Assembly: GCF_021155765.1 (NCBI RefSeq)
Contig: NC_060106.1
Coordinates: 18,626,031 to 18,690,030, forward strand
Reading direction: 5' to 3'
DNA: 64,000 nt
DNA from: Diprion similis
Lineage: Eukaryota > Arthropoda > Insecta > Hymenoptera > Diprionidae
This document shows positions 1 to 64,000 of the stretch, one piece after another. The first letter of the stretch is position 1. Each line of letters starts with the position of its first letter. The position numbers and the translations under genes were made by a program. Under the pieces are notes generated by a model, which was given only the letters and a program-made list of their open reading frames with translations, was not told the DNA's origin and ran no database searches.

Positions 1-810
1 GAATGCGTTTTTTCTACACGGTATGCAACTCGTTCCATCTGGCGATGGGTAGGAGTTCTCTGGACAAGGAATGCATCTTACGTTATTGAAAAGAGTACCA
101 TTTATGTCTCGTTCCACTAAAAATAACAACATAAGTTTATGGTCTCAATATTCAGTTATCGATTATTCTTTGTACTATACACAATTTTGAGGTATAACAG
201 TTTCTCACATCTGATTTCAACCAGTGAACATTCGCAGCTACTATTGGTACTAACATCAGAGCAGGGGACGCAATCCAGTCCGTCAATAGTGGGAATCTCG
301 TTAGGGCCACACAGCTCACAGATCGGATCACCATTTTGAAAGTTCACGAACTTACTTTGTTTATTGCAAATACAATCAAGCCCTGTAATGGCGAATTCGA
401 AATTTTATATCTTTTTTCAGATTCATTTATTAGCTCTATTGTATACAATGAACGAGATAGGTCAAAAATATACGTTGGAAAAAGTTTATATATCGTTTTT
501 ATTTATTGAAAGTACAAGTACTTGAGAGTATCTGATAAAAAAAAAGGAAGAAATTACACCACGCTCATTAAGGTATCAATAAATTGGGCAATAAATTAGA
601 CTTGCGGTCTTTTGAGGGTTCGAGGTTCTTCGTCGTGTCACAGGGAGTGCAAATTAATGATCCAACGTTGAAATATTCCTCTCTTTTACACATATTCGGA
701 GTAACGTATTGGAACAACTCCCCGTTCGGATATGTGCTCACTTTGAAAATATTCTCTAAAATAATGGAGAAAAATAAATAACGAACAAACGGATCGCTTG
801 TGAAAAACAT
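1..810 (-). CDS. TMEM67: Meckelin (TMEM67/MKS3), N-terminal part, cut by the window edge
   Basis: Coding exons on the minus strand are 810-606, 382-209 and 116-1 (continuing past the edge), giving 165 residues. Meckelin is a Frizzled-like transmembrane protein of the ciliary transition zone MKS module. The start at 810 gives a hydrophobic leader (about residues 9-22, YLFFSIILENIF) followed by the cysteine-rich extracellular repeats of the family: CTPC, CIC, CELC, CVPC, CEC, CIPC, CIPC. The stretch ERDINGT matches the same motif in vertebrate meckelin as I recall it, and the cysteine spacing agrees. Phases join without error (68 codons+1; 2+57 codons+1; 2+38 codons). Intron 1 starts with GC (GCAAGT), a known minor donor type; the only earlier GT alternative would delete a conserved cysteine. 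An upstream in-frame ATG at 882 is less likely because it overlaps an X-box. The transmembrane part lies outside the window. Confidence 0.93.
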
Positions 811-874
811 TTTTAAACCATTCGATATAATGTGGGTGCGTTGTGTATTGTTTACAGTCTTATACCTACCGCCC

Positions 875-888
875 GTTTCCACGGCAAC
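875..888. promoter_or_regulatory. RFX X-box upstream of TMEM67
   Basis: The sequence GTTTCCACGGCAAC is two inverted half-sites, GTTTCC and GGCAAC, separated by 2 bp. This matches the X-box consensus (GYTRYY N1-3 RRYRRC; archetype GTTGCCATGGCAAC), apart from a T at the fourth position of the first half. X-boxes bind RFX factors that switch on ciliary genes and usually lie within about 150 bp of the start. This one is about 65 bp upstream of the preferred meckelin ATG, which is where it is expected. Binding itself is inferred. Confidence 0.75.
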
Positions 889-1705
889 TCAAGGGATATT
901 CGGATAGACAAACCGCCGTTAGGCGCTATTTAAACTTGATGGAAAATGAAAAATGCCGTACTGAAATCGAATTTAGGTTTTCGAAAATTCGTTACGTTGA
1001 TATTTTTTAACTAGACGAATCATTATACTTCATAATTCAATTGGTATTTACAAGTGTCGAGGTTGAAACGGCATTTATTTCTACGATTTACCTAGCTGTG
1101 TTATGTAGAATTCCGCTCAAAGTGCGGAGATGAGTCGATATCATGACAAACTTTAAACGTCTATAGTGGAGGCAGATTTTGATTTATTTTCAATTTTATG
1201 ATCTCGAAATGTGAAACAGGTTTTTGGCTGCTCGAGTAAAAGTCTAAATACATTCTTCTTCTCTTATTTAGTTCCAGTACAGCGTCCGACGGAACTCAAT
1301 CCACAATCGAGACGGTCATTTTAGATCGGCTAGAAACATGAATTGTAAAACATAGCGAAATTAGTTTTTGGTCAATGAATCTCACGATTTTATAACTCAT
1401 AAAATGGAATGATATTGTCATTTTACAATGGATAATAACATTTCATTCTTCGATAAAACTTGTCTAATATTAATGCAAATGCAATACACGATTCGTAAAA
1501 GCATATAGATATATTGATTGCGTCGTCGTTACTTGCGCATCTGTTTCCCTGTGGAACAGTTGAGCACAAGTTGGGAACAACTGTCATTAGTATCAGCTGT
1601 GAAAAATTGGCGCAGAGCGTGACGCAGCTCAGCGAGACTGCGAAATTCGTTTGTCGTGACGGGTGACGTTTCGACTTTTGCGTCAATAAGAGATTGAGAA
1701 AAAAT
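889..1705. other. Divergent intergenic region between TMEM67 and GET3
   Basis: This AT-rich stretch separates two head-to-head genes and must hold both promoters. I see no TATA box or further coding exon. A dyad CTGTTTCC-CTG-TGGAACAG at about 1541-1559 lies about 150 bp before the GET3 start, but its second half does not fit an X-box. The open frames here look like chance frames. Confidence 0.5.
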
Positions 1706-3213
1706 ATGGCTTCGAATGCCGAATTTGAGCCGCTAGAAGCGTCTGTGCGAAACGTGATTGATCAACGATCGTTGAGATGGATATTCGTTGGCGGAAAAGG
1801 AGGTGTTGGGAAAACAACGTGCAGGTGAAGTGTACATAACCTATACAAGAGTGTGGGAATATCGTAGGAAAATAGGAGTCCAGTTAAAATGACGTTCGTA
1901 AACGGATAATTGTATCCCTAATTTTATTTTCAATACAGCTGCTCCTTGGCCATCCAGCTGGCTAAAGTTCGCGAGAACGTCTTGATCATTTCCACAGATC
2001 CTGCGCACAATATATCAGATGCGTTCGATCAGAAATTCAGCAAAGTACCCACAAAAGTCAAAGGATTTGATAATCTATTTGCCATGGAAATCGACCCCAA
2101 TGTTGGTATCACAGAACTACCTGAAGAATATTTTGAAGGCGAAGCTGGTTGGTTGATATTGGAATTATTCTGACAATGCAATATTTTCAACTCTATTTAC
2201 CTTCTCAACAATTTTTAGGAGTCATAGGAGGAGAAGCGATACGTTTGAGCAGAAGCGTGATGCAGGAGATAGTCGGCGCTTTTCCTGGAATAGACGAAGC
2301 TATGAGCTATGCCGAAGTAATGAAGTGAGTAAGATTTTTTAACTCCATGTCTCAAAATATGGTGAAGTAATTATTGTAAAAATTCAGTTGTCTTCTATGC
2401 AATTATTAATTTTTTTGGCATCTTTTTCAGGCTCGTGAAAGCAATGAACTTTTCGGTCGTTGTATTTGATACTGCACCAACCGGTCACACTCTGAGATTG
2501 TTGTCCTTTCCACAAGTTGTAGAGAAGGGTTTAGGAAAATTAATGAGACTGAAAATGAAAATCAGTCCCTTCATATCTCAGGTTTGTGTAATAGAAATTA
2601 ATTTTCAAGTTGAACCATAAAGTTACACAGATTATATTAATAAAATCAACTAACTTTTTACAGATAGGTTCATTGTTGGGTATGTCGGATATCAACGTCG
2701 ATACATTTTCCAATAAAATGGAAGAAATGCTGGCAGTAATTCGTCAAGTGAATGACCAATTCCGGGACCCAGAGCAAACAACTTTCGTCTGTGTTTGTAT
2801 AGCCGAATTTTTGTCCCTCTATGAAACAGAAAGACTGGTTCAAGAGTTAACAAAATGCGGCATTGACACCCACAACGTTATTGTAAACCAATTGCTATTC
2901 TTAAAAGAAGGTGATGTGCCTTGCCGACTCTGCCAGGCCAGGCACAAGATTCAGGACAAGCATTTAGATCAGGTAATTCATTGATCTCTCCTCGTCTCAT
3001 TCTTCCAATTTATAATTTCTATAATGTATAATTGTTATAATAATTTTCCACACCTTTAACTACGATAATCTTAATGCTTTCGTCGATTCAAAGATTACAG
3101 ATCTGTACGAGGACTTCCACGTGACGAAACTGCCATTGTTGGAACGCGAAGTTCGCGGAGTTCAACATATAAAAGAATTTTCCGAGAACTTGGTTAAACC
3201 GTACAAGCCGTAA
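1706..3213 (+). CDS. GET3: ATPase GET3/ASNA1 (tail-anchored protein targeting; arsenical pump-driving ATPase homologue)
   Basis: Six exons, 1706-1824, 1939-2147, 2219-2324, 2431-2581, 2664-2972 and 3094-3213, splice in phase to 337 residues, close to the family's usual 340-350. GET3 is a cytosolic homodimeric ATPase that carries newly made tail-anchored membrane proteins to the ER receptor (WRB/CAML, Get1/Get2). All signatures are present: deviant Walker [11 protein letters not shown] (about residues 29-38), the STDPAHN motif with the catalytic aspartate, the [10 protein letters not shown] motif, the nucleotide-binding VNQL segment, and the zinc-binding CRLC pair that joins the dimer. Helices after EGEAG, in the client-binding region, are slightly shorter than in human ASNA1. 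Every intron is GT-AG. The start codon sits in an AAATATGG context and no upstream in-frame ATG is plausible. A poly(A) signal follows 37 nt after the stop. Confidence 0.98.
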
Positions 3214-3249
3214 CATTAACATTTTGTTTTCCTTTCCAGCTAATTGTAA

Positions 3250-3255
3250 AATAAA
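3250..3255 (+). terminator. Poly(A) signal of GET3
   Basis: A canonical AATAAA hexamer lies 37 nt downstream of the GET3 stop codon. It is the first one after the stop, so the 3' UTR is probably short. Confidence 0.7.
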
Positions 3256-3545
3256 GATCAATGGAAAAATATTTTATATTGAATGTTCTGGCCGTAGTCC
3301 TTGTAGTATGTATCTATGTATGTACTATCAGCTTTTCCACCAGAACTATGCTGTAGTAAGTACCCTAATTTAAAAATTTATTTTTCAATATAAACGTGTA
3401 ACAATACATTGTCTCGTTCTTAAAGTAATGAATCTATTCTTAAATAACGTCATAAAAAACATATTGCATCAATCTTTTCTCACATTGTAAAGTAGTCAAA
3501 TTCAAAACTCGCGCCACAGACTAGTGAGCAGAGCAGCTAGGTTTA

Positions 3546-3674
3546 GGATGCGTTCCGAAATTAGTTCCCAGTACTGTCAGCAATCTTTTATCTCTTTTCG
3601 TTGCCGAGTTTGAGGCTAGCTCTGTCTTTGTTCTAGGGAGTTTCAGCGTTGCCAGCTAATTTCGGAATGCACTC
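3546..3674. mobile_element. Small PIF/Harbinger-like MITE (Tourist type)
   Basis: The 129-bp element has inverted ends of about 19 bp: GGATGCGTTCCGAAATTAG at 3546-3564 and its imperfect reverse complement (CTAATTTCGGAATGCACTC) at 3656-3674, with three mismatches. The trinucleotide TTA flanks both sides (3543-3545 and 3675-3677), as expected for the 3-bp TWA target duplication of PIF/Harbinger transposons. It has no coding capacity. It lies between the GET3 3' end and the FKRP start, within about 260 bp of the FKRP ATG, so it may have inserted in or near that promoter. Family assignment rests on target size and end sequence, not on a search. Confidence 0.65.
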
Positions 3675-3807
3675 TTAATTAATCCCGGCAAAGCATGGCC
3701 GTTGTTGCGTCGTCTGTTGGTTTGGTTGTTACGAAAACGGAGCGACCTGTCAAAGATCCGTTCGAATCATGGAATTGTTGAGTAAATTGAGTTTTTCTTA
3801 GTAAAAT

Positions 3808-6295
3808 ATGCGCCTTAAACTGGTTAAAATATTACTTGTGCTCGCGTTGGTTGGTAATATAGTCGTGTGGCATAGAATATGGAAATTATTCGCGGGGCCG
3901 AGCGTCTCTCTGACGGCGGCGCCGGCCGCCTCGACGGTCGAAACATCCCAAAAGGTTCATCGGGGCTTAGCGCGGTCAGTGACGATTGTTATCCGTCAAT
4001 TTGAAACATTCGAAAATGACGTTTCTGCCACGGTCGAATCCGTGATGTCCGCCTTTCCTTCAATTCCCATTTTGATAATATGCGACCAGCTTCCCTATCC
4101 ACCGCTGGAACTGGACTTCAAAAATGACACAATGCGATACGTAAAGCTCATCAATCTCCAACTCAATTTTAACAAGTCCTTCGAAGAAAGGAATCCCCTC
4201 TTTTTCATCAGAACAAAATTCGTTCTATTTCTTCCCGATGCTACCAGATTGAGCACCAAACAAGTATTGCAGGTACGATCAAAGTGTGTGCAAAAGTAGA
4301 CGAGCGAATTTGAGTATAAATCTCTGTGACATTTGTCTGATACGCCAGAACTATTTATAATGTCCCGCAATTTCTATTCCATTCATGATTTTACAATTTT
4401 AGACTGTTTCAACATCTAACAATTTTTTACCGCGATTATGCAATGATTACAAAAGTCAAATATCTTTACTGTTCCAGAGTATGATTATCCAGGCATCAAA
4501 GTTGGGGGCTGTTTCTGTGCCAGTCGGTGCCAGTCCTTTAAGTTGCATTGGGATGGCACTGCGAGTGAAAGAGTGGAGCCTAGAAATGTCAAATATCGAC
4601 GGATCAACATGTGATTCTATAATTGGACGTCACGGTACTATGATTGAATCTAGAACCTTGAGGAAATTATCCGATCCATTCATTCTGCCATTCACAGACG
4701 CTTTCTACATCCAAACTACAGCGTTGGGAGCTAAGGTACGCAGTTCTATGATTTTTGCAGTTATTAGACATGTTGAGTATTATAATATTAAACCAAATTT
4801 TTTTTCTGTGATCAGTAAAAGTGTAGGAAATTTTTTCACACCTAGCATCAAGCTGTACTACATGTAGTTATGGATATTTATGCACACTGATAATTTCATT
4901 GCTTATACCATAATAGCTGATAAAATTGTTACGATAATAGTTGAATGCAAAATCGCCTGCAGTATCTTCCCTTATCAAATGTAATCTTCATTACGCCTAA
5001 TAGAATAATTATTTTTACCCACGTATATCGTAATATAGCGGGAAATGTTACGGTTTATTTTTAGTGTTACATCGGTTTTTGTTATCTATTTGGACGCCAC
5101 GCATTCTCGGTATGTGCTTGTTATGCATGTATTTAGATTCAGAGCTTGCTTTCTGGTAAGTACAACTATTATATTATTATGATTTACCATGTAATTTACA
5201 TTATGTTCAGAATTCATGACACTCTTATCACTAACACCAAACGAGTTTGGTATTGATATGGTGAGAATATATCATTTGGTTTTCATCTAAACTTGACTTG
5301 AGTCTTGACAAATTGATCTATTTGTACTTTTTTAGGACAGGAACATGTGAAGCTTTTTACTTTTAGCAGGTTACTTTTTTCACTTGTGCTTTTCATTGGA
5401 ACAACTTGTTTTGCCCTCGAGATTTTGTCGAAATCAATAAGGTGAAAGAGGCCAGTTTGATATGAGAAGCTTCACATGCTTCATGTATCTCAGTGGAACT
5501 CTGGAATGTGCTTTCTTTTCTCAGGTGCATATAATGAACGACCATCACTTCAATGAAGGGAAGCCACTATTTCGTAGCCATCAGGCACAGTGGAAAGTGG
5601 AGCAGTTGTCTCGAAGTCGAGAACGTGAAATGTTCCAGAAATTAGGGATAAAGAAAGTGACGCGCGTGTCTGGATCTGTCGAATGGTACGGCTGTTCTCG
5701 AGAGACCCCGAGGTGTTTTGGATCTGTTGTTAATGGAATACCATCCTACCTTTATCAAAACCGATACACACCTCCCTGTTGTTTAACGGGTCTGAGAAGA
5801 GTAGCTCATCATGTATTTGATAAGCTGGAAGAAGTTGGCATTCGTTTTTGGATTGATGGAGATTCGCTGCTGGGGGCGATGAGAAATGGAGATATTTTAC
5901 CATGGGGTTATCAAGTTGACGTAGGATTGAATCGTGACGATATTACGAGGTCTCCGTGGTTGGCCAGAGCTAGAAACAAACCTGTAACAGACAACCAGGG
6001 ATTCGTTTGGGAAAAAGCTACAGAGGGTGAATTTTTTAAAGTTCAATACTCCAAAACAAATCATCTTCATGTCAATTTGCTTCCATTTTATGCAGAAAAT
6101 GGTACGATGATGAAAGATGCCTGGTTTTTAAAGAACAAGGATTTTCCGGAACAATTTTTACATCCGATGTCCAGTATCGAATTTGCCGGCAGACAAGTAC
6201 CGTGTCCAAATAATATTAGAGATTTTTTGGAAATAAAATATTATAAAGGTGTGATAGAAAACCCTGAAGTACCTGGAAAACTCATTCCTGATTAG
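3808..6295 (+). CDS. FKRP: Fukutin-related protein (FKRP), ribitol-5-phosphate transferase family, with altered catalytic acids
   Basis: Three exons, 3808-4272, 4478-4735 and 5525-6295, join in phase to 497 residues (human FKRP has 495). FKRP is a Golgi type II membrane protein that adds ribitol-5-phosphate from CDP-ribitol to the O-mannose glycan of alpha-dystroglycan. A signal anchor is visible at about residues 5-25 (LVKILLVLALVGNIVVW). The stem/GT-like domain follows, then the LicD/NTase catalytic domain. The zinc-finger cysteines are present at 298, 305, 326 and 327, a constant offset of 9 from the human positions as I recall them. The nucleotidyl-transferase motif GDSLLGA is present. 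The acidic metal site is not: the human DYDVD reads G369-Y-Q371-V-D373, and the human HVDLWPF reads HVN425LLPF. The frame is intact to a natural stop, so this is not decay into a pseudogene. The protein is either a pseudoenzyme or has changed catalysis. It is tail to tail with DNAI1. Confidence 0.96.
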
Positions 6296-7853
6296 AATTT
6301 TTTGAAAACCATCTTTTTCATATCACATGATGGATTAATTAAATGGCTGTAATAGGTATAGTTTAATTTTTATTTTTTATTATCATATAACGATATAGTA
6401 CTTAAAGACGTGACACAGATTATTGACTTGCCAAACAATGCGATCAACTTGAAAAGATCGTTGTATTTCGTTGAAATTATATTAACTTCTGTATCTATAT
6501 TTTTTCAAGCTTTGAAATCATTATTACCTTAGAAGATTAGTAGAGATAACATTCAGAATATTTGGAAGAAAAGTCTTAACTTGGCTGGGCATCTCGTCTT
6601 ATTTTTTTTCCATCTGGACAACAAATTATAATGTGTGCGAATATCATTTCAATAACAAATATTGACTTCTCAGTTTGTTCGCCAGTTGGTTAGATATATT
6701 TTATGGGCTCTTCCGTACTGGTAATGAATTTACCGTTCATTTCCATCCCTACTTTTTCTCAGCAATACTATCATAAAATTATGTCATAATATTTTTGTCA
6801 TAAATTCGTGCTTCTGGTATAAGTGCCGATAGTACCATGAGAAATTTGGAATAATTGTGTGAAATTTTTTCACAAAATGTTGATAGTGAGTAAGGGTTGA
6901 AGCGTGTGGCTTTATAAAAAAGACCAAAAACTTAAATTTAACCCAGAATTCAAAATCGTTGAAGGTTTTGGTAGGAGTTTTCTTGTTACGTAGTTATACA
7001 TATACCATGTATATTTAAAGAGGCTTTATATAAATGTTACATATTCTTACCTGGCTCGACAAAGTCATTATCTTCAATTCTTTTTTTTCGATGAAAAAAA
7101 AACGAAGAAGAAAAGAAAAAGAAGGGAGAAGAATATTCCGCTGAGAGCGTGAATAATAATATGGATTTTACATGTGACGTCAACACTTAACATTAGGCTT
7201 ATTCTAATATCCCAACATTCACATTTACTTGCTGATATAGGTAAATATGTAGGTATATAATTAAAAGAATGAATTAATCTGTCTTCGTCATTCTCTTGTG
7301 ATATCTTTATTAACAATTTACAATGACACAGGGCGGCGTTCCATTAGTGTACAGAATGCAAGACCCATCCAGATCAAAACTCGTATAACAATTATTCAAC
7401 TATTGTAGATATAGCAACAAATGTCCAACATGAACTTCTGAAATAAATTATCTGATATTTTGACTCTCAATTTGTTGTGCCCAATCGTTTCACGTTTGCT
7501 CTGTAACTGCAAAGGAATGGAAGAAAAACAAACTGAGTTTTCTTGATCTACTCAAATATTGGACGCATAAGTTCTGAACAAATTATATATCAAATTTGCA
7601 AATTTACGTAAACTATAGAAAACTTACGTTCGACTCCAGCGACTTGGTTTCACAGAGTGACAAAAGTAATTTAATTCACTCGATATTTCGATAAAGATAG
7701 ATTGTTGTATCAATAATTTCACAACAAAACATAACAATATTAACCACCATTCAAATATATTCATTTATAAAAGTAATATTATATATTCAAATATTTATAA
7801 GAATATGTCATCTCAGTTATTTCTTCGTTTTTAATTTGTATTTGGAAGAATAT
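6296..7853. other. Tail-to-tail intergenic region between FKRP and DNAI1
   Basis: AT-rich, non-coding. An ATTAAA variant poly(A) signal about 40 nt after the FKRP stop could end that transcript. A purine/pyrimidine-rich patch at about 7080-7130 (T8, A9, GAAGAAG) is low complexity. I see no RNA gene or further exon. Confidence 0.5.
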
Positions 7854-10800
7854 TTAATTTGTTATTCGAACGTCTGGTGGAGGAACTAAAACTGGCGGTT
7901 CTCTAACAAAGCTCAGAAGCCGTTCTAATTTTAACGCTTCCAATTCGTACTGGGTCATTTGCAACTGCTTTTTCGTCGGCTTTATTTTGAGTCGTAAATT
8001 TGGCGATAACTTCAGCGTGTGTACTGTTCCCCTGTTAATCGTAATGTCGATAGTATATTAGTGTTTACCGATGAGGAATTGCAGAAACGTGAATTTATTT
8101 TGTACTCTTATTTTTTTCCTGTCTTATTACACATAATCACACTTACTTATCATCCCCAACGATTACGAAAGGCAGCGCTGCATTAAATGCCAGTCTAGTT
8201 AGTTTATTCCTTCTTTTACTAACAATTGCTTGAGTGCAAATTGGCCGATATTTATTTATATTCAAATCAAACACTGTAACTTTTCCATCGTTCGACACAC
8301 AAGCCAAAACTGTTGAACTATACGGAGCCCATTGAACATCGCCGATCGGCACTCCAAGATCAAACATGAACAGAGGCTCTCTGAAATAAATGTCATTCTT
8401 AAAGTATTGTAATACATACTCGGAACAAATGCCATTGCATTGAATGTTATTTCATATTTTGGACATAGTTAAGATAAAAAATTTAATGCACAACTAACAG
8501 CCTTTCGTCTTCCCATATTTTGATTCTCCAGTCGCCCGAACAGCTAGCAAATATGCTTGAATTGTATTTGTTGAAGACAATTCTGTGTACAGGCATATTA
8601 TGGGCTTCGTCATAAGTTCTCATGTATATACTGCTGTAAGCAGTATTGCACTTATAAATTGTACCTTCTTCAGTTCCCACTAGAAATATATTTCCATCGT
8701 TCGGATGGAAAGCTATGCATGTTCCACACCCTGCAGAAAAAAATTATTGATCGATTCTCCTCGATACCTTTTAATTTTTTAGCTAGAGTACCAATTGTAA
8801 TTTATTTTTACACCATATTATTTCTGTTTCGGACCTTTCAGGGTAATCATGGTACCATCTGGTCCGGGAATAGGAGGTCGGTCAAGATATAATGTCATGA
8901 TGGTGGTGACACCCAAATCGTTTTGATTTAACACCCAATGATTGATTTTCCCATCGATGCTTACGCTATAAAAGGTAAGATTTCCTTCTTCAGTATCTGG
9001 TGCCCATCTCACCTAGAAACTCAGTGTACAATAAAACTCGTATTCTTTATATGAAAACTGAAATTTAATGAAACGAATAATTGTTAAGCGCTACGTACCT
9101 CCCATACAATACCTCCGTGCTTTTGAGTAACTTCATTACTCTTATATTGCGGCTCTGTTGGTGGCAGCATTATGTTGTACACTGCTACTGTACCATCCAT
9201 TGTTCCTTTATAAGACATAAATTTTATGGAATAACGATACATGCAAGAATCACCAAATTTGAGTTAAGAATTTAACCATTATGATCTAGAAGTATACTAT
9301 GCAATCGATTTTTTGATAGGATGGATTCAATTGTGTCGATGCATTTTTAGTCTTTTACGAAATGTTTTAAAATCACTGATCTCATTTTCTCTACATACGA
9401 TTGTTGCCTTTACCAATGACTAGTAAATGGGGGTGTTGAGCATTGAAGTCTAGACACATGACGGGAGAATCGGTCGGACAAATCCACTCTGGATATGATG
9501 GATTTTTAAGACTGAAGAGACAGACGTTTCCAGTGCTTACTGGACTCCCAAACGACACTAAAACGTGGAGATCAGTCTACAGTATTTGAAATAAAATTCA
9601 ATATCGCTGAACACCGTGTTCAATTTTTTGTAACATGTTTACGATATACTAACTTGTTCCAAAAGCCACAGCAAAAAAATCGTTGTATCTTCCATTGAAG
9701 CACATATCAGTGACGTCGTGCTTCTTTGACTTCTCGTAACTAAACTTCCATAGCGGCAATAGAGAGCCTTCTCCGTCTTTGAACTCGTCGCTTGGATCAT
9801 TCCAGTACCGGTAGTCTGCATAATTTGATTACTTAGAGCGATTGAGAGGAAACACTTCAAAGTTTAAGATGTTTTTGTTATTTGAGACAAATCCATGTTA
9901 ATTATTGCTCATATCAGAACTGAGCAAATTTGCATATTTACCTTGAGATATTTCATTGAAAATATTCTGATTCACCATTCTTTCCAACGTTTTAGAAGCC
10001 TGCAACATCCTAATGTTGGCAGCCATAGCTTCTATCTGTGCTTTTCGTTTCAAATCCTCTTTCTTTGGTTGGGGTAAAGGGACTTTTCTTTCCTTTTCTT
10101 TTTCTCGTTGTTGTTGAGCATAATCTTCCTGGGAAGGCATTTGGAGAGACTCTTATTCTTAAACAGGTTCGCTCTTGATCGGACTTTCATTACATACCTG
10201 ATATTCATCAAATATTATCCACTGAAAGACGTGCGCGTTGAATGTTGCTTTTGGTGGAGGTACGGTTTGAGTAGACATTTCCTGAAATTATAATCTCTAA
10301 TTATCTTATAAGATCGACAAGTAATCATTCAATTCGATTATACACCATCGATGCAATCAAACTGTAAAATTTTCAGTATGTCTGCGCACAGCCACATTAT
10401 TAATGTGAAACTTCTTATTGTTCAAATGTAAATTCTATCAAAACCACCTGCTCACCCTCATAAGATTATTATAGGTCAAAGCAGCTCTTTCACAGAAGTT
10501 GAATTGATTGGGAACTTTTTTTGGCTTTACTATCTCGCCCTCCTCGTCGTCCGGTTCAGGTTCAGGTTCAGGTTCTTGTTGAGGCTCAGCAGGCTTTTCA
10601 GCATCCTCTATTTTTTCTGTTCCTCAATGAAAGGTGAGAACAATTGAAAATGAGTAGTTCTCTGAATTAGTTAACGCATGATCAGCCAAGATATTTGATT
10701 CCATACCTTCGTCCTCTTGGTTGGCATCTTGCCCATCTTCCTCTTCTTCCCGACCTTGTTCTTCCTCTTCGTCATCTTCGTCTTTCTCAACTAAGAAATC

Positions 10801-11462
10801 TATCGGTTCTTCCTGAGCTTCCACTAAAGAAATATTACTGTCTCAAAGTTACGGTAAGCTAACAATAAGATCTTGCCATGTCAACTAAAAAACTTGTCTT
10901 TGTGCATTGTTGGGTGATGTGCGTGTTTCTTTGCGCAAATATTTATACTTCATCACAATGGTACTTGCTGATAATTCCTCCCGACATTTGAATTCTAGCT
11001 TCCTCTGACTCTTTGTGCAATATCGTTCCAGGTATGTTTAAAAGCGTCACTAAATGTGGCGGGTTTGGCAATCTGACGAATTCTCTTTGCCTCCATGACC
11101 ACTCGACAAGCGCATCTGGAATACGGGTATTGTGCATCATCAGAACCCTCGCAATTTCTTCCTGCAGTTCCTGTATTGATAAAATTGATATTTAATATCT
11201 TGAGAATTCCGATAAAATCCTAAAGTCTTGCGGTCAATACTGCATACCTAAATGTAGTATTATTTTGAATGGCGATGTAATGCTTAGCGACAATTATTTA
11301 ATGAATATGTCATTTTCAATCTCGATATTTGCTTACGATTTCTGGTAACTGGAGCTGGTCATCTGGTTTGAGGTGAACTTTTCCTCGCATCCAATCCATG
11401 TCACCCGCTCCCATGTCCTGGCGCGACATGCGGCTCTTTTCTTTGCCAAGATTCAGCGACAT
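7854..11462 (-). CDS. DNAI1: Dynein axonemal intermediate chain 1 (DNAI1/IC78 type)
   Basis: Thirteen coding exons on the minus strand, from the 5' end: 11462-11337, 11170-10957, 10823-10707, 10622-10456, 10281-10198, 10149-9942, 9815-9654, 9557-9414, 9205-9099, 9012-8835, 8730-8499, 8380-8147, 8031-7854. All phases agree and total 716 residues (human about 699). The protein is a WD-repeat intermediate chain of the outer dynein arm, which anchors the motor to axonemal microtubules in motile cilia and sperm. The N-terminus has the KPDDQLQLPE segment. An acidic linker follows, with a PEPEPEPEP run coded by a GGTTCA-type hexamer repeat at about 10553-10574. Then come the family motifs NQFNFCERA, LERMVNQN and LLPLWKF, and WD repeats from about residue 320 (VMCLDFNAQHP, FLVGTEEGTIYKC, CSGDWRIKIWEDE, DVQWAPYSSTV). 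It ends LKLERLLSFV. A TTTTAG three bases before the ATG suggests an acceptor of a 5' UTR intron. In insects the expected sites of use are sperm and chordotonal neurons. Confidence 0.97.
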
Positions 11463-13125
11463 TTGCTAAAAGTAACAAGAGTACAACATTGAAATTTTCA
11501 CATGCAAATAGTCGGATGTGTTTTTCCTGGTTCATTCTTAATTTCTATATGCCAGATCATTTCATTCTTGTAATGTTTCAGCAAATGAGTAATTATTCAT
11601 GCAGACATACTGTCATATCGGATATCTTGGAGATTTGTTTCTTGGGTTGTTGTATCGGCATTGTGTTTACAGATGGATAACTATTTATATTTATAGAGAT
11701 CTGAAACTCCTTCAGCCAGATTTACGCGTCTATTGAGTATTTTATAGTTATTCACTAATATTTACACAGGCATAATTTGATCGGATATTGTTTATGCTGC
11801 GACGTAATTCTGATAATTCATTAAGTCATACAAAGAGAATTTGAAGAAACAAATATCAGTTTGGCATATAATGTGATGTGTAATTTGTAAATTATGGGCT
11901 TCGTATCGCAGTGGAAATTTTTAGTTTTGACAGGGAAATGCAGGCTGCTCCGTTTTACAGCTGTATCTCTGTTATTTTTTACACGATCTTTTGTCTCATT
12001 CTCACATCCTCTTGATACAATTCAATGGTTGCTAGGGTAGATAACAAGGAAAATCATACAGATAGCTCACACAATTTCCTGGACACATTTCCACTTACTT
12101 TACGTGTTGTCTAAGACATCTTGGTGAGAGTAAATATTTTCAGAGTTTTAAATTTGCGCTCAACTTTCAAGTTAATATATTTTCTTTTTCTATATATTTT
12201 AATCATTGTACAGTGCGAAAGTTCTTTTGAATTTCTATAACTTCCCATCACTTAATGGCTGCTGTATTCTCCTTGTATGAAAGATTTTGTAGAAGTGAAA
12301 TCCTCTGGAAATTGCTACTAGATAAACTGATATTATAAAAATAAGAATATGAAATAAAATATACGGCGGAATGCAGATCAGAAAATTTTCCTATAATATA
12401 TATATTGGACGAGTTTTCTTATTTTTCACCACTCAACTGGTAGGAATCAACACAATGATTATATGATATAATCTCGCGTTAGTATATCAGATTTTATAAT
12501 GTATTTATTTGTGATATTTGCCTAATGACTAAATTTAGAAATGATTGTTTTCGTTCATGAATTGCTTTCATTCATGTAAACATGTCCCTGATGCGGTGAA
12601 ATTTCCACTGTCGCGTTTCATGCTGGAACAGATCAATACTATCTAGTATTACCTCATGGCACTGTTGTAACTGTTCAACAAGTTTCGTGTGTGCAGCAGG
12701 GATTCATTCAGTTTGTAAATATGCCTTCACGAACTATTAGACTGTTCTGATATTAGTTTGAAAATTATCGCGATCAATAAAGTGATATTTGAAAAGCCTG
12801 TGTTACTAGTGAGACATACAATTGAGTGGAAAATCCTGATTTAGAAAGTGTAAGTCAATGCATAATAACTTTACAATCTCTCATCTTGGGTCAAAAAGTA
12901 ACAGATGTACATATTCGAAACTGTTCACTTTAGAAACAGCATTATGATTTTTCTCTTCTCTGTATTTACAAATAATTATCATAATCACTACGATATTTGA
13001 CCACAGTCATGGAGCAGATAATTTTAAAAGGCAAACAGTTACTTTGATAACGATTTGTTTTTCCAACTGGAACGGATAGCCTGATGTATAACGGACTGAA
13101 AGATTGTTAATTTCAATCTTCTAAA
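11463..13125. other. Divergent region between DNAI1 and the unnamed plus-strand gene
   Basis: Non-coding, AT-rich, and upstream of both genes. At 12028-12050 the sequence GTTGCTAGGGTAGATAAC contains two RFX-like half-sites on the opposite strand (GTTATC and AGCAAC) that are 6 bp apart, not 1-3, so it is at best a weak X-box. A possible 5' UTR intron of DNAI1 lies directly upstream of 11462. I see no coding exon in this interval. Confidence 0.45.
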
Positions 13126-14010
13126 ATGATGGAGGATAGTGGAATAGAAAGTGATCCAAAAGCTTTGAATCAGTTGGAGGACGAAAGATTATTTCCGGTG
13201 CGTAAGATTAAGAGATAATCTTGACCCATCTGAATGTAGTAGAATTCTCAACCGTATTTACTTTTTAGGGCAGTGACAGCAGTAGCAGTAGTATTCACGT
13301 ACCAACGCCACAGCGAAGCACTACTAAACAGTTGCAAAAGAAACTAGGTAAATCTGATAATCTATCTTTTTTTCCTCAGAACATGGATGCGCTATAGATT
13401 ATCGTATAGAAAGAGGAATGCGAATACTTGCATTCTGTAATAACGCAAGTTTCAATTCATTTAACACAGAGGCTCGCATAGAGCAAGCAAAAAGAATTCA
13501 ACGGATTTCCGAGTACAAAAAACTGCCCAATAGTGGTGGCGGGAATTCTGGTTCTGGAAGTAGTACGGGACTCATTTCTATTCAAAGATTGCCCATACCG
13601 CACAAAGGAAAGGAGCATCATCCATTGGTCGAATATTGGCAAAGTGACAGTGAAAGGTAGCGTCAACACTTATTATAGTAATCTCACTTATGTATCTACC
13701 AAAACAAAATGCTGGTTCAAAACCTACTGTCTACATCTGCATTGGACAATTTTTTAATCCACTTTGTGTAATGAAAATACAGTATTGTTTATTCATTCCT
13801 TCCAGCGAAGCTGAGATGACGTTGTACCCTCTTTCCCGTTCCAAAGATTCAAGCAAACACAAACAGGACCTAACGGATACATTCAGCATCGAAGAGTTGA
13901 GCGAAGGAAGCGAGGACTCGTTACACTTGGGTCCAGCTCAGTCGTCTCATCCTCATGCACGTACATATACCCCGGTTGGCTGTTTCACCTGCCATTGCCA
14001 TATATTGTAA
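13126..14010 (+). CDS. Unrecognised serine-rich hydrophilic protein, four coding exons
   Basis: Exons 13126-13197, 13269-13347, 13470-13656 and 13806-14010 join in phase to 180 residues. I do not recognise the family. The N-terminus is acidic (MMEDSGIESDPKAL), followed by a serine run (GSDSSSSSIHVP), a basic helical stretch (QLQKKLGEARIEQAKRIQRI), a glycine/serine linker (SGGGNSGSGSS), a segment with the core HHPLVEYWQSDSE, and an acidic serine-rich tail (FSIEELSEGSEDSLHLGP). There is no signal peptide or membrane segment, so a cytosolic or nuclear adaptor-like protein is plausible, though this is inference. The C-terminus is uncertain. Reading through gives VGCFTCHCHIL and a stop at 14008-14010. 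An acceptor at about 14073 (CATACAG) could instead add a short exon, and with a donor at about 13983 this would end CDDCYSQCQW. Every version ends near a cysteine cluster or soon after. ATG tandem starts occur at 13126 and 13129. Confidence 0.72.
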
Positions 14011-15058
14011 ATCATTTGAGATCAAGTTGATGGCCAAATAATACAATGCTTTAATCTCATCTGTTCGCATACAGTTTGTGACGATTGTTACTCTCAATGC
14101 CAATGGTAATGACTATATTTAAAGTTTACTGAGATTCCGAGTCTAAACCTGTCGATACATAATTATATTGCATCATTTATATTCTTGGTAGAAGGAAGAA
14201 AAATTTTGCATTGATGTTATTGTTTGGATACGTTACTATGATTTATCATCGATGAGTAAGTTGTTTTTCTTCATTATTTAGATAAGTGTAGACCTTGGAT
14301 ATTCGATGCTATATTACCTAACAGTTACTTGTATGCCATTAATGCAAAATACTAATTCATTCTGCTTGAAAGTATTTTTCAGCTTAAGTTTCAACCAATT
14401 TGCGTGATATCGTCATATCAATGTTATAACATTGGCCGAATGAAACTGTGCTTCCTATTTTACTACGGCTCTGTACTGATGGACTCGCTTTTAGAGCGAT
14501 GCCTGCGCTGATTTGATATAAACATGTACAGCAACGATTAGCGTTGCATGTTACATCGTCAATGTTTCTGAATATAATACAAACGTAGAAAAATAGAATT
14601 ATGGGATAAACTATTTAAAAAGTAATGCACAAGGACTGTCATGAACAAAAGAGGTATCTGTATTTGCGCGTTTTTGCCTAAAGAGTCTGAGCAGGAATAA
14701 TGTTTGAATGCTGTTTTCATTTCTGATTAATCAGAAGACACATGTCAATTGTTATAAATATTTTTTATATTACAGTTTATTTACAAGTTATTGATTGATT
14801 GGCCTTTAGAGTATTTGTTATTTTTATATTTCATTTACCACTAAAGGCAACACGTATTTTATTTGATTGTTCATACATAGAATTATAACTTTTTAACTGT
14901 TGAATGCACAAACGACAACGACTAAAGATAGTATACAGTATAAGTATATGTATGTACGTACTGTATGATATATGCAGAGATAAAAATACAAATTATATAA
15001 CTGTTTATTGCATAATGTTAGCGTTACTATAGTCATCAAAAGTATCTTATATATACAA
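14011..15058. other. 3' flank of the unnamed gene, no coding signal
   Basis: AT-rich sequence, probably including a 3' UTR. I see no intact exon pair, RNA gene or terminal repeat before the element that starts at 15059. Confidence 0.4.
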
Positions 15059-15498
15059 TAGGGTAATTCAGAAAAAAATTATTTGCGATTTTTCATAGAT
15101 TACGATTCATAACACAACGATATATCATCCGGGAAACTTATTTCCCCAAACTAAAAGTATGAATTGAGTTTTTACCATTTTATGAGATTGAAGTAATAAT
15201 CAAAAGATTGTCAATTTCGCTTCTGAAACATCAACTGGAGACTTACTATTACAAGTGTAGATCTTCTTAGTGAAGTGAATTGATATTTTGATCGATATAA
15301 GTGATAAAAAAAAAAAAATTTCATTCACGATTCTTCATATATTTCAAAAAACTGTACAAAGTGAAAAATGGATTGAGCGTGATCTTTCACATAACATAGA
15401 ACACTCATCTTTTACCAGAACTTTTCTTTTAATCTAACGAAAGTTTTTATGGTGTGCCAAGGTGGAAATCGCAAACCATTTTTTTCCAAAACACCCTA
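15059..15498. mobile_element. hAT-like non-autonomous element (copy A)
   Basis: The 440-bp element begins TAGGGTAATTCAGAAAAAAA and ends CACCCTA, the inverse of TAGGGTG. The flanks ATATACAA (15051-15058) and ATATACAT (15499-15506) agree at 7 of 8 bases, as an 8-bp hAT target duplication would. Both the left end and the last ~85 bp resemble the element at 33145-33350, so this is a repeated family. There is no transposase frame. Confidence 0.6.
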
Positions 15499-15607
15499 AT
15501 ATACATAGTGTACCTTTTTTTTTTTAAATCGCATCTGATTTAAAAAAAGATAAAGCAAAACGCAAGGAATTAACAGTTCTGTACTAACATTATTGGACCA
15601 AAAGAGA

Positions 15608-15613
15608 AATAAA
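15608..15613 (+). terminator. Possible poly(A) signal
   Basis: An AATAAA hexamer lies on the plus strand 1.6 kb after the stop of the unnamed gene. It could end a long 3' UTR, but in such AT-rich DNA the hexamer is common by chance. Confidence 0.25.
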
Positions 15614-16324
15614 ATAACTTATGACTGAAAGCACGGTTTCGTAAGCTTTATTTCTTTCTGAAAACTATAATTACATAGAAAACAATTATACTAGATGCAT
15701 ACGACAAAATGTAATGAAGTACTTATAAATAGATTATTCGTATTCGCGCGGGTGTCGGCAAAAAGGATGCTTGCAGTTGCAGAAGAGACAATCGCTTTCT
15801 TGTTCTGCCGCGGCACCTGGCGCGTTTGTTGAAAACTACCTCAAGTTCTTCTCTCCACCTGAAGTAAAACAATTCGCCACGGCGCTCGCACCTTAGAGAC
15901 TATAATAATTTGAAAGCCATCAACAATTACGTCTTACCTACAATCGCGAAGCACCTTTTTTACGGCGCTTATTATTCCCACTTCCCATTAAATAGCCCTT
16001 TTCATTTCTGAGTAGCGAAACTCTGCAGCAACGATATTATTACTCACCCGATTATAACTCATCGAAAATTTATCGACAGTTTGTACGTAACAGATTTCAG
16101 GGTGTTGAAAAAATCGTTCGACATCAACTCAATCGAAGTTGATATACGTTCTAATTAGTGTTCTCTTGTATGAAGTAGCTAGAAAAGTTCAGTCACGTCT
16201 TTCTTTTTTTTTCTTTAAATATACTTGGGGCTGGTTGGTTTGCAGAAGGAATAATAACATCGGAATAATTGTTCGGAGCTTACCGATAAGCGTTTTTGAA
16301 GAAAAAATTGTAAATTTTTGTAAA
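15614..16324. other. Non-coding interval
   Basis: Moderately AT-rich, with a slightly GC-richer patch at about 15740-15860. No coding exon, RNA gene or terminal repeat is evident. Confidence 0.4.
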
Positions 16325-16343
16325 GGGGGGGGGGGGGGGGGGG
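16325..16343 (+). repeat. Poly(G) run of 19
   Basis: An uninterrupted G19 tract, very rare in AT-rich insect DNA, where homopolymers are almost always A or T. It can form a G-quadruplex and is also prone to sequencing length error. Confidence 0.9.
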
Positions 16344-16435
16344 AGTAGATTAAGTTTAGCCTCTGTGAGGTTCGATTTTTGAAAAAAGGACGTATTGGAA
16401 GCAGAGACAAGTTGATGGGGTAGCCGCGTCTTAAA

Positions 16436-16522
16436 ATGGCGCTTCGGTCGGAATCGGGGGTGCGAGATTTCCGAGGGCAGATCGCGAAGAGTGGGGTCGA
16501 GGGTGTTTCAGTTTCAGTGTGA
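16436..16522 (+). other. Small ORF of 28 codons in a strong start context
   Basis: The ATG sits in TTAAAATGGCG, a near-ideal insect initiation context, inside a local GC-rich patch (16420-16560) that may mark a transcription start region. It encodes 28 residues beginning MALRSESGVRDF. There is no homology argument. It may be an upstream ORF or chance. Confidence 0.2.
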
Positions 16523-19099
16523 GGCCGGCTGCTAGCCGCCCAGCATCGAAATTGGAATTACACCTCGCGTGTTATCGAATAAAGGGATCCGAAAGCGAGA
16601 TGGAGGTCTTTTCCTAAGGTGGTAACCTCCGCGGCATGCGTCGCAATCGATAAAAACCGGTGAACCCCTCATTCCTTCCCTCATCCCACCTGATAAATAG
16701 AAACAACGCGAAAAAAACAATCAATTGATAAAGGAGAAGAAGAAAAAAATAATAATAATACAACCGCTATACTTTGCCGATTCGGAGTGACTGACGGAAT
16801 GTCGCAATTCGCTTTTAAAAATTGTTGTGTAGTTCGCTGTTGCTCGGCATAAAAATAATAGTAATAATAATAATAATAATAATTAAAAGAAGAAGAAGAA
16901 GAAGAAGAATAACCGTGATCGTTCGGTGCTCGATGACAGAATTCGTTGTTACGTAAACTGGACCCGATATATCACCTTTTCTAAACCATCGAGTACTATA
17001 AAAGAGAAATCGAAACCTCGTACTTGAACAACAGACGCTCGGACTCGTTAATCGAAAACAATAAATAACCCATAACTACCCTTACATAATTTTGGTCGTC
17101 AACTTCACAACGTAAAAATTATCTGTTAAAATCACTCCAAATTATCTGTAATTGTTCTTCACCGAATACATCAAGTCTTTGTTTCGTTATATTTACAGTT
17201 GAACGGCTTATCTAATTATCACAGCACTCTTACATCCGTACGCTTCATACATTTGATACATACGAAACAGAGAGAGAGAAAAAAAAAAAAAAACATCAAA
17301 CGTACGCTAATTTATGTTCGTTCTCGGGCGGTGATTAAAATTTGCTATACAGACGCATAGGAATATCGAATATCAAAAAGATTCGTGAGGCTGAAATAGC
17401 TGTGTTTGAAGTAAAAATTTGCCAAAAGCAAGAAGAAAGGTGAACGAAAAAAAGGCTTCTTTTCTCTGGGGTTTTCCCTCCGTATTTCTACGTGATATTA
17501 TGCAGTCTTCGATCGGCCCAATAGCGTTGCTTTTCGCGTACACGAAAATGTAAGTAAAAAATCAAGCACAAAATAATAACCAAATAAAATAAACGAAAAC
17601 GGACATTATTACCAGCCTACAAAAAATACTTCAGTAATATTTAATCGCCGTGCTCTTCCTAGTCCAGGGTCCCGTGTTTAAAAATTTTAACAACTCAATG
17701 CGACGGTTAAAAGTTGACTGAATAAAATAAATCAATAACGAAATAAAAGCCTAAAAGAGAAACTATAGGAATTGGATATTTCCTAGGGAGGTTAAAAATT
17801 GGTTTCGTACAATTATCGCAAGCAGGAATTGCAATTGCTACAAGTATATGTATATATATATATATATATATAGAAGAAACGAAGATAAGCTACGAAAGGA
17901 GGGAACCTAATTAATTAACTCATCGTTTTGAAGTTTGATCAAAGAAAAGAACCGAGCAAAGCGAATCTGTACAAATAAACAAGCGTTCCACGGTTCGGGT
18001 AAAACCGATTGTTAAAATTCCCTTCGGTTACATAAACAGCAACGGTAATTTCCACCCTGCAGGTGAATATCGACGAAAATTGATAATCAAGTTCTTACGA
18101 GCCGTTATAATAATATTAAATATACATATAAATATCTACCCATGTACGCTTTACGTACGTGAAGTAGCAAAAAAAAAAAAAAAAGAAAAAAAAAACAACT
18201 AAAATCATTACAGAAGTAGCATGTATGCACATACGTATATGTATACCTACGTATAAAGCACCCCTTTACGACGCTGATTGTGCATAAAGATAATATAACG
18301 CATCGCGTAAATTATAACGCTCGTGATTCAACGGTATTTGATTTGAATCGAGTGCTGCTGCTGCTGCTGCTGTCGCAGTTGCTGCACAGGCTCGTTTATT
18401 TATAATCGAGGCAATAAGGGTAGTCGAATGATCGTTTCACTTTGGAGTTTTTTCTCCTATCGCGTAGAGACGTCGGGATTAAATTAATCCAGCGTTCTTT
18501 TATCTCACTCTCTGTTGTCTCACCTTCTCTATCTCGAAATAATTGTAAAATCGAGCTTGCGTGAAATACATAAAGTGAAAATTTCAACTTGAAAAATTGT
18601 AACAATATTCTCCATCTGTTACATATACATGTATAGTATATATACATTATACGTACGTAGCCCCCCGTATGTGTATATCGATTGTGACTGTGATCTTTTT
18701 AAGGATATAAAAAATAAAATTTAAAAGAAAAAAAAGAAAGAAAAGAAAATAAATAAACAAACAAATTTCTTGTGATACTAAGGATATATACCTACGCATG
18801 TAAACGAAGAATGGAAGTAACTGAAGCGATTAAGGATCACCACCTGCACCAACATCTCGCGACTTCTTTTCCCGACGGGGCTAAAACCGATCGTTAACAA
18901 CCGAAGCAAGGGAGACAGACACCAATATAGAGGAGCGAAGGAGGATCGAGGGAGAGCAGCCAGCGAGTCTGTAATGATCTATCCGTCGTCGGCATCGTCG
19001 TCACTTTTGTATAACCCCTCCTCCTGGACGGACGGCAGTAGACTTGTGTGCTTCGGCCTAACAAGTATAACCGAGGAAAATGATTCAGTGGCTCGCTTC
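16523..19099. other. Non-coding, microsatellite-rich interval
   Basis: Contains (AAT)n and (GAA)n patches at about 16750 and 16870-16910, A-runs at about 17280 and 18170-18195, a TA run at about 17850-17872, and a CTG run described separately. No exon with matching splice signals was found. The GC is higher near 18830-19100, just before the possible leader exon. Confidence 0.4.
18353..18373 (+). repeat. (GCT)7 trinucleotide repeat
   Basis: Seven GCT units lie outside any supported reading frame. The minus strand reads CAG, but no exon frames it. Confidence 0.85.
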
Positions 19100-19241
19100 G
19101 CTTCGTCAAAGACTTGCGATTAGCCGTTTCTACTCCTTCACCTCGCGGATTATACCTCGAGGATTCTTACCGATGGACACGTGAAATTTACACGCTATTA
19201 TACACACCTATATTGCATATACGTGAACCGTATATAAATAC

Positions 19242-19272
<31 letters not shown>

Positions 19273-19545
19273 CATACACACCGTGTGTACCGAATACTCG
19301 GCACGGATTGCGATTTGTGCTTTTTTCGCTCTCGGTTATACTCTTCGTTTTCAGTGTTTCGTTTATCAAATCGCGCGCGAGGTGTTCTTAGTTCATATCC
19401 TGCATACGAGACACTCGGTTTCTCGGTTTCTTACATCTAAATCGTTTTATAATTTTTGACATGGTGCAACCATCGAGTGTGTCTTCTAATTATTGCTTTA
19501 ACGCTGCCTTGTGATCACCGTCGAAACGACAACTCTTCTTCAAAG
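19100..19545 (+). other. Possible non-coding leader exon (left limit undefined)
   Basis: The segment ends in CTTCAAAG followed by GTACGTAG, a strong donor at 19546. Its sequence is less AT-rich than the flanks and carries a 17-codon upstream ORF at 19461-19514 (starts MVQPSSVSSN, stops TGA). The next plausible plus-strand acceptor I see bounds the GC-rich exon at 24957, so this may be the 5' UTR exon of that gene. This linkage is inferred. Confidence 0.3.
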
Positions 19546-22500
19546 GTACGTAGCATCTGTCTCTCTGTGTCGTCTGTGTGTTTGTACGCTAAATCCAGCT
19601 CGTCATTACCCTCGTGTTTACACACGCATTAATCTATAGTACTCGATACGTTTGTCGATACATTCATCGTTGATTCCCCCCCCCCTCACCTCCAATCCCC
19701 TCTTACAAAATGTAGATTTCTGATCGCCTCGTTACACCAACAACGAGTTGTAACGACGCACGATGTGTCTTGGAGGACTTGAACATTTTTCATTCACAAT
19801 TCGTCTTACTAAATTTTACTATGTATACAAGTGACGACAGTTTGATTTATCGTTACGATACAGAGAGCAATCAGGAATTGGGACATTATTGTAATATTAT
19901 TGGGAAGTATATTGATAATTATTGAGAGTAACGTAAAATGTGACACGTGATTTGTGTTAATAAAAAAAATTAAGAAGTCGTTTAACGTTATCGCGCTGAT
20001 TCGCGTTTCGCAAATATCGTTATTCAGCAATTTTAGAATCGTTTGAAATGCGATAAACCATAATCAAGGTAAAACCTATTATATTAAAATTTCAAAAAAA
20101 CTTGACTACTTCTAAGTGACTTGAATATATAATTAATACATAATCAACTTTACCCGGATTATTCCATCGCCTTATCATCGCTAATTTCAGTCTCGTGAAT
20201 TCTCACACCCATCGATATTCGTTCAAAATTTTATTCGAGAGTTACGTGTCATCAGGAAATAATTGGGTGAAAATAAGTCAGAACTTTCACACGTGGATCG
20301 TATATATCTATAAGTGACTTGCGGCAGCGAGAATCATCCTATAATTTTTGTCTTTTATTTAAACGTGAAACGATTATCCGGTTGATACAAAACTATATAT
20401 TATTTCGCTAGAACCTTGGGTTCGTTTAATTATCGTGCAAGCATCTCTAGCTGCAGTGTAATTGGACGTCCCGTGCTTAGCCGGCTTCATTGTTTTCCAG
20501 CTGTGACACTCTGCTCACGATCCGCGCTTCCGGAGTTCCTGAAATCATTCGTATTACATGCGCAAAACGTTGTACAACTACGACATATTATTACTTACAC
20601 GTTATATGTACACAAACCTCGGCATTGTCTCGGAGCGTCGAGTCGGGGCTTCGCGTGAGTGCAAAAAGAAAAAGGAAAAAAAAAAAAAAAAAAAATCCAC
20701 CTTGGTCTCTTTGTGCTAAATTCCAACCGATGCGATAATAAATTCTTACACGTACACGTTTTAAAGAGTCTTAAATCGTTTGGCCTCTGCTCGCTTGTTC
20801 GTAAAATTAAAAATAATTATTAAACAAACAAACAAATAAACAAACAAAAAATAATAATAATAATAATAATGAACGAAATTAAACAAGTCTGTAAAGTATT
20901 AAAATATATATACTTACCTACACTTTCCGTTGTAAGTCGAACAGCCCCGCGTTCTGTTACCGAGCTTTAAAGCTCTCATTTTTCACATTTTTCTTTTCTC
21001 GTCTCACTCGTAATTATTACTTCCCCTCTTTCTCCTTCCCTTCCTCGCGCTCTCTCTCTCTCTTTCTCTTTTTTTCTCTCTCAGCTCTGCAGAAACTAAA
21101 CAGCCCACTTTTCAACGTCGTGCTCGGCTTGTTAATCAAGTTCCGAAGGGTTTCAATATGCAATGTGTTCTCACTGCGGGATTGCTCACCCCTGAGCTTT
21201 TTCCATAACTTAGCTCAATGAAACTTGCGACTGCGCTTAAAAGCTCGCGCGCGGTTTTCGTCTTTATGTTTTATTAAACTGCTTCACCTTCTCAGCTCTG
21301 TTATTAGACTTATTACAGTGTGTGAACTAGGCGATCGCGTTTTACCTACTCGTCGTTTCCTGGATACTGTCCTGATGGGTCTCCTTCAATCACGATCAGC
21401 TTTGTACGAGGATTTTGCCGAAGATTGATTCTGGTCGATACTTCGATTAAACGTTGGCGCGTATCCGTTTTACCACAGACGATTAATGGTTTTAGCGTGA
21501 ATTTGTTCTTCGGGAATTTGATTATTTCTTAATTACAAATGGAAGGGATTTTTTTCAAGTTTTTATTCGTACGTGTCATGATATAGAATTATATTCTGGA
21601 TGTATGACGTTGAAGTTACGGTGTAACGTTAATATTGCGAAGATGCGTGTGTTTGGGGAAAACATATCGTTATTTCAAAACTTCGGGACTGTCTGTGGAA
21701 TTCGGTAAACCAAGATAAACCAAAACGTGTTCATATTTTCTAAACTTCAATCCTTCAAAGTCATTCTAAAATAGCAAAATGGTGATTTGTTACTCGATGT
21801 TTCGGTGCGTCAAGGTTACTAATTTCAACCTCGTATTTATGACCCATTTTTCATCCGCTGTACATAGAAGCTGGTGAAAAAGGTCTTGACAAATTTTAGA
21901 ATATATGTATATATCAACTGCGATGAGAAAATTTCGGCAAAGATTCATCTAAAATTGAATGTCTAAACGTCGAAGTTACGAAAACGTGTTTCCGAATTTT
22001 GTAGGAATATAATTTTTCAATCCCTCGTCGAAAAGTCATAACGCAAAGTGAGAAGTATTTTCGACGTAGAGAGTAAGACTTGATCGAACCTGGTTTGATC
22101 GAACGTATGCATAAAAAGCATAATATAAATGTACATCGATCATTTGCGTGTGAGTTTGAATTTCGTAGCTGTTTAAAGAAGTTATTTTTATCACTATTAT
22201 AATAAAGAAATTCCGTCTAGCCAGTGCAGTTATTTTCGTTGCACTTTATAAAGAGTACTTATACACTCAACGATATATTTATAGAAAAATTTTACGCTTT
22301 TAAAAACATACCGCGAGAGTGAAGTTCGTTTATAAATTTTCATTTCAACCTTACTCAACCGAAGCAACAACTCCGATCAGCTCTATTAACGATGTTTGAA
22401 AATCTGTATCTAATATCGTCTATGGACGAGTTTTTTTTTAAAATTACTATAATTTTTTTTCCAATGTTACTATCCTTTATACAACGCAGATAGAATATTC

Positions 22501-24956
22501 TCAACGGATGTTATCAGTAGTCGATGTTAATAGAATTTACAACTTCTCGCCGAAACTTTTCACGTAGTCATTATGACAGCGCAGAAATCCATCCGAAACA
22601 TATTTGCGTTAGCTTTTGGCACAGCAGACGAAATGCGAAGCTCTGTAAGAGCTCGAAGGAATCTAAAATTTCCTATCTTTGCCTATTTTTGGGGATCGAC
22701 ATTTTTCATGAGCAGGGTTGAAACTTCGCCTGAGATTGACGAGATGTGGACCTTCCCTGTTGAACGAAAACCGCCGCGCAAGCTAGGCACGTATATCGAG
22801 GCATGCATATAAGCTATGTGGTGGAAACGTTGAAGCGGCACTTATTCCACACGATAAATGAAGAACGGCTTGATGTATCATGTCGAAATTGGGACAGTCG
22901 ATAAAGATATTCCTCCCACCTCCGATGCGGTTATGGGGCGAACAACGCGATCTTTCAAATGAATCTGCATGCATGTACCTACATATGTACATACATACAT
23001 AGAGTACATTACATAGGCGAGTCGATATATCGGGCGTTTTATCTACAGCCGGTAGAATTGTTGCCCACGGACAAAGGGATCCGAAAAATGCCCCGTAAAC
23101 GCGCTTCACTTCACTGAAGTTGCAGGATTTATATAAATTACATTCTCGTTAAATCAGGGCTGGATACAGAAAATTTTGTGCACAAATATATTATCTCATT
23201 GTTGTCAGTCTGGTAGTCAATGATTTAGAAAAAAAAAAAAAAACAGAGAAAAAGATGTGTGTGTGTGTTTTTTTTTAATTAAAAGGTAAATGTGTAACAT
23301 GCTTTATGAATGACAAGAATAAGTGGTTAGAACAACAGTTTGTGACGTGGAGTGAAATCAAGTTGCATGCTTACATTCGTTTCAATTAGCGAAACATTTC
23401 TTGCGCGCCATATTTTACAAATTTTTTTTTTTCTCCGCGAACCCTCGTCTTACGGACAATTTGCGTTAGTTGTACAATGTGGGGACGAAATAGGTTTTTT
23501 AAATTCGAATTAACTCTGTAATGCCGAATCTCACATTCAGTTTGGGAATTTTTAATTTTTTTTTTTTCAGTGGCACAAATTATGCTACGACTGGGGTTCT
23601 TGAAAAAGCCTTGCGACTAGATGAATGTGATTTTTAATAGAACTGAATTTCTACATGGTCTTGGAACCTTATGCGATATATTCGAAAAGCAGCGAAATTT
23701 TTACATAATTTATTTCATAGAATTTATGAATATACTGGTGGGACAGGTTGAACGTTTGATGATTCATTTTTTTGCAATTTTATATCATCTTAACACGTGA
23801 TTGATTTATAATTCAAAGAGTCTAGTTTGGGCATAAATTTATCATCCTAAAGCTTCCTGAAAAAACTACGTATCAGAGTAGAATCTGTACCAGATTTTAT
23901 AAAAATCGTTACCGTTCCGCAGCTATTGTGTTAAAAAACGTCGCTTTTCGAGTAAAATGACTGCAAGACTCAATAATTGTAGACTATATTATTTAAATTT
24001 GAAAGCTTCAAATGAAAATGTTATTATACCATCCAAGCGGTTAGTAATTGGATGAAGAGCAATATTTTTTATTAATCTTAAGCTAAGAAGATCTGTGTAA
24101 AAGCACTGATACAGAAATTCCTGAAATTATTAACGAAAGCTGATTATTCATGCTTCTTTTAAGTCACCTTAAATTACATTTCTTTAAATGCGATTTACTT
24201 GGATTTTATTCTACGACTCATTTTGTTTAGAAGTCTATTTGCGAAATATAGTGTTAAGATTAAAACGAGCTATCGCAGAATGAAATTGAACACTTTTACT
24301 CAATTTTAAAAAATCCTGAAGTGATATTGAACGAAAATCGATATCTAATTTATTCTTTATATTTCCAGTATTTTCTATTTTTCTATTTTGAAAGAGATAT
24401 TCGTATAGCTCGCAAATTAACTAATTAAATAAATATCCAATGTACGACTATATCCTAATAAAATCATTAACGATGTCCACACTGGTAAATCTAATTAGTC
24501 AAGTTTAATTTCAACACCGCCAATATTTCACACCGTATAAATCCCAGCAAGCGAAAAAGCGTGACCAAACTCCCTTGATTATTATCAACGATATCACGTC
24601 ATTCGAGAAAACCACTAACACCCATGACATTACCTTATAGTGCAAAGTGTAAACAAAGACACATGCAATTAAAAAAAAAAAAAATCTACCCCCTCTACCC
24701 ACCAGGTCTGTAATAAAACTATATTAGTGATTTAAAAAATGTCGTATTTAATTATCTTTCTACCGATACTATATATACCTACACCTAAAACACTTGCTCG
24801 CTTTTTACTTTTACCTGCCTGGCGATCGACAGTTCTAAAAACACTGAGCTGAGATATTATCATTTGATAAATATTGAAAATAATGTGATCAAGAACAACC
24901 AAAAGTACCTACCTAAATGAAAACCTAACAATGCAATCGCTCGTTGGATGTTTCAG
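19546..24956 (+). other. Probable long intron, no coding content seen
   Basis: AT-rich with homopolymers (C-run at 19676-19686, A-runs at about 20670-20695 and 23230), (AAT)n at 20845-20868 and a CT-rich tract at about 21045-21080. It ends with a polypyrimidine-poor but acceptable acceptor, GGATGTTTCAG, at 24956. Confidence 0.4.
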
Positions 24957-25345
24957 GATCATTGAACCGGTTGGCAGAGTCCGGGGAACCCCCGGGGCCC
25001 CGGGCAGGGCCGCAGGCAACCAAGTCCCGCCGCCCTCTCCCCGGGGGGTGGCGCGGGAGCCGTCAGCGTGGGGGCGCAGCGGTACGTAGCGAGATTCGCG
25101 CGTCGGATCGCCCGGAGGCTTGCGCGTAGGCTCGGCAGGGGCTCCCTGGGCCCCAGCCGCGGTCTCGGCCTGGCGGCGGCGACGACGACGACCGGTGGGT
25201 CCGGCCCAAACGGGGCGACGGTGGTGACGGGGCCTGGCGAAGACCTGCCGGCCCCCCCCACGCGCCCCGAAACCCACCACACCCACCATCATCCCAGGGG
25301 GAGAGCCATGTCCATGCGGAGTCTTCATCGGCGCGTCTCTCACCC
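24957..25345 (+). CDS. Isolated GC-rich exon, probable first coding exon of a long-intron gene
   Basis: A 389-nt block of about 70% GC stands alone in AT-rich DNA. It is bounded exactly by an acceptor (GATGTTTCAG) and a consensus donor (CACCC followed by GTGAGT). Two frames are closed: frame 1 by TAG near 25086 and frame 2 by TGA at 25127-25129. The third has TGA at 24963-24965 and is then open to the donor. The simplest reading is a 5' UTR followed by a start codon at 25308 (GAGAGCCATG), giving MSMRSLHRRVSH and two bases of a proline codon. If translation started earlier, the open frame would give a low-complexity basic, then alanine/threonine/glycine and histidine-rich region (ARRIARRLARRLG, AAATTTTGGSG, HHTHHHP). 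The protein is not recognised, and the following exons are not found in this window. On the minus strand an acceptor is lacking. Confidence 0.5.
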
Positions 25346-27414
25346 GTGAGTTTTTCATCTTTTTTTTATTATTCTCCCCAAAATCTATTACTTCGTCGCC
25401 TTTTCGTTTATTGCTGTTTTTAACGTGACGTTATGCGAGTATCTACATCGATGTAATTATGTTGGTGATTTGTTGTGTTTTTTTTTCACGTGCAGGATAG
25501 ATTTATGCGTTGTTGGGTATCTGATTTATCTACGATTTAGGTATATGAATACGAAATAATTTAGACGGTAGATTGTAGAAAAATGGAAACGTCAGAAAGA
25601 CGTTTCACGAAATACGAATGTTTGTTTATTGGAGGATTTGCTTAATTGATGATATTCGAAATTATATACGCGAAATACAAGATCGTGAATAGAAAATTGG
25701 GTTGAAAATTTGACGTTTTAGAATTATGAAAAAAATATCGTTACGATCAATTCGGAGGTTTGGTACTTGCAGGTAGTGTTAAATTGACACCAAGTTTGTA
25801 CCTAAATATTTTTTCTACAGTCTAAAATAGTTGATTCTGTATGTTTATAGGTACGTTTTCTATCACACATACCCACTAAAATTATCGGTTTCTTTAACTG
25901 TTACGTTACAGTAATGTTTTTCAGCAGGATTTACAGGAATTTGACTAATGTATAATTACACTGCAAAATATTGCTGTCACAATTACAGTTATATCCTTTT
26001 CCTTTCTTGTGCAGGAAAGTATTTGCCTGCAATTATTTTTGATTTTAGTTGACAAGTTTTGTACCCTTGATAATATTTTATTGAGTGAAATCGCAGTATA
26101 TATTTACACGTAGCTGAAAACTTGTTACAAGTATGAAAAAACGTTGCTATCCGAAAAAAAGAAATAAATGTAATGAACAAAAAAAAAGAAAAAACATTGT
26201 ACTTGAAATTGCGTTTCGCTCATCGGCATGGAGCAAATATTATGCGAAGAGGGCAGCAGGCCGATATATAAGATCGAAGATGGAAAAAGGTGAAATTCTT
26301 GATGCGCGAAATGTATTAAAATATTATAAATACGTTTCACCAGCTTCTATATATACACACAAGCCGTTTTGCGTGTGTACATAAAACTCCTTTGATCATT
26401 TTATACAAGCTTCAGGATATACATATGTGTATATATGTATGTATATTATATAGATATATATACGATACGGCGTACGGCGTACTAAAATTTACCGCGAAAA
26501 ATTTGCCTCAATTCTCTCACTCACTTGCACGATGGTCTAAACATTGCTAAATTTGTAACTCAAAGCGTGAGCTTTATGGTGAGCGATAACAACTTGACAC
26601 TTGAAAAGAAGGGGAAAAAAAGTAAGAAAGAAAGAAAAACATTAAAAAAAAAAAAAAAAAACGCACTCACGTATCCCTCATCGTCGTGCGAGTATCGGTG
26701 GTGTATAAAATCTGCACTCTCGTAATTCGGCGTCCTTCCATTTCCCTTGGGAGAAAATATATACCTGAAATAGATTCGATATAACCTCACCGGTTAGCCC
26801 TCGGGGCTATTGTGTTTTCGCAGCTTTCGTTCGATCTTTTATGTTGCAAAAGTCCTGCTGACTGTCCGACTTGCACGAGGATATTTTCACTTCTTCAAAT
26901 TTATAGTTATCGTCGCGCGGATAGAAGAAAAATCTTTTTACCGAGCCTCGTTCGTCATATTATAAATAATGGTTTTTTTTTTTTTTTTAGATATTTGTAG
27001 TGAAAATTATTTGCCTATCGTTTACTTTTCGATTTTTTTTCTTTCTGTCTTTCAAGTCTTTTACGGTTAACGTTATTTTTTACGCTTGCGATGCTCGGCG
27101 TGAGGAAATTTTGTATTGACATGAAAAAAAAAGCAGTTCGAAGGGTGGTGGAAGCTTCTTTTTGCCATCCTTTTAGCACGGATTTTTCCACTCGCGTCTT
27201 ATTCAAAGATATTCAATGACGAAAAAGGATTTGCAAAATTGTACGCGATAAATGGAACTTTCGAAACATTGCATAATTTTTGATAAAAAACTTTTATAAG
27301 GTACTTCGCTTGACAGGATTTCACGAATCGAATCTATTTTTTTTTTCTTCAAATACGCCACTTACAAGAGAGAAAAACTTGATTCAACAAATTTTCTATC
27401 ACAAGTTATAATGG
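25346..27414 (+). other. Intron or intergenic DNA after the GC-rich exon
   Basis: Starts with the donor GTGAGT. AT-rich, with A- and T-runs (26640-26660, 26973-26990). No second coding exon with matching phase is evident. Confidence 0.4.
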
Positions 27415-27852
27415 ATACGGGGAATACCATGCGAATCTATAACAAACGTCTGAACCTCATCATTTTTCACTTTTGTTCAAAAAATTTTCTGCAATTGTCC
27501 CAACTCTCAAAGCGTAGCTTGAATTTTTTTTAGATTCTTTTTGCAATCGGTCAGTTATTTATAAATAAAGAGCCATTTTGAAAAGGACCTTTTTCATTTT
27601 TTCACTAGAAACACTTATAGATCGGTTTTATTATGAAGTTGATGGAAGAAAGTTGAATTTTTTGAGTGTTTCAAAAAATGTCCTTCTCAAAATCACTCTC
27701 AATATTTATAAATAATCAAGCAGTTGAATAAAAAGGATAAAAAGATTTAGGGTACTGTTTTCGAGTTGATAGAATTGCGGAAGTTTTTTTGAAAAAAATC
27801 AAAAATGGCAAGGGTCAGACGTTTGTTGGCTTCGCATGGAATTCATCGTAAA
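27415..27852. repeat. Large imperfect palindrome (foldback), arms of about 190 bp
   Basis: The left arm (about 27415-27614) and the right arm (about 27665-27852) are inverted copies with a short centre at 27615-27664. Matching pieces on opposite strands include CCATGCGAA, ACAAACGTCTGA, CATTTTT, CAAAAAA, GCAATT, ATTTATAAATA, ATTTTGA, AAGGAC and AAACAC, all in the same order and spacing. It could be a foldback transposable element or a transcribed long hairpin RNA. No open frame is present. Confidence 0.75.
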
Positions 27853-29227
27853 TATGTTATATCAGAGTTTTTAAATGCGAAAAACGCAAACTGCACGGAT
27901 TTCACAATTTCGTTTTCTGTCCAAATTAAGAATCTGTTGTAAAACTAAGAGAATTTTTCGTCGATTCAAAACTTTGCCCGCACAAGCCGATCAATAGAAA
28001 AGTCCAAAAAATAAACAAAGGCGAATTAAGATACATGAATATTGCACAACTTTTGCAAGATAAAGGATTTTTTTATTATATCTACTCACCCTTAGCTTGA
28101 GAGTGAAAAAATAACTTTTTTCAAAACGTTGATGATCTGCGGATGACGTTTTTCATGAATGATTAATTCGAGTTATATAAATGTATGTATTTGTATATAA
28201 GGTTACTCTTGCTGTGTAGATGCTATCATCATTATTATTATCATTATCATTCAGAGGCGTGTTTTGCAGAGTCGAAACTTTCGAAATGAGTTTGACAGTA
28301 ATTAAGCAGCTCTTGATGAATATTTTAAACGTCTCTGAATTATACATACTTATTTTATAAGTATTACAGCTGGAGGTAACGTTTTTGTGATGTGTATATA
28401 TATATATATACACTGTATAAGTATACATATATGCATACTATACCGATTTCGTAAACTTAAAGTATATGTATATAGAATATACATAGAGGGTAAGCAAAAA
28501 AAAAAAGTTAGAACAGACTATGCGAGTTCAACTTGTACAGATCAGTGAATACGACTGAAAATGTACTCTAGGTAATTCGCCAATATAAAATAAGTCAGCC
28601 GTAACGCTGACGTCTCCATAAGAAATTCGAGAATCTTCGTTTTATCTGCCTGGTAGCTGGTTTTTTTCCTCATTGAATTTCAAGTTCACGACATCGTTTA
28701 TGGCCGACTTTTTTGATAATGATCTGAAAACAGAATTTTCACCTCAATAATCACCGCGCGTTTTGACTCGCATATCTTACACTAAATGTGAATAAAATTC
28801 ACATTCATATCATGTGAATAAAATTCAGGAGAATTTCCAAAATGCCAGAATGGCCAGAATCAAATTTCGAGTCATAATTTAAGATCGAAATTGAGATGAA
28901 AATTCTGGAATATTAATTATTTTCATCCCTTTTTTCATTCGATAAAATTCCTCAGATTTATACGTAACTCTCTGTTTTCTCGAAAATTCTGTTTTTCGAA
29001 AACCTTGATACATACGAGTGGAGTAAAGTTTTACTTTGTGCATTATAAGTATAAAATGATAAATTATCCTTTTTCTTATTTATGTAAAAAAATTCTATTT
29101 CAGAATCTGTATAAGTCTTGAAATTTTTCCGTTAAAATTATTTTATATTAGTCTGAAATTTAACAATAAAGAAAATTTCTTGAATCGTTGAACCGTTCAA
29201 CTTCAGAAGATATATTGGCTGATATAT

Positions 29228-29230
<3 letters not shown>
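27853..29230. other. Non-coding interval
   Basis: AT-rich. A short direct repeat of about 14 bp (TGTGAATAAAATTCA) occurs twice at about 28786-28827. No exon or RNA gene is seen. Confidence 0.4.

Positions 29231-29298
<68 letters not shown>
29231..29298. repeat. (AT)34 dinucleotide repeat
   Basis: A perfect AT tract of 68 bp, the longest microsatellite in the window. A second (AT)11 tract lies at about 29421-29442. Confidence 0.95.
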
Positions 29299-29301
<3 letters not shown>

Positions 29302-29544
29302 ATGCAATAAGCGGTGTGGCGTTGATGCTGTATAATTTGTCATCAAGCAACCGCGAGATTATATTGATCGTTTGGAAGAGACACCTACTTGAGATATCTA
29401 TGTACGAACATAAGTTATACATATATATATATATATATATATGATATGCATGTGTACATGTACCGTGTAGGTGCAGCAAGTCTCCTTGAAGCACGGTGGT
29501 TCAAAAAGTTTATTGTAATACCTGCATCAAGACACCCGCGTATG

Positions 29545-29877
29545 TACGGGGCATTCCAGTATAACGATGTCAGATTCGATTCCTTCTATTTTCCATCTAT
29601 CCCGCAGTTTCCAGATTTTGTTTCAACCTGTAGAGATTCTACATTTCGAAGAAGCAATTTTAAATACGTCCTATTTGGCAAAATGACAAAAAAAAAAAAA
29701 AAAAAAAGAAAATAAATAAATAAAGAATCGCATGCATTATATATAAATATAACTTTTCGGATAAAAGAAAAAAGTGAGAACGAAGATAATCAGGTTCGTT
29801 CTAATTTTAGACTTGAAAAAAGGGAACCAGATCTACAGACTGAGGCGGTTGGTCCATTTGGCACGGAATGCCCCATG
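29545..29877. mobile_element. Terminal-inverted-repeat element with GGGGCATTCC ends
   Basis: GGGGCATTCC at 29548-29557 and its exact reverse complement GGAATGCCCC at 29865-29874 bound about 330 bp. The flanks read ATGTA on both sides (left ATGTACGGGG, right CCCCATGTAG), consistent with a 5-bp target duplication. The interior contains an A-run and no transposase frame. Related single ends occur at 44961-44970 and, with one change, at 62057-62066. Confidence 0.5.
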
Positions 29878-32800
29878 TAGATATACATATATATATATAT
29901 AGATATATATTCGTGCAGGGTGCGCCATTGGATATTTTGAGCTAGTTTTCCCTCGATTTCAACTTGTTATTATACCTATATAAGCTGTGTACAGTCTGCA
30001 GAGCAGTTCAATTCGCAATTCCGCAGTTTTGCAGGCGATAGTTGCACGTGCTGCAGAGTCTATGAGTGCGAGTATGCAGCTGATGCATTAAACTGTACCT
30101 ACTCCGAAGGTTCTATCTTGTTTGTTTCTGTATCGCGAAGAGGTATCGAGCCAGCTGGATCATAAAAGTATAACGGACAAAGTGAGCCGGCAGAATTGCA
30201 AGTTATAAAAACTCTGCGGGAGAATTAGACGTTTATGAAGCTTTGTTAGTTATACATCGTGATTTTTATTTCGATACTTTTTATAGTGAGATTTATATTT
30301 CGCTTCGTCTTATCTCCTTCGTTGTCTCTTTAAATTTTATACACCTGCGGGAATGTTTGTTGTGAAATTGACCGGAATCGTGATGCGGTGTAAAATATTA
30401 ATTATAATGTTGTGTGTTAAATTTATATCGTCAGTTTAAGGAAGGAGAAGCCATCTTGGAATTTGAAATTTTACCGAAATTTTGTACCACTTTTTTGGGG
30501 GATAAAAAACGATTCAATATCTCATTGCTTTGAAATGAAATTTTATAAAGAAACTGTTAGAGTGCATGGGATTGAAAATTTGAACCAATGTGATGAGTGG
30601 AAGGATTGAAGAAAAAAGAACTTGAAGCGTGCGTGCACTGAAATTGCAGAACAGTTGTTTCGTGTTATTTTTCTCCTCTTTTTCCAACATGCAGCATGAA
30701 AATATAACGGCGAAAAATCGGGGTAAAAATGTCGAAAAATATCAGAGACTCCGGTCTCTCGTGTCGGTGTGGATAAAAAAATAAGTCAAACACACTTGTG
30801 TACAAATGGAAGTGCTAAAGGGTGAAAAATTGTGCCAGATGCAATCGTGGTCTACAATATGGCTGTGCAACGTTATTAAGGGGATGATTTCGTGGCGGTG
30901 ACGTCGACGTGAGGCAATCGTGTTTTACAGTTTTCTTCTCTTCAGAGTAACACGAAATTTTGTATTTTCTTACTGCTTTTGATGATTCTTCGTTTTTTGG
31001 ATTTCGTTACTTTAACTTTTTACACTCTGAATTTTTTATAGTGTGACTAACTGCCCTTCAAGAATCTCGTAAAATAGATTTTCACATCTTTGAAAATTTG
31101 ATGCTGTGACCCTCCTACTTTCTAATCTTTCTACATTTCTACCCCGAACCCAAATTCGTGTTTTCCTTATTTTAACCTCAATTCTCCGAACTATTTTCAC
31201 GAATAAAAATTTGCTTTCAGAGGTATAAATTAGCTTTATATGATTCGACCAATACTTATTTCGGTGTTACGTAAAAATGACCAAAAATAATGGATTATTT
31301 TTCCCTGATTAATCGAGTATAATCGCTTATTTTTCAAATTTCATTCATCGATCGACTGGATTTTTTTTTTTTTAACTCGATCAATCGATGCATAGATCAT
31401 TTTTAACTCAGTGGCCATAGCATCCAGGCTTCAAATGCACTAGAACTTTGGTAGCTTTCACTTGATTCTTGGAATTATCTCATCGACAAAATCCCACACC
31501 GCGTAATCCCCTTTCTAGCTCTTTTACTTAATCGCCAATGACAGCGGGAGCTGTAATCCGAGATATCGATCCCCCTCAGGGGTATTTACCGACCCCCGAC
31601 CCCCGACACCTGTATAAATATTTATCCATCATCCGATTGCAATTTTCACCCCCACTTCTACCGCCGCTTATTATTTTCCTTGCCGCATAAGCCGGGTTCG
31701 ATGCTCCCTGCGTCATTCCGATGTGTCCTGCAGACCTCGAAGACGTTTACTTCGTCATGCTTACAGAGAAGGATAGAATTGGTAGTAAAAGAACAGATAA
31801 TTCGAGTCTGTAATCGAGGAAATTATTACAAGGCAAGAATTGTTTAAGTACTTTGTATCGAAAGATATTTCTGTAAAATTATGAATTAATCATTTCTAAG
31901 ACTTGGAGAACGCGAGGAAGAAGACATATGAGAAGAAACATGTTTTCCGGATGATTTTTGGTGATCGATCTGAAAGTAGATCGTATTTCCAAGTAGCCGG
32001 AAACCGATGAGTATACAAGAGAAATAATTCGACCCTGTATTGCAGATTACAGCAGTTGATTTTCGCCACGATGAACTCGAGTTTTGATTGTATCGCGTGT
32101 GTTCGCCACTTATTGTTACTCTTGGCTGTAGAATTTCAGTTTTACACCCAAACAATTCTTAACGACCAAAGATCATGATATTTCTCACGAACACGCGACG
32201 TCAAGTTCCTGAAGAAATTGGCGTATATAAGACGTTCAGTTGGAAGATGCTGGATCATATGGGATCGTAATTTATGCTGCGTGTTTCATTTTTTACATTT
32301 GTTTATAATATTTTCGCGCAGAGGCGTTCTAGCCAATTCCAATAATAATATTTTTTGCATCGTTGTCCCAGCTTTAAGGAAACCAGTAGGTATGTCGTGG
32401 AAATTGATTATCATAGGATGAAAATTTTCCTATCGTTTACAGTAAATTTTTTACTTTTTTTTCCCCCCCTTTTCTCAAATTTTTATCTCTCGACGAATAG
32501 TCTAGAATGTACCTCCATTATCGATTGTTTATAATATTTTTTTTGTTTTCTCATTCACAAGAACTGAAATTATCAGGAATTATTATTATTATTATTGTTA
32601 TTTTTTCAATTCTTTTGCAAAAATTAAAAACAAACGAATACATTAGAATTCTTTTGAAAATGTAACTGCAACAGTCATTTGCCAACAATTTCTTCCATTA
32701 TTCAGTGAATGAAGTATATGAAAATAAAATAAATTTATTTAAACAAAAATTCAGATGCAGAGCGAGCAAATTTTCCGTAGGAATACGATTTTCGAAGGTA

Positions 32801-33144
32801 AAAATAAAACGTCGACGATGAACTCTGACTATGAGTCAAAATTGAAGTCGCATACGTGATATATCTATCTATAGTGTATCTACATCCATATCCGCGCAAT
32901 TGTCTTTTGTTTCTTGAAACGACGTCGAGTCGGCCGTCTGTGATGTTATTTCCGATTTTTATTGATTCACTCCCTCCTGTCTCCTTCTTTTCTACTCCTT
33001 CTTCTGTTATATGTGAATATCCCGTGAACTTGACGACCTGGAAATCTCCGCGAATTTTCATCCAGGTGGAAAGTCCATTGGCAATTACGTTTTCTCTGTC
33101 TTTTTTTTTCCTCTTTCTCATCTTCGCCGAAGTTGTATGGGTAT
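29878..33144. other. Non-coding interval
   Basis: AT-rich; contains TA-rich patches (29885-29910), a GC-richer stretch near 31540-31740 with a CCCCCGACCCCCGAC-type local repeat, and ATCGATTAATCGA-like sequence at about 31310-31395. No supported exon. Confidence 0.4.
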
Positions 33145-33350
33145 TAGGGTGTTTGAGAAAAAAATAATTGAAGTGCTGCAACGTGTTTCTTGAGAAATTG
33201 AAAAAAAATTTGGAAAAAAAGTCTTCCACCTAACTTAGAACGCTCATATTTTTACAGAATATTTCTTTTGACTTAAAGAAAATTTTTAGGGGGTTCCCAC
33301 GGTGGAAAATTGCAAATTATTATTATTATTATTTTTTTTTAAATACTCTA
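33145..33350. mobile_element. hAT-like non-autonomous element (copy B, shorter)
   Basis: Begins TAGGGTGTTTGAGAAAAAAA and ends TACTCTA, 206 bp. Its left end matches copy A at 15059 for about 26 bp. Its right half (33235-33320: AGAACGCTCAT, TTTCTTTT, GGTGGAAA, GCAAA) matches 15400-15482. It appears to be an internally deleted relative. No clear target duplication. Confidence 0.5.
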
Positions 33351-33469
33351 ACAGTATGTATGTACAACGGAAGCTTCCACGAGAACGTCCCTTTCAGTTA
33401 AAAAGTAAAAAAATTAATGAATGAGAATGAAAGAGTGGCTATTGGACATTTTAAGGGGGGACTTCGGTG

Positions 33470-33798
33470 AAATTTCGGTGATTATGATATCGAGTTTTTT
33501 GTTTTTGAAATGAGTAAAAAAGATGTGATCAAAAATTCCTTCCAAAAAAATCTAAATTATGGTAGTATGTATCGTGATAAAAAATTTCAAAAACTTTGGC
33601 AGAAAATTTCCAGCGTACTGCTTCCAAAAGTTCCTTGCGCAAACACTTTCATCGTAGGTGATTAAAATTTTTTTTTCAGGACACATATTACCATAATATA
33701 AATTTTGTTGGTAGGAATTTTTGATCACATCTTTTATTAATCGTTTGAAAAATCAAAAACTCGACATTATAAAAAAGACTGAAAATCGACGGAAATCT
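33470..33798. repeat. Inverted repeat with arms of about 100 bp
   Basis: The left arm, about 33470-33570, carries ATATCGAGTTTTTTG, AAGATGTGATCAAAAATTCC and TTATGGTAGTATGT. The right arm, about 33681-33798, is its inverse (ACATATTACCATAA, GGAATTTTTGATCACATCTT, CAAAAACTCGACATTAT). A loop of about 110 bp separates them. The outer parts (CGGTGAAATTTCGGTGATT and AATCGACGGAAATC) still match weakly. It is probably a foldback MITE. Confidence 0.7.
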
Positions 33799-36010
33799 TT
33801 CTGTAACAATCAGCGATCAGCCGGGAAATTTATCCGGCTACTAAAACGATCGTTCAAAGCTATATCGTCAGCGGTTCATCCTACGAGATTAGGGATTACT
33901 GCCGGGGAAGAGTCCGACTGTCCGTCAGAGCTGTTGGCTTTGCAGTATAGCCGCGGCTTGTCGGACTATCTTAGACCGTTTCTACTACCGTTTCAGAATC
34001 GTTGTCGAGTTCTTTTATCGTTCAATTGCAGCCGGCGTGTTCGAGACGCATTGAAATAATCATTAACTCGCAATATTTCGAATTCAATCTTGATTACGAA
34101 TTGGCATAATCAAATATTTAACGTAGAAATGAAAGGTTAGTTTCTCGAGACGCTGTTTTAGATTTCATACCGATGTTGACGCTCGTATATTATTTCCCAA
34201 GTAGATAAAATCTAGATAGAGAATAAAACGAAAAAAAAAAAAAAAAAAAAATGAACAAATAAAAAGTGAAAATCTGATCGTTACAGAAAATTATATAAAC
34301 TTTTACCTCTGCAACTTCTTCATTCCCCTGACATGTAAACGAATTTATGCAACACGAGGAATATTTTTCACTGTCTATAAAGTTCGTCGTAATTGCCATT
34401 ATTAATTATTATACCGGAGGAATAAATAAACTTTCGGGTCACAATGGCGGCAGCGAAATCATCTCATTCTCACAATCAGTATCACGTCTGATTAGAGAGC
34501 CGTTGTTACTACTGCGAGCTGTTCTGCATTGCGGTGAGGAATTACGGTCAGAGTTTGGTCAGACACGAGAGTTGCTGCAGGCTGGCTGACCGCGATCACC
34601 TCTTACTACTGTCTGATACAGGCACTGGATCAATCGATTAATCGGGTCTCAAAAAATTAATCGAGCACGACTCGATCGAATTGGTAAAAATCAATTGATT
34701 GATCGATTATTTTGTATTTTTTTTTAAACGGTGAATTGGAAATCAAATTTACTGGACAAGTTTTTTGATCATTTATACTTTTAATCAAAATATTTTTTTC
34801 AATTTCAGGTAAAAATTTTCATTCATCTTTGACTTGTTATATCAAATAGGTATACTTAGTATGTAAGACGATGATAATAATTGATACTTTAATCAAGTAA
34901 ATTGATATTTTATCGCGTCGTTGATTGGAGTAAAAAACGAAAACCGATTGCGAGAAAAAATAATCCAGTCGGTCGATTGTTGCTAAAATGTGAATATTTT
35001 TTGTCCGATGTGACTCGGAAACGGATAAACCGATTTAATTTGAACTTTATGTATCGATTCCGCTTCGGTTCGCTGAAAAGTTATCAGATCTTTGAGCAAA
35101 ATATTTTTTACGAACCTAAAAAACTTTCTTGTTCTAACTAAAAATGCGAATAGCTAGGATTTGGAATGTTCTAGGATTTTCATCGTAGTCTGATTTCAAT
35201 TGAATAATTTTTCGATGCTTATTTTCAAATTCAGGTGATCTGATAAATTTGAATGAAACTCACAAAGAAGCTGTTTTCGAATATTTGTGTGCACATCGAA
35301 GTTTGTTGAACGAATCTGTACGTATACGTCTCTCATTACTTCATTTTACACGTCTTTTGAATTTGATATAAAATTTTACACGGAGGTTAAAATCTGACTG
35401 CGAAAATTTTTTCAAATTTTGACGAGATCTAGGTTCATGCGCAACGACATGACAGGAGAAAATGAGTAAAAATTACTGGGTGACGAAGCATAACGATGAA
35501 GTTTGTACACAGTTGGAGAGGGAAGAAAAATGCGACGCTTGTATATACAAGGTGAGGCTTGAAAAGAAAACTGCGAACCGCGTTTGAAAAAAGGCTGTGA
35601 AAAGCTCGAGCATCGCGCAATTACTCACTTTCCGAATTATTCTTCCGCTTCTTATTCTTATCCTTCTTCTTTTTCTTCTATTTCGTTTCTGCTTCTTCTC
35701 TCACTCCGTCAGTCATCAAGGTTCGGGAACAAGAGCTGTGCTTGCCTGCCCTTTTTAAACAGGCACTTTACCACCTAACCTGACCTAAATTCTAAGTGGA
35801 AACGAGAAGCAAAAGGGAAAAGGTTTCTCTTTCCTTTTCTTATCTCGACGGAAAAACGTTTAAGGCCGCCTACCTAAATGCATGTCTACACGGGTGGTAG
35901 ATATTATAGCCGAGCGGAAGCAGATGGAATTCGAGACTCATACCTTCGACGATACTTGATACTCAAAAAGCGTTACACGTGAGGCTGGACTCCGATTTTC
36001 CTTTCTGCTT

Positions 36011-36014
<4 letters not shown>
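33799..36014. other. Non-coding interval
   Basis: AT-rich with an A20-type run at about 34231-34250 and ATCGATTAATCG-like sequence at 34630-34710. CCTAACCTGACCTAA at about 35774 resembles the insect telomere unit but is too short to mean anything. No supported exon. Confidence 0.4.

Positions 36015-36045
<31 letters not shown>
36015..36045. repeat. (AT)n dinucleotide repeat
   Basis: About 30 bp of AT lies immediately left of the element that starts at 36067. Confidence 0.85.
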
Positions 36046-36050
<5 letters not shown>

Positions 36051-36066
36051 GTGTGTGTATGTATAT

Positions 36067-36524
36067 TAGGGTGGCGTAAAAAAACGGACTATTTTTTTTT
36101 TTTGAGTCTCGTGTGACAAAATGTTAGTTTTTGATGTTTTAAGAGCCCACTCCAAAGTACAGTTCAAAAAAAAATTTTTAAGAGGTCGCTCCACATTTTG
36201 TAAAACGTCAGAAATCGTAAAAAATCGATTTTTATTTTTTTTTTTATTTTTCTAGTTACGGTATGATTTTATAGACAAAAAAAAAAATAAGTTTCCGAAA
36301 GTTTTAGTTCAAAATTTGAATTTCGAAAGGTCACTCATAATTTTTTTCAATTTTTTTTGTGTATTTCTTTAGATCTTTTCGAGCGACCTTTTAATATTCA
36401 TATTAAAATTTCATGAAGTTTTTACCTTTAATTTAGTAAGATAGAATCGATAACAATACACCACGACATGAATTAAAAATCAAATCTGGAAAATTTCGTC
36501 ACCACCTTAATAAGGATCACCCTA
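36067..36524. mobile_element. hAT-like non-autonomous element (copy C, different interior)
   Basis: The 458-bp element runs from TAGGGTGGCGTAAAAAAA to GGATCACCCTA. The flanks ATGTATAT and AATTATAT match at 6 of 8 bases. The interior repeats the word GGTCGCTC or GGTCACTC three times (about 36184, 36330 and inverted at 36379) and is rich in A/T runs. It shares the end sequence with copies A and B but not the interior. No coding frame. Confidence 0.5.
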
Positions 36525-38949
36525 AATTATATGTAATACATTACGATTGTGATTATTATTTCAAGTTTAATTTTAATATTTTACAAGTGAAACCCCGAAA
36601 AATTTAACAAACTTTTCTTTATTGTATGCATATAGTGTATACGAAGTGTGAAAGAATCGTGTTTAAAAACCGTGTTTAAAAAAATTCATATTCTATGGGT
36701 TCGAAATTATGTAAGCATGGTTGAAAGTACGGGTGTAACCCCTCGGGGGATACCGAAGCCTTTTAAATCTGCAGGATTTATATTCTCACAACCTCGAGCA
36801 AAACGCTCTACAAGTACGTACGTATATATATAAATATATATCTATATGTATTGTATGACCCATGTATACTTGCATGAGAAGTATCGAAAATGTTTTTCTT
36901 AAAAAACATGTCAAATAATCGAATAAATATTACTGCGTATGGTCAATTCCCTCAAATCTTATCGAGAGCACAATTTTCAACTTTTACAAGAAGATGGATT
37001 TTACTATAATTATCAAAACTATAATGCAAGATATATATTTATAACTTTTAGCAATATTTTGCAGACTTGAGTTTTAGTAGTTAATATAAACTAGTCTGTG
37101 AGTATATATATATATATACATATATATACATGAAAATTTTCTCAATTACATGCGAACAACGGTGTGGTCTTAAAGAGAAAGAGAAAGAGAAAAAAGAACT
37201 GTAAAAAAAAATTCCCCCTTTCGCAAAGATTGACAGAACATAATGTAATAAATGCCCGCGAGTGACTTGAATAAAATATAGTATCGAGGGTAGTAAAGCC
37301 TCTCACCTCGCGTATGTACACACATTTTCAGTGTGGATAACGTATCTCGTTTAATTTTATCAGAAGGATTATTAAATTATGGGGTGTGACCACGGTTACC
37401 GTGGTAAAACAATTAATTTACGTTTGAAAATTCGGATGGCTGATGAGAAAACTGCGAAATGGTTTCGGTGAAATATACGAAAAAAAAAAAAAAACCAATG
37501 ATTCTCTCATTCGCAAATAGTGCGAAATTCGACATTGTGAAAATGGTGGGCACTAAACTGAAGAAAAATAAAAATTATCCACAAAGTTTGAATAGAAAAA
37601 TGTCTAATTACGAAAATAATTAGAGATTTTGAGAATTATTGTCGGAAAATTAGTAAATAAAATTATCTCATAGCTGAGAGTAAAAGAAATTTTTCATTGA
37701 TATATTGAGATTATGATTTGTTTTTTTTTAATCCTAGGCAGGGGTCGTCAGACCCTTTAATTCTGGCTACGATTTTATTTCTACAAATTTTTATACAACA
37801 TTCTAACAATTCTTCGATGCAGATTTATAAGCAATCTGTTTCCTACGTTTCGTAAAATAGAAGTAGTTCGAAAATTTTCACCAACTGTTGTTGATCATGA
37901 ATTTATTTATAATAAAATCCATCGATGTCGATTAATTTGGACAAATATCGCTCGATTTGTTCGTAAGTATAAATAATTTCGTCAAGAAAAAAAAAGGTTT
38001 TATAAAAAAAAGACAGTCTTTCAAAGATTTTGTTACTCTTTAAAGCGTGATTCGATTAACTCTGGTTTTTCTATTCATTTTGTTTAATTATTATGTTGAA
38101 ATACCCGTCCGGATCCGAATCAATTACAATTAGATTTTCAGAAAGACTGAACAACGAGAGTTATTCTGCTTATTTCGTTCAAACCAAAACTCAATTACTT
38201 ATCCCTCGACGAGTTGTTTGGTGCTTCGTGATTGCACCTCTTTTTCCTTTTCTTCTTATATGCATATAGGTATTATATATACATGTATAAATTTATATAT
38301 TATCTTTGACCGCACAAAGCTCGTTAATTTGCACTTCTCGCAGCGAACATCACGAGAGCTTACAAAGTTTGAAATGCAAGTTCGTACTTCTGCGTACTTC
38401 GGTAATAACAATTTCTTTTTTTTTTTTTTCAATCGTTTCGAGCGTTTAATTTTCTTTAAGAGTAAATTTTACGTTTCTTTATTTTGTTTGAAAATCCAAA
38501 GTGATGTCGAAATTTCCGCGATATTATCAATATATTGTAAGTACAAACGCAACCGTGATGAAATGGAAAATCAAGATTTTATTACCTTTAAGATTAAGTT
38601 CTGCGTTTTTTTTGAACTCAAGTTTTCATTTAAATACCGCATCTCTAGGTAATCGAATGTGGGAGAAATAAGGTAAAATCAACCTTCGATTTCAAAATAA
38701 CAGTTTCGAATTAGCAACGTCTTCATGCTGAATTTTGTCATTGTTTCTCATATTCAGAAATTTTTAGGTTCGTACAGAGCTTTTTATTTCTCAGTAAGTT
38801 ACCGAAAGGTAATGAAACACTTGAATAAAATTTAATGAAAATTCGCTGTAATTACTTTTGAACAATATCGAAGAAGTTGAATTTGTGAAATATGAATCAA
38901 TTCTTCCAGTAATATTGCAAAAACGAATTATCCATTTTTATCCATTTAT
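36525..38949. other. Non-coding interval
   Basis: AT-rich with TA microsatellite patches (36823-36845, 37104-37132). The longer plus-strand frame at 38218-38652 is phenylalanine/lysine-rich and looks like chance. No supported exon. Confidence 0.4.
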
Positions 38950-39139
38950 CAATTTTTACTCGAATCGGTTAAAAAAAATGTCTTTCCTTGTCATTTTTTT
39001 TATGTTTTTAACTTTTTCAACCCCTTTTGACAAACGAATTATCTTAAAACTTCAATTTTTACTCGATTCGATTACAAATTTTTTCTTTCCTTGTCATTTT
39101 TCTATGTTTCTAAGTTTTTAAATCCCTTTTGACAAACGA
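38950..39139. repeat. Tandem duplication of about 88 bp
   Basis: The block from CAATTTTTACTCGA to CCCTTTTGACAAACGA occurs at 38950-39037 and again at 39053-39139. The period is about 103 bp, with a few substitutions. Both copies contain CTTTCCTTGTCATTTTT. Confidence 0.85.
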
Positions 39140-39383
39140 CGAGAACGTTCGAGTCACGACTGATGAAAGGGTGCCGGTGCCGAGCTGTGATACTAATTTG
39201 TAATTGTCATAATGCGTATTTAACCGCAGATCTACAGCTCGGCTTCCCTCATTCGTATTAATTTAACGACTCCACGCACGCGACCTTATCTTCGCTGCAT
39301 GCAGTCTCTTTTCTTCCTTCCCATTCCAACCGAACACAACCCGATCTGTCAGGCAATTGATTATTATTATCCTACTTGTTATC

Positions 39384-39384
39384 G

Positions 39385-39415
<31 letters not shown>

Positions 39416-39424
39416 TATCATCAT
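39384..39424. repeat. (CAT)n trinucleotide repeat
   Basis: About 12 CAT units with one TAT interruption near the right end. Confidence 0.9.
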
Positions 39425-40004
39425 GTTTGCGCAGCTTCATTTTTGATAAACTGAAAATTGATAAACTGGAGAACAGACAGTGTAAATAAATGTTGGTATA
39501 GAAAAAAAAAAAAAAAAAAAAAACCGGTAATTCAGATTCTTGTTTTGTACTTTGTATTTTACTTTTTTCAATCACGTAATGCCTGCAGCATGCTTGATTA
39601 CCGTAAAATTTCAAATCAACGCAACGACGTGTATTTTTCTTTCCATCTATTTTCTCCATCAACTGTAACGATTTATTTTACTCAATTGCGTTTCTATCAA
39701 GCAAAATACGTATTATCAACTCGGGTGGTTAAAAACCTCGATCCTAAATGAATTTTCATTGGTTTTTGATGCCCTTGAATAAACCCTCGCCCGAATAACA
39801 TTCTTGTCCAGGGACGGTAAAAATTATGACCCACGATAGTAGTAGATCCAGTCGACCGATGCGATGCGGCGCCACATATGCAGGCCGATATTTCATTTTC
39901 ATTGCAACGCAGTCGAGTTCCAAAGCTTTCTCTCTCTCTCTTGCTCTCTCTCTCACCATTTATTTCTTTTAACCGTTGTTCTATTCCATTTCATTCTATT
40001 TTTT

Positions 40005-40140
40005 AACTTCCCGTTTCTCTGGTTTTAGAGAAAAAAGGAAGTTATTGTAATCTACCCAAAAATGAAAAATTGAGTTTTCACCAGATCTCGACGTTTCAAA
40101 ATCCAGAGAATCATCAATTTTTTTGCCCCACGATATCTCG
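40005..40140. repeat. Probable interspersed repeat fragment beginning with a hairpin
   Basis: AACTTCCCGTTTCTCT (40005-40020) pairs with AGAGAAAAAAGGAAGTT (40027-40043) around a 6-nt loop. It is followed by TTATTGTAAT and AAAATGAAAAATTGAGTTTT. This pattern looks familiar from insect interspersed repeats, but I cannot name the family and did not search. Confidence 0.35.
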
Positions 40141-43100
40141 AGAACAAGTTACCTGATTTCAATGATTTTGATCTCAATCGACGCGGCTTTTCCTAACTTT
40201 GAACTGCTTAGACTTTGGCTTTGAACGATTCAGCACTTTTTCAATTATTTACATACCAAAATCCCAAAAAATCAAATAAAAATTATCATTTCTTTAGAAT
40301 AGATGAGTGGGTTTGAATGAAAGTTTGTACCGTGAGATTTTTTGGTTCGCTAATCTTTGGGGCTTTAAAAGCCTTAATCACAAATCTGAATTTGTAATTC
40401 GAAATTCGAATTGAATATTATTCTTTTTTTTCTCTATAAACTTGTAACCTGCCGTGTGAGAGCGGGAAGTTCGAGGGCTGCTTCATGGCTAGTTTAAAGC
40501 CACTTGTTTTAATTTCGTTTCGTTTCCTTCGTTCTTTTTTCGCTGTAGAAATTTTTCCCACAACCTAATTCGCCGTGTTCGCTGTTATTCCGAATCGAGC
40601 TGACCCTTCTTCCCCAGCTTTTCAATCTCCCTTAAGGGCAGCGGTCGGCGCCTTTCACCCCACCGCCCACTAATTCTCCCTCGGATCTCGATCTCTCGCC
40701 GGCCAAGACGTCCTGGGCTCAGGAGCGGATCGCGTCTAAGGGTGAATATTAATGAGCTCCCCATATTAATACCACGCGCCTTCGGACCGAGGACCTGCAA
40801 AAAGGAAGATGGCCAGGCTCTTTTATCTCCAGCAACGGTTAAGAACGTTACGCGATCTTTGGGACGTTGGATTTAGATTTCTTTTTCTTCCCTTCCTTCT
40901 GCTACAACTTTCCAGATTCTCGATATCCAGTAGCGGGAAACGAAAATTTCTGCCATTCGAATTGCTCAAAAAGCAGAAAGTACAAAATTTGTCAATTTGT
41001 CGAATCTTAAGTGTGTTGAAAAAAAAATTCGAAAACTTGCCCTTGAATTTTGTTCCTTGTTTCAAACACGATAATCGATTTACGTTCTTTTATCCACGGG
41101 ATGAAAGTCAGAAGTTCTTTCAATTGTGTCAAAATTTCTTTCATTTTATCTTTTACAAAGTTTCTTAAAAACCGAGACACATGCGTGGAATCGAAATCAA
41201 ACAGCGAAACCTTCGAAGTGCTTTTGAGAAAATCGAAACAAAAAAATTGATCCTGACTTGGTTTCTATTAAAAAAAAAAAAAAAAAATTAAACATTTGTA
41301 TCTTTCGCTAAAAATTTACCGAATCAAAACGAGGAAAATCTCAAATTCTTCAATCATGTGTGATTTTCAGTTGCCCGTTTCTTAAACGAGGTGCGTTTCT
41401 TATACCCATCGCTGCCTGCAATATATAGATAACCATAAGACCGCGTGTCAAGGGATGATATTTCAGAATGGAAGGTGGCGCTTGTACACTGGTATTTTAG
41501 GCCGTGACTTGGGGCGTGAATTTCGGAACGTTGCAGGGTTTTCCTGCTGGCAGAACTAAGGGACCTTCCTAATTACGTGGAGAGTTGTATGTACTCTATG
41601 CGTATATATATATAGATATATAGATATATAGATATATATATATTCTATCTTGACTCTTTTTTACCTCCCCATTTTCTTTCTTCTCTTTATTTTTCTTCCT
41701 CTCCATTCACCTCGGTTTATTATATTATATACAATTTCATTTTATCACCCCTACGAGTTACCTTATCCCTTGCACCAAGCCGTTACCTACAGTTCTTCCA
41801 TTTATACAATCAATTATTCTAGTTCCCCACAATTAACGTTGACCTTGCGGAGAACTTTGCTTTATCATGTTCAAATTATTACAAGATGGTCGTACATTGA
41901 GTATTTGTCAAATCCCTTTGACGATAAGAAACTAGGAATAACTGGAATCGTAAACAAAAGTCTGCGCCTTGTTTTGAATTGCTTTGAAATTAGTGAAAAT
42001 CTAGTTAAATTGTTCGATTTTATTACCTTAATTTAAACCTTTTCAATCCAGATATGATACGTGATGAATACATGAACGTAGAAAAATTGAAACTACAGAA
42101 TCTGGAACTGAGTTGTGTTTGATGGAAAGAATCTTTCCTTCGTAGATGAGAAAAAGGTGGAAAATATAATTGAAAATATGAGAAATTTTGTAGAATTTTC
42201 TCTTATAAGACTTACGTATCCTTGTTAATTTTATAAAATAAAAAAACCCTTCGCAATAGGTGAAAACTCATTTAACGCTAAGCTCAAAAATATCTTTACA
42301 CGCTTTTTGTATGTTTTGATCATTTCTTCTATTATTTCTATCATTTTTTTGGATTACGCGCATTATACAGTAAATTGGAAGTGAATAACGCTGTTCCAGA
42401 CGTGAAACAGTGAGGGGTGTAAAGTGTTGAGAACCGTTCATTTCCCTCCCCGTAAGTAATACAGGTGTATGCATATAAGTTAGGCGAGGGCGATTCACCC
42501 TCTCGGGAATGAAAATACTTTAGCCAAAGGGTGCATCGAGACGTTGGTAGAAAAATCGACTTGCCTTTTCGGAGGGTGGTTGAGAATTTTAGAACCTCAT
42601 CACCGCACCTTTTGGTTGATTTTATTTTTTTTTCACAATATTTTTATTCCTCGAATAAAGTATCTCTTCCCGAAGAATCGGGAAAATTTATCCCTTAATG
42701 TTTTCGAAGATGAAAGAGATTTTTCGTAAATGTTAATTACACCCTGCGGTTCCTTTGCCGCTTGTTTTGCTCGACGTTTTTTTTTTTTTCCTCCACCGTC
42801 CAGATTTATTTACTCTTCATTCCCTCACAATCAGTTAATTCTTCACTCCGGCTTTGAATATAAAACCTCCCTGGCTTCGTCGACGTTGATTGACTATCCG
42901 TAACAAAGAAAAATCACCGCAGCTGCTTCTCTGCGCACTGCAGCAGTCAGGCTGAAATCAAACGTTTCTTCATTTGCGGACCGTCTTTTTTTTATCTCTT
43001 TTTATTCTTCTTCTTCTTCTTCTTCTTCTTATTTTCAAATCAATTTTCTTCAAAACTTCAACGCAGATATTCTTTTCCAATATTTATGATGACGTGCCGA

Positions 43101-43963
43101 TAAATTTCAATCGGATTTTCGTTGATGGTTGGGAATTTGCAGTGTGTTAATGAAAATTTTTAAGAAGTAAGGAATAACATGCGGTGATAAATGTTGGGAA
43201 GAAAAATCGTGAGGTTGCAATTTTTAGCCCGATGTTGACTCGCATTTTTTGATTCCACAATTGCTTGTTTAATCATATCACGTTACCAAGATGACAAGCA
43301 TTTTTTTTATCATCAGTAACTGGATATATTTATTTCATTTCATCCAACTCTTGGCAAATATCAATATCTCGTTAACAGATTATAACCTGAGTGTGCGGAT
43401 GATGATATGGGAAATTCCCAGCGAGGCGAAGTTTTTATTCCTCATGATTTCACACACGTGATTACCATTCTCGTCATTCGTTCAATCAGTTTGAAATTAT
43501 CACAAGTATTCCGATGCAATATTATGCATCTAGATACGGTGTATTATTTTACAGTTAAACATTCAAATTACGGTGATCGATGTCCGAGTTCGTTGTTCAA
43601 AATCAAAAATCCAAATTCGGTCGCACCGTAATGTATACTTTTTAAAAGGTTTTATGATTTTTTTTGTTGGATGATTGTCTTTATTTCTTTATCGACAGAC
43701 TATAATCTGCAATAATCGACCATAATCACAGAAATATTTATACCTGATGATCTTTTTTTTTTCTTAAACTACGCGCCTGATCATCTTGAGATTAAAACCT
43801 GGAAGATGGAGTATGACTTTGATTTTTCAGAGATTCTTTAATTTTATGCCAAAAAGTCTCTAAGTTGTGAAAGTTTCTTCATTACCTTAATTTCTGTAAA
43901 AAAGGCTTTGGTGGAATATATATATATATATATATATAAATATTCCTTTTACGTCACTTTTTT
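40141..43963. other. Non-coding interval with a GC-richer patch
   Basis: Positions 40590-40800 are GC-richer and carry a 71-codon minus-strand frame with a possible acceptor at its upstream end. They also contain two ATTAAT-type words (40748-40775), so a conserved regulatory island is an alternative. There is a TATAGA repeat at 41604-41643 and (TTC)n at 43005-43030. No exon is supported at both ends. Confidence 0.35.
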
Positions 43964-44060
43964 AGAGTTCCGTACTTCAAAAGAAAAAAGTGAAATCCTT
44001 GTAAGATCACTTTGTTGTCCGTCTGTTAAGGACTTTTTCCTCAACAACGAGTTGAGGTAT
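43964..44060. repeat. Degenerate copy of a widespread insect TTCCGTAC repeat
   Basis: The segment reads AGAGTTCCGTACTTCAAAAG, then AAAAAAGTGAAATCC, then GATCACTTTGTTGTCCGTCTG. I recall a common insect interspersed repeat with the pattern GGTTCCGTACC, AAAAGGAAAAACGGAACC, GGATCACTTTGTTGTCTGTCTG. Here the hairpin arms are eroded. The identification is from memory. Confidence 0.45.
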
Positions 44061-45237
44061 CAAGTTGAAATTAATATAAAATACTAAGACCAATGGTATC
44101 TTGGAGGTGTAAAAAATTCAAGCTTCTAAGTCAAAGTCATCAAAAGATACGGCCATTTATGTCACATATTTTGATATAATCAAAACCTAAGGGTACTTCC
44201 TGTTGACCTAGAATCATGCAATTTAGAGAGAAGCAAGCACAAGTCTCACAGCACAAGTAAAGGAAAAAGTTCTCCGCCTACGTGGAAAGAATAAATGAGC
44301 AGATTTTACTAAAGAGAGGGACACGTCAGGTTTTTTGGTAAAATGTCTTTTCGTAAAATGCAGACTTTACTCTAGAAACAGTGAATACCGCAAGTATGTC
44401 GAAAATATTAATTTTATACTTTATGAAATGAAATGATTCTTACAAAATTTTACACAACAGGTATAAATTTTCAATTAGCTGAATTTTGAACTGATGAAAA
44501 CTACCCTTAAGTGCAGCTTGAAAATATAAAATGGCAGAAATAGAGGTGCTCATAGTGTCACGCGAGGTTCATTGTCAATTGAGTACAAAATTTTGATAAG
44601 ATGTTGACACTGTTTTTGAGTAGTTTTTTTTTTTTTTTTTTCTTATTTTGGAATAGTTATGAAAAACGGTAAAAATATTAATTTCACCTCCTACATAAAC
44701 GGACGGGATTTTTAAATACATTGTAGAATGTCTGTAACATTTATTTTGCAAAATTTTGACTATCAGATTGATTTTTGTCAATTTAAAAATTTTCGAAGTC
44801 GTGTTAAAAAAAAAAATGGAGAATCATTTGATCATGGGACCAGTTAAGTTTAAAACTTTGGAAAAGCTTGGAAATACTTGTAACTTCAAAGCGATTCCGT
44901 CGAAAATTTATTTCACTAAAATTAAAAATAGTGGGAAAACAATATTTGTCGATTAGGCATGGAATGCCCCATATAGTATAGGGACCGCGTCGCTCACCTT
45001 CCGCCAAATCGATCAATCGACAAAATTCCTTCATCACTGATCTGAATTTAAAAAAATTGCCATTTTTTAGATCGTTTGATCACTTTTGGCGAAGCGTTTA
45101 ATATACAACCACTATTTACTCATAAGAAATATTAAATGTGTGGACCTATGTTATTAGTAAGCGAAAAAACGGAGTGCGAGGTGAGGAAAAAAAAGTTGAA
45201 GAGAGTATTTATTGTTTTCGTTGTCTATGTGGCGAGC
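44061..45237. other. Non-coding interval
   Basis: AT-rich, with a T17 tract near 44625-44641. It includes a solo GGAATGCCCC end at 44961-44970 like that of the element at 29545-29877. No exon is seen. Confidence 0.4.
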
Positions 45238-45303
45238 AAAAAAAGAAAAAGAAAAGAAAAAGAAAAGAAAAAGAAAAGAAAAAGAAAAGAAAAAGAAAAA
45301 AAA
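45238..45303. repeat. (AAAAG)n/(AAAAAG)n purine repeat
   Basis: About 65 bp alternating AAAAG and AAAAAG units. Reading frames across it are artefacts of the repeat. Confidence 0.9.
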
Positions 45304-48300
45304 ATGGAGGAAGAAACTGGCGTGAGATCTAGGACGGCAGCGAATGGCGGCCAGTCTAGAAACCTATAACTGAACTTCATTCCGTTTCGACGAAAGCCGC
45401 CCCGAGCTGTTTTTCTCCCTATTCTCACGCAACCTGACCCCGTTATTGGGATCTGTTATGATGTTTTTTTTTTCTGACTGCGCAGAATCTCGCCGTACGA
45501 AAAAGAATTTTTTTCATTTTTTTTTTTTTTTTTTTTTTCTTTCACGTGTAAGGCATATAGATCAGAATATTCTGACAGATTTTTGGAATTTCTTGTAATC
45601 GGAATATACAGATTTCTCGCAGATTCCAATATCTTAATTTTTCAAATTATACTCTCGTTTCGATCCATGATTTTTTTTTTCCTCTTTATTTCAGATCAGG
45701 AGCAAAGCTAACGAGTATATTAATGATCTTAAAATAATCTCTTCGTTAGTTCGATCGTTTTTCTTTCTATTTCGTTTTTTCTTTTTTTTTTCCTTTCTTT
45801 TTTCTACTATTTTTTCGTCACCAGTAACAAAACAATTTCTTGCACTGGTGAAACAAAATTGGTAAAATACAACCTGACCTAGTCAAGCTGAGTTTAATTG
45901 AAAATCAGTGTGTTTTTTCATTATATACGGAAAGTAGTGGAAATCATGCATTCAAGAATGAGAAAACAAAAAAATTTTTTAACAAAATTATACAGATTGC
46001 GACAATTTGATTTTCTTTCATCGTCGAAATTATACGCCGGAATATTACTGTAATACAATTGACCTTAGATGGATATTTTTTGTTTTTATTTCGAAAATTT
46101 TTGAGCAGACTGTATGATGGCGTTATACTTGTGTCGTAAAGAAAGAAAAGAAAAGAAAAGAAAATAAAATGATTGATATAAAAAATGTTGGTACCGGCAA
46201 AAATTTCATCCCATATCCATGAGAAAGAAAATAATCGAAGACGCGCGTTACTGGCTGGCTGAAAAGCAGGGATCAGTCACTTTATTCAAGAAGAATACAG
46301 AGGAAGAAGAAAATAGGTATATAAGAAATTTTTACGTCATCGGCTTTTCCTCTTTCTCTTCTCCTTTTCTTTTTTTATTTTTAATATATCTCTATATATA
46401 TATAAATCAGACTCTATTCGCTGGTGCATGGCTCTCGAAGTCGCGCGATAAGTCGCAGTCTCTTATCTTCACGTCACTTCATTTAATGTATTTCATGATG
46501 TACGGACATATAGATAGATCATACATACGAATGCAGGGCGTTAGATGGGCATAAACAACGTAGCTGTATTTATAAGGTGGCTGCCAGGACTACGTACGTT
46601 GTGTACGTAAAACGGTGCAAGGAAAACTGCAGTATAAAGGAATAGCACCGCGGTGGCTGTAGAGAGAATGCTGGGAACTTGGCACATCGGTCGTAACTTT
46701 GAAATCCTTGGAAAATACTTGATTCAAACTTTTTTAGTACTTTCAAGGATCGCGATGTTTATCGGGTGACGTGGATTTCCCGATCTCAACTTTCGGCAGG
46801 TTTTATTTATTTATTCCTCTTTTTTTATTATCAGTTTTTCCTATAAATTTATGTATTATTATTGTTAGAATAATTTTGCCCCGCTCGTTTAACCGATAAG
46901 TTTCCATTTGTTCCCAGGACTAATAGAAGTTCAGAAAATTATCTAACGAATGAAATAGTTAGAAAAAGGAGTCGCGGAATATTTACTAAAAATTTGAAAT
47001 AATGAACAACTAACGAATGATTTAGTGTAAAAGTAAAATTACATTATTTACATCAGTGACGATGCAGTCTGGATTCTATAGATACGTTATTCGATTGACG
47101 GTATAATAATAAAATAAACTTCTAAGACGTAAAACAACACTTACGATTATGTGACGTAAATGCGTCATCTGCATGTGGTTCCGTACCACCAGGAACGGGT
47201 GTTGTTCCTGCAAAGTCCCCGCGGAATTCCAGACTACCACGAGGGTATTTTCCTTCCACATCGACTACGACTAGGACTATAATCCTAGACTCCCTAGAAC
47301 TCTAGATAGCCGTTTCCCGAGGGTTTATTAGTTACCTGAATAGTTTGAGTTCCCCAGTTTACTCACCTGTCCGTTATACCGGCTACCCGGTGTCACCTAG
47401 CTGTTATTATATCTCATGCGTTACGATAAAACGGACCCTTAACTTTGCGCAACACTTCAAGCTTGCATATGGTAGAAATTTATTCAATAAGGAAAGTGGC
47501 ATCTCGCCACTATGCTGTGATCGATAAAACTTGTCCATTATACGTTCAATAAAAAAATTCTGCTGTCCAAGATTACAAAAATGACTGGATGTTTAAAAAT
47601 TACGACACGAAAGTGATTAACCTCAGATCTCTCTCTCCGTGAATCGGTAAAACGGCAATAGCCTGAAAATATTGCCAAGTGATTCGAATGTGGGTCGTCG
47701 ATGTGGGTCTCTGGGGTGGATTTCATGAATTTCTGGGCGACTCGATTGCTCGATTTTTTGCACCCCCTGCAGCGATACTGCGAACAGTAGTTAGCTCGGT
47801 GGATTACAGGGTTTGTTGGTCGGTATAAAAAGGCGTGCCAGTTAGCGTCGCCGAGGAGGAGAAGAAACGACGTGAGCACCAAGCGGGTAAATCTTGTTGT
47901 TTGGCCGGGAGTTAAAGCTGCTCCGTTTGCGAGAGAAAGAGGGAGAGAGAGATAGAGAGAGAACTAGGCGTCTTAATCTTAAATTTACCAGATGACGTCT
48001 TCCCACACGGCTGCTGCTTATACTGCACACGATACAGCCTTCGCTTTGTCGCTGCCCAACTCGTGTTGCTACATCACAAGTACCTTTTCACCACTCCGCC
48101 CACCATATTTTCACTACCCGTCTTAACACCGTCTCGCACCTATTCAGACGGCTTTATCCCACGCGGGGAAAATTGACACACATAAATTCAAGCCTTTTAA
48201 ACTCGACGAGGTGAAGGGGGAAAAAGAAACGAGAAGGTTAGATATTATTTGCTTGAATAATGGGAGAGAATGGGGTGAATGACAGAAAGTTTGGAAGTGT

Positions 48301-51300
48301 AATTTGATTCATGATTGCTTTTTCAGGTGCTTCAGGTGACAGTCAAATTGCCACTCGACTCGGGTAACTATTCTAACTAGAATATTCATACTGGTTTATG
48401 TAAACTATACCGAATGTCGGAATTGCCAACTGCGTATTCTGAAAGTGAATCTTGTCGAAAGGTGAAGATGATTCTCGTTATCGTCCATCAGGATATTACC
48501 AGGGTTAGCAAAGCTGGTGTAAAGTAACACTTGGTGGGCTCGTGAGAACATCGTCAAAGGCGAAATATGTTCATACTCGGTAGTTTCCTGAACGTTGTTT
48601 TTCACATTAAAAAAAGAAACGGTTCATCGACTCAACACGACTTCCTGTAGCTGCAGCACGCCGGCCCAGACAGCTAAAACTATTGATCGATTTTCCACCT
48701 AACAATACCGCGTATTTCATTTACCCCTCCGTCATTCCCAATAATTGTACTTCAGTTTATCTTCTTAGTCAGCTATTACCTCGGCCTTTATTCGTTTCGT
48801 GTCCTACGCCCTCCACCCGGAACTCGGCCAGGTATAGGAGCCCGTTCGAAGCTTTTATTGGACATTCGTCGAGGTGGGGTTCGTACATCTGGTAAGGGAC
48901 CGTTGCGTCCGTGGTATTTAATCCCGAGCAACAGTGTCATTTAGATTAATCTTTGCTTGCGGGTATTAGGTATTAGAGAACGGTTTTGTACATTCATCAA
49001 CACTTACTGTCAGCTGGAACGTTTCCCTCTACTTGGCCCCCATCCTTGAGACAATCTCTAACCTAATTATTGCTTGTTCGTTTGCACCTATAGCCTGACG
49101 AAACGGTGCCATTTTCAATTCAGCAACTGAACTGACTTCTGGTTAAAGGTGATGCCATATTACAGAGAAATGTGGCATATACCTATATATCTTACCTAGC
49201 ATTTGGCACGTCGATCTCATATTCGCGGACGTGACTTGAGACTCGTTTTCTGACAATCCAATCGAGGCAAAGACTTCGCAACGATAACTGAACGGCGTTG
49301 AAAATCCGACAATTAGTTCATCGCTTCAACGGTTTGGTCTGAAATCCACACCTCTTGGATTTATGTAATAACCTATGAAACCGTGTACTTTTTTTGAGGT
49401 AGGTAAAAGCAAATTTCCGCATTGAATGCTACTAAGGCGCACAAACTGCACATGATGCATCAGGATCAATCGGCATTGATGAGTCTTGGCAGAGTCTTTC
49501 GCTTGTTATCAGGCCTCTGTTCACCCGAAGATGTGTCGAAAGCTCTTTGAGACTTGCATGACAGCGGGATCCACTCGAAGGTGTTCGACGAAGCAAAGGT
49601 CAGAAGCAACTCATCCTCTTATTCACCCAGTTTTCTTTTCTTACATTCGGTGACTCACGGCTGCTACCCCCAAGTTGCAAAATAGTGAAAAGTCAAGAGC
49701 CGGATGGCTCGTTGAGAAAAGGAACTTATTTTTCGCGCGATGCACCAACGTTACGCTCTTTGTTGTACCATCTTCCACCCCCTTTTCCTGTTTGCTCTTT
49801 GCTACCCGTCGTGGTTTCATCGCAACAGTTTCACCCTTGGCTCGCTTCGCTTCGCCTCACTCGCTCGCTTTGGCTTGCCACCCTCCGTTTGTTTAGAGGC
49901 GTTCGTTGAAAAGGAAGGCCTCTTTGACGCGGCTTTTATCATTGTCAGCGGTTTTGTGTATTCCACATGCGCAAATGAATACACACACACACACATACAA
50001 GCGCATCTGCCTTTACATGCTCGATGCTTGACTGCGGCCTCCAGGTATTGTCTGTTCAGACATGGGCGTTCGTCTACGTGTTTTCTCTTCTCGTACTTTT
50101 TTCGTTCACAAACCGGGTGACAACACCAAGAGGAATCTTTTCTGCACAGCACTTTCCCCGAGGACAGTGCATCCAGGAGCTCTTACATCCACTGGAAACG
50201 GGCATCCTGTTTTTTTTATGGATATTACACACCTGCGAGCTACATTTCAAGGGGAGTAACGAGACAGATGTATCGAGTTAACTCTTTCTTAAAACCGTTC
50301 AAGTTCTAAACTTCGGGATTACTTGTCGTTAACTTAGCTCCTCGGTGGTTTGACTTTTGAACGTTGTATGCAGGGTGGGATTTATTTTATTGAGTTCAGA
50401 ATTGTGAACATTCATCAGTCGGTAACGAGATCTCGGAGTGATTAATTATTTTAGATCGAGGAATATTGAGGCGAAGGATTCGTCGATTCAAACATTCTTT
50501 AGTGCGTTTGAAATATATACTTGAAAAAGTTAAGAAAGTAGTTTTTGAATTTGATCATTTATCCAGGTACTCCCACAACGTTTTTTACACACGAGTAAAA
50601 CGAGGAGGATTTTTTTCACCGACAACCCCGGGAAAAAGTTACATAAAATTAACTCTGATCAGGTGTGAGTCCCGACCCTTTCATCGTGTTAATCGAATGG
50701 ACTAACGACCGTTCGATTGAGGCACCAGCCTCTCAGAACTTTTTCTGTAGTGGAGATATCCTGCAGCCTGAGTGTTAAGGATCGGTGGTATGAAAAAAGC
50801 ACGGTATTGATTTTCGTCGCTTTTTTACTTGTCGATACCATAGAAACGATGTTAATGGTTGTTTGGTTCTCTTTTTGGATGAATTAATAAGTAAAGAGAC
50901 AACTGCTGATACAGGATAAAGACGTTTATGAACAACAGAAATTTTCAAGTTGAGCAGGATTGTTTTTACTTCCTTTAGTTATGATTTAATAAAGAAAAAC
51001 ACTCTGAAAAAAATGGCTGTCTATGTTGTGTAATGAGTATGTTTTCATGTCCTCGAAGACATTAAGTGCAGCTCTGATTCTTGCAGAAACTAAGCCTACA
51101 CTATAATAAAGATTTTCTGAAAGGTTCGTGTTTTTCCTCGTTAATTCAGTCACACTTGGCCTACTTTGATTCTCCTCCATTCACTTTAACCCTCGACTCG
51201 AAATGCCGAGTGGAGAATTTTGAGAACCTTTGTACGTAGCACGACTTCGCGATGTATTATAACTCGGTAGCGGTAAATATTTTCAATGAAAAATGAGACG

Positions 51301-53837
51301 AGGATTAAAAACGCTTTGCTGCTTTTGAGGCCTGAACAAGAACCTCCTCGAGACTGGCTGAATCATCTCACTTCTGTTTTTCCGTTTTTTTTTTTTTTTT
51401 TTTATCACTTCATTGGAGAATTTTTCAATTACACGGTGAAAATATACCCCGAATTATATCGCAAACGGTTAATTCGACTCGAGACACGGCTGTTCACCTT
51501 CAGTATTGGCTCAGTGGTTATGAAACGTTTTTGACTTGAAGTATAACTTCGCGTAAATTATCGTGGGATTCGACGATCGAAGAAGGAAATCTAGAATTTC
51601 TTCAAAATCAAGTACTAACTCGTTCAGCTTTAGTGAAATCGAGTAGAGTCTTCAAATGCGAAGGTTGAACTGATCTTTGAAACTTCATTCCATATTGGGA
51701 AAGGATTTTATAGACGCAAGTCAATGACACAGTATTTTTTTTTTTTTCTCAATCTTTTCAATTTCTACCAGACTTTTATTTCTTATATTCGTAGAAATTC
51801 ACTTGAACCATTGACGTAAGACGTATTTAAATCATGTATATACGGCAGTGACGGAACTCTAGGTGATAGAAGGACCGAAAGCCCGGAATCCACAGCGAGG
51901 CATTACCCGTGGGAAAAGATCAGGTGAAGTTATCTTTGTCCAATAACATGCGCGTTGAATAATATCTGGGACGACTAGTTCGTTGGTGTTGGTAGAAATT
52001 TCCGTAGCTCGAATATATCGAAAGCTCGACGGTCGAGACGGTTCGAGAACATGCTTTTAAGCAAATTATAATATCAAGGAGAGTTCAATGTTGACTTGAT
52101 CATCACGTTCCAAATTCCATACTTGGAACGTTCTTGTGAGTGAAAGAAAAACGGAAAAGCGTCATCGAGATCTTTCAATTTCGAGATTCCCTTTCTTTGA
52201 ACCCTCGTGAAGATGGGCATGCAACGGCTGGTCAAACCTGCTAGGATTTGGAACTTGTGTCGTTCCGAATCTCTTTGTTTGAGAGGAGAGAGTAGTGGAG
52301 AGAAGAAGGGCACTCGGAAGACAAGAGTCGTTGATTTCTGAGGGGAGAAGATGAGAAGATGAGACGTTCGGGTCCTGACGAGGCCTTCAACCATGTTGCA
52401 AATGCCTCGCTCCCTGAATCTCTTGTCTCAAGTCAAAGGGACGGATGGGCATATCAATCCACATCCAGTCACTTTAGATCCGCACCGCGTGGCTGCTGCA
52501 ATCTAGGATCTCCCGTGTAGGTAGGTACCCATACAGTCCAACCAAAGTGGAGTATCGGAGTGAGTGTCTCTAGCAGACTGCATTCAGCATCTACACCTAC
52601 ACGGAATTTATTGAGTTGATCAGAGTTCGAGAGAGTCGCCGCTTTTGGCCGGACCAGCAGATGCAGCCGGTAGGTACGGTTAGCTGGCTTGTTTCTGGGT
52701 AGCGATAATATCTTCGCAACAATCGGATCAGGCTGTACCCCACACGCCGCGATGTATCGTGTATGCTGCAGACATTACAGAGTCCAGCATGAGCCAATCG
52801 ATAAGTGACCCATATTCCATCCCTCTCTCCTCTTTCCAGCGCCCTTTCCATCTTTTTCTCCCTCGTCCCTCTTCCCTCTTCCCTCCCTCTTTTCCTATCT
52901 ACATCTCTCCTTGGATTTTCCAGTGGTGCTTTGAGCTCAAACCGGGTGCGTGAATGAGCTATCTTTAAGTTGTTACGGAAGAGCGTATATATAGTGCCGA
53001 AACGTGCACGTTATCAATTTCCGGTACGACCCTACGAACCGCCCATACTGCCGACTTGGCAATGACGTATCGCATCTCACGGTGCCTAACACCTACGTCA
53101 CGGATCATAAGCGTGAAAGTTAATTGGCCATGTGAAATCGGATGGAATCGAATGAGACAAGCGTCTTGTTCCTTGCGTTTATCTGAAAGAAGTTACGCAC
53201 ACTTCCAAGTGTCATGATTCCTTCGATTGTTGGTCCAATCGAGGTAATAAGTATAAACTGACAATGAAATTAAGTTTTAATATTTCTCGTGACCAACTTT
53301 TTATGTTTTTTTTTTTTAAATAAAATAATCGCAACCTAACTGCGTTCTCCCTCCCTCCACATTTGTCAAAGTTTACTCGGACTGGTCCCCTTGACTAAGT
53401 TTTAAAGTTCAAACAGTCGCATTACGTGTTTTACTCGTAAAATTTTGTTTCTGGGTCAAACCGTGAGGGTTTTTTGGACGGCGTGATTTTTTTTTTTTTT
53501 GTTTTTTTTTCGTTATCGTACCAGCGGCGCGGAGTTGTTTTCGATTCTCTTTTTGTCGGTGAAAGAAAATTAGGATCTTTCGGTGGGAAACTTGTGGTAG
53601 GTATTGTACGTCGGTAATAATGCTGGTCAGGATTTCTTGCGCGCGGAAGATTAATTTGTGCCATTTGCAGGAAATTTGACGTAGGTAGGTACCCATACTG
53701 TGAAATCGGGAACAAAGTTGACTCGTCCATACGTGTAACATACGGCTGTACACAGTCTTCGTTTAAAATTGATCTCCTCACTTTGGAGTTCAGGGGGATA
53801 TGAGTTATTGTCAGGGTATATACATATATCCATTGTA
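45304..53837. other. Non-coding interval, GC-richer between 47 and 50 kb
   Basis: T-runs at 45518-45539 and 51388-51404. A possible core promoter TATAAAAAGG at 47824 on the plus strand stands in a GC-richer context, but it is followed by no supported exon. Several frames of 60-125 codons at 49.6-50.3 kb lack splice support and look like chance in less AT-rich DNA. I found nothing I can assign. Confidence 0.35.
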
Positions 53838-53839
53838 TA

Positions 53840-53862
53840 CATGTGTGTGTGTGTGTGTGTAT
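53840..53862. repeat. (GT)n dinucleotide repeat
   Basis: About ten GT units. A similar GT tract lies at about 54702-54724, and a CA tract at about 57198-57220. Confidence 0.85.
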
Positions 53863-56800
53863 GTACACACCTTCGTATACCCAAAGTCGTATTAACCACA
53901 AACGCTGTGTGCTAGACACAACTTATACACTTGAAATACTAAAAGGGAACCGTGTAGGGCACCAGCAGCCATTATATTGCACCTCGGGAGCCTGCTTCGT
54001 TTCTCTTGGGCGTCAATTCCGAGTGGTAATTCAAGCCGGCTTAACTTGATCTCAGTTCAACCACGAGTAAAAAGCATAAACGTTTCCACTCTCTGAGTAT
54101 ACGAGGTCTGCAGCTGGTATTATGGATTTGTGTAAACTAACGAGGTAATTACACCGCATATGTATGTACGTGTCTTTTTCAAATGTAATTTGTTACTTTA
54201 TAGAGACTCTTGGTAAGCATTGAATTACCTTTGGTCTCACAGGTTTTCATTTTTTTTTCTTCCCGCTTGGACTTTGCTTTTTTTTTTTTTAGAATGTTCT
54301 ATTCTGTTCGAATTGATAAACGAATCAAACGGCTTAATCGTTTCGAAGGTTGTTCAACTTCCATAAGGAATTGCTTTAGAGTTCGATGTGTCGTTATCGA
54401 TCAATTACTGTCAGTGAATTTGGTTAATTTGCATGAATTGTCGTCTAGCTGGGTGTGCAACCAAAATGGAAGTTCAAAAAGCTTGAACGGATGTTCCGTA
54501 ATGTCTGTATAGAAAGTTGGTTGTTTCATAGTCGTATAATGATCGTAATGGTATAAAGATAAATACCAGACGCTGACTTGAACGAATAAAAATTTCATTG
54601 CTTTCCTGGGGACGAAAGTGAAGTCTGACCAACGGATGTGTAATATCAAGGACGTCGATAATTGCGTTCACACGCGATGGTTGTTGGATTGATTGTTTAT
54701 TTGTGTGTGTGTATGTGTGTGTGTGGCTTTCGAGCTGGTTGAACTCGAGTAGTGCGTCAAGTGCGTCGAGTGTGTCGGTCGGTGCAACCATTTACAGGGT
54801 GCCATGTGCCGGGCGTGCATTTGCCTTCCAAAAAAAGAATGCAGTATAACGTTTCGAGCTCTTGAGAGTAATAAAACGGCGCGTGGAATCCAAGACGTGG
54901 AAACGGGTGGATCCATGGATCAGCAGCGTATCACCGTAAACGGTAGACGCGGTGTTTCGGTTTTTTGCATCAAGACCATAAAACAGCTTATTCGAGGTGT
55001 TAACCTATTGAAGGAACAACAAGGGAATCCTGAAAAAGTGAGCATTCGGAGGTAACACTTGTTTGCAGAAAAAAAAAAACACTTTTATTCTCCTTCTTAT
55101 TATTATGAGTAATTATAATAGATTTGATGCTCTCGAATCGATTATAGACAGAAAAAATATCTATCACGTATAATTTTCATGTAATGTATTTTCTTTTTCT
55201 TTTTTTGGTTTTTTGTTTAACAAAACGCTATTTCTGCTTATAAGTTATTATCATACACAAACGATGGCAATTATATTTATAGAAAAAACTTGTAAAGTTA
55301 AAAAGTTTGAGCATGAAAATCGTGAAAAAATCTACCTACTAGTATAATTCTAGTCATCATTTCAGCTTTCTTTCTATTCAACAAAAATCTGCAAGCATTC
55401 CATCGAACCATTTTCCGTTGTATCGTCTTTCTATGTGCAATATGTTCTCGGCTTACTATTTAAAACCACAAAGTCTGAATCTAGAAAGAAAAAGATGAGA
55501 AAAAATTATTACATCGTGTAACACATACGTGACGGCAAAAAATGGAAAGCAGATGTAGCATTCGGCATATTTTAAAACCTTCGTATATATGATTTATTTT
55601 TTTTTCGGTTGAAGGAGGATTTTGTTGCACATTTGGGTGATTAATTTGGGAAAATTCCTCGTTCGATTTTGGAACAATTTTGGCCTCGTAGTTTTGTGTG
55701 AAAATCACTTGCGGTGTGGCAATTTATGACCCTCGGTCTGTGAGTTATACTTGCCGTTAAAACCGGGATTATTTTATTGTTATACACAATATGTGTATGT
55801 AATATGTAGACATATGTATGTATAAATCGAGCTGTTACATAGCGATGGAATTAGATAATAAGCCTCTTGGTAAGCGGCTGGTAGGATACGTATACTATAA
55901 GATGACGCAGGTGGCTAGGCTACTGTGCCTCTTGATTACCTTACCCTGTGCGCACACAGATGATACTTAATTGAAGAGACTGCGGCAAACGAGAGAGAGA
56001 GAGAGAGAGAGGGAGATGGGGGTGGGGGGCAAAGTGAAGAGGGAATGTGAAAAAAAAAATGAGAAAACGGCAAAACCAGCCCGCCTTTAAACGGGCACTT
56101 TCGACCGTGGAAATCGAATATCTGGTGACAGCGGTGGGATGATTTTTGCTGAACGGCTCGACGTCCCTTCAGCAGATTAAAATCAACGACCCAGATCTCT
56201 TTGGCCCCGGGTCGTCCGTTGCCGTTTTTCGAGAGGACTCTCTTCTCGAGTCTCCGCGGGGGTGGTTTCGGGATTGGAACCTACAAGGCGCATCGAAGAC
56301 TCGGCAGTATCGTGGCCATATCTGCAAGCCTGGTAACCGGCTCGCAGTCATCGAGTACCCTCAAAACTCTGTAATATAATATTACGTACCAGCCACAGTC
56401 CATCCCCCCTTACCCCTCTACCCCAGCGCACTTCACACTCCTCCCTCTTTCATACATCTCGCATTCTACACTCTCTATCTCCACTCAGCCATCCACTCCC
56501 ACCCCCATCCCTATAACCACCAACGATACGAGAACTGCAGTCCACTCAAATTCCGCGTTACATATTATATTAAATTCTGCAGGTTTACGGCTCGGCTTTA
56601 ATACCGACCATATACTCGTCGATGGGGGTTTACTATAGAGGTCATCGATGCTCGTGCGGTAACCACGTTATTGGATTCCTATGAACGTTGCTGCGTTTTT
56701 CTATTTTAGACGAAAATTCCGTTACTTTGTTTGTTTTTTGTTTTTCGTTTTTTTTTTTTTTATCTTCTTGTTAGGTACCGATTAATATTCAAACCGCATA

Positions 56801-59732
56801 TTTATTCGTTGTCAAATCTTCGTTGTTCCAGTTTTGACAGGGTGAATTTTTTATTTCGCCTCAGAATTGGAAATGAGGAACTTTCGAAAGAGAATACTTT
56901 GGACGTTGTGCTGCTGTGAACAGGTGATTACCGGTCGTAACGTTTCTGATTGTGAACTGTCAGGGGACTTTGAATTCACCAGAGTTTAGAATAATGTTGG
57001 GAAAAAAAAATTTTCGATTCGACGATCCGAATAAAATACGCAAACAAGCAGCACGCGTGGCATTGGCTGGCAAACCTTTCTGGAATCCGTACAAGGATTC
57101 TGCTTTTAGCATTATCCTTCAGGCTCGGCTTATGTTACGCAAATAACGTAAATTATGTCTATACACATAATATAGTTTCGTGTACAAGAGTATACGTGCA
57201 CACACACAGACACACACACACGCGTACATACTGTGTAACTTCGCTCATTCATATTCCCTGCGGATATAATTTATTCCCTGTGCAGTATCGTTGTAACCTG
57301 CGTTATTATTATTTTATTCAACGTTGCGAAAACTCCGGGAGTAAGTATCCTCGGATATAAAGAATATTCATCAAATCGCATTGCAGCTTACGTCGTTTCG
57401 ATATTTATATACAGCACGATATTCCGAATCGAAATCACGGAGTATCGATTGTCGATTATTATTCATTGAAATAGATCTTTTATTTGTGGATTATCGTAGT
57501 ATCGATACAAGTGTGTTAAGCTTTTTACAAATGGTTATTTCTTTGAGGTGGAAAAATTTAATGACGAAATGACGATGATAAGACGATTGTAAAGGGTGAA
57601 AGTGAAATTAAACTATTTGCACGTTATTCAAATGTTAGTACATGTGTTGTGTAAGAGACAAATGGTAATTATTTATTCATGTTGTTGTGTTGGTAGGAAT
57701 TGGACTAATGTTGAGGCGACCGGGTGATCATCAATGCCGACTAAAAGCAGTAGGGCTCAAGTACATTACCTCTCTTTGTCTATTTTTCTATTCTTCTCTT
57801 ATTATACTTTGCCCGTTTTATACTTGAATTTTTAAATCTTCTATTATGCCTCATCGATTTTCTTCTGCTCTCTCTTACCTATTATCATTATTATCATTAT
57901 TATTATTACTATCATTATTCACTCTACCTTTATTATCGCTAATAACAATATCACCGTCACTTGTATTTCCATTTCTCTTATATTTTATACTTCTTAAAAT
58001 AATAATCATCGCTATTTTCTCTCACGGTATTTCGATTATATTAAAATTTCAAATATTTCATCTTCCGTATTTAATTCATCATCGTAACATCTGCACCATA
58101 TTGCACTGAAGCACTGTGTGTATGACGAAACTACCGTGGTACGAACCTTATTGAATATTTCAAGAATATACGTCGAACCCCTGCTTCTCCGATAAGTCAA
58201 TAAAAAAAAAAAAGTTAAAAGCAAAAGAGAAAAAAACAAATAAACAAAAAAAAAAAAAAAAAAATTACACGAAATGAAAACAACAATAAAAATCAGGCAG
58301 AAAAACAACAACCTTATGTAAGTAACTGATCCAGAATTTCACCGAGGGGTTGGGATATTGAAAAAACAAAAACAAAAACAAAAAAAAAACGTGAAAGGAA
58401 TAACTTACAACGGTAAACGCAACCGGGAAAAAAGGATTCGCGTTCCTTCAATAAAACGGAGGTGGATGGAAAAATAGAGGAGAGAAATAACATCGGAACA
58501 TATTTTCTACGGTTTCCTTTTTTGGATGATGTTTGTTTTCTTCTCCTGCTACGAAAATTAGTTCTACGCAATCTCCAAAGTTCTTCAGTCTCTAACGCGA
58601 AACTTTGCAATCAACGACTCGTTGATTACTTATCTCGAAAAGAACGGTGGGGGTAGAATTTACTACAAATAGACGGTAGTTAGCAGTTCATCATTCTAAC
58701 ATTGTACTTTTATCGATTAATTAAATAGTCTCTACATTTCTTCAATCTTACTGCTGATGAATGTATGAACATTACTATAATATTCTTTTTCTACGTCACG
58801 TTTTGCATGTTTTCTTCTTTTCTCACGTGGTAGGTTGTAATTTTTGAAATTTAATTTTTTTTTTAAACTAAACTCATCGTCGCTTTGCATCTTTACAATT
58901 TATCATCTATTTTCAATTTTACGATAGTACCTATGGCAAAATATGATCGGTGCACAATTTTCGTCACAATTTTGATGAAAAAATTTTTATGAATTGCTGT
59001 ATTATGTTATATACATGTTTTTCAATATTTGTAGGCATCGTGCAGAGTATAAATATGTACGTGTATGTTTCATAGAATATTTATCTATTACACTTATCAC
59101 TTGAGCTAGATTCGTATACCTGCCTACTATAACGCACGTCAAGGAAAAAGGAAATCGACGAAGTTTATATTCGACCAAGGTGAGTTTACCGCAATGGCAA
59201 CTTGCCAATCGTTCAATATTGCATCGTTTATATTCAAATATCGGTTGAATTTCTTTTCGTACACCTACCTCGTGACCCTCCTGAAATACGTATAATTTCA
59301 CCGGATCTAGTCGAGGAGGGATGACGACACGTTTCAGAAAGCAAGCATCTACTACGTCAAGACGACAAATACAATCGTATCATCGTCGGCTAGACGTCGA
59401 AACGTTTCTATTCGACTTGCGGCTGGCTAGACGCGGGTTTTGACCCTACTATACGGCATATATCAAACCGCGTCTATTCTCCTCGGGTTTTTTTCGTCTC
59501 CCAACCAATCGATCGTCAAACCTTAAAAGTACGCGCAATTGGCTGCGGAGTGATACGTAGATGTTATTGCAGATAGAAACTACACGGGCTAAGACATCAC
59601 AGTTTCGAAAAAACCTTCCAGCTTTTAATTTTTCACCACACTTTCACCCCCAATGAATTTAAATTCGTTCATTTCTTTTAATTTTTAATAAAAAAAAAAA
59701 ACAAAACAAAAAAAGTTCAACATTTTTCTTAC
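53863..59732. other. Non-coding interval
   Basis: Contains the (GA)n run at 55991-56011, ATTATC/TTATTA low-complexity at 57880-57920 and A-runs near 58200-58265. The motif TCTGGTGACAGCGGTGGGATG at 56121-56141 recurs with one change at 60687. No exon with splice sites at both ends is convincing. Confidence 0.35.
55991..56011. repeat. (GA)n dinucleotide repeat
   Basis: About ten GA units followed by G-rich sequence (GGGAGATGGGGGTGGGGGGC). Confidence 0.9.
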
Positions 59733-59862
59733 CTGGATGGCGAAATACTTTGCGCAGTATTGAAGAGTTGCTAAACCTCGTACCGGAGGTGTCTCGTCCT
59801 CCGTGACAGCAGACTCCATCGCTGATAACGGCCGTTCTATTCGATTCACCGGGCAGATCTGG
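59733..59862 (-). CDS. Candidate internal coding exon of an unidentified minus-strand gene
   Basis: On the minus strand a 130-nt block is preceded by a good acceptor (GAAATTTTATTTTACAG) and followed by an excellent donor (CAG then GTAAGA). Two of three frames are fully open. The frame that ends exactly on a codon at the donor reads QICPVNRIERPLS, then MESAVTEDETPPVRG, then LATLQYCAKYFAIQ, with an internal ATG that could be a start. The other open frame ends SNSSILRKVFRHPG. Local GC is higher than in the flanks. I recognise neither peptide and found no partner exon with certainty, so a pseudo-exon is possible. Confidence 0.35.
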
Positions 59863-60340
59863 CTGTAAAATAAAATTTCACTTCGATGTTATCCAGACAT
59901 AAGTAATTTTTTCTTCTCCTTACTTCTCGCGTTTTTAAATTCGTTTTTCATTAATTTATTTTATAACCGTGAGTAGCTCTGGGTAGTGTTGAAAAACAGA
60001 CTCTTCTGCTACTAAAAAATTTTTAATCGGTGGTTTTCGTTTTTAAAAAGCTTTATTTTTCATCCGGTAGTGTATTGATCCGAGGGACAAAGGACTCTAT
60101 CACGTTGGCTTTATACGTATAATCCTGTGTTGTTTAAACACCTCGTAAATACCTTTTGAGTCTCGTTACAACTTCGTTCTCTCTCATCTTTCGGGTAAAA
60201 TGTTTCTTTGTGAACAGTGAACTAAGAGAAGGTGAACACTTACAGAAAAGCAAAAAATAAGTAAAATAAAACAAACAGAAACATACGCCCGGAACGAGAG
60301 TGTTCAACAAGTTTAACGAGATAGTGAGAGTGAGAGTGAG

Positions 60341-60385
<45 letters not shown>

Positions 60386-63300
60386 CAGCATCACTCGAAA
60401 CAATTTCGAGCTTAATCATTTTCAAATTAAACCAATTGATCGCGATTAATTGCGAACTGTTCGTGCCATCACTCGGCAGCTGAATCAAAATGAATTACCC
60501 GGCTGCTTCCGGGGTTCAAAAACGAAAAGATTCGTACTCCCGAAAAACGTGAATTAGGAGTATCTCAAAGGGTGATTTTTCAATAAAAACAACACATTTT
60601 CATTCATCCTCACTTTATCGTTGGATACAGTATCCCGAAGTGAATAACGCACGAATTATTCAGCCAAGAGTCAAGAGTTGCGTAACTCTGGTGCCAGCGG
60701 TGGGATGTGAAGTCCAAAAATAACTCCTTTTAAGGCGAACATGCCCCATTAATGCCGCCATATTCCCGCCCCGGGGTGAGTCGCATCGGCACCCCTACCG
60801 GGCCGTAATTTTTCCTCCACTTCCTTCTCACTCTTTTCATTCTGCTACCCCGTTCCTTCTTGTATTAGTCGAGGCCTTCGAGGGTCTGATTAAACCGTTC
60901 AAGAGTCGAGGTAAAAATAGAAAAGAAAATGAACAAAAAAAACTGAAAAAACGAAAAATCCACGCAGACTTTTAGAAAAAAAATTTTTTTTTCACACTTC
61001 ATTGTACTAGGCAGTGTCGAGATCCTTAATCATACCAATATCCTTCTCGTTATGCTGAAACGGGTATGGAAATACTATATTCATCTGGAATGCAAGACTT
61101 GGTCCACCGTTTCGTAGCTTCATCGATCCTTGCTAACGAGCGAGTACGTCGATTTGATTCAGCTCTTTTACAGTCGCTTTTTCTTAGTTTTCTTCTTCTT
61201 TTTGTTTCATACTCCCGCCACCGGGTGCTTGTCTTTTTCACCGATCTGCATTCTTCTTCATCTTCGTTTCTCACTGCTGCTGCTTCTGCTGCTGCTGCCT
61301 CTTCAATGTCGGTGTTCAAAGAATTCATTAAGTCGAGTGGCGACCGTGAAGACGTGGAACGAGAAAAGGGGAATGAGAATATAATATATTATAATAGAAG
61401 AAGAATAGAAAAATGGGAAAAAACAAAGCGGAGGGATATGTAATATAAATCGATGAATTTAACAAGGAGGGATGTGGCTGTCCTTTCACATGCAACGCAG
61501 CTTTGTACAACACGCCGCAGTGGCAGACGAGAATTCCGGACCGTTCAATATCGATACTTGTTATCCATCTTCCGAGTGATGTCGCTTCGAGTTTCTCCCT
61601 TTAATACAGTTATTGCAACCCCGTGCGTTCACGTGCGTTCCGTGTTGCCGTGTCTCTACGCGTCCATCTTGAGGCGTTAGTCTGTGTACCGTGCAGGTCA
61701 TAAAACGGACTGGCAACGGAAGCCATCTCTTTAACTTGCGTTATGAACACATCTCCGTCTAGACGAGAGAATATCCGATACCATAGCAGGCACCCCGTAT
61801 TATCGTATACCCATTTATCTGGTCGACTGTATAATGGATACGTAAAGGGGATAGAATATGGGGCGTTTGGATTTGCGTCGAACTATCGTCGCCCCTCGAT
61901 ATCACAAATCCTGATTTCGCGTTCCAAGCTTGCGTGACTATCGAGTATCAATCGGATTTTCACTACCGCAAGCAGTGGTGTTTTCCTTGATCTTACTCGG
62001 GCGGTAAAAATGCAAAAACTGCTTTACCCGCTGTCGGTAAGGTAGGAAAACTTCACGGAATGCCCGATATGGGGGAGTAGACGAGTAACCTAACCTAATT
62101 TACAGGGAATACAGTTCAGAGCCATAAAATTGGCATTGAAGGATTTTACGCTCGTCTCTTACTGCAAGACTCTGTTCAAGATATCTCACGTACACCTATA
62201 AACGCGATATATCCGATCGGTCTGGACAATGTTTAAAATTGAGAACACAAGAGTGTTAGCCGAAGAATTTTACGACCCGTAAAGCGACTAAGAACGAAAA
62301 TCGAGAACCAATCATTTCACCAAAGAGTGAACCATCGCGAAGTATTGAAAGGGCTCGAATCGAATATATATATATATACGTATTGAGACTAGCAAAACGA
62401 TGACAGGGAGAAGGGAATGAAATATTAAAATCCTACGGAACGCTTGAAGTGCGACTGTTGTCCTTCGGGGTAAAAAATGGAACGTCCCATTCGTCCGTGA
62501 CGGGTTTAAATTTGGTAGGCATAAACGCGCGCGTGGCTCTCCTCTCTCGTCCCCTCTACGCCATATTTTATCGCTGCTGCGGCGCAGCCTCCAGGCAGGT
62601 AAACCTCACCCAACCGTTTCTGGTCTTGGTGAGAGGCTTGACGAGTTGTCGCCACTGCAGCAAAAGCAGAAGCAGAAGCAGTGACAGGCCGCACACTCGA
62701 GACAAGAGGCTCTTTGTGCTGCACTCGTGGAAACTGCAAAATGCTCATATTCTTGCTTTCGGGGTTATCGCGCGAGAGACTGACGATGAGAGAGAGAGAA
62801 AGAGAGATAAAAAAAAATGTAAAAAAAAGAAAAAACAGAAATAAATCCCTCAAACGTCGCTCCTGGCTCGACGAGGAAATCTGCAGTGAGAAAAAAAAAA
62901 AAAAAAAAAAAGGTGTAGAAAAAGTATTTGATCCTTTTATTGATGTCTGGCGATATTTTTCTTCGAGTGTACTTTAACTGGGCCACGCGTCATTTTATAC
63001 CATACCATGCACGGTTTCACTGCAGTAAAAACGGAAATAAGTTCGATTACGGCTACGCTATTTTCCCTCAGCGGGTGAAATTTTTTGCGTTGAAAATTCA
63101 AGCTGCTATATTGCAAGACTTTATTCTCATCCTGAATACTGATGAAAGAGAACGGGGGAACTCAATTAAGCGGAATGGAACGTCGGAATTCTCAGGTAAA
63201 GATTTCAGGGGAAAATCTATTTGCAGTTCGCTTGCAGAGCCATACTGCAATGGGGATCTTTTCTTATTTTTATCCTTCTTATTTTTCTTCATAACAGAGA

Positions 63301-64000
63301 TCGCGAGACGATTGCTTGCCGGACGACGCAGAGCGGCGGCGAGGAAGATGAAAAGGTGGAAGTATAAAGAAGGAAGGATTATACGTCAGGGAAGTTTCTT
63401 AATCCTTTGAAAAAGAAAAAAAAAAAAAAGAAAAAAAAAAAAAAACTTACTAACCACCCGCTCCTTCTTGTCTGCGTATACCTACAATATACATATATAA
63501 TATAGTGTCTAGGTGTAATAAGTCTGGCGTAATAGACCCGCGAGGATTATTTTCAGCGTAGCTCAGAGCTTGAAGGTCTTAATTTCAGTTCAAACACACG
63601 GGGTCGGAATAGAAATTCCTCGCCTTTTAGATATATGTATATACTCGTAGATAGATGTATGCATGTAGACGTTTTCAGGCATGGCCGGGTTTGCCTCGAA
63701 CAACATTTATTCGACTGGAATAACCGTGATTTCGGGAACCCCGTAGGAGTGGAGGGTTCCCTATAACATATCGTATGTTCACGACGTGAGTAGCGACGCA
63801 CGTGCGGGAAAATTGTTTCCGCAAAACGTTTCGCAACGATTTTTAAACGCCAATTACGTACTTTTGCTTCCCAATGTTATTATTTATCGTTTCACTAAAG
63901 TTTCAAAGTGAATGAGAACGAGGTTAGAGATATTCAACAGCATCGAACGCGACCAAGTATCGCTGCTTCGGGGTGATATACGAAGAAGAAGGAGAAGAAG
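59863..64000. other. Non-coding interval to the right edge
   Basis: Contains the (GA)n at 60345-60382, a GCT/TCT repeat near 61280-61302 and A-runs at 62891-62911 and 63413-63445. A minus-strand frame at 61328-61050 (92 codons, alanine run then lysine/arginine-rich) overlaps the GCT repeat. It lies upstream of the candidate exon at 59733-59862 on the same strand but lacks a clear donor in frame. Confidence 0.35.
60345..60382. repeat. (GA)n dinucleotide repeat
   Basis: About 19 GA units, with imperfect GTGAGA units to the left. Confidence 0.9.

Follow-up and report, generated by a model that had tools for sequence, protein, structure and literature searches.

The only FKRP gene detected in Diprion similis has an intact frame, lacks three of four catalytic aspartates and probably persists in a non-catalytic role

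Mutations in FKRP lead to muscular dystrophy. The addition of ribitol phosphate to dystroglycan is described as the sole function identified for FKRP before a 2021 report (PMC8134429). According to the same source, vertebrate FKRP binds non-muscle myosin-10 and is itself required for fibronectin localisation in the Golgi, and recombinant FKRP is unable to sialylate fibronectin itself (PMC8134429). In human FKRP, D360, D362, D364 and D416 help to bind Mg, with D362 acting as a direct ligand of the site II metal, and these residues are called essential on the strength of the mutants D360A, D362A, D364A and D416A (Kuwabara et al. 2020, PMC6965139). That study also describes L433-Q437 as the CDP-ribitol contact loop, K256 as a contact to mannose phosphate and R295 as an essential contact to the acceptor phosphate (PMC6965139). 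Another enzyme of the pathway, POMK, was once taken for a pseudokinase and proved active, by means of residues that sit at unconventional positions (PMC5142810). Across insects, the dystroglycan glycosylation cascade is reported to be well conserved except in Drosophilidae (Bigotti and Brancaccio 2021, PMC8478517), where FKTN, POMK and RXYLT1 are described as absent and LARGE baits gave the same match as B4GAT1; the 13 enzymes given there as surveyed do not include ISPD. Among the matches listed in a literature search, no title or abstract opening reported an FKRP lacking its catalytic aspartates.

The window, which is the whole 64,000-nucleotide stretch of DNA analysed here, lies at C2:18,626,031-18,690,030 of a Diprion similis assembly of 269 Mb in 60 contigs. 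It contains an FKRP gene on the + strand whose spliced model, 3808-4272 + 4478-4735 + 5525-6295, encodes 497 aa in a stop-free frame ending in TAG, with GT/AG boundaries at both introns. These junctions are a model built from genomic DNA and were picked among 626 stop-free GT/AG combinations because of a near end-to-end fit to human FKRP. An initial sequence-only reading had described 497 codons with no break, which is true of the spliced frame and not of the genomic stretch, as the latter consists of three exons rather than a single ORF:

3808..4272, + strand: FKRP exon 1, with a short N-terminal tail, a hydrophobic segment MRLKLVKILLVLALVGNIVVW (by eye) and the start of the stem domain; an ORF with its GT donor at 4273
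4478..4735, + strand: FKRP exon 2, stem domain; AG acceptor before 4478 and GT donor at 4736; aligned to 6kaj
5525..6295, + strand: FKRP exon 3, with the end of the stem, the zinc loop, the LicD/nucleotidyltransferase-fold catalytic domain and the stop codon

The residues at the four catalytic positions (G369, Q371, D373 and N425) and the four zinc cysteines (C298, C305, C326 and C327) are all encoded by exon 3, and are therefore unaffected by the choice of splice model. Taken by itself, exon 3 matches human FKRP (6kaj) with E 2.6e-82 in phmmer and LicD with E 2.2e-9. A structure prediction from exon 3 alone reached a mean pLDDT of 33.8 and was set aside.

Directly upstream of FKRP, at 2595-3213 of the window (+), the ATPase ASNA1/GET3, which targets tail-anchored proteins, is represented by exons of which 2595-2981 matches GET3 with E 2.5e-44 and the last is an assignment by eye at about 3105-3213. 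Downstream and on the opposite strand, 8146-8743 (-) holds exons with WD40 repeats that belong to an axonemal dynein intermediate chain, with DNAI1 as its nearest match; here 8486-8743 matches DNAI1 best, and 8146-8451 has weak beta-propeller matches alone. Two frames near 13.4-14.0 kb gave no match in a Pfam scan. From 15000 to 64000, where frames of at least 85 aa were listed, many translations resemble simple repeats and no clear coding exon was seen by eye.

Residues 57-493 of the spliced protein align with human FKRP (PDB 6kaj) at E 1.2e-109, and the Pfam stem domain FKRP_N is matched over residues 51-287 with 216.8 bits, compared with 36 bits for LicD. Identity to human FKRP amounts to 106/197 aligned positions (54%) in the catalytic domain, 69/236 (29%) in the stem and 20/31 in the zinc loop. 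A second, active paralogue had been named as one way to account for the unusual copy, and this was checked across the whole 269-Mb genome: queries with the FKRP exons, the LicD profile and human fukutin found no second FKRP copy, and the sole match of the fukutin query besides the FKRP locus had E 5.61. Outside the genome, 2 and 68 pattern-matching stretches in viral contigs and 52 in prokaryote genome contigs were considered as FKRP relatives, and none was confirmed by tblastn. Judged by its sequence, the gene is an FKRP orthologue by descent, given its FKRP_N stem, C4 zinc loop, LicD domain and standing as the sole detected copy.

Alignment to 6kaj bears out the central observation of the sequence-only reading, namely that D360, D362 and D416 are replaced by G369, Q371 and N425, so that one of the four catalytic acids is kept, D364 as D373. 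All four zinc cysteines are present at the constant offset of 9 from human that had been proposed (4/4 kept), and the human numbers D360, D362, D364 and D416 given in that reading agree with those in PMC6965139. The loss extends to the hG[GS] motif, where human G344, G345 and S346 correspond to G353, D354 and S355, and glycine 345 is gone. Much of what surrounds the site is kept, as seen in PW.Y.VD.G, GFVWEKA and QYS..NHLHV.L.PF. Human fukutin carries Ser at the place of D360 in the alignment, and therefore the G369 change on its own need not inactivate. The positions concerned are:

5693..5695, + strand: zinc cysteine C298 (human C289), kept in the 6kaj alignment
5714..5716, + strand: zinc cysteine C305 (human C296), kept in the 6kaj alignment
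5777..5782, + strand: zinc cysteines C326-C327 (human C317-C318), kept in the 6kaj alignment
5861..5863, + strand: D354, where the hG[GS] motif of human FKRP has G345; Gly in 10/10 LicD proteins
5906..5908, + strand: G369, replacing catalytic D360 (alignments to 6kaj and LicD)
5912..5914, + strand: Q371, replacing catalytic D362 (alignments to 6kaj and LicD)
5918..5920, + strand: D373 (human D364), the sole catalytic aspartate kept (alignments to 6kaj and LicD)
6074..6076, + strand: N425, replacing catalytic D416 (alignments to 6kaj and LicD)

The codons are GGT for G369, CAA for Q371, GAC for D373 and AAT for N425. The argument that a D-to-Q change needs at least two base changes is correct, since Asp is GAY and Gln here is CAA, and we agree that a sequencing error is unlikely in this one assembly where three separate codons differ, one of them requiring two or more base changes, and the frame is intact. 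The same codons weigh against the wider explanation that a sequencing error, a misassembly or a diverged paralogue masks a normal FKRP elsewhere; the evidence comes from one assembly, which leaves that explanation some room, but the FKRP-exon, LicD-profile and human fukutin queries led to this locus alone, bar the E 5.61 match, and we give it hardly any weight.

To place these changes in the wider family, bacterial LicD relatives (PF04991) were sampled by comparing a 61-aa segment of Diprion FKRP with 72,556 plasmid records. This query carries Gly and Gln at positions 360 and 362, and so has no bias to Asp there; it includes Asp 364 and stops short of 416. It matched 20 plasmid records, 12 of which have a LicD family annotation under the best match. 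Among the LicD proteins aligned (10 of the 12 annotated), Asp occupies all four positions in 10/10, and Gly stands at 345 in 10/10, with gaps more frequent in the part of the alignment that holds the column for position 416. The count covers these 10 annotated records, leaving out 8 unannotated plasmid records and 18 phage records with matches, and it describes bacterial proteins and says nothing on insect FKRPs.

The genome was also searched for the rest of the dystroglycan pathway. Profile searches found the dystroglycan gene at C2:17.35 Mb, on the same contig as FKRP and about 1.28 Mb away, and 11 Glyco_transf_49 matches at four places. One of these is a LARGE orthologue at C11:1,658,845-1,662,117, with a GT8 domain beside Glyco_transf_49, the GT8 part matching LARGE1 at E 4.6e-61 and both domains showing acidic D.D motifs by eye. 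With dystroglycan and LARGE present, the source fits an animal. The three other Glyco_transf_49 loci (on C8, C11 and C6) are possibly B4GAT1-like; the C8 match covers the whole profile with two in-frame TAA read through.

The enzymes that supply and precede the FKRP step gave a different picture. In six-frame, exon-by-exon searches that had no positive eukaryote genome as control for ISPD, FKTN, RXYLT1 or POMK, there was no credible match for ISPD (CDP-ribitol synthase), with neither IspD nor the human protein matching and ISPD_C reaching E 1.44, 2.85 and 3.52; none for fukutin with FKTN_N, the human protein matching FKRP itself at E 0.97 and a chance-level site at E 5.61; no match of human RXYLT1 and a single RXYLT1_C match at E 1.18; and no match for POMK, whose query reached no kinase whatever at E up to 10 and may therefore have had low sensitivity. 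The three weak ISPD_C matches were dismissed as chance, the one at E 1.44 lying in a 600-aa frame that resembles a coiled coil by eye. The RXYLT1_C match at C10:18336657 was followed up by local tblastn over two adjoining 9.5-kb stretches, which returned four matches, all at E 1.3 or worse; it was read as chance because the best of these was E 1.3 and one match fell at the same place. As a measure of profile power, the whole human proteins reach 136 bits against IspD and 238 against ISPD_C for ISPD, 511 against FKTN_N for FKTN and 314 against RXYLT1_C for RXYLT1, and the intron-split LARGE and dystroglycan genes were detected by the same type of profile search. LARGE is thus present while none of the enzymes that normally build its primer (RXYLT1, FKTN, ISPD and POMK) had a credible match, and retention of LARGE would be odd if the ribitol-based primer is gone.

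At the plasmid loci, the LicD gene adjoins a cytidylyltransferase gene in three of ten cases, one of which encodes a bifunctional cytidylyltransferase/SDR protein. ISPD is tied to LicD proteins by Gerin et al. 2016 (PMC4873967), and this tie, taken with the gene adjacency, suggests that the disappearance of ISPD and that of the FKRP active site would go together.

The remaining substrate contacts of FKRP separate into two sides:

5594..5596, + strand: K265 (human K256), kept in the 6kaj alignment
5711..5713, + strand: R304 (human R295), kept in the 6kaj alignment
6125..6139, + strand: F442-K446, equivalent to L433-Q437, the loop that contacts CDP-ribitol in human FKRP; 5/5 positions changed, with a two-residue deletion right after

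On the donor side, the CDP contact Q482 has become E489, and human D303, which is bonded to the ribitol loop L433-Q437 (PMC6965139), corresponds to G312. The closing patch is mixed, with L308, Y309 and P484 kept, W313 changed to Tyr and Y483 to Val, and L488 outside the alignment (roles from PMC6965139). Of six acceptor contacts named in PMC6965139, four (K256, R295, V300 and H412) are unchanged; Ser replaces T299, and Q261 stands opposite H252, next to a His at 260. Residue by residue, the donor and metal side is therefore largely dismantled and the acceptor and zinc side largely intact. This also means that the initial account, correct in its three lost aspartates, understated the damage to the catalytic site, where G345, Q482 and the ribitol loop have changed as well.

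An enzyme that is still active might rely on a rebuilt metal site (for example D373 with the new D354 and a metal bound elsewhere), on a metal-light mechanism or on a different donor, for instance CDP-glycerol. The catalytic domain remains 54% identical to human, much of what surrounds the site is kept, and D354 brings an extra acid into the hG[GS] motif. The precedent of POMK in the same pathway (PMC5142810) is the reason why a site rebuilt around D373 and D354 keeps a small share of the probability in our estimate. Against such activity, the replacement of D362 and D416 by Q371 and N425 takes away carboxylates by which the metal is coordinated or positioned (PMC6965139), all four Asp stand in every one of the 10 aligned LicD relatives, the donor loop and Q482 are altered, and ISPD had no credible match in a search run without a positive eukaryote control; overall, we consider continued activity unlikely. 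The pseudoenzyme half of the earlier alternative between a pseudoenzyme and a transferase with different metal handling has gained from three of the four essential Asp being gone and the donor and acceptor enzymes going unmatched, whereas nothing positive was found for altered metal handling. In terms of residues, FKRP as a pseudoenzyme is well supported, and on the defining feature tested, the catalytic acids, the predicted protein fails as a CDP-ribitol transferase.

Loss of catalytic residues could also reflect a gene in decay. Neutral evolution was simulated, starting from a sequence that carries Asp at the altered positions, for seven divergences between 0.02 and 0.8 (4000 runs apiece), with intron base composition and no indels. 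At least three of the four Asp had changed in a still open frame in 0/4000 runs at each of the seven divergences, and where three of four Asp were probably altered, stops were near certain. Simple neutral decay of FKRP is rejected. The simulation speaks against plain decay and not against a protein that first changed its function and then came under weaker constraint at its catalytic site. A recently dead pseudogene, in which stops are still to come, would be helped by the lifting of selection that pathway loss would bring. However, the 497 codons contain no stops, frameshifts or lost splice sites, the GT/AG boundaries are intact, the simulated outcome (0/4000 throughout) runs counter to it, and FKRP_N still recognises the stem with 216.8 bits, all of which make a dead gene very improbable.

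Our preferred reading is that the sole FKRP copy probably lost CDP-ribitol phosphotransferase activity along with the ribitol-phosphate branch and persists in a non-catalytic job. In this lineage, dystroglycan glycosylation would have lost its ribitol-phosphate branch, and because this would have removed both the donor and the acceptor of FKRP, its catalytic site would have been free to change, while the protein may meanwhile have been under selection for a non-catalytic job. The well-conserved insect cascade described in PMC8478517 counts against pathway loss in Diprion. Reasoning from human FKRP, the likeliest job would be that of a membrane protein of the Golgi that forms oligomers and keeps a bound glycoprotein or partner enzyme in position, with LARGE or dystroglycan as candidate partners. 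Taken over from vertebrates by analogy, a non-catalytic Golgi role appears the most likely for Diprion FKRP. A fuller version of this reading, which we hold tentatively and think more likely wrong than right, has ISPD, FKTN, RXYLT1 and POMK all gone, FKRP acting as a non-catalytic Golgi scaffold that may read phosphorylated or anionic glycan via its retained acceptor pocket, and LARGE extending its polymer on a ribitol-free primer. If the scaffold reading is true, FKRP has an old second function that is separable from catalysis. An animal with a whole FKRP minus most catalytic acids, apparently without the donor and acceptor enzymes, would be a natural split of enzymatic and non-enzymatic functions, and the result bears on the glycan carried by insect dystroglycan.

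Compared with known systems, Diprion FKRP shares with human FKRP (PDB 6KAJ) the stem domain, C4 zinc loop, LicD domain, R295, K256, domain order and length (497 vs 495 aa), and differs in the replacement of D360, D362, D416, G345 and Q482 and in a ribitol-contact loop that is both altered and shortened. Human fukutin shares the LicD domain and transfers ribitol phosphate in the step before that of FKRP; unlike Diprion FKRP, it retains the acidic residues of positions 362, 364 and 416 and lacks a zinc loop (homology model in PMC6965139), its stem is very unlike that of FKRP, and no credible fukutin match was found in the Diprion genome in a search with no positive eukaryote control. Bacterial LicD proteins belong to the same catalytic-domain family, and an FKRP segment without the acids of D360 and D362 still retrieves annotated members, which, unlike Diprion FKRP, keep Asp at all four positions (10/10 aligned). 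POMK (SgK196) is similar in being a dystroglycan-pathway enzyme for which sequence suggested a pseudoenzyme; its activity has been demonstrated, while Diprion FKRP is known here from sequence alone, and by analogy this precedent would be the chief warning against the pseudoenzyme reading. The Diprion genome resembles the pattern reported for Drosophilidae (PMC8478517), with the difference that LARGE is present in Diprion. Because Drosophilidae are reported there without FKTN, POMK and RXYLT1, we predict that, if Drosophila keeps FKRP, that protein should be non-catalytic also.
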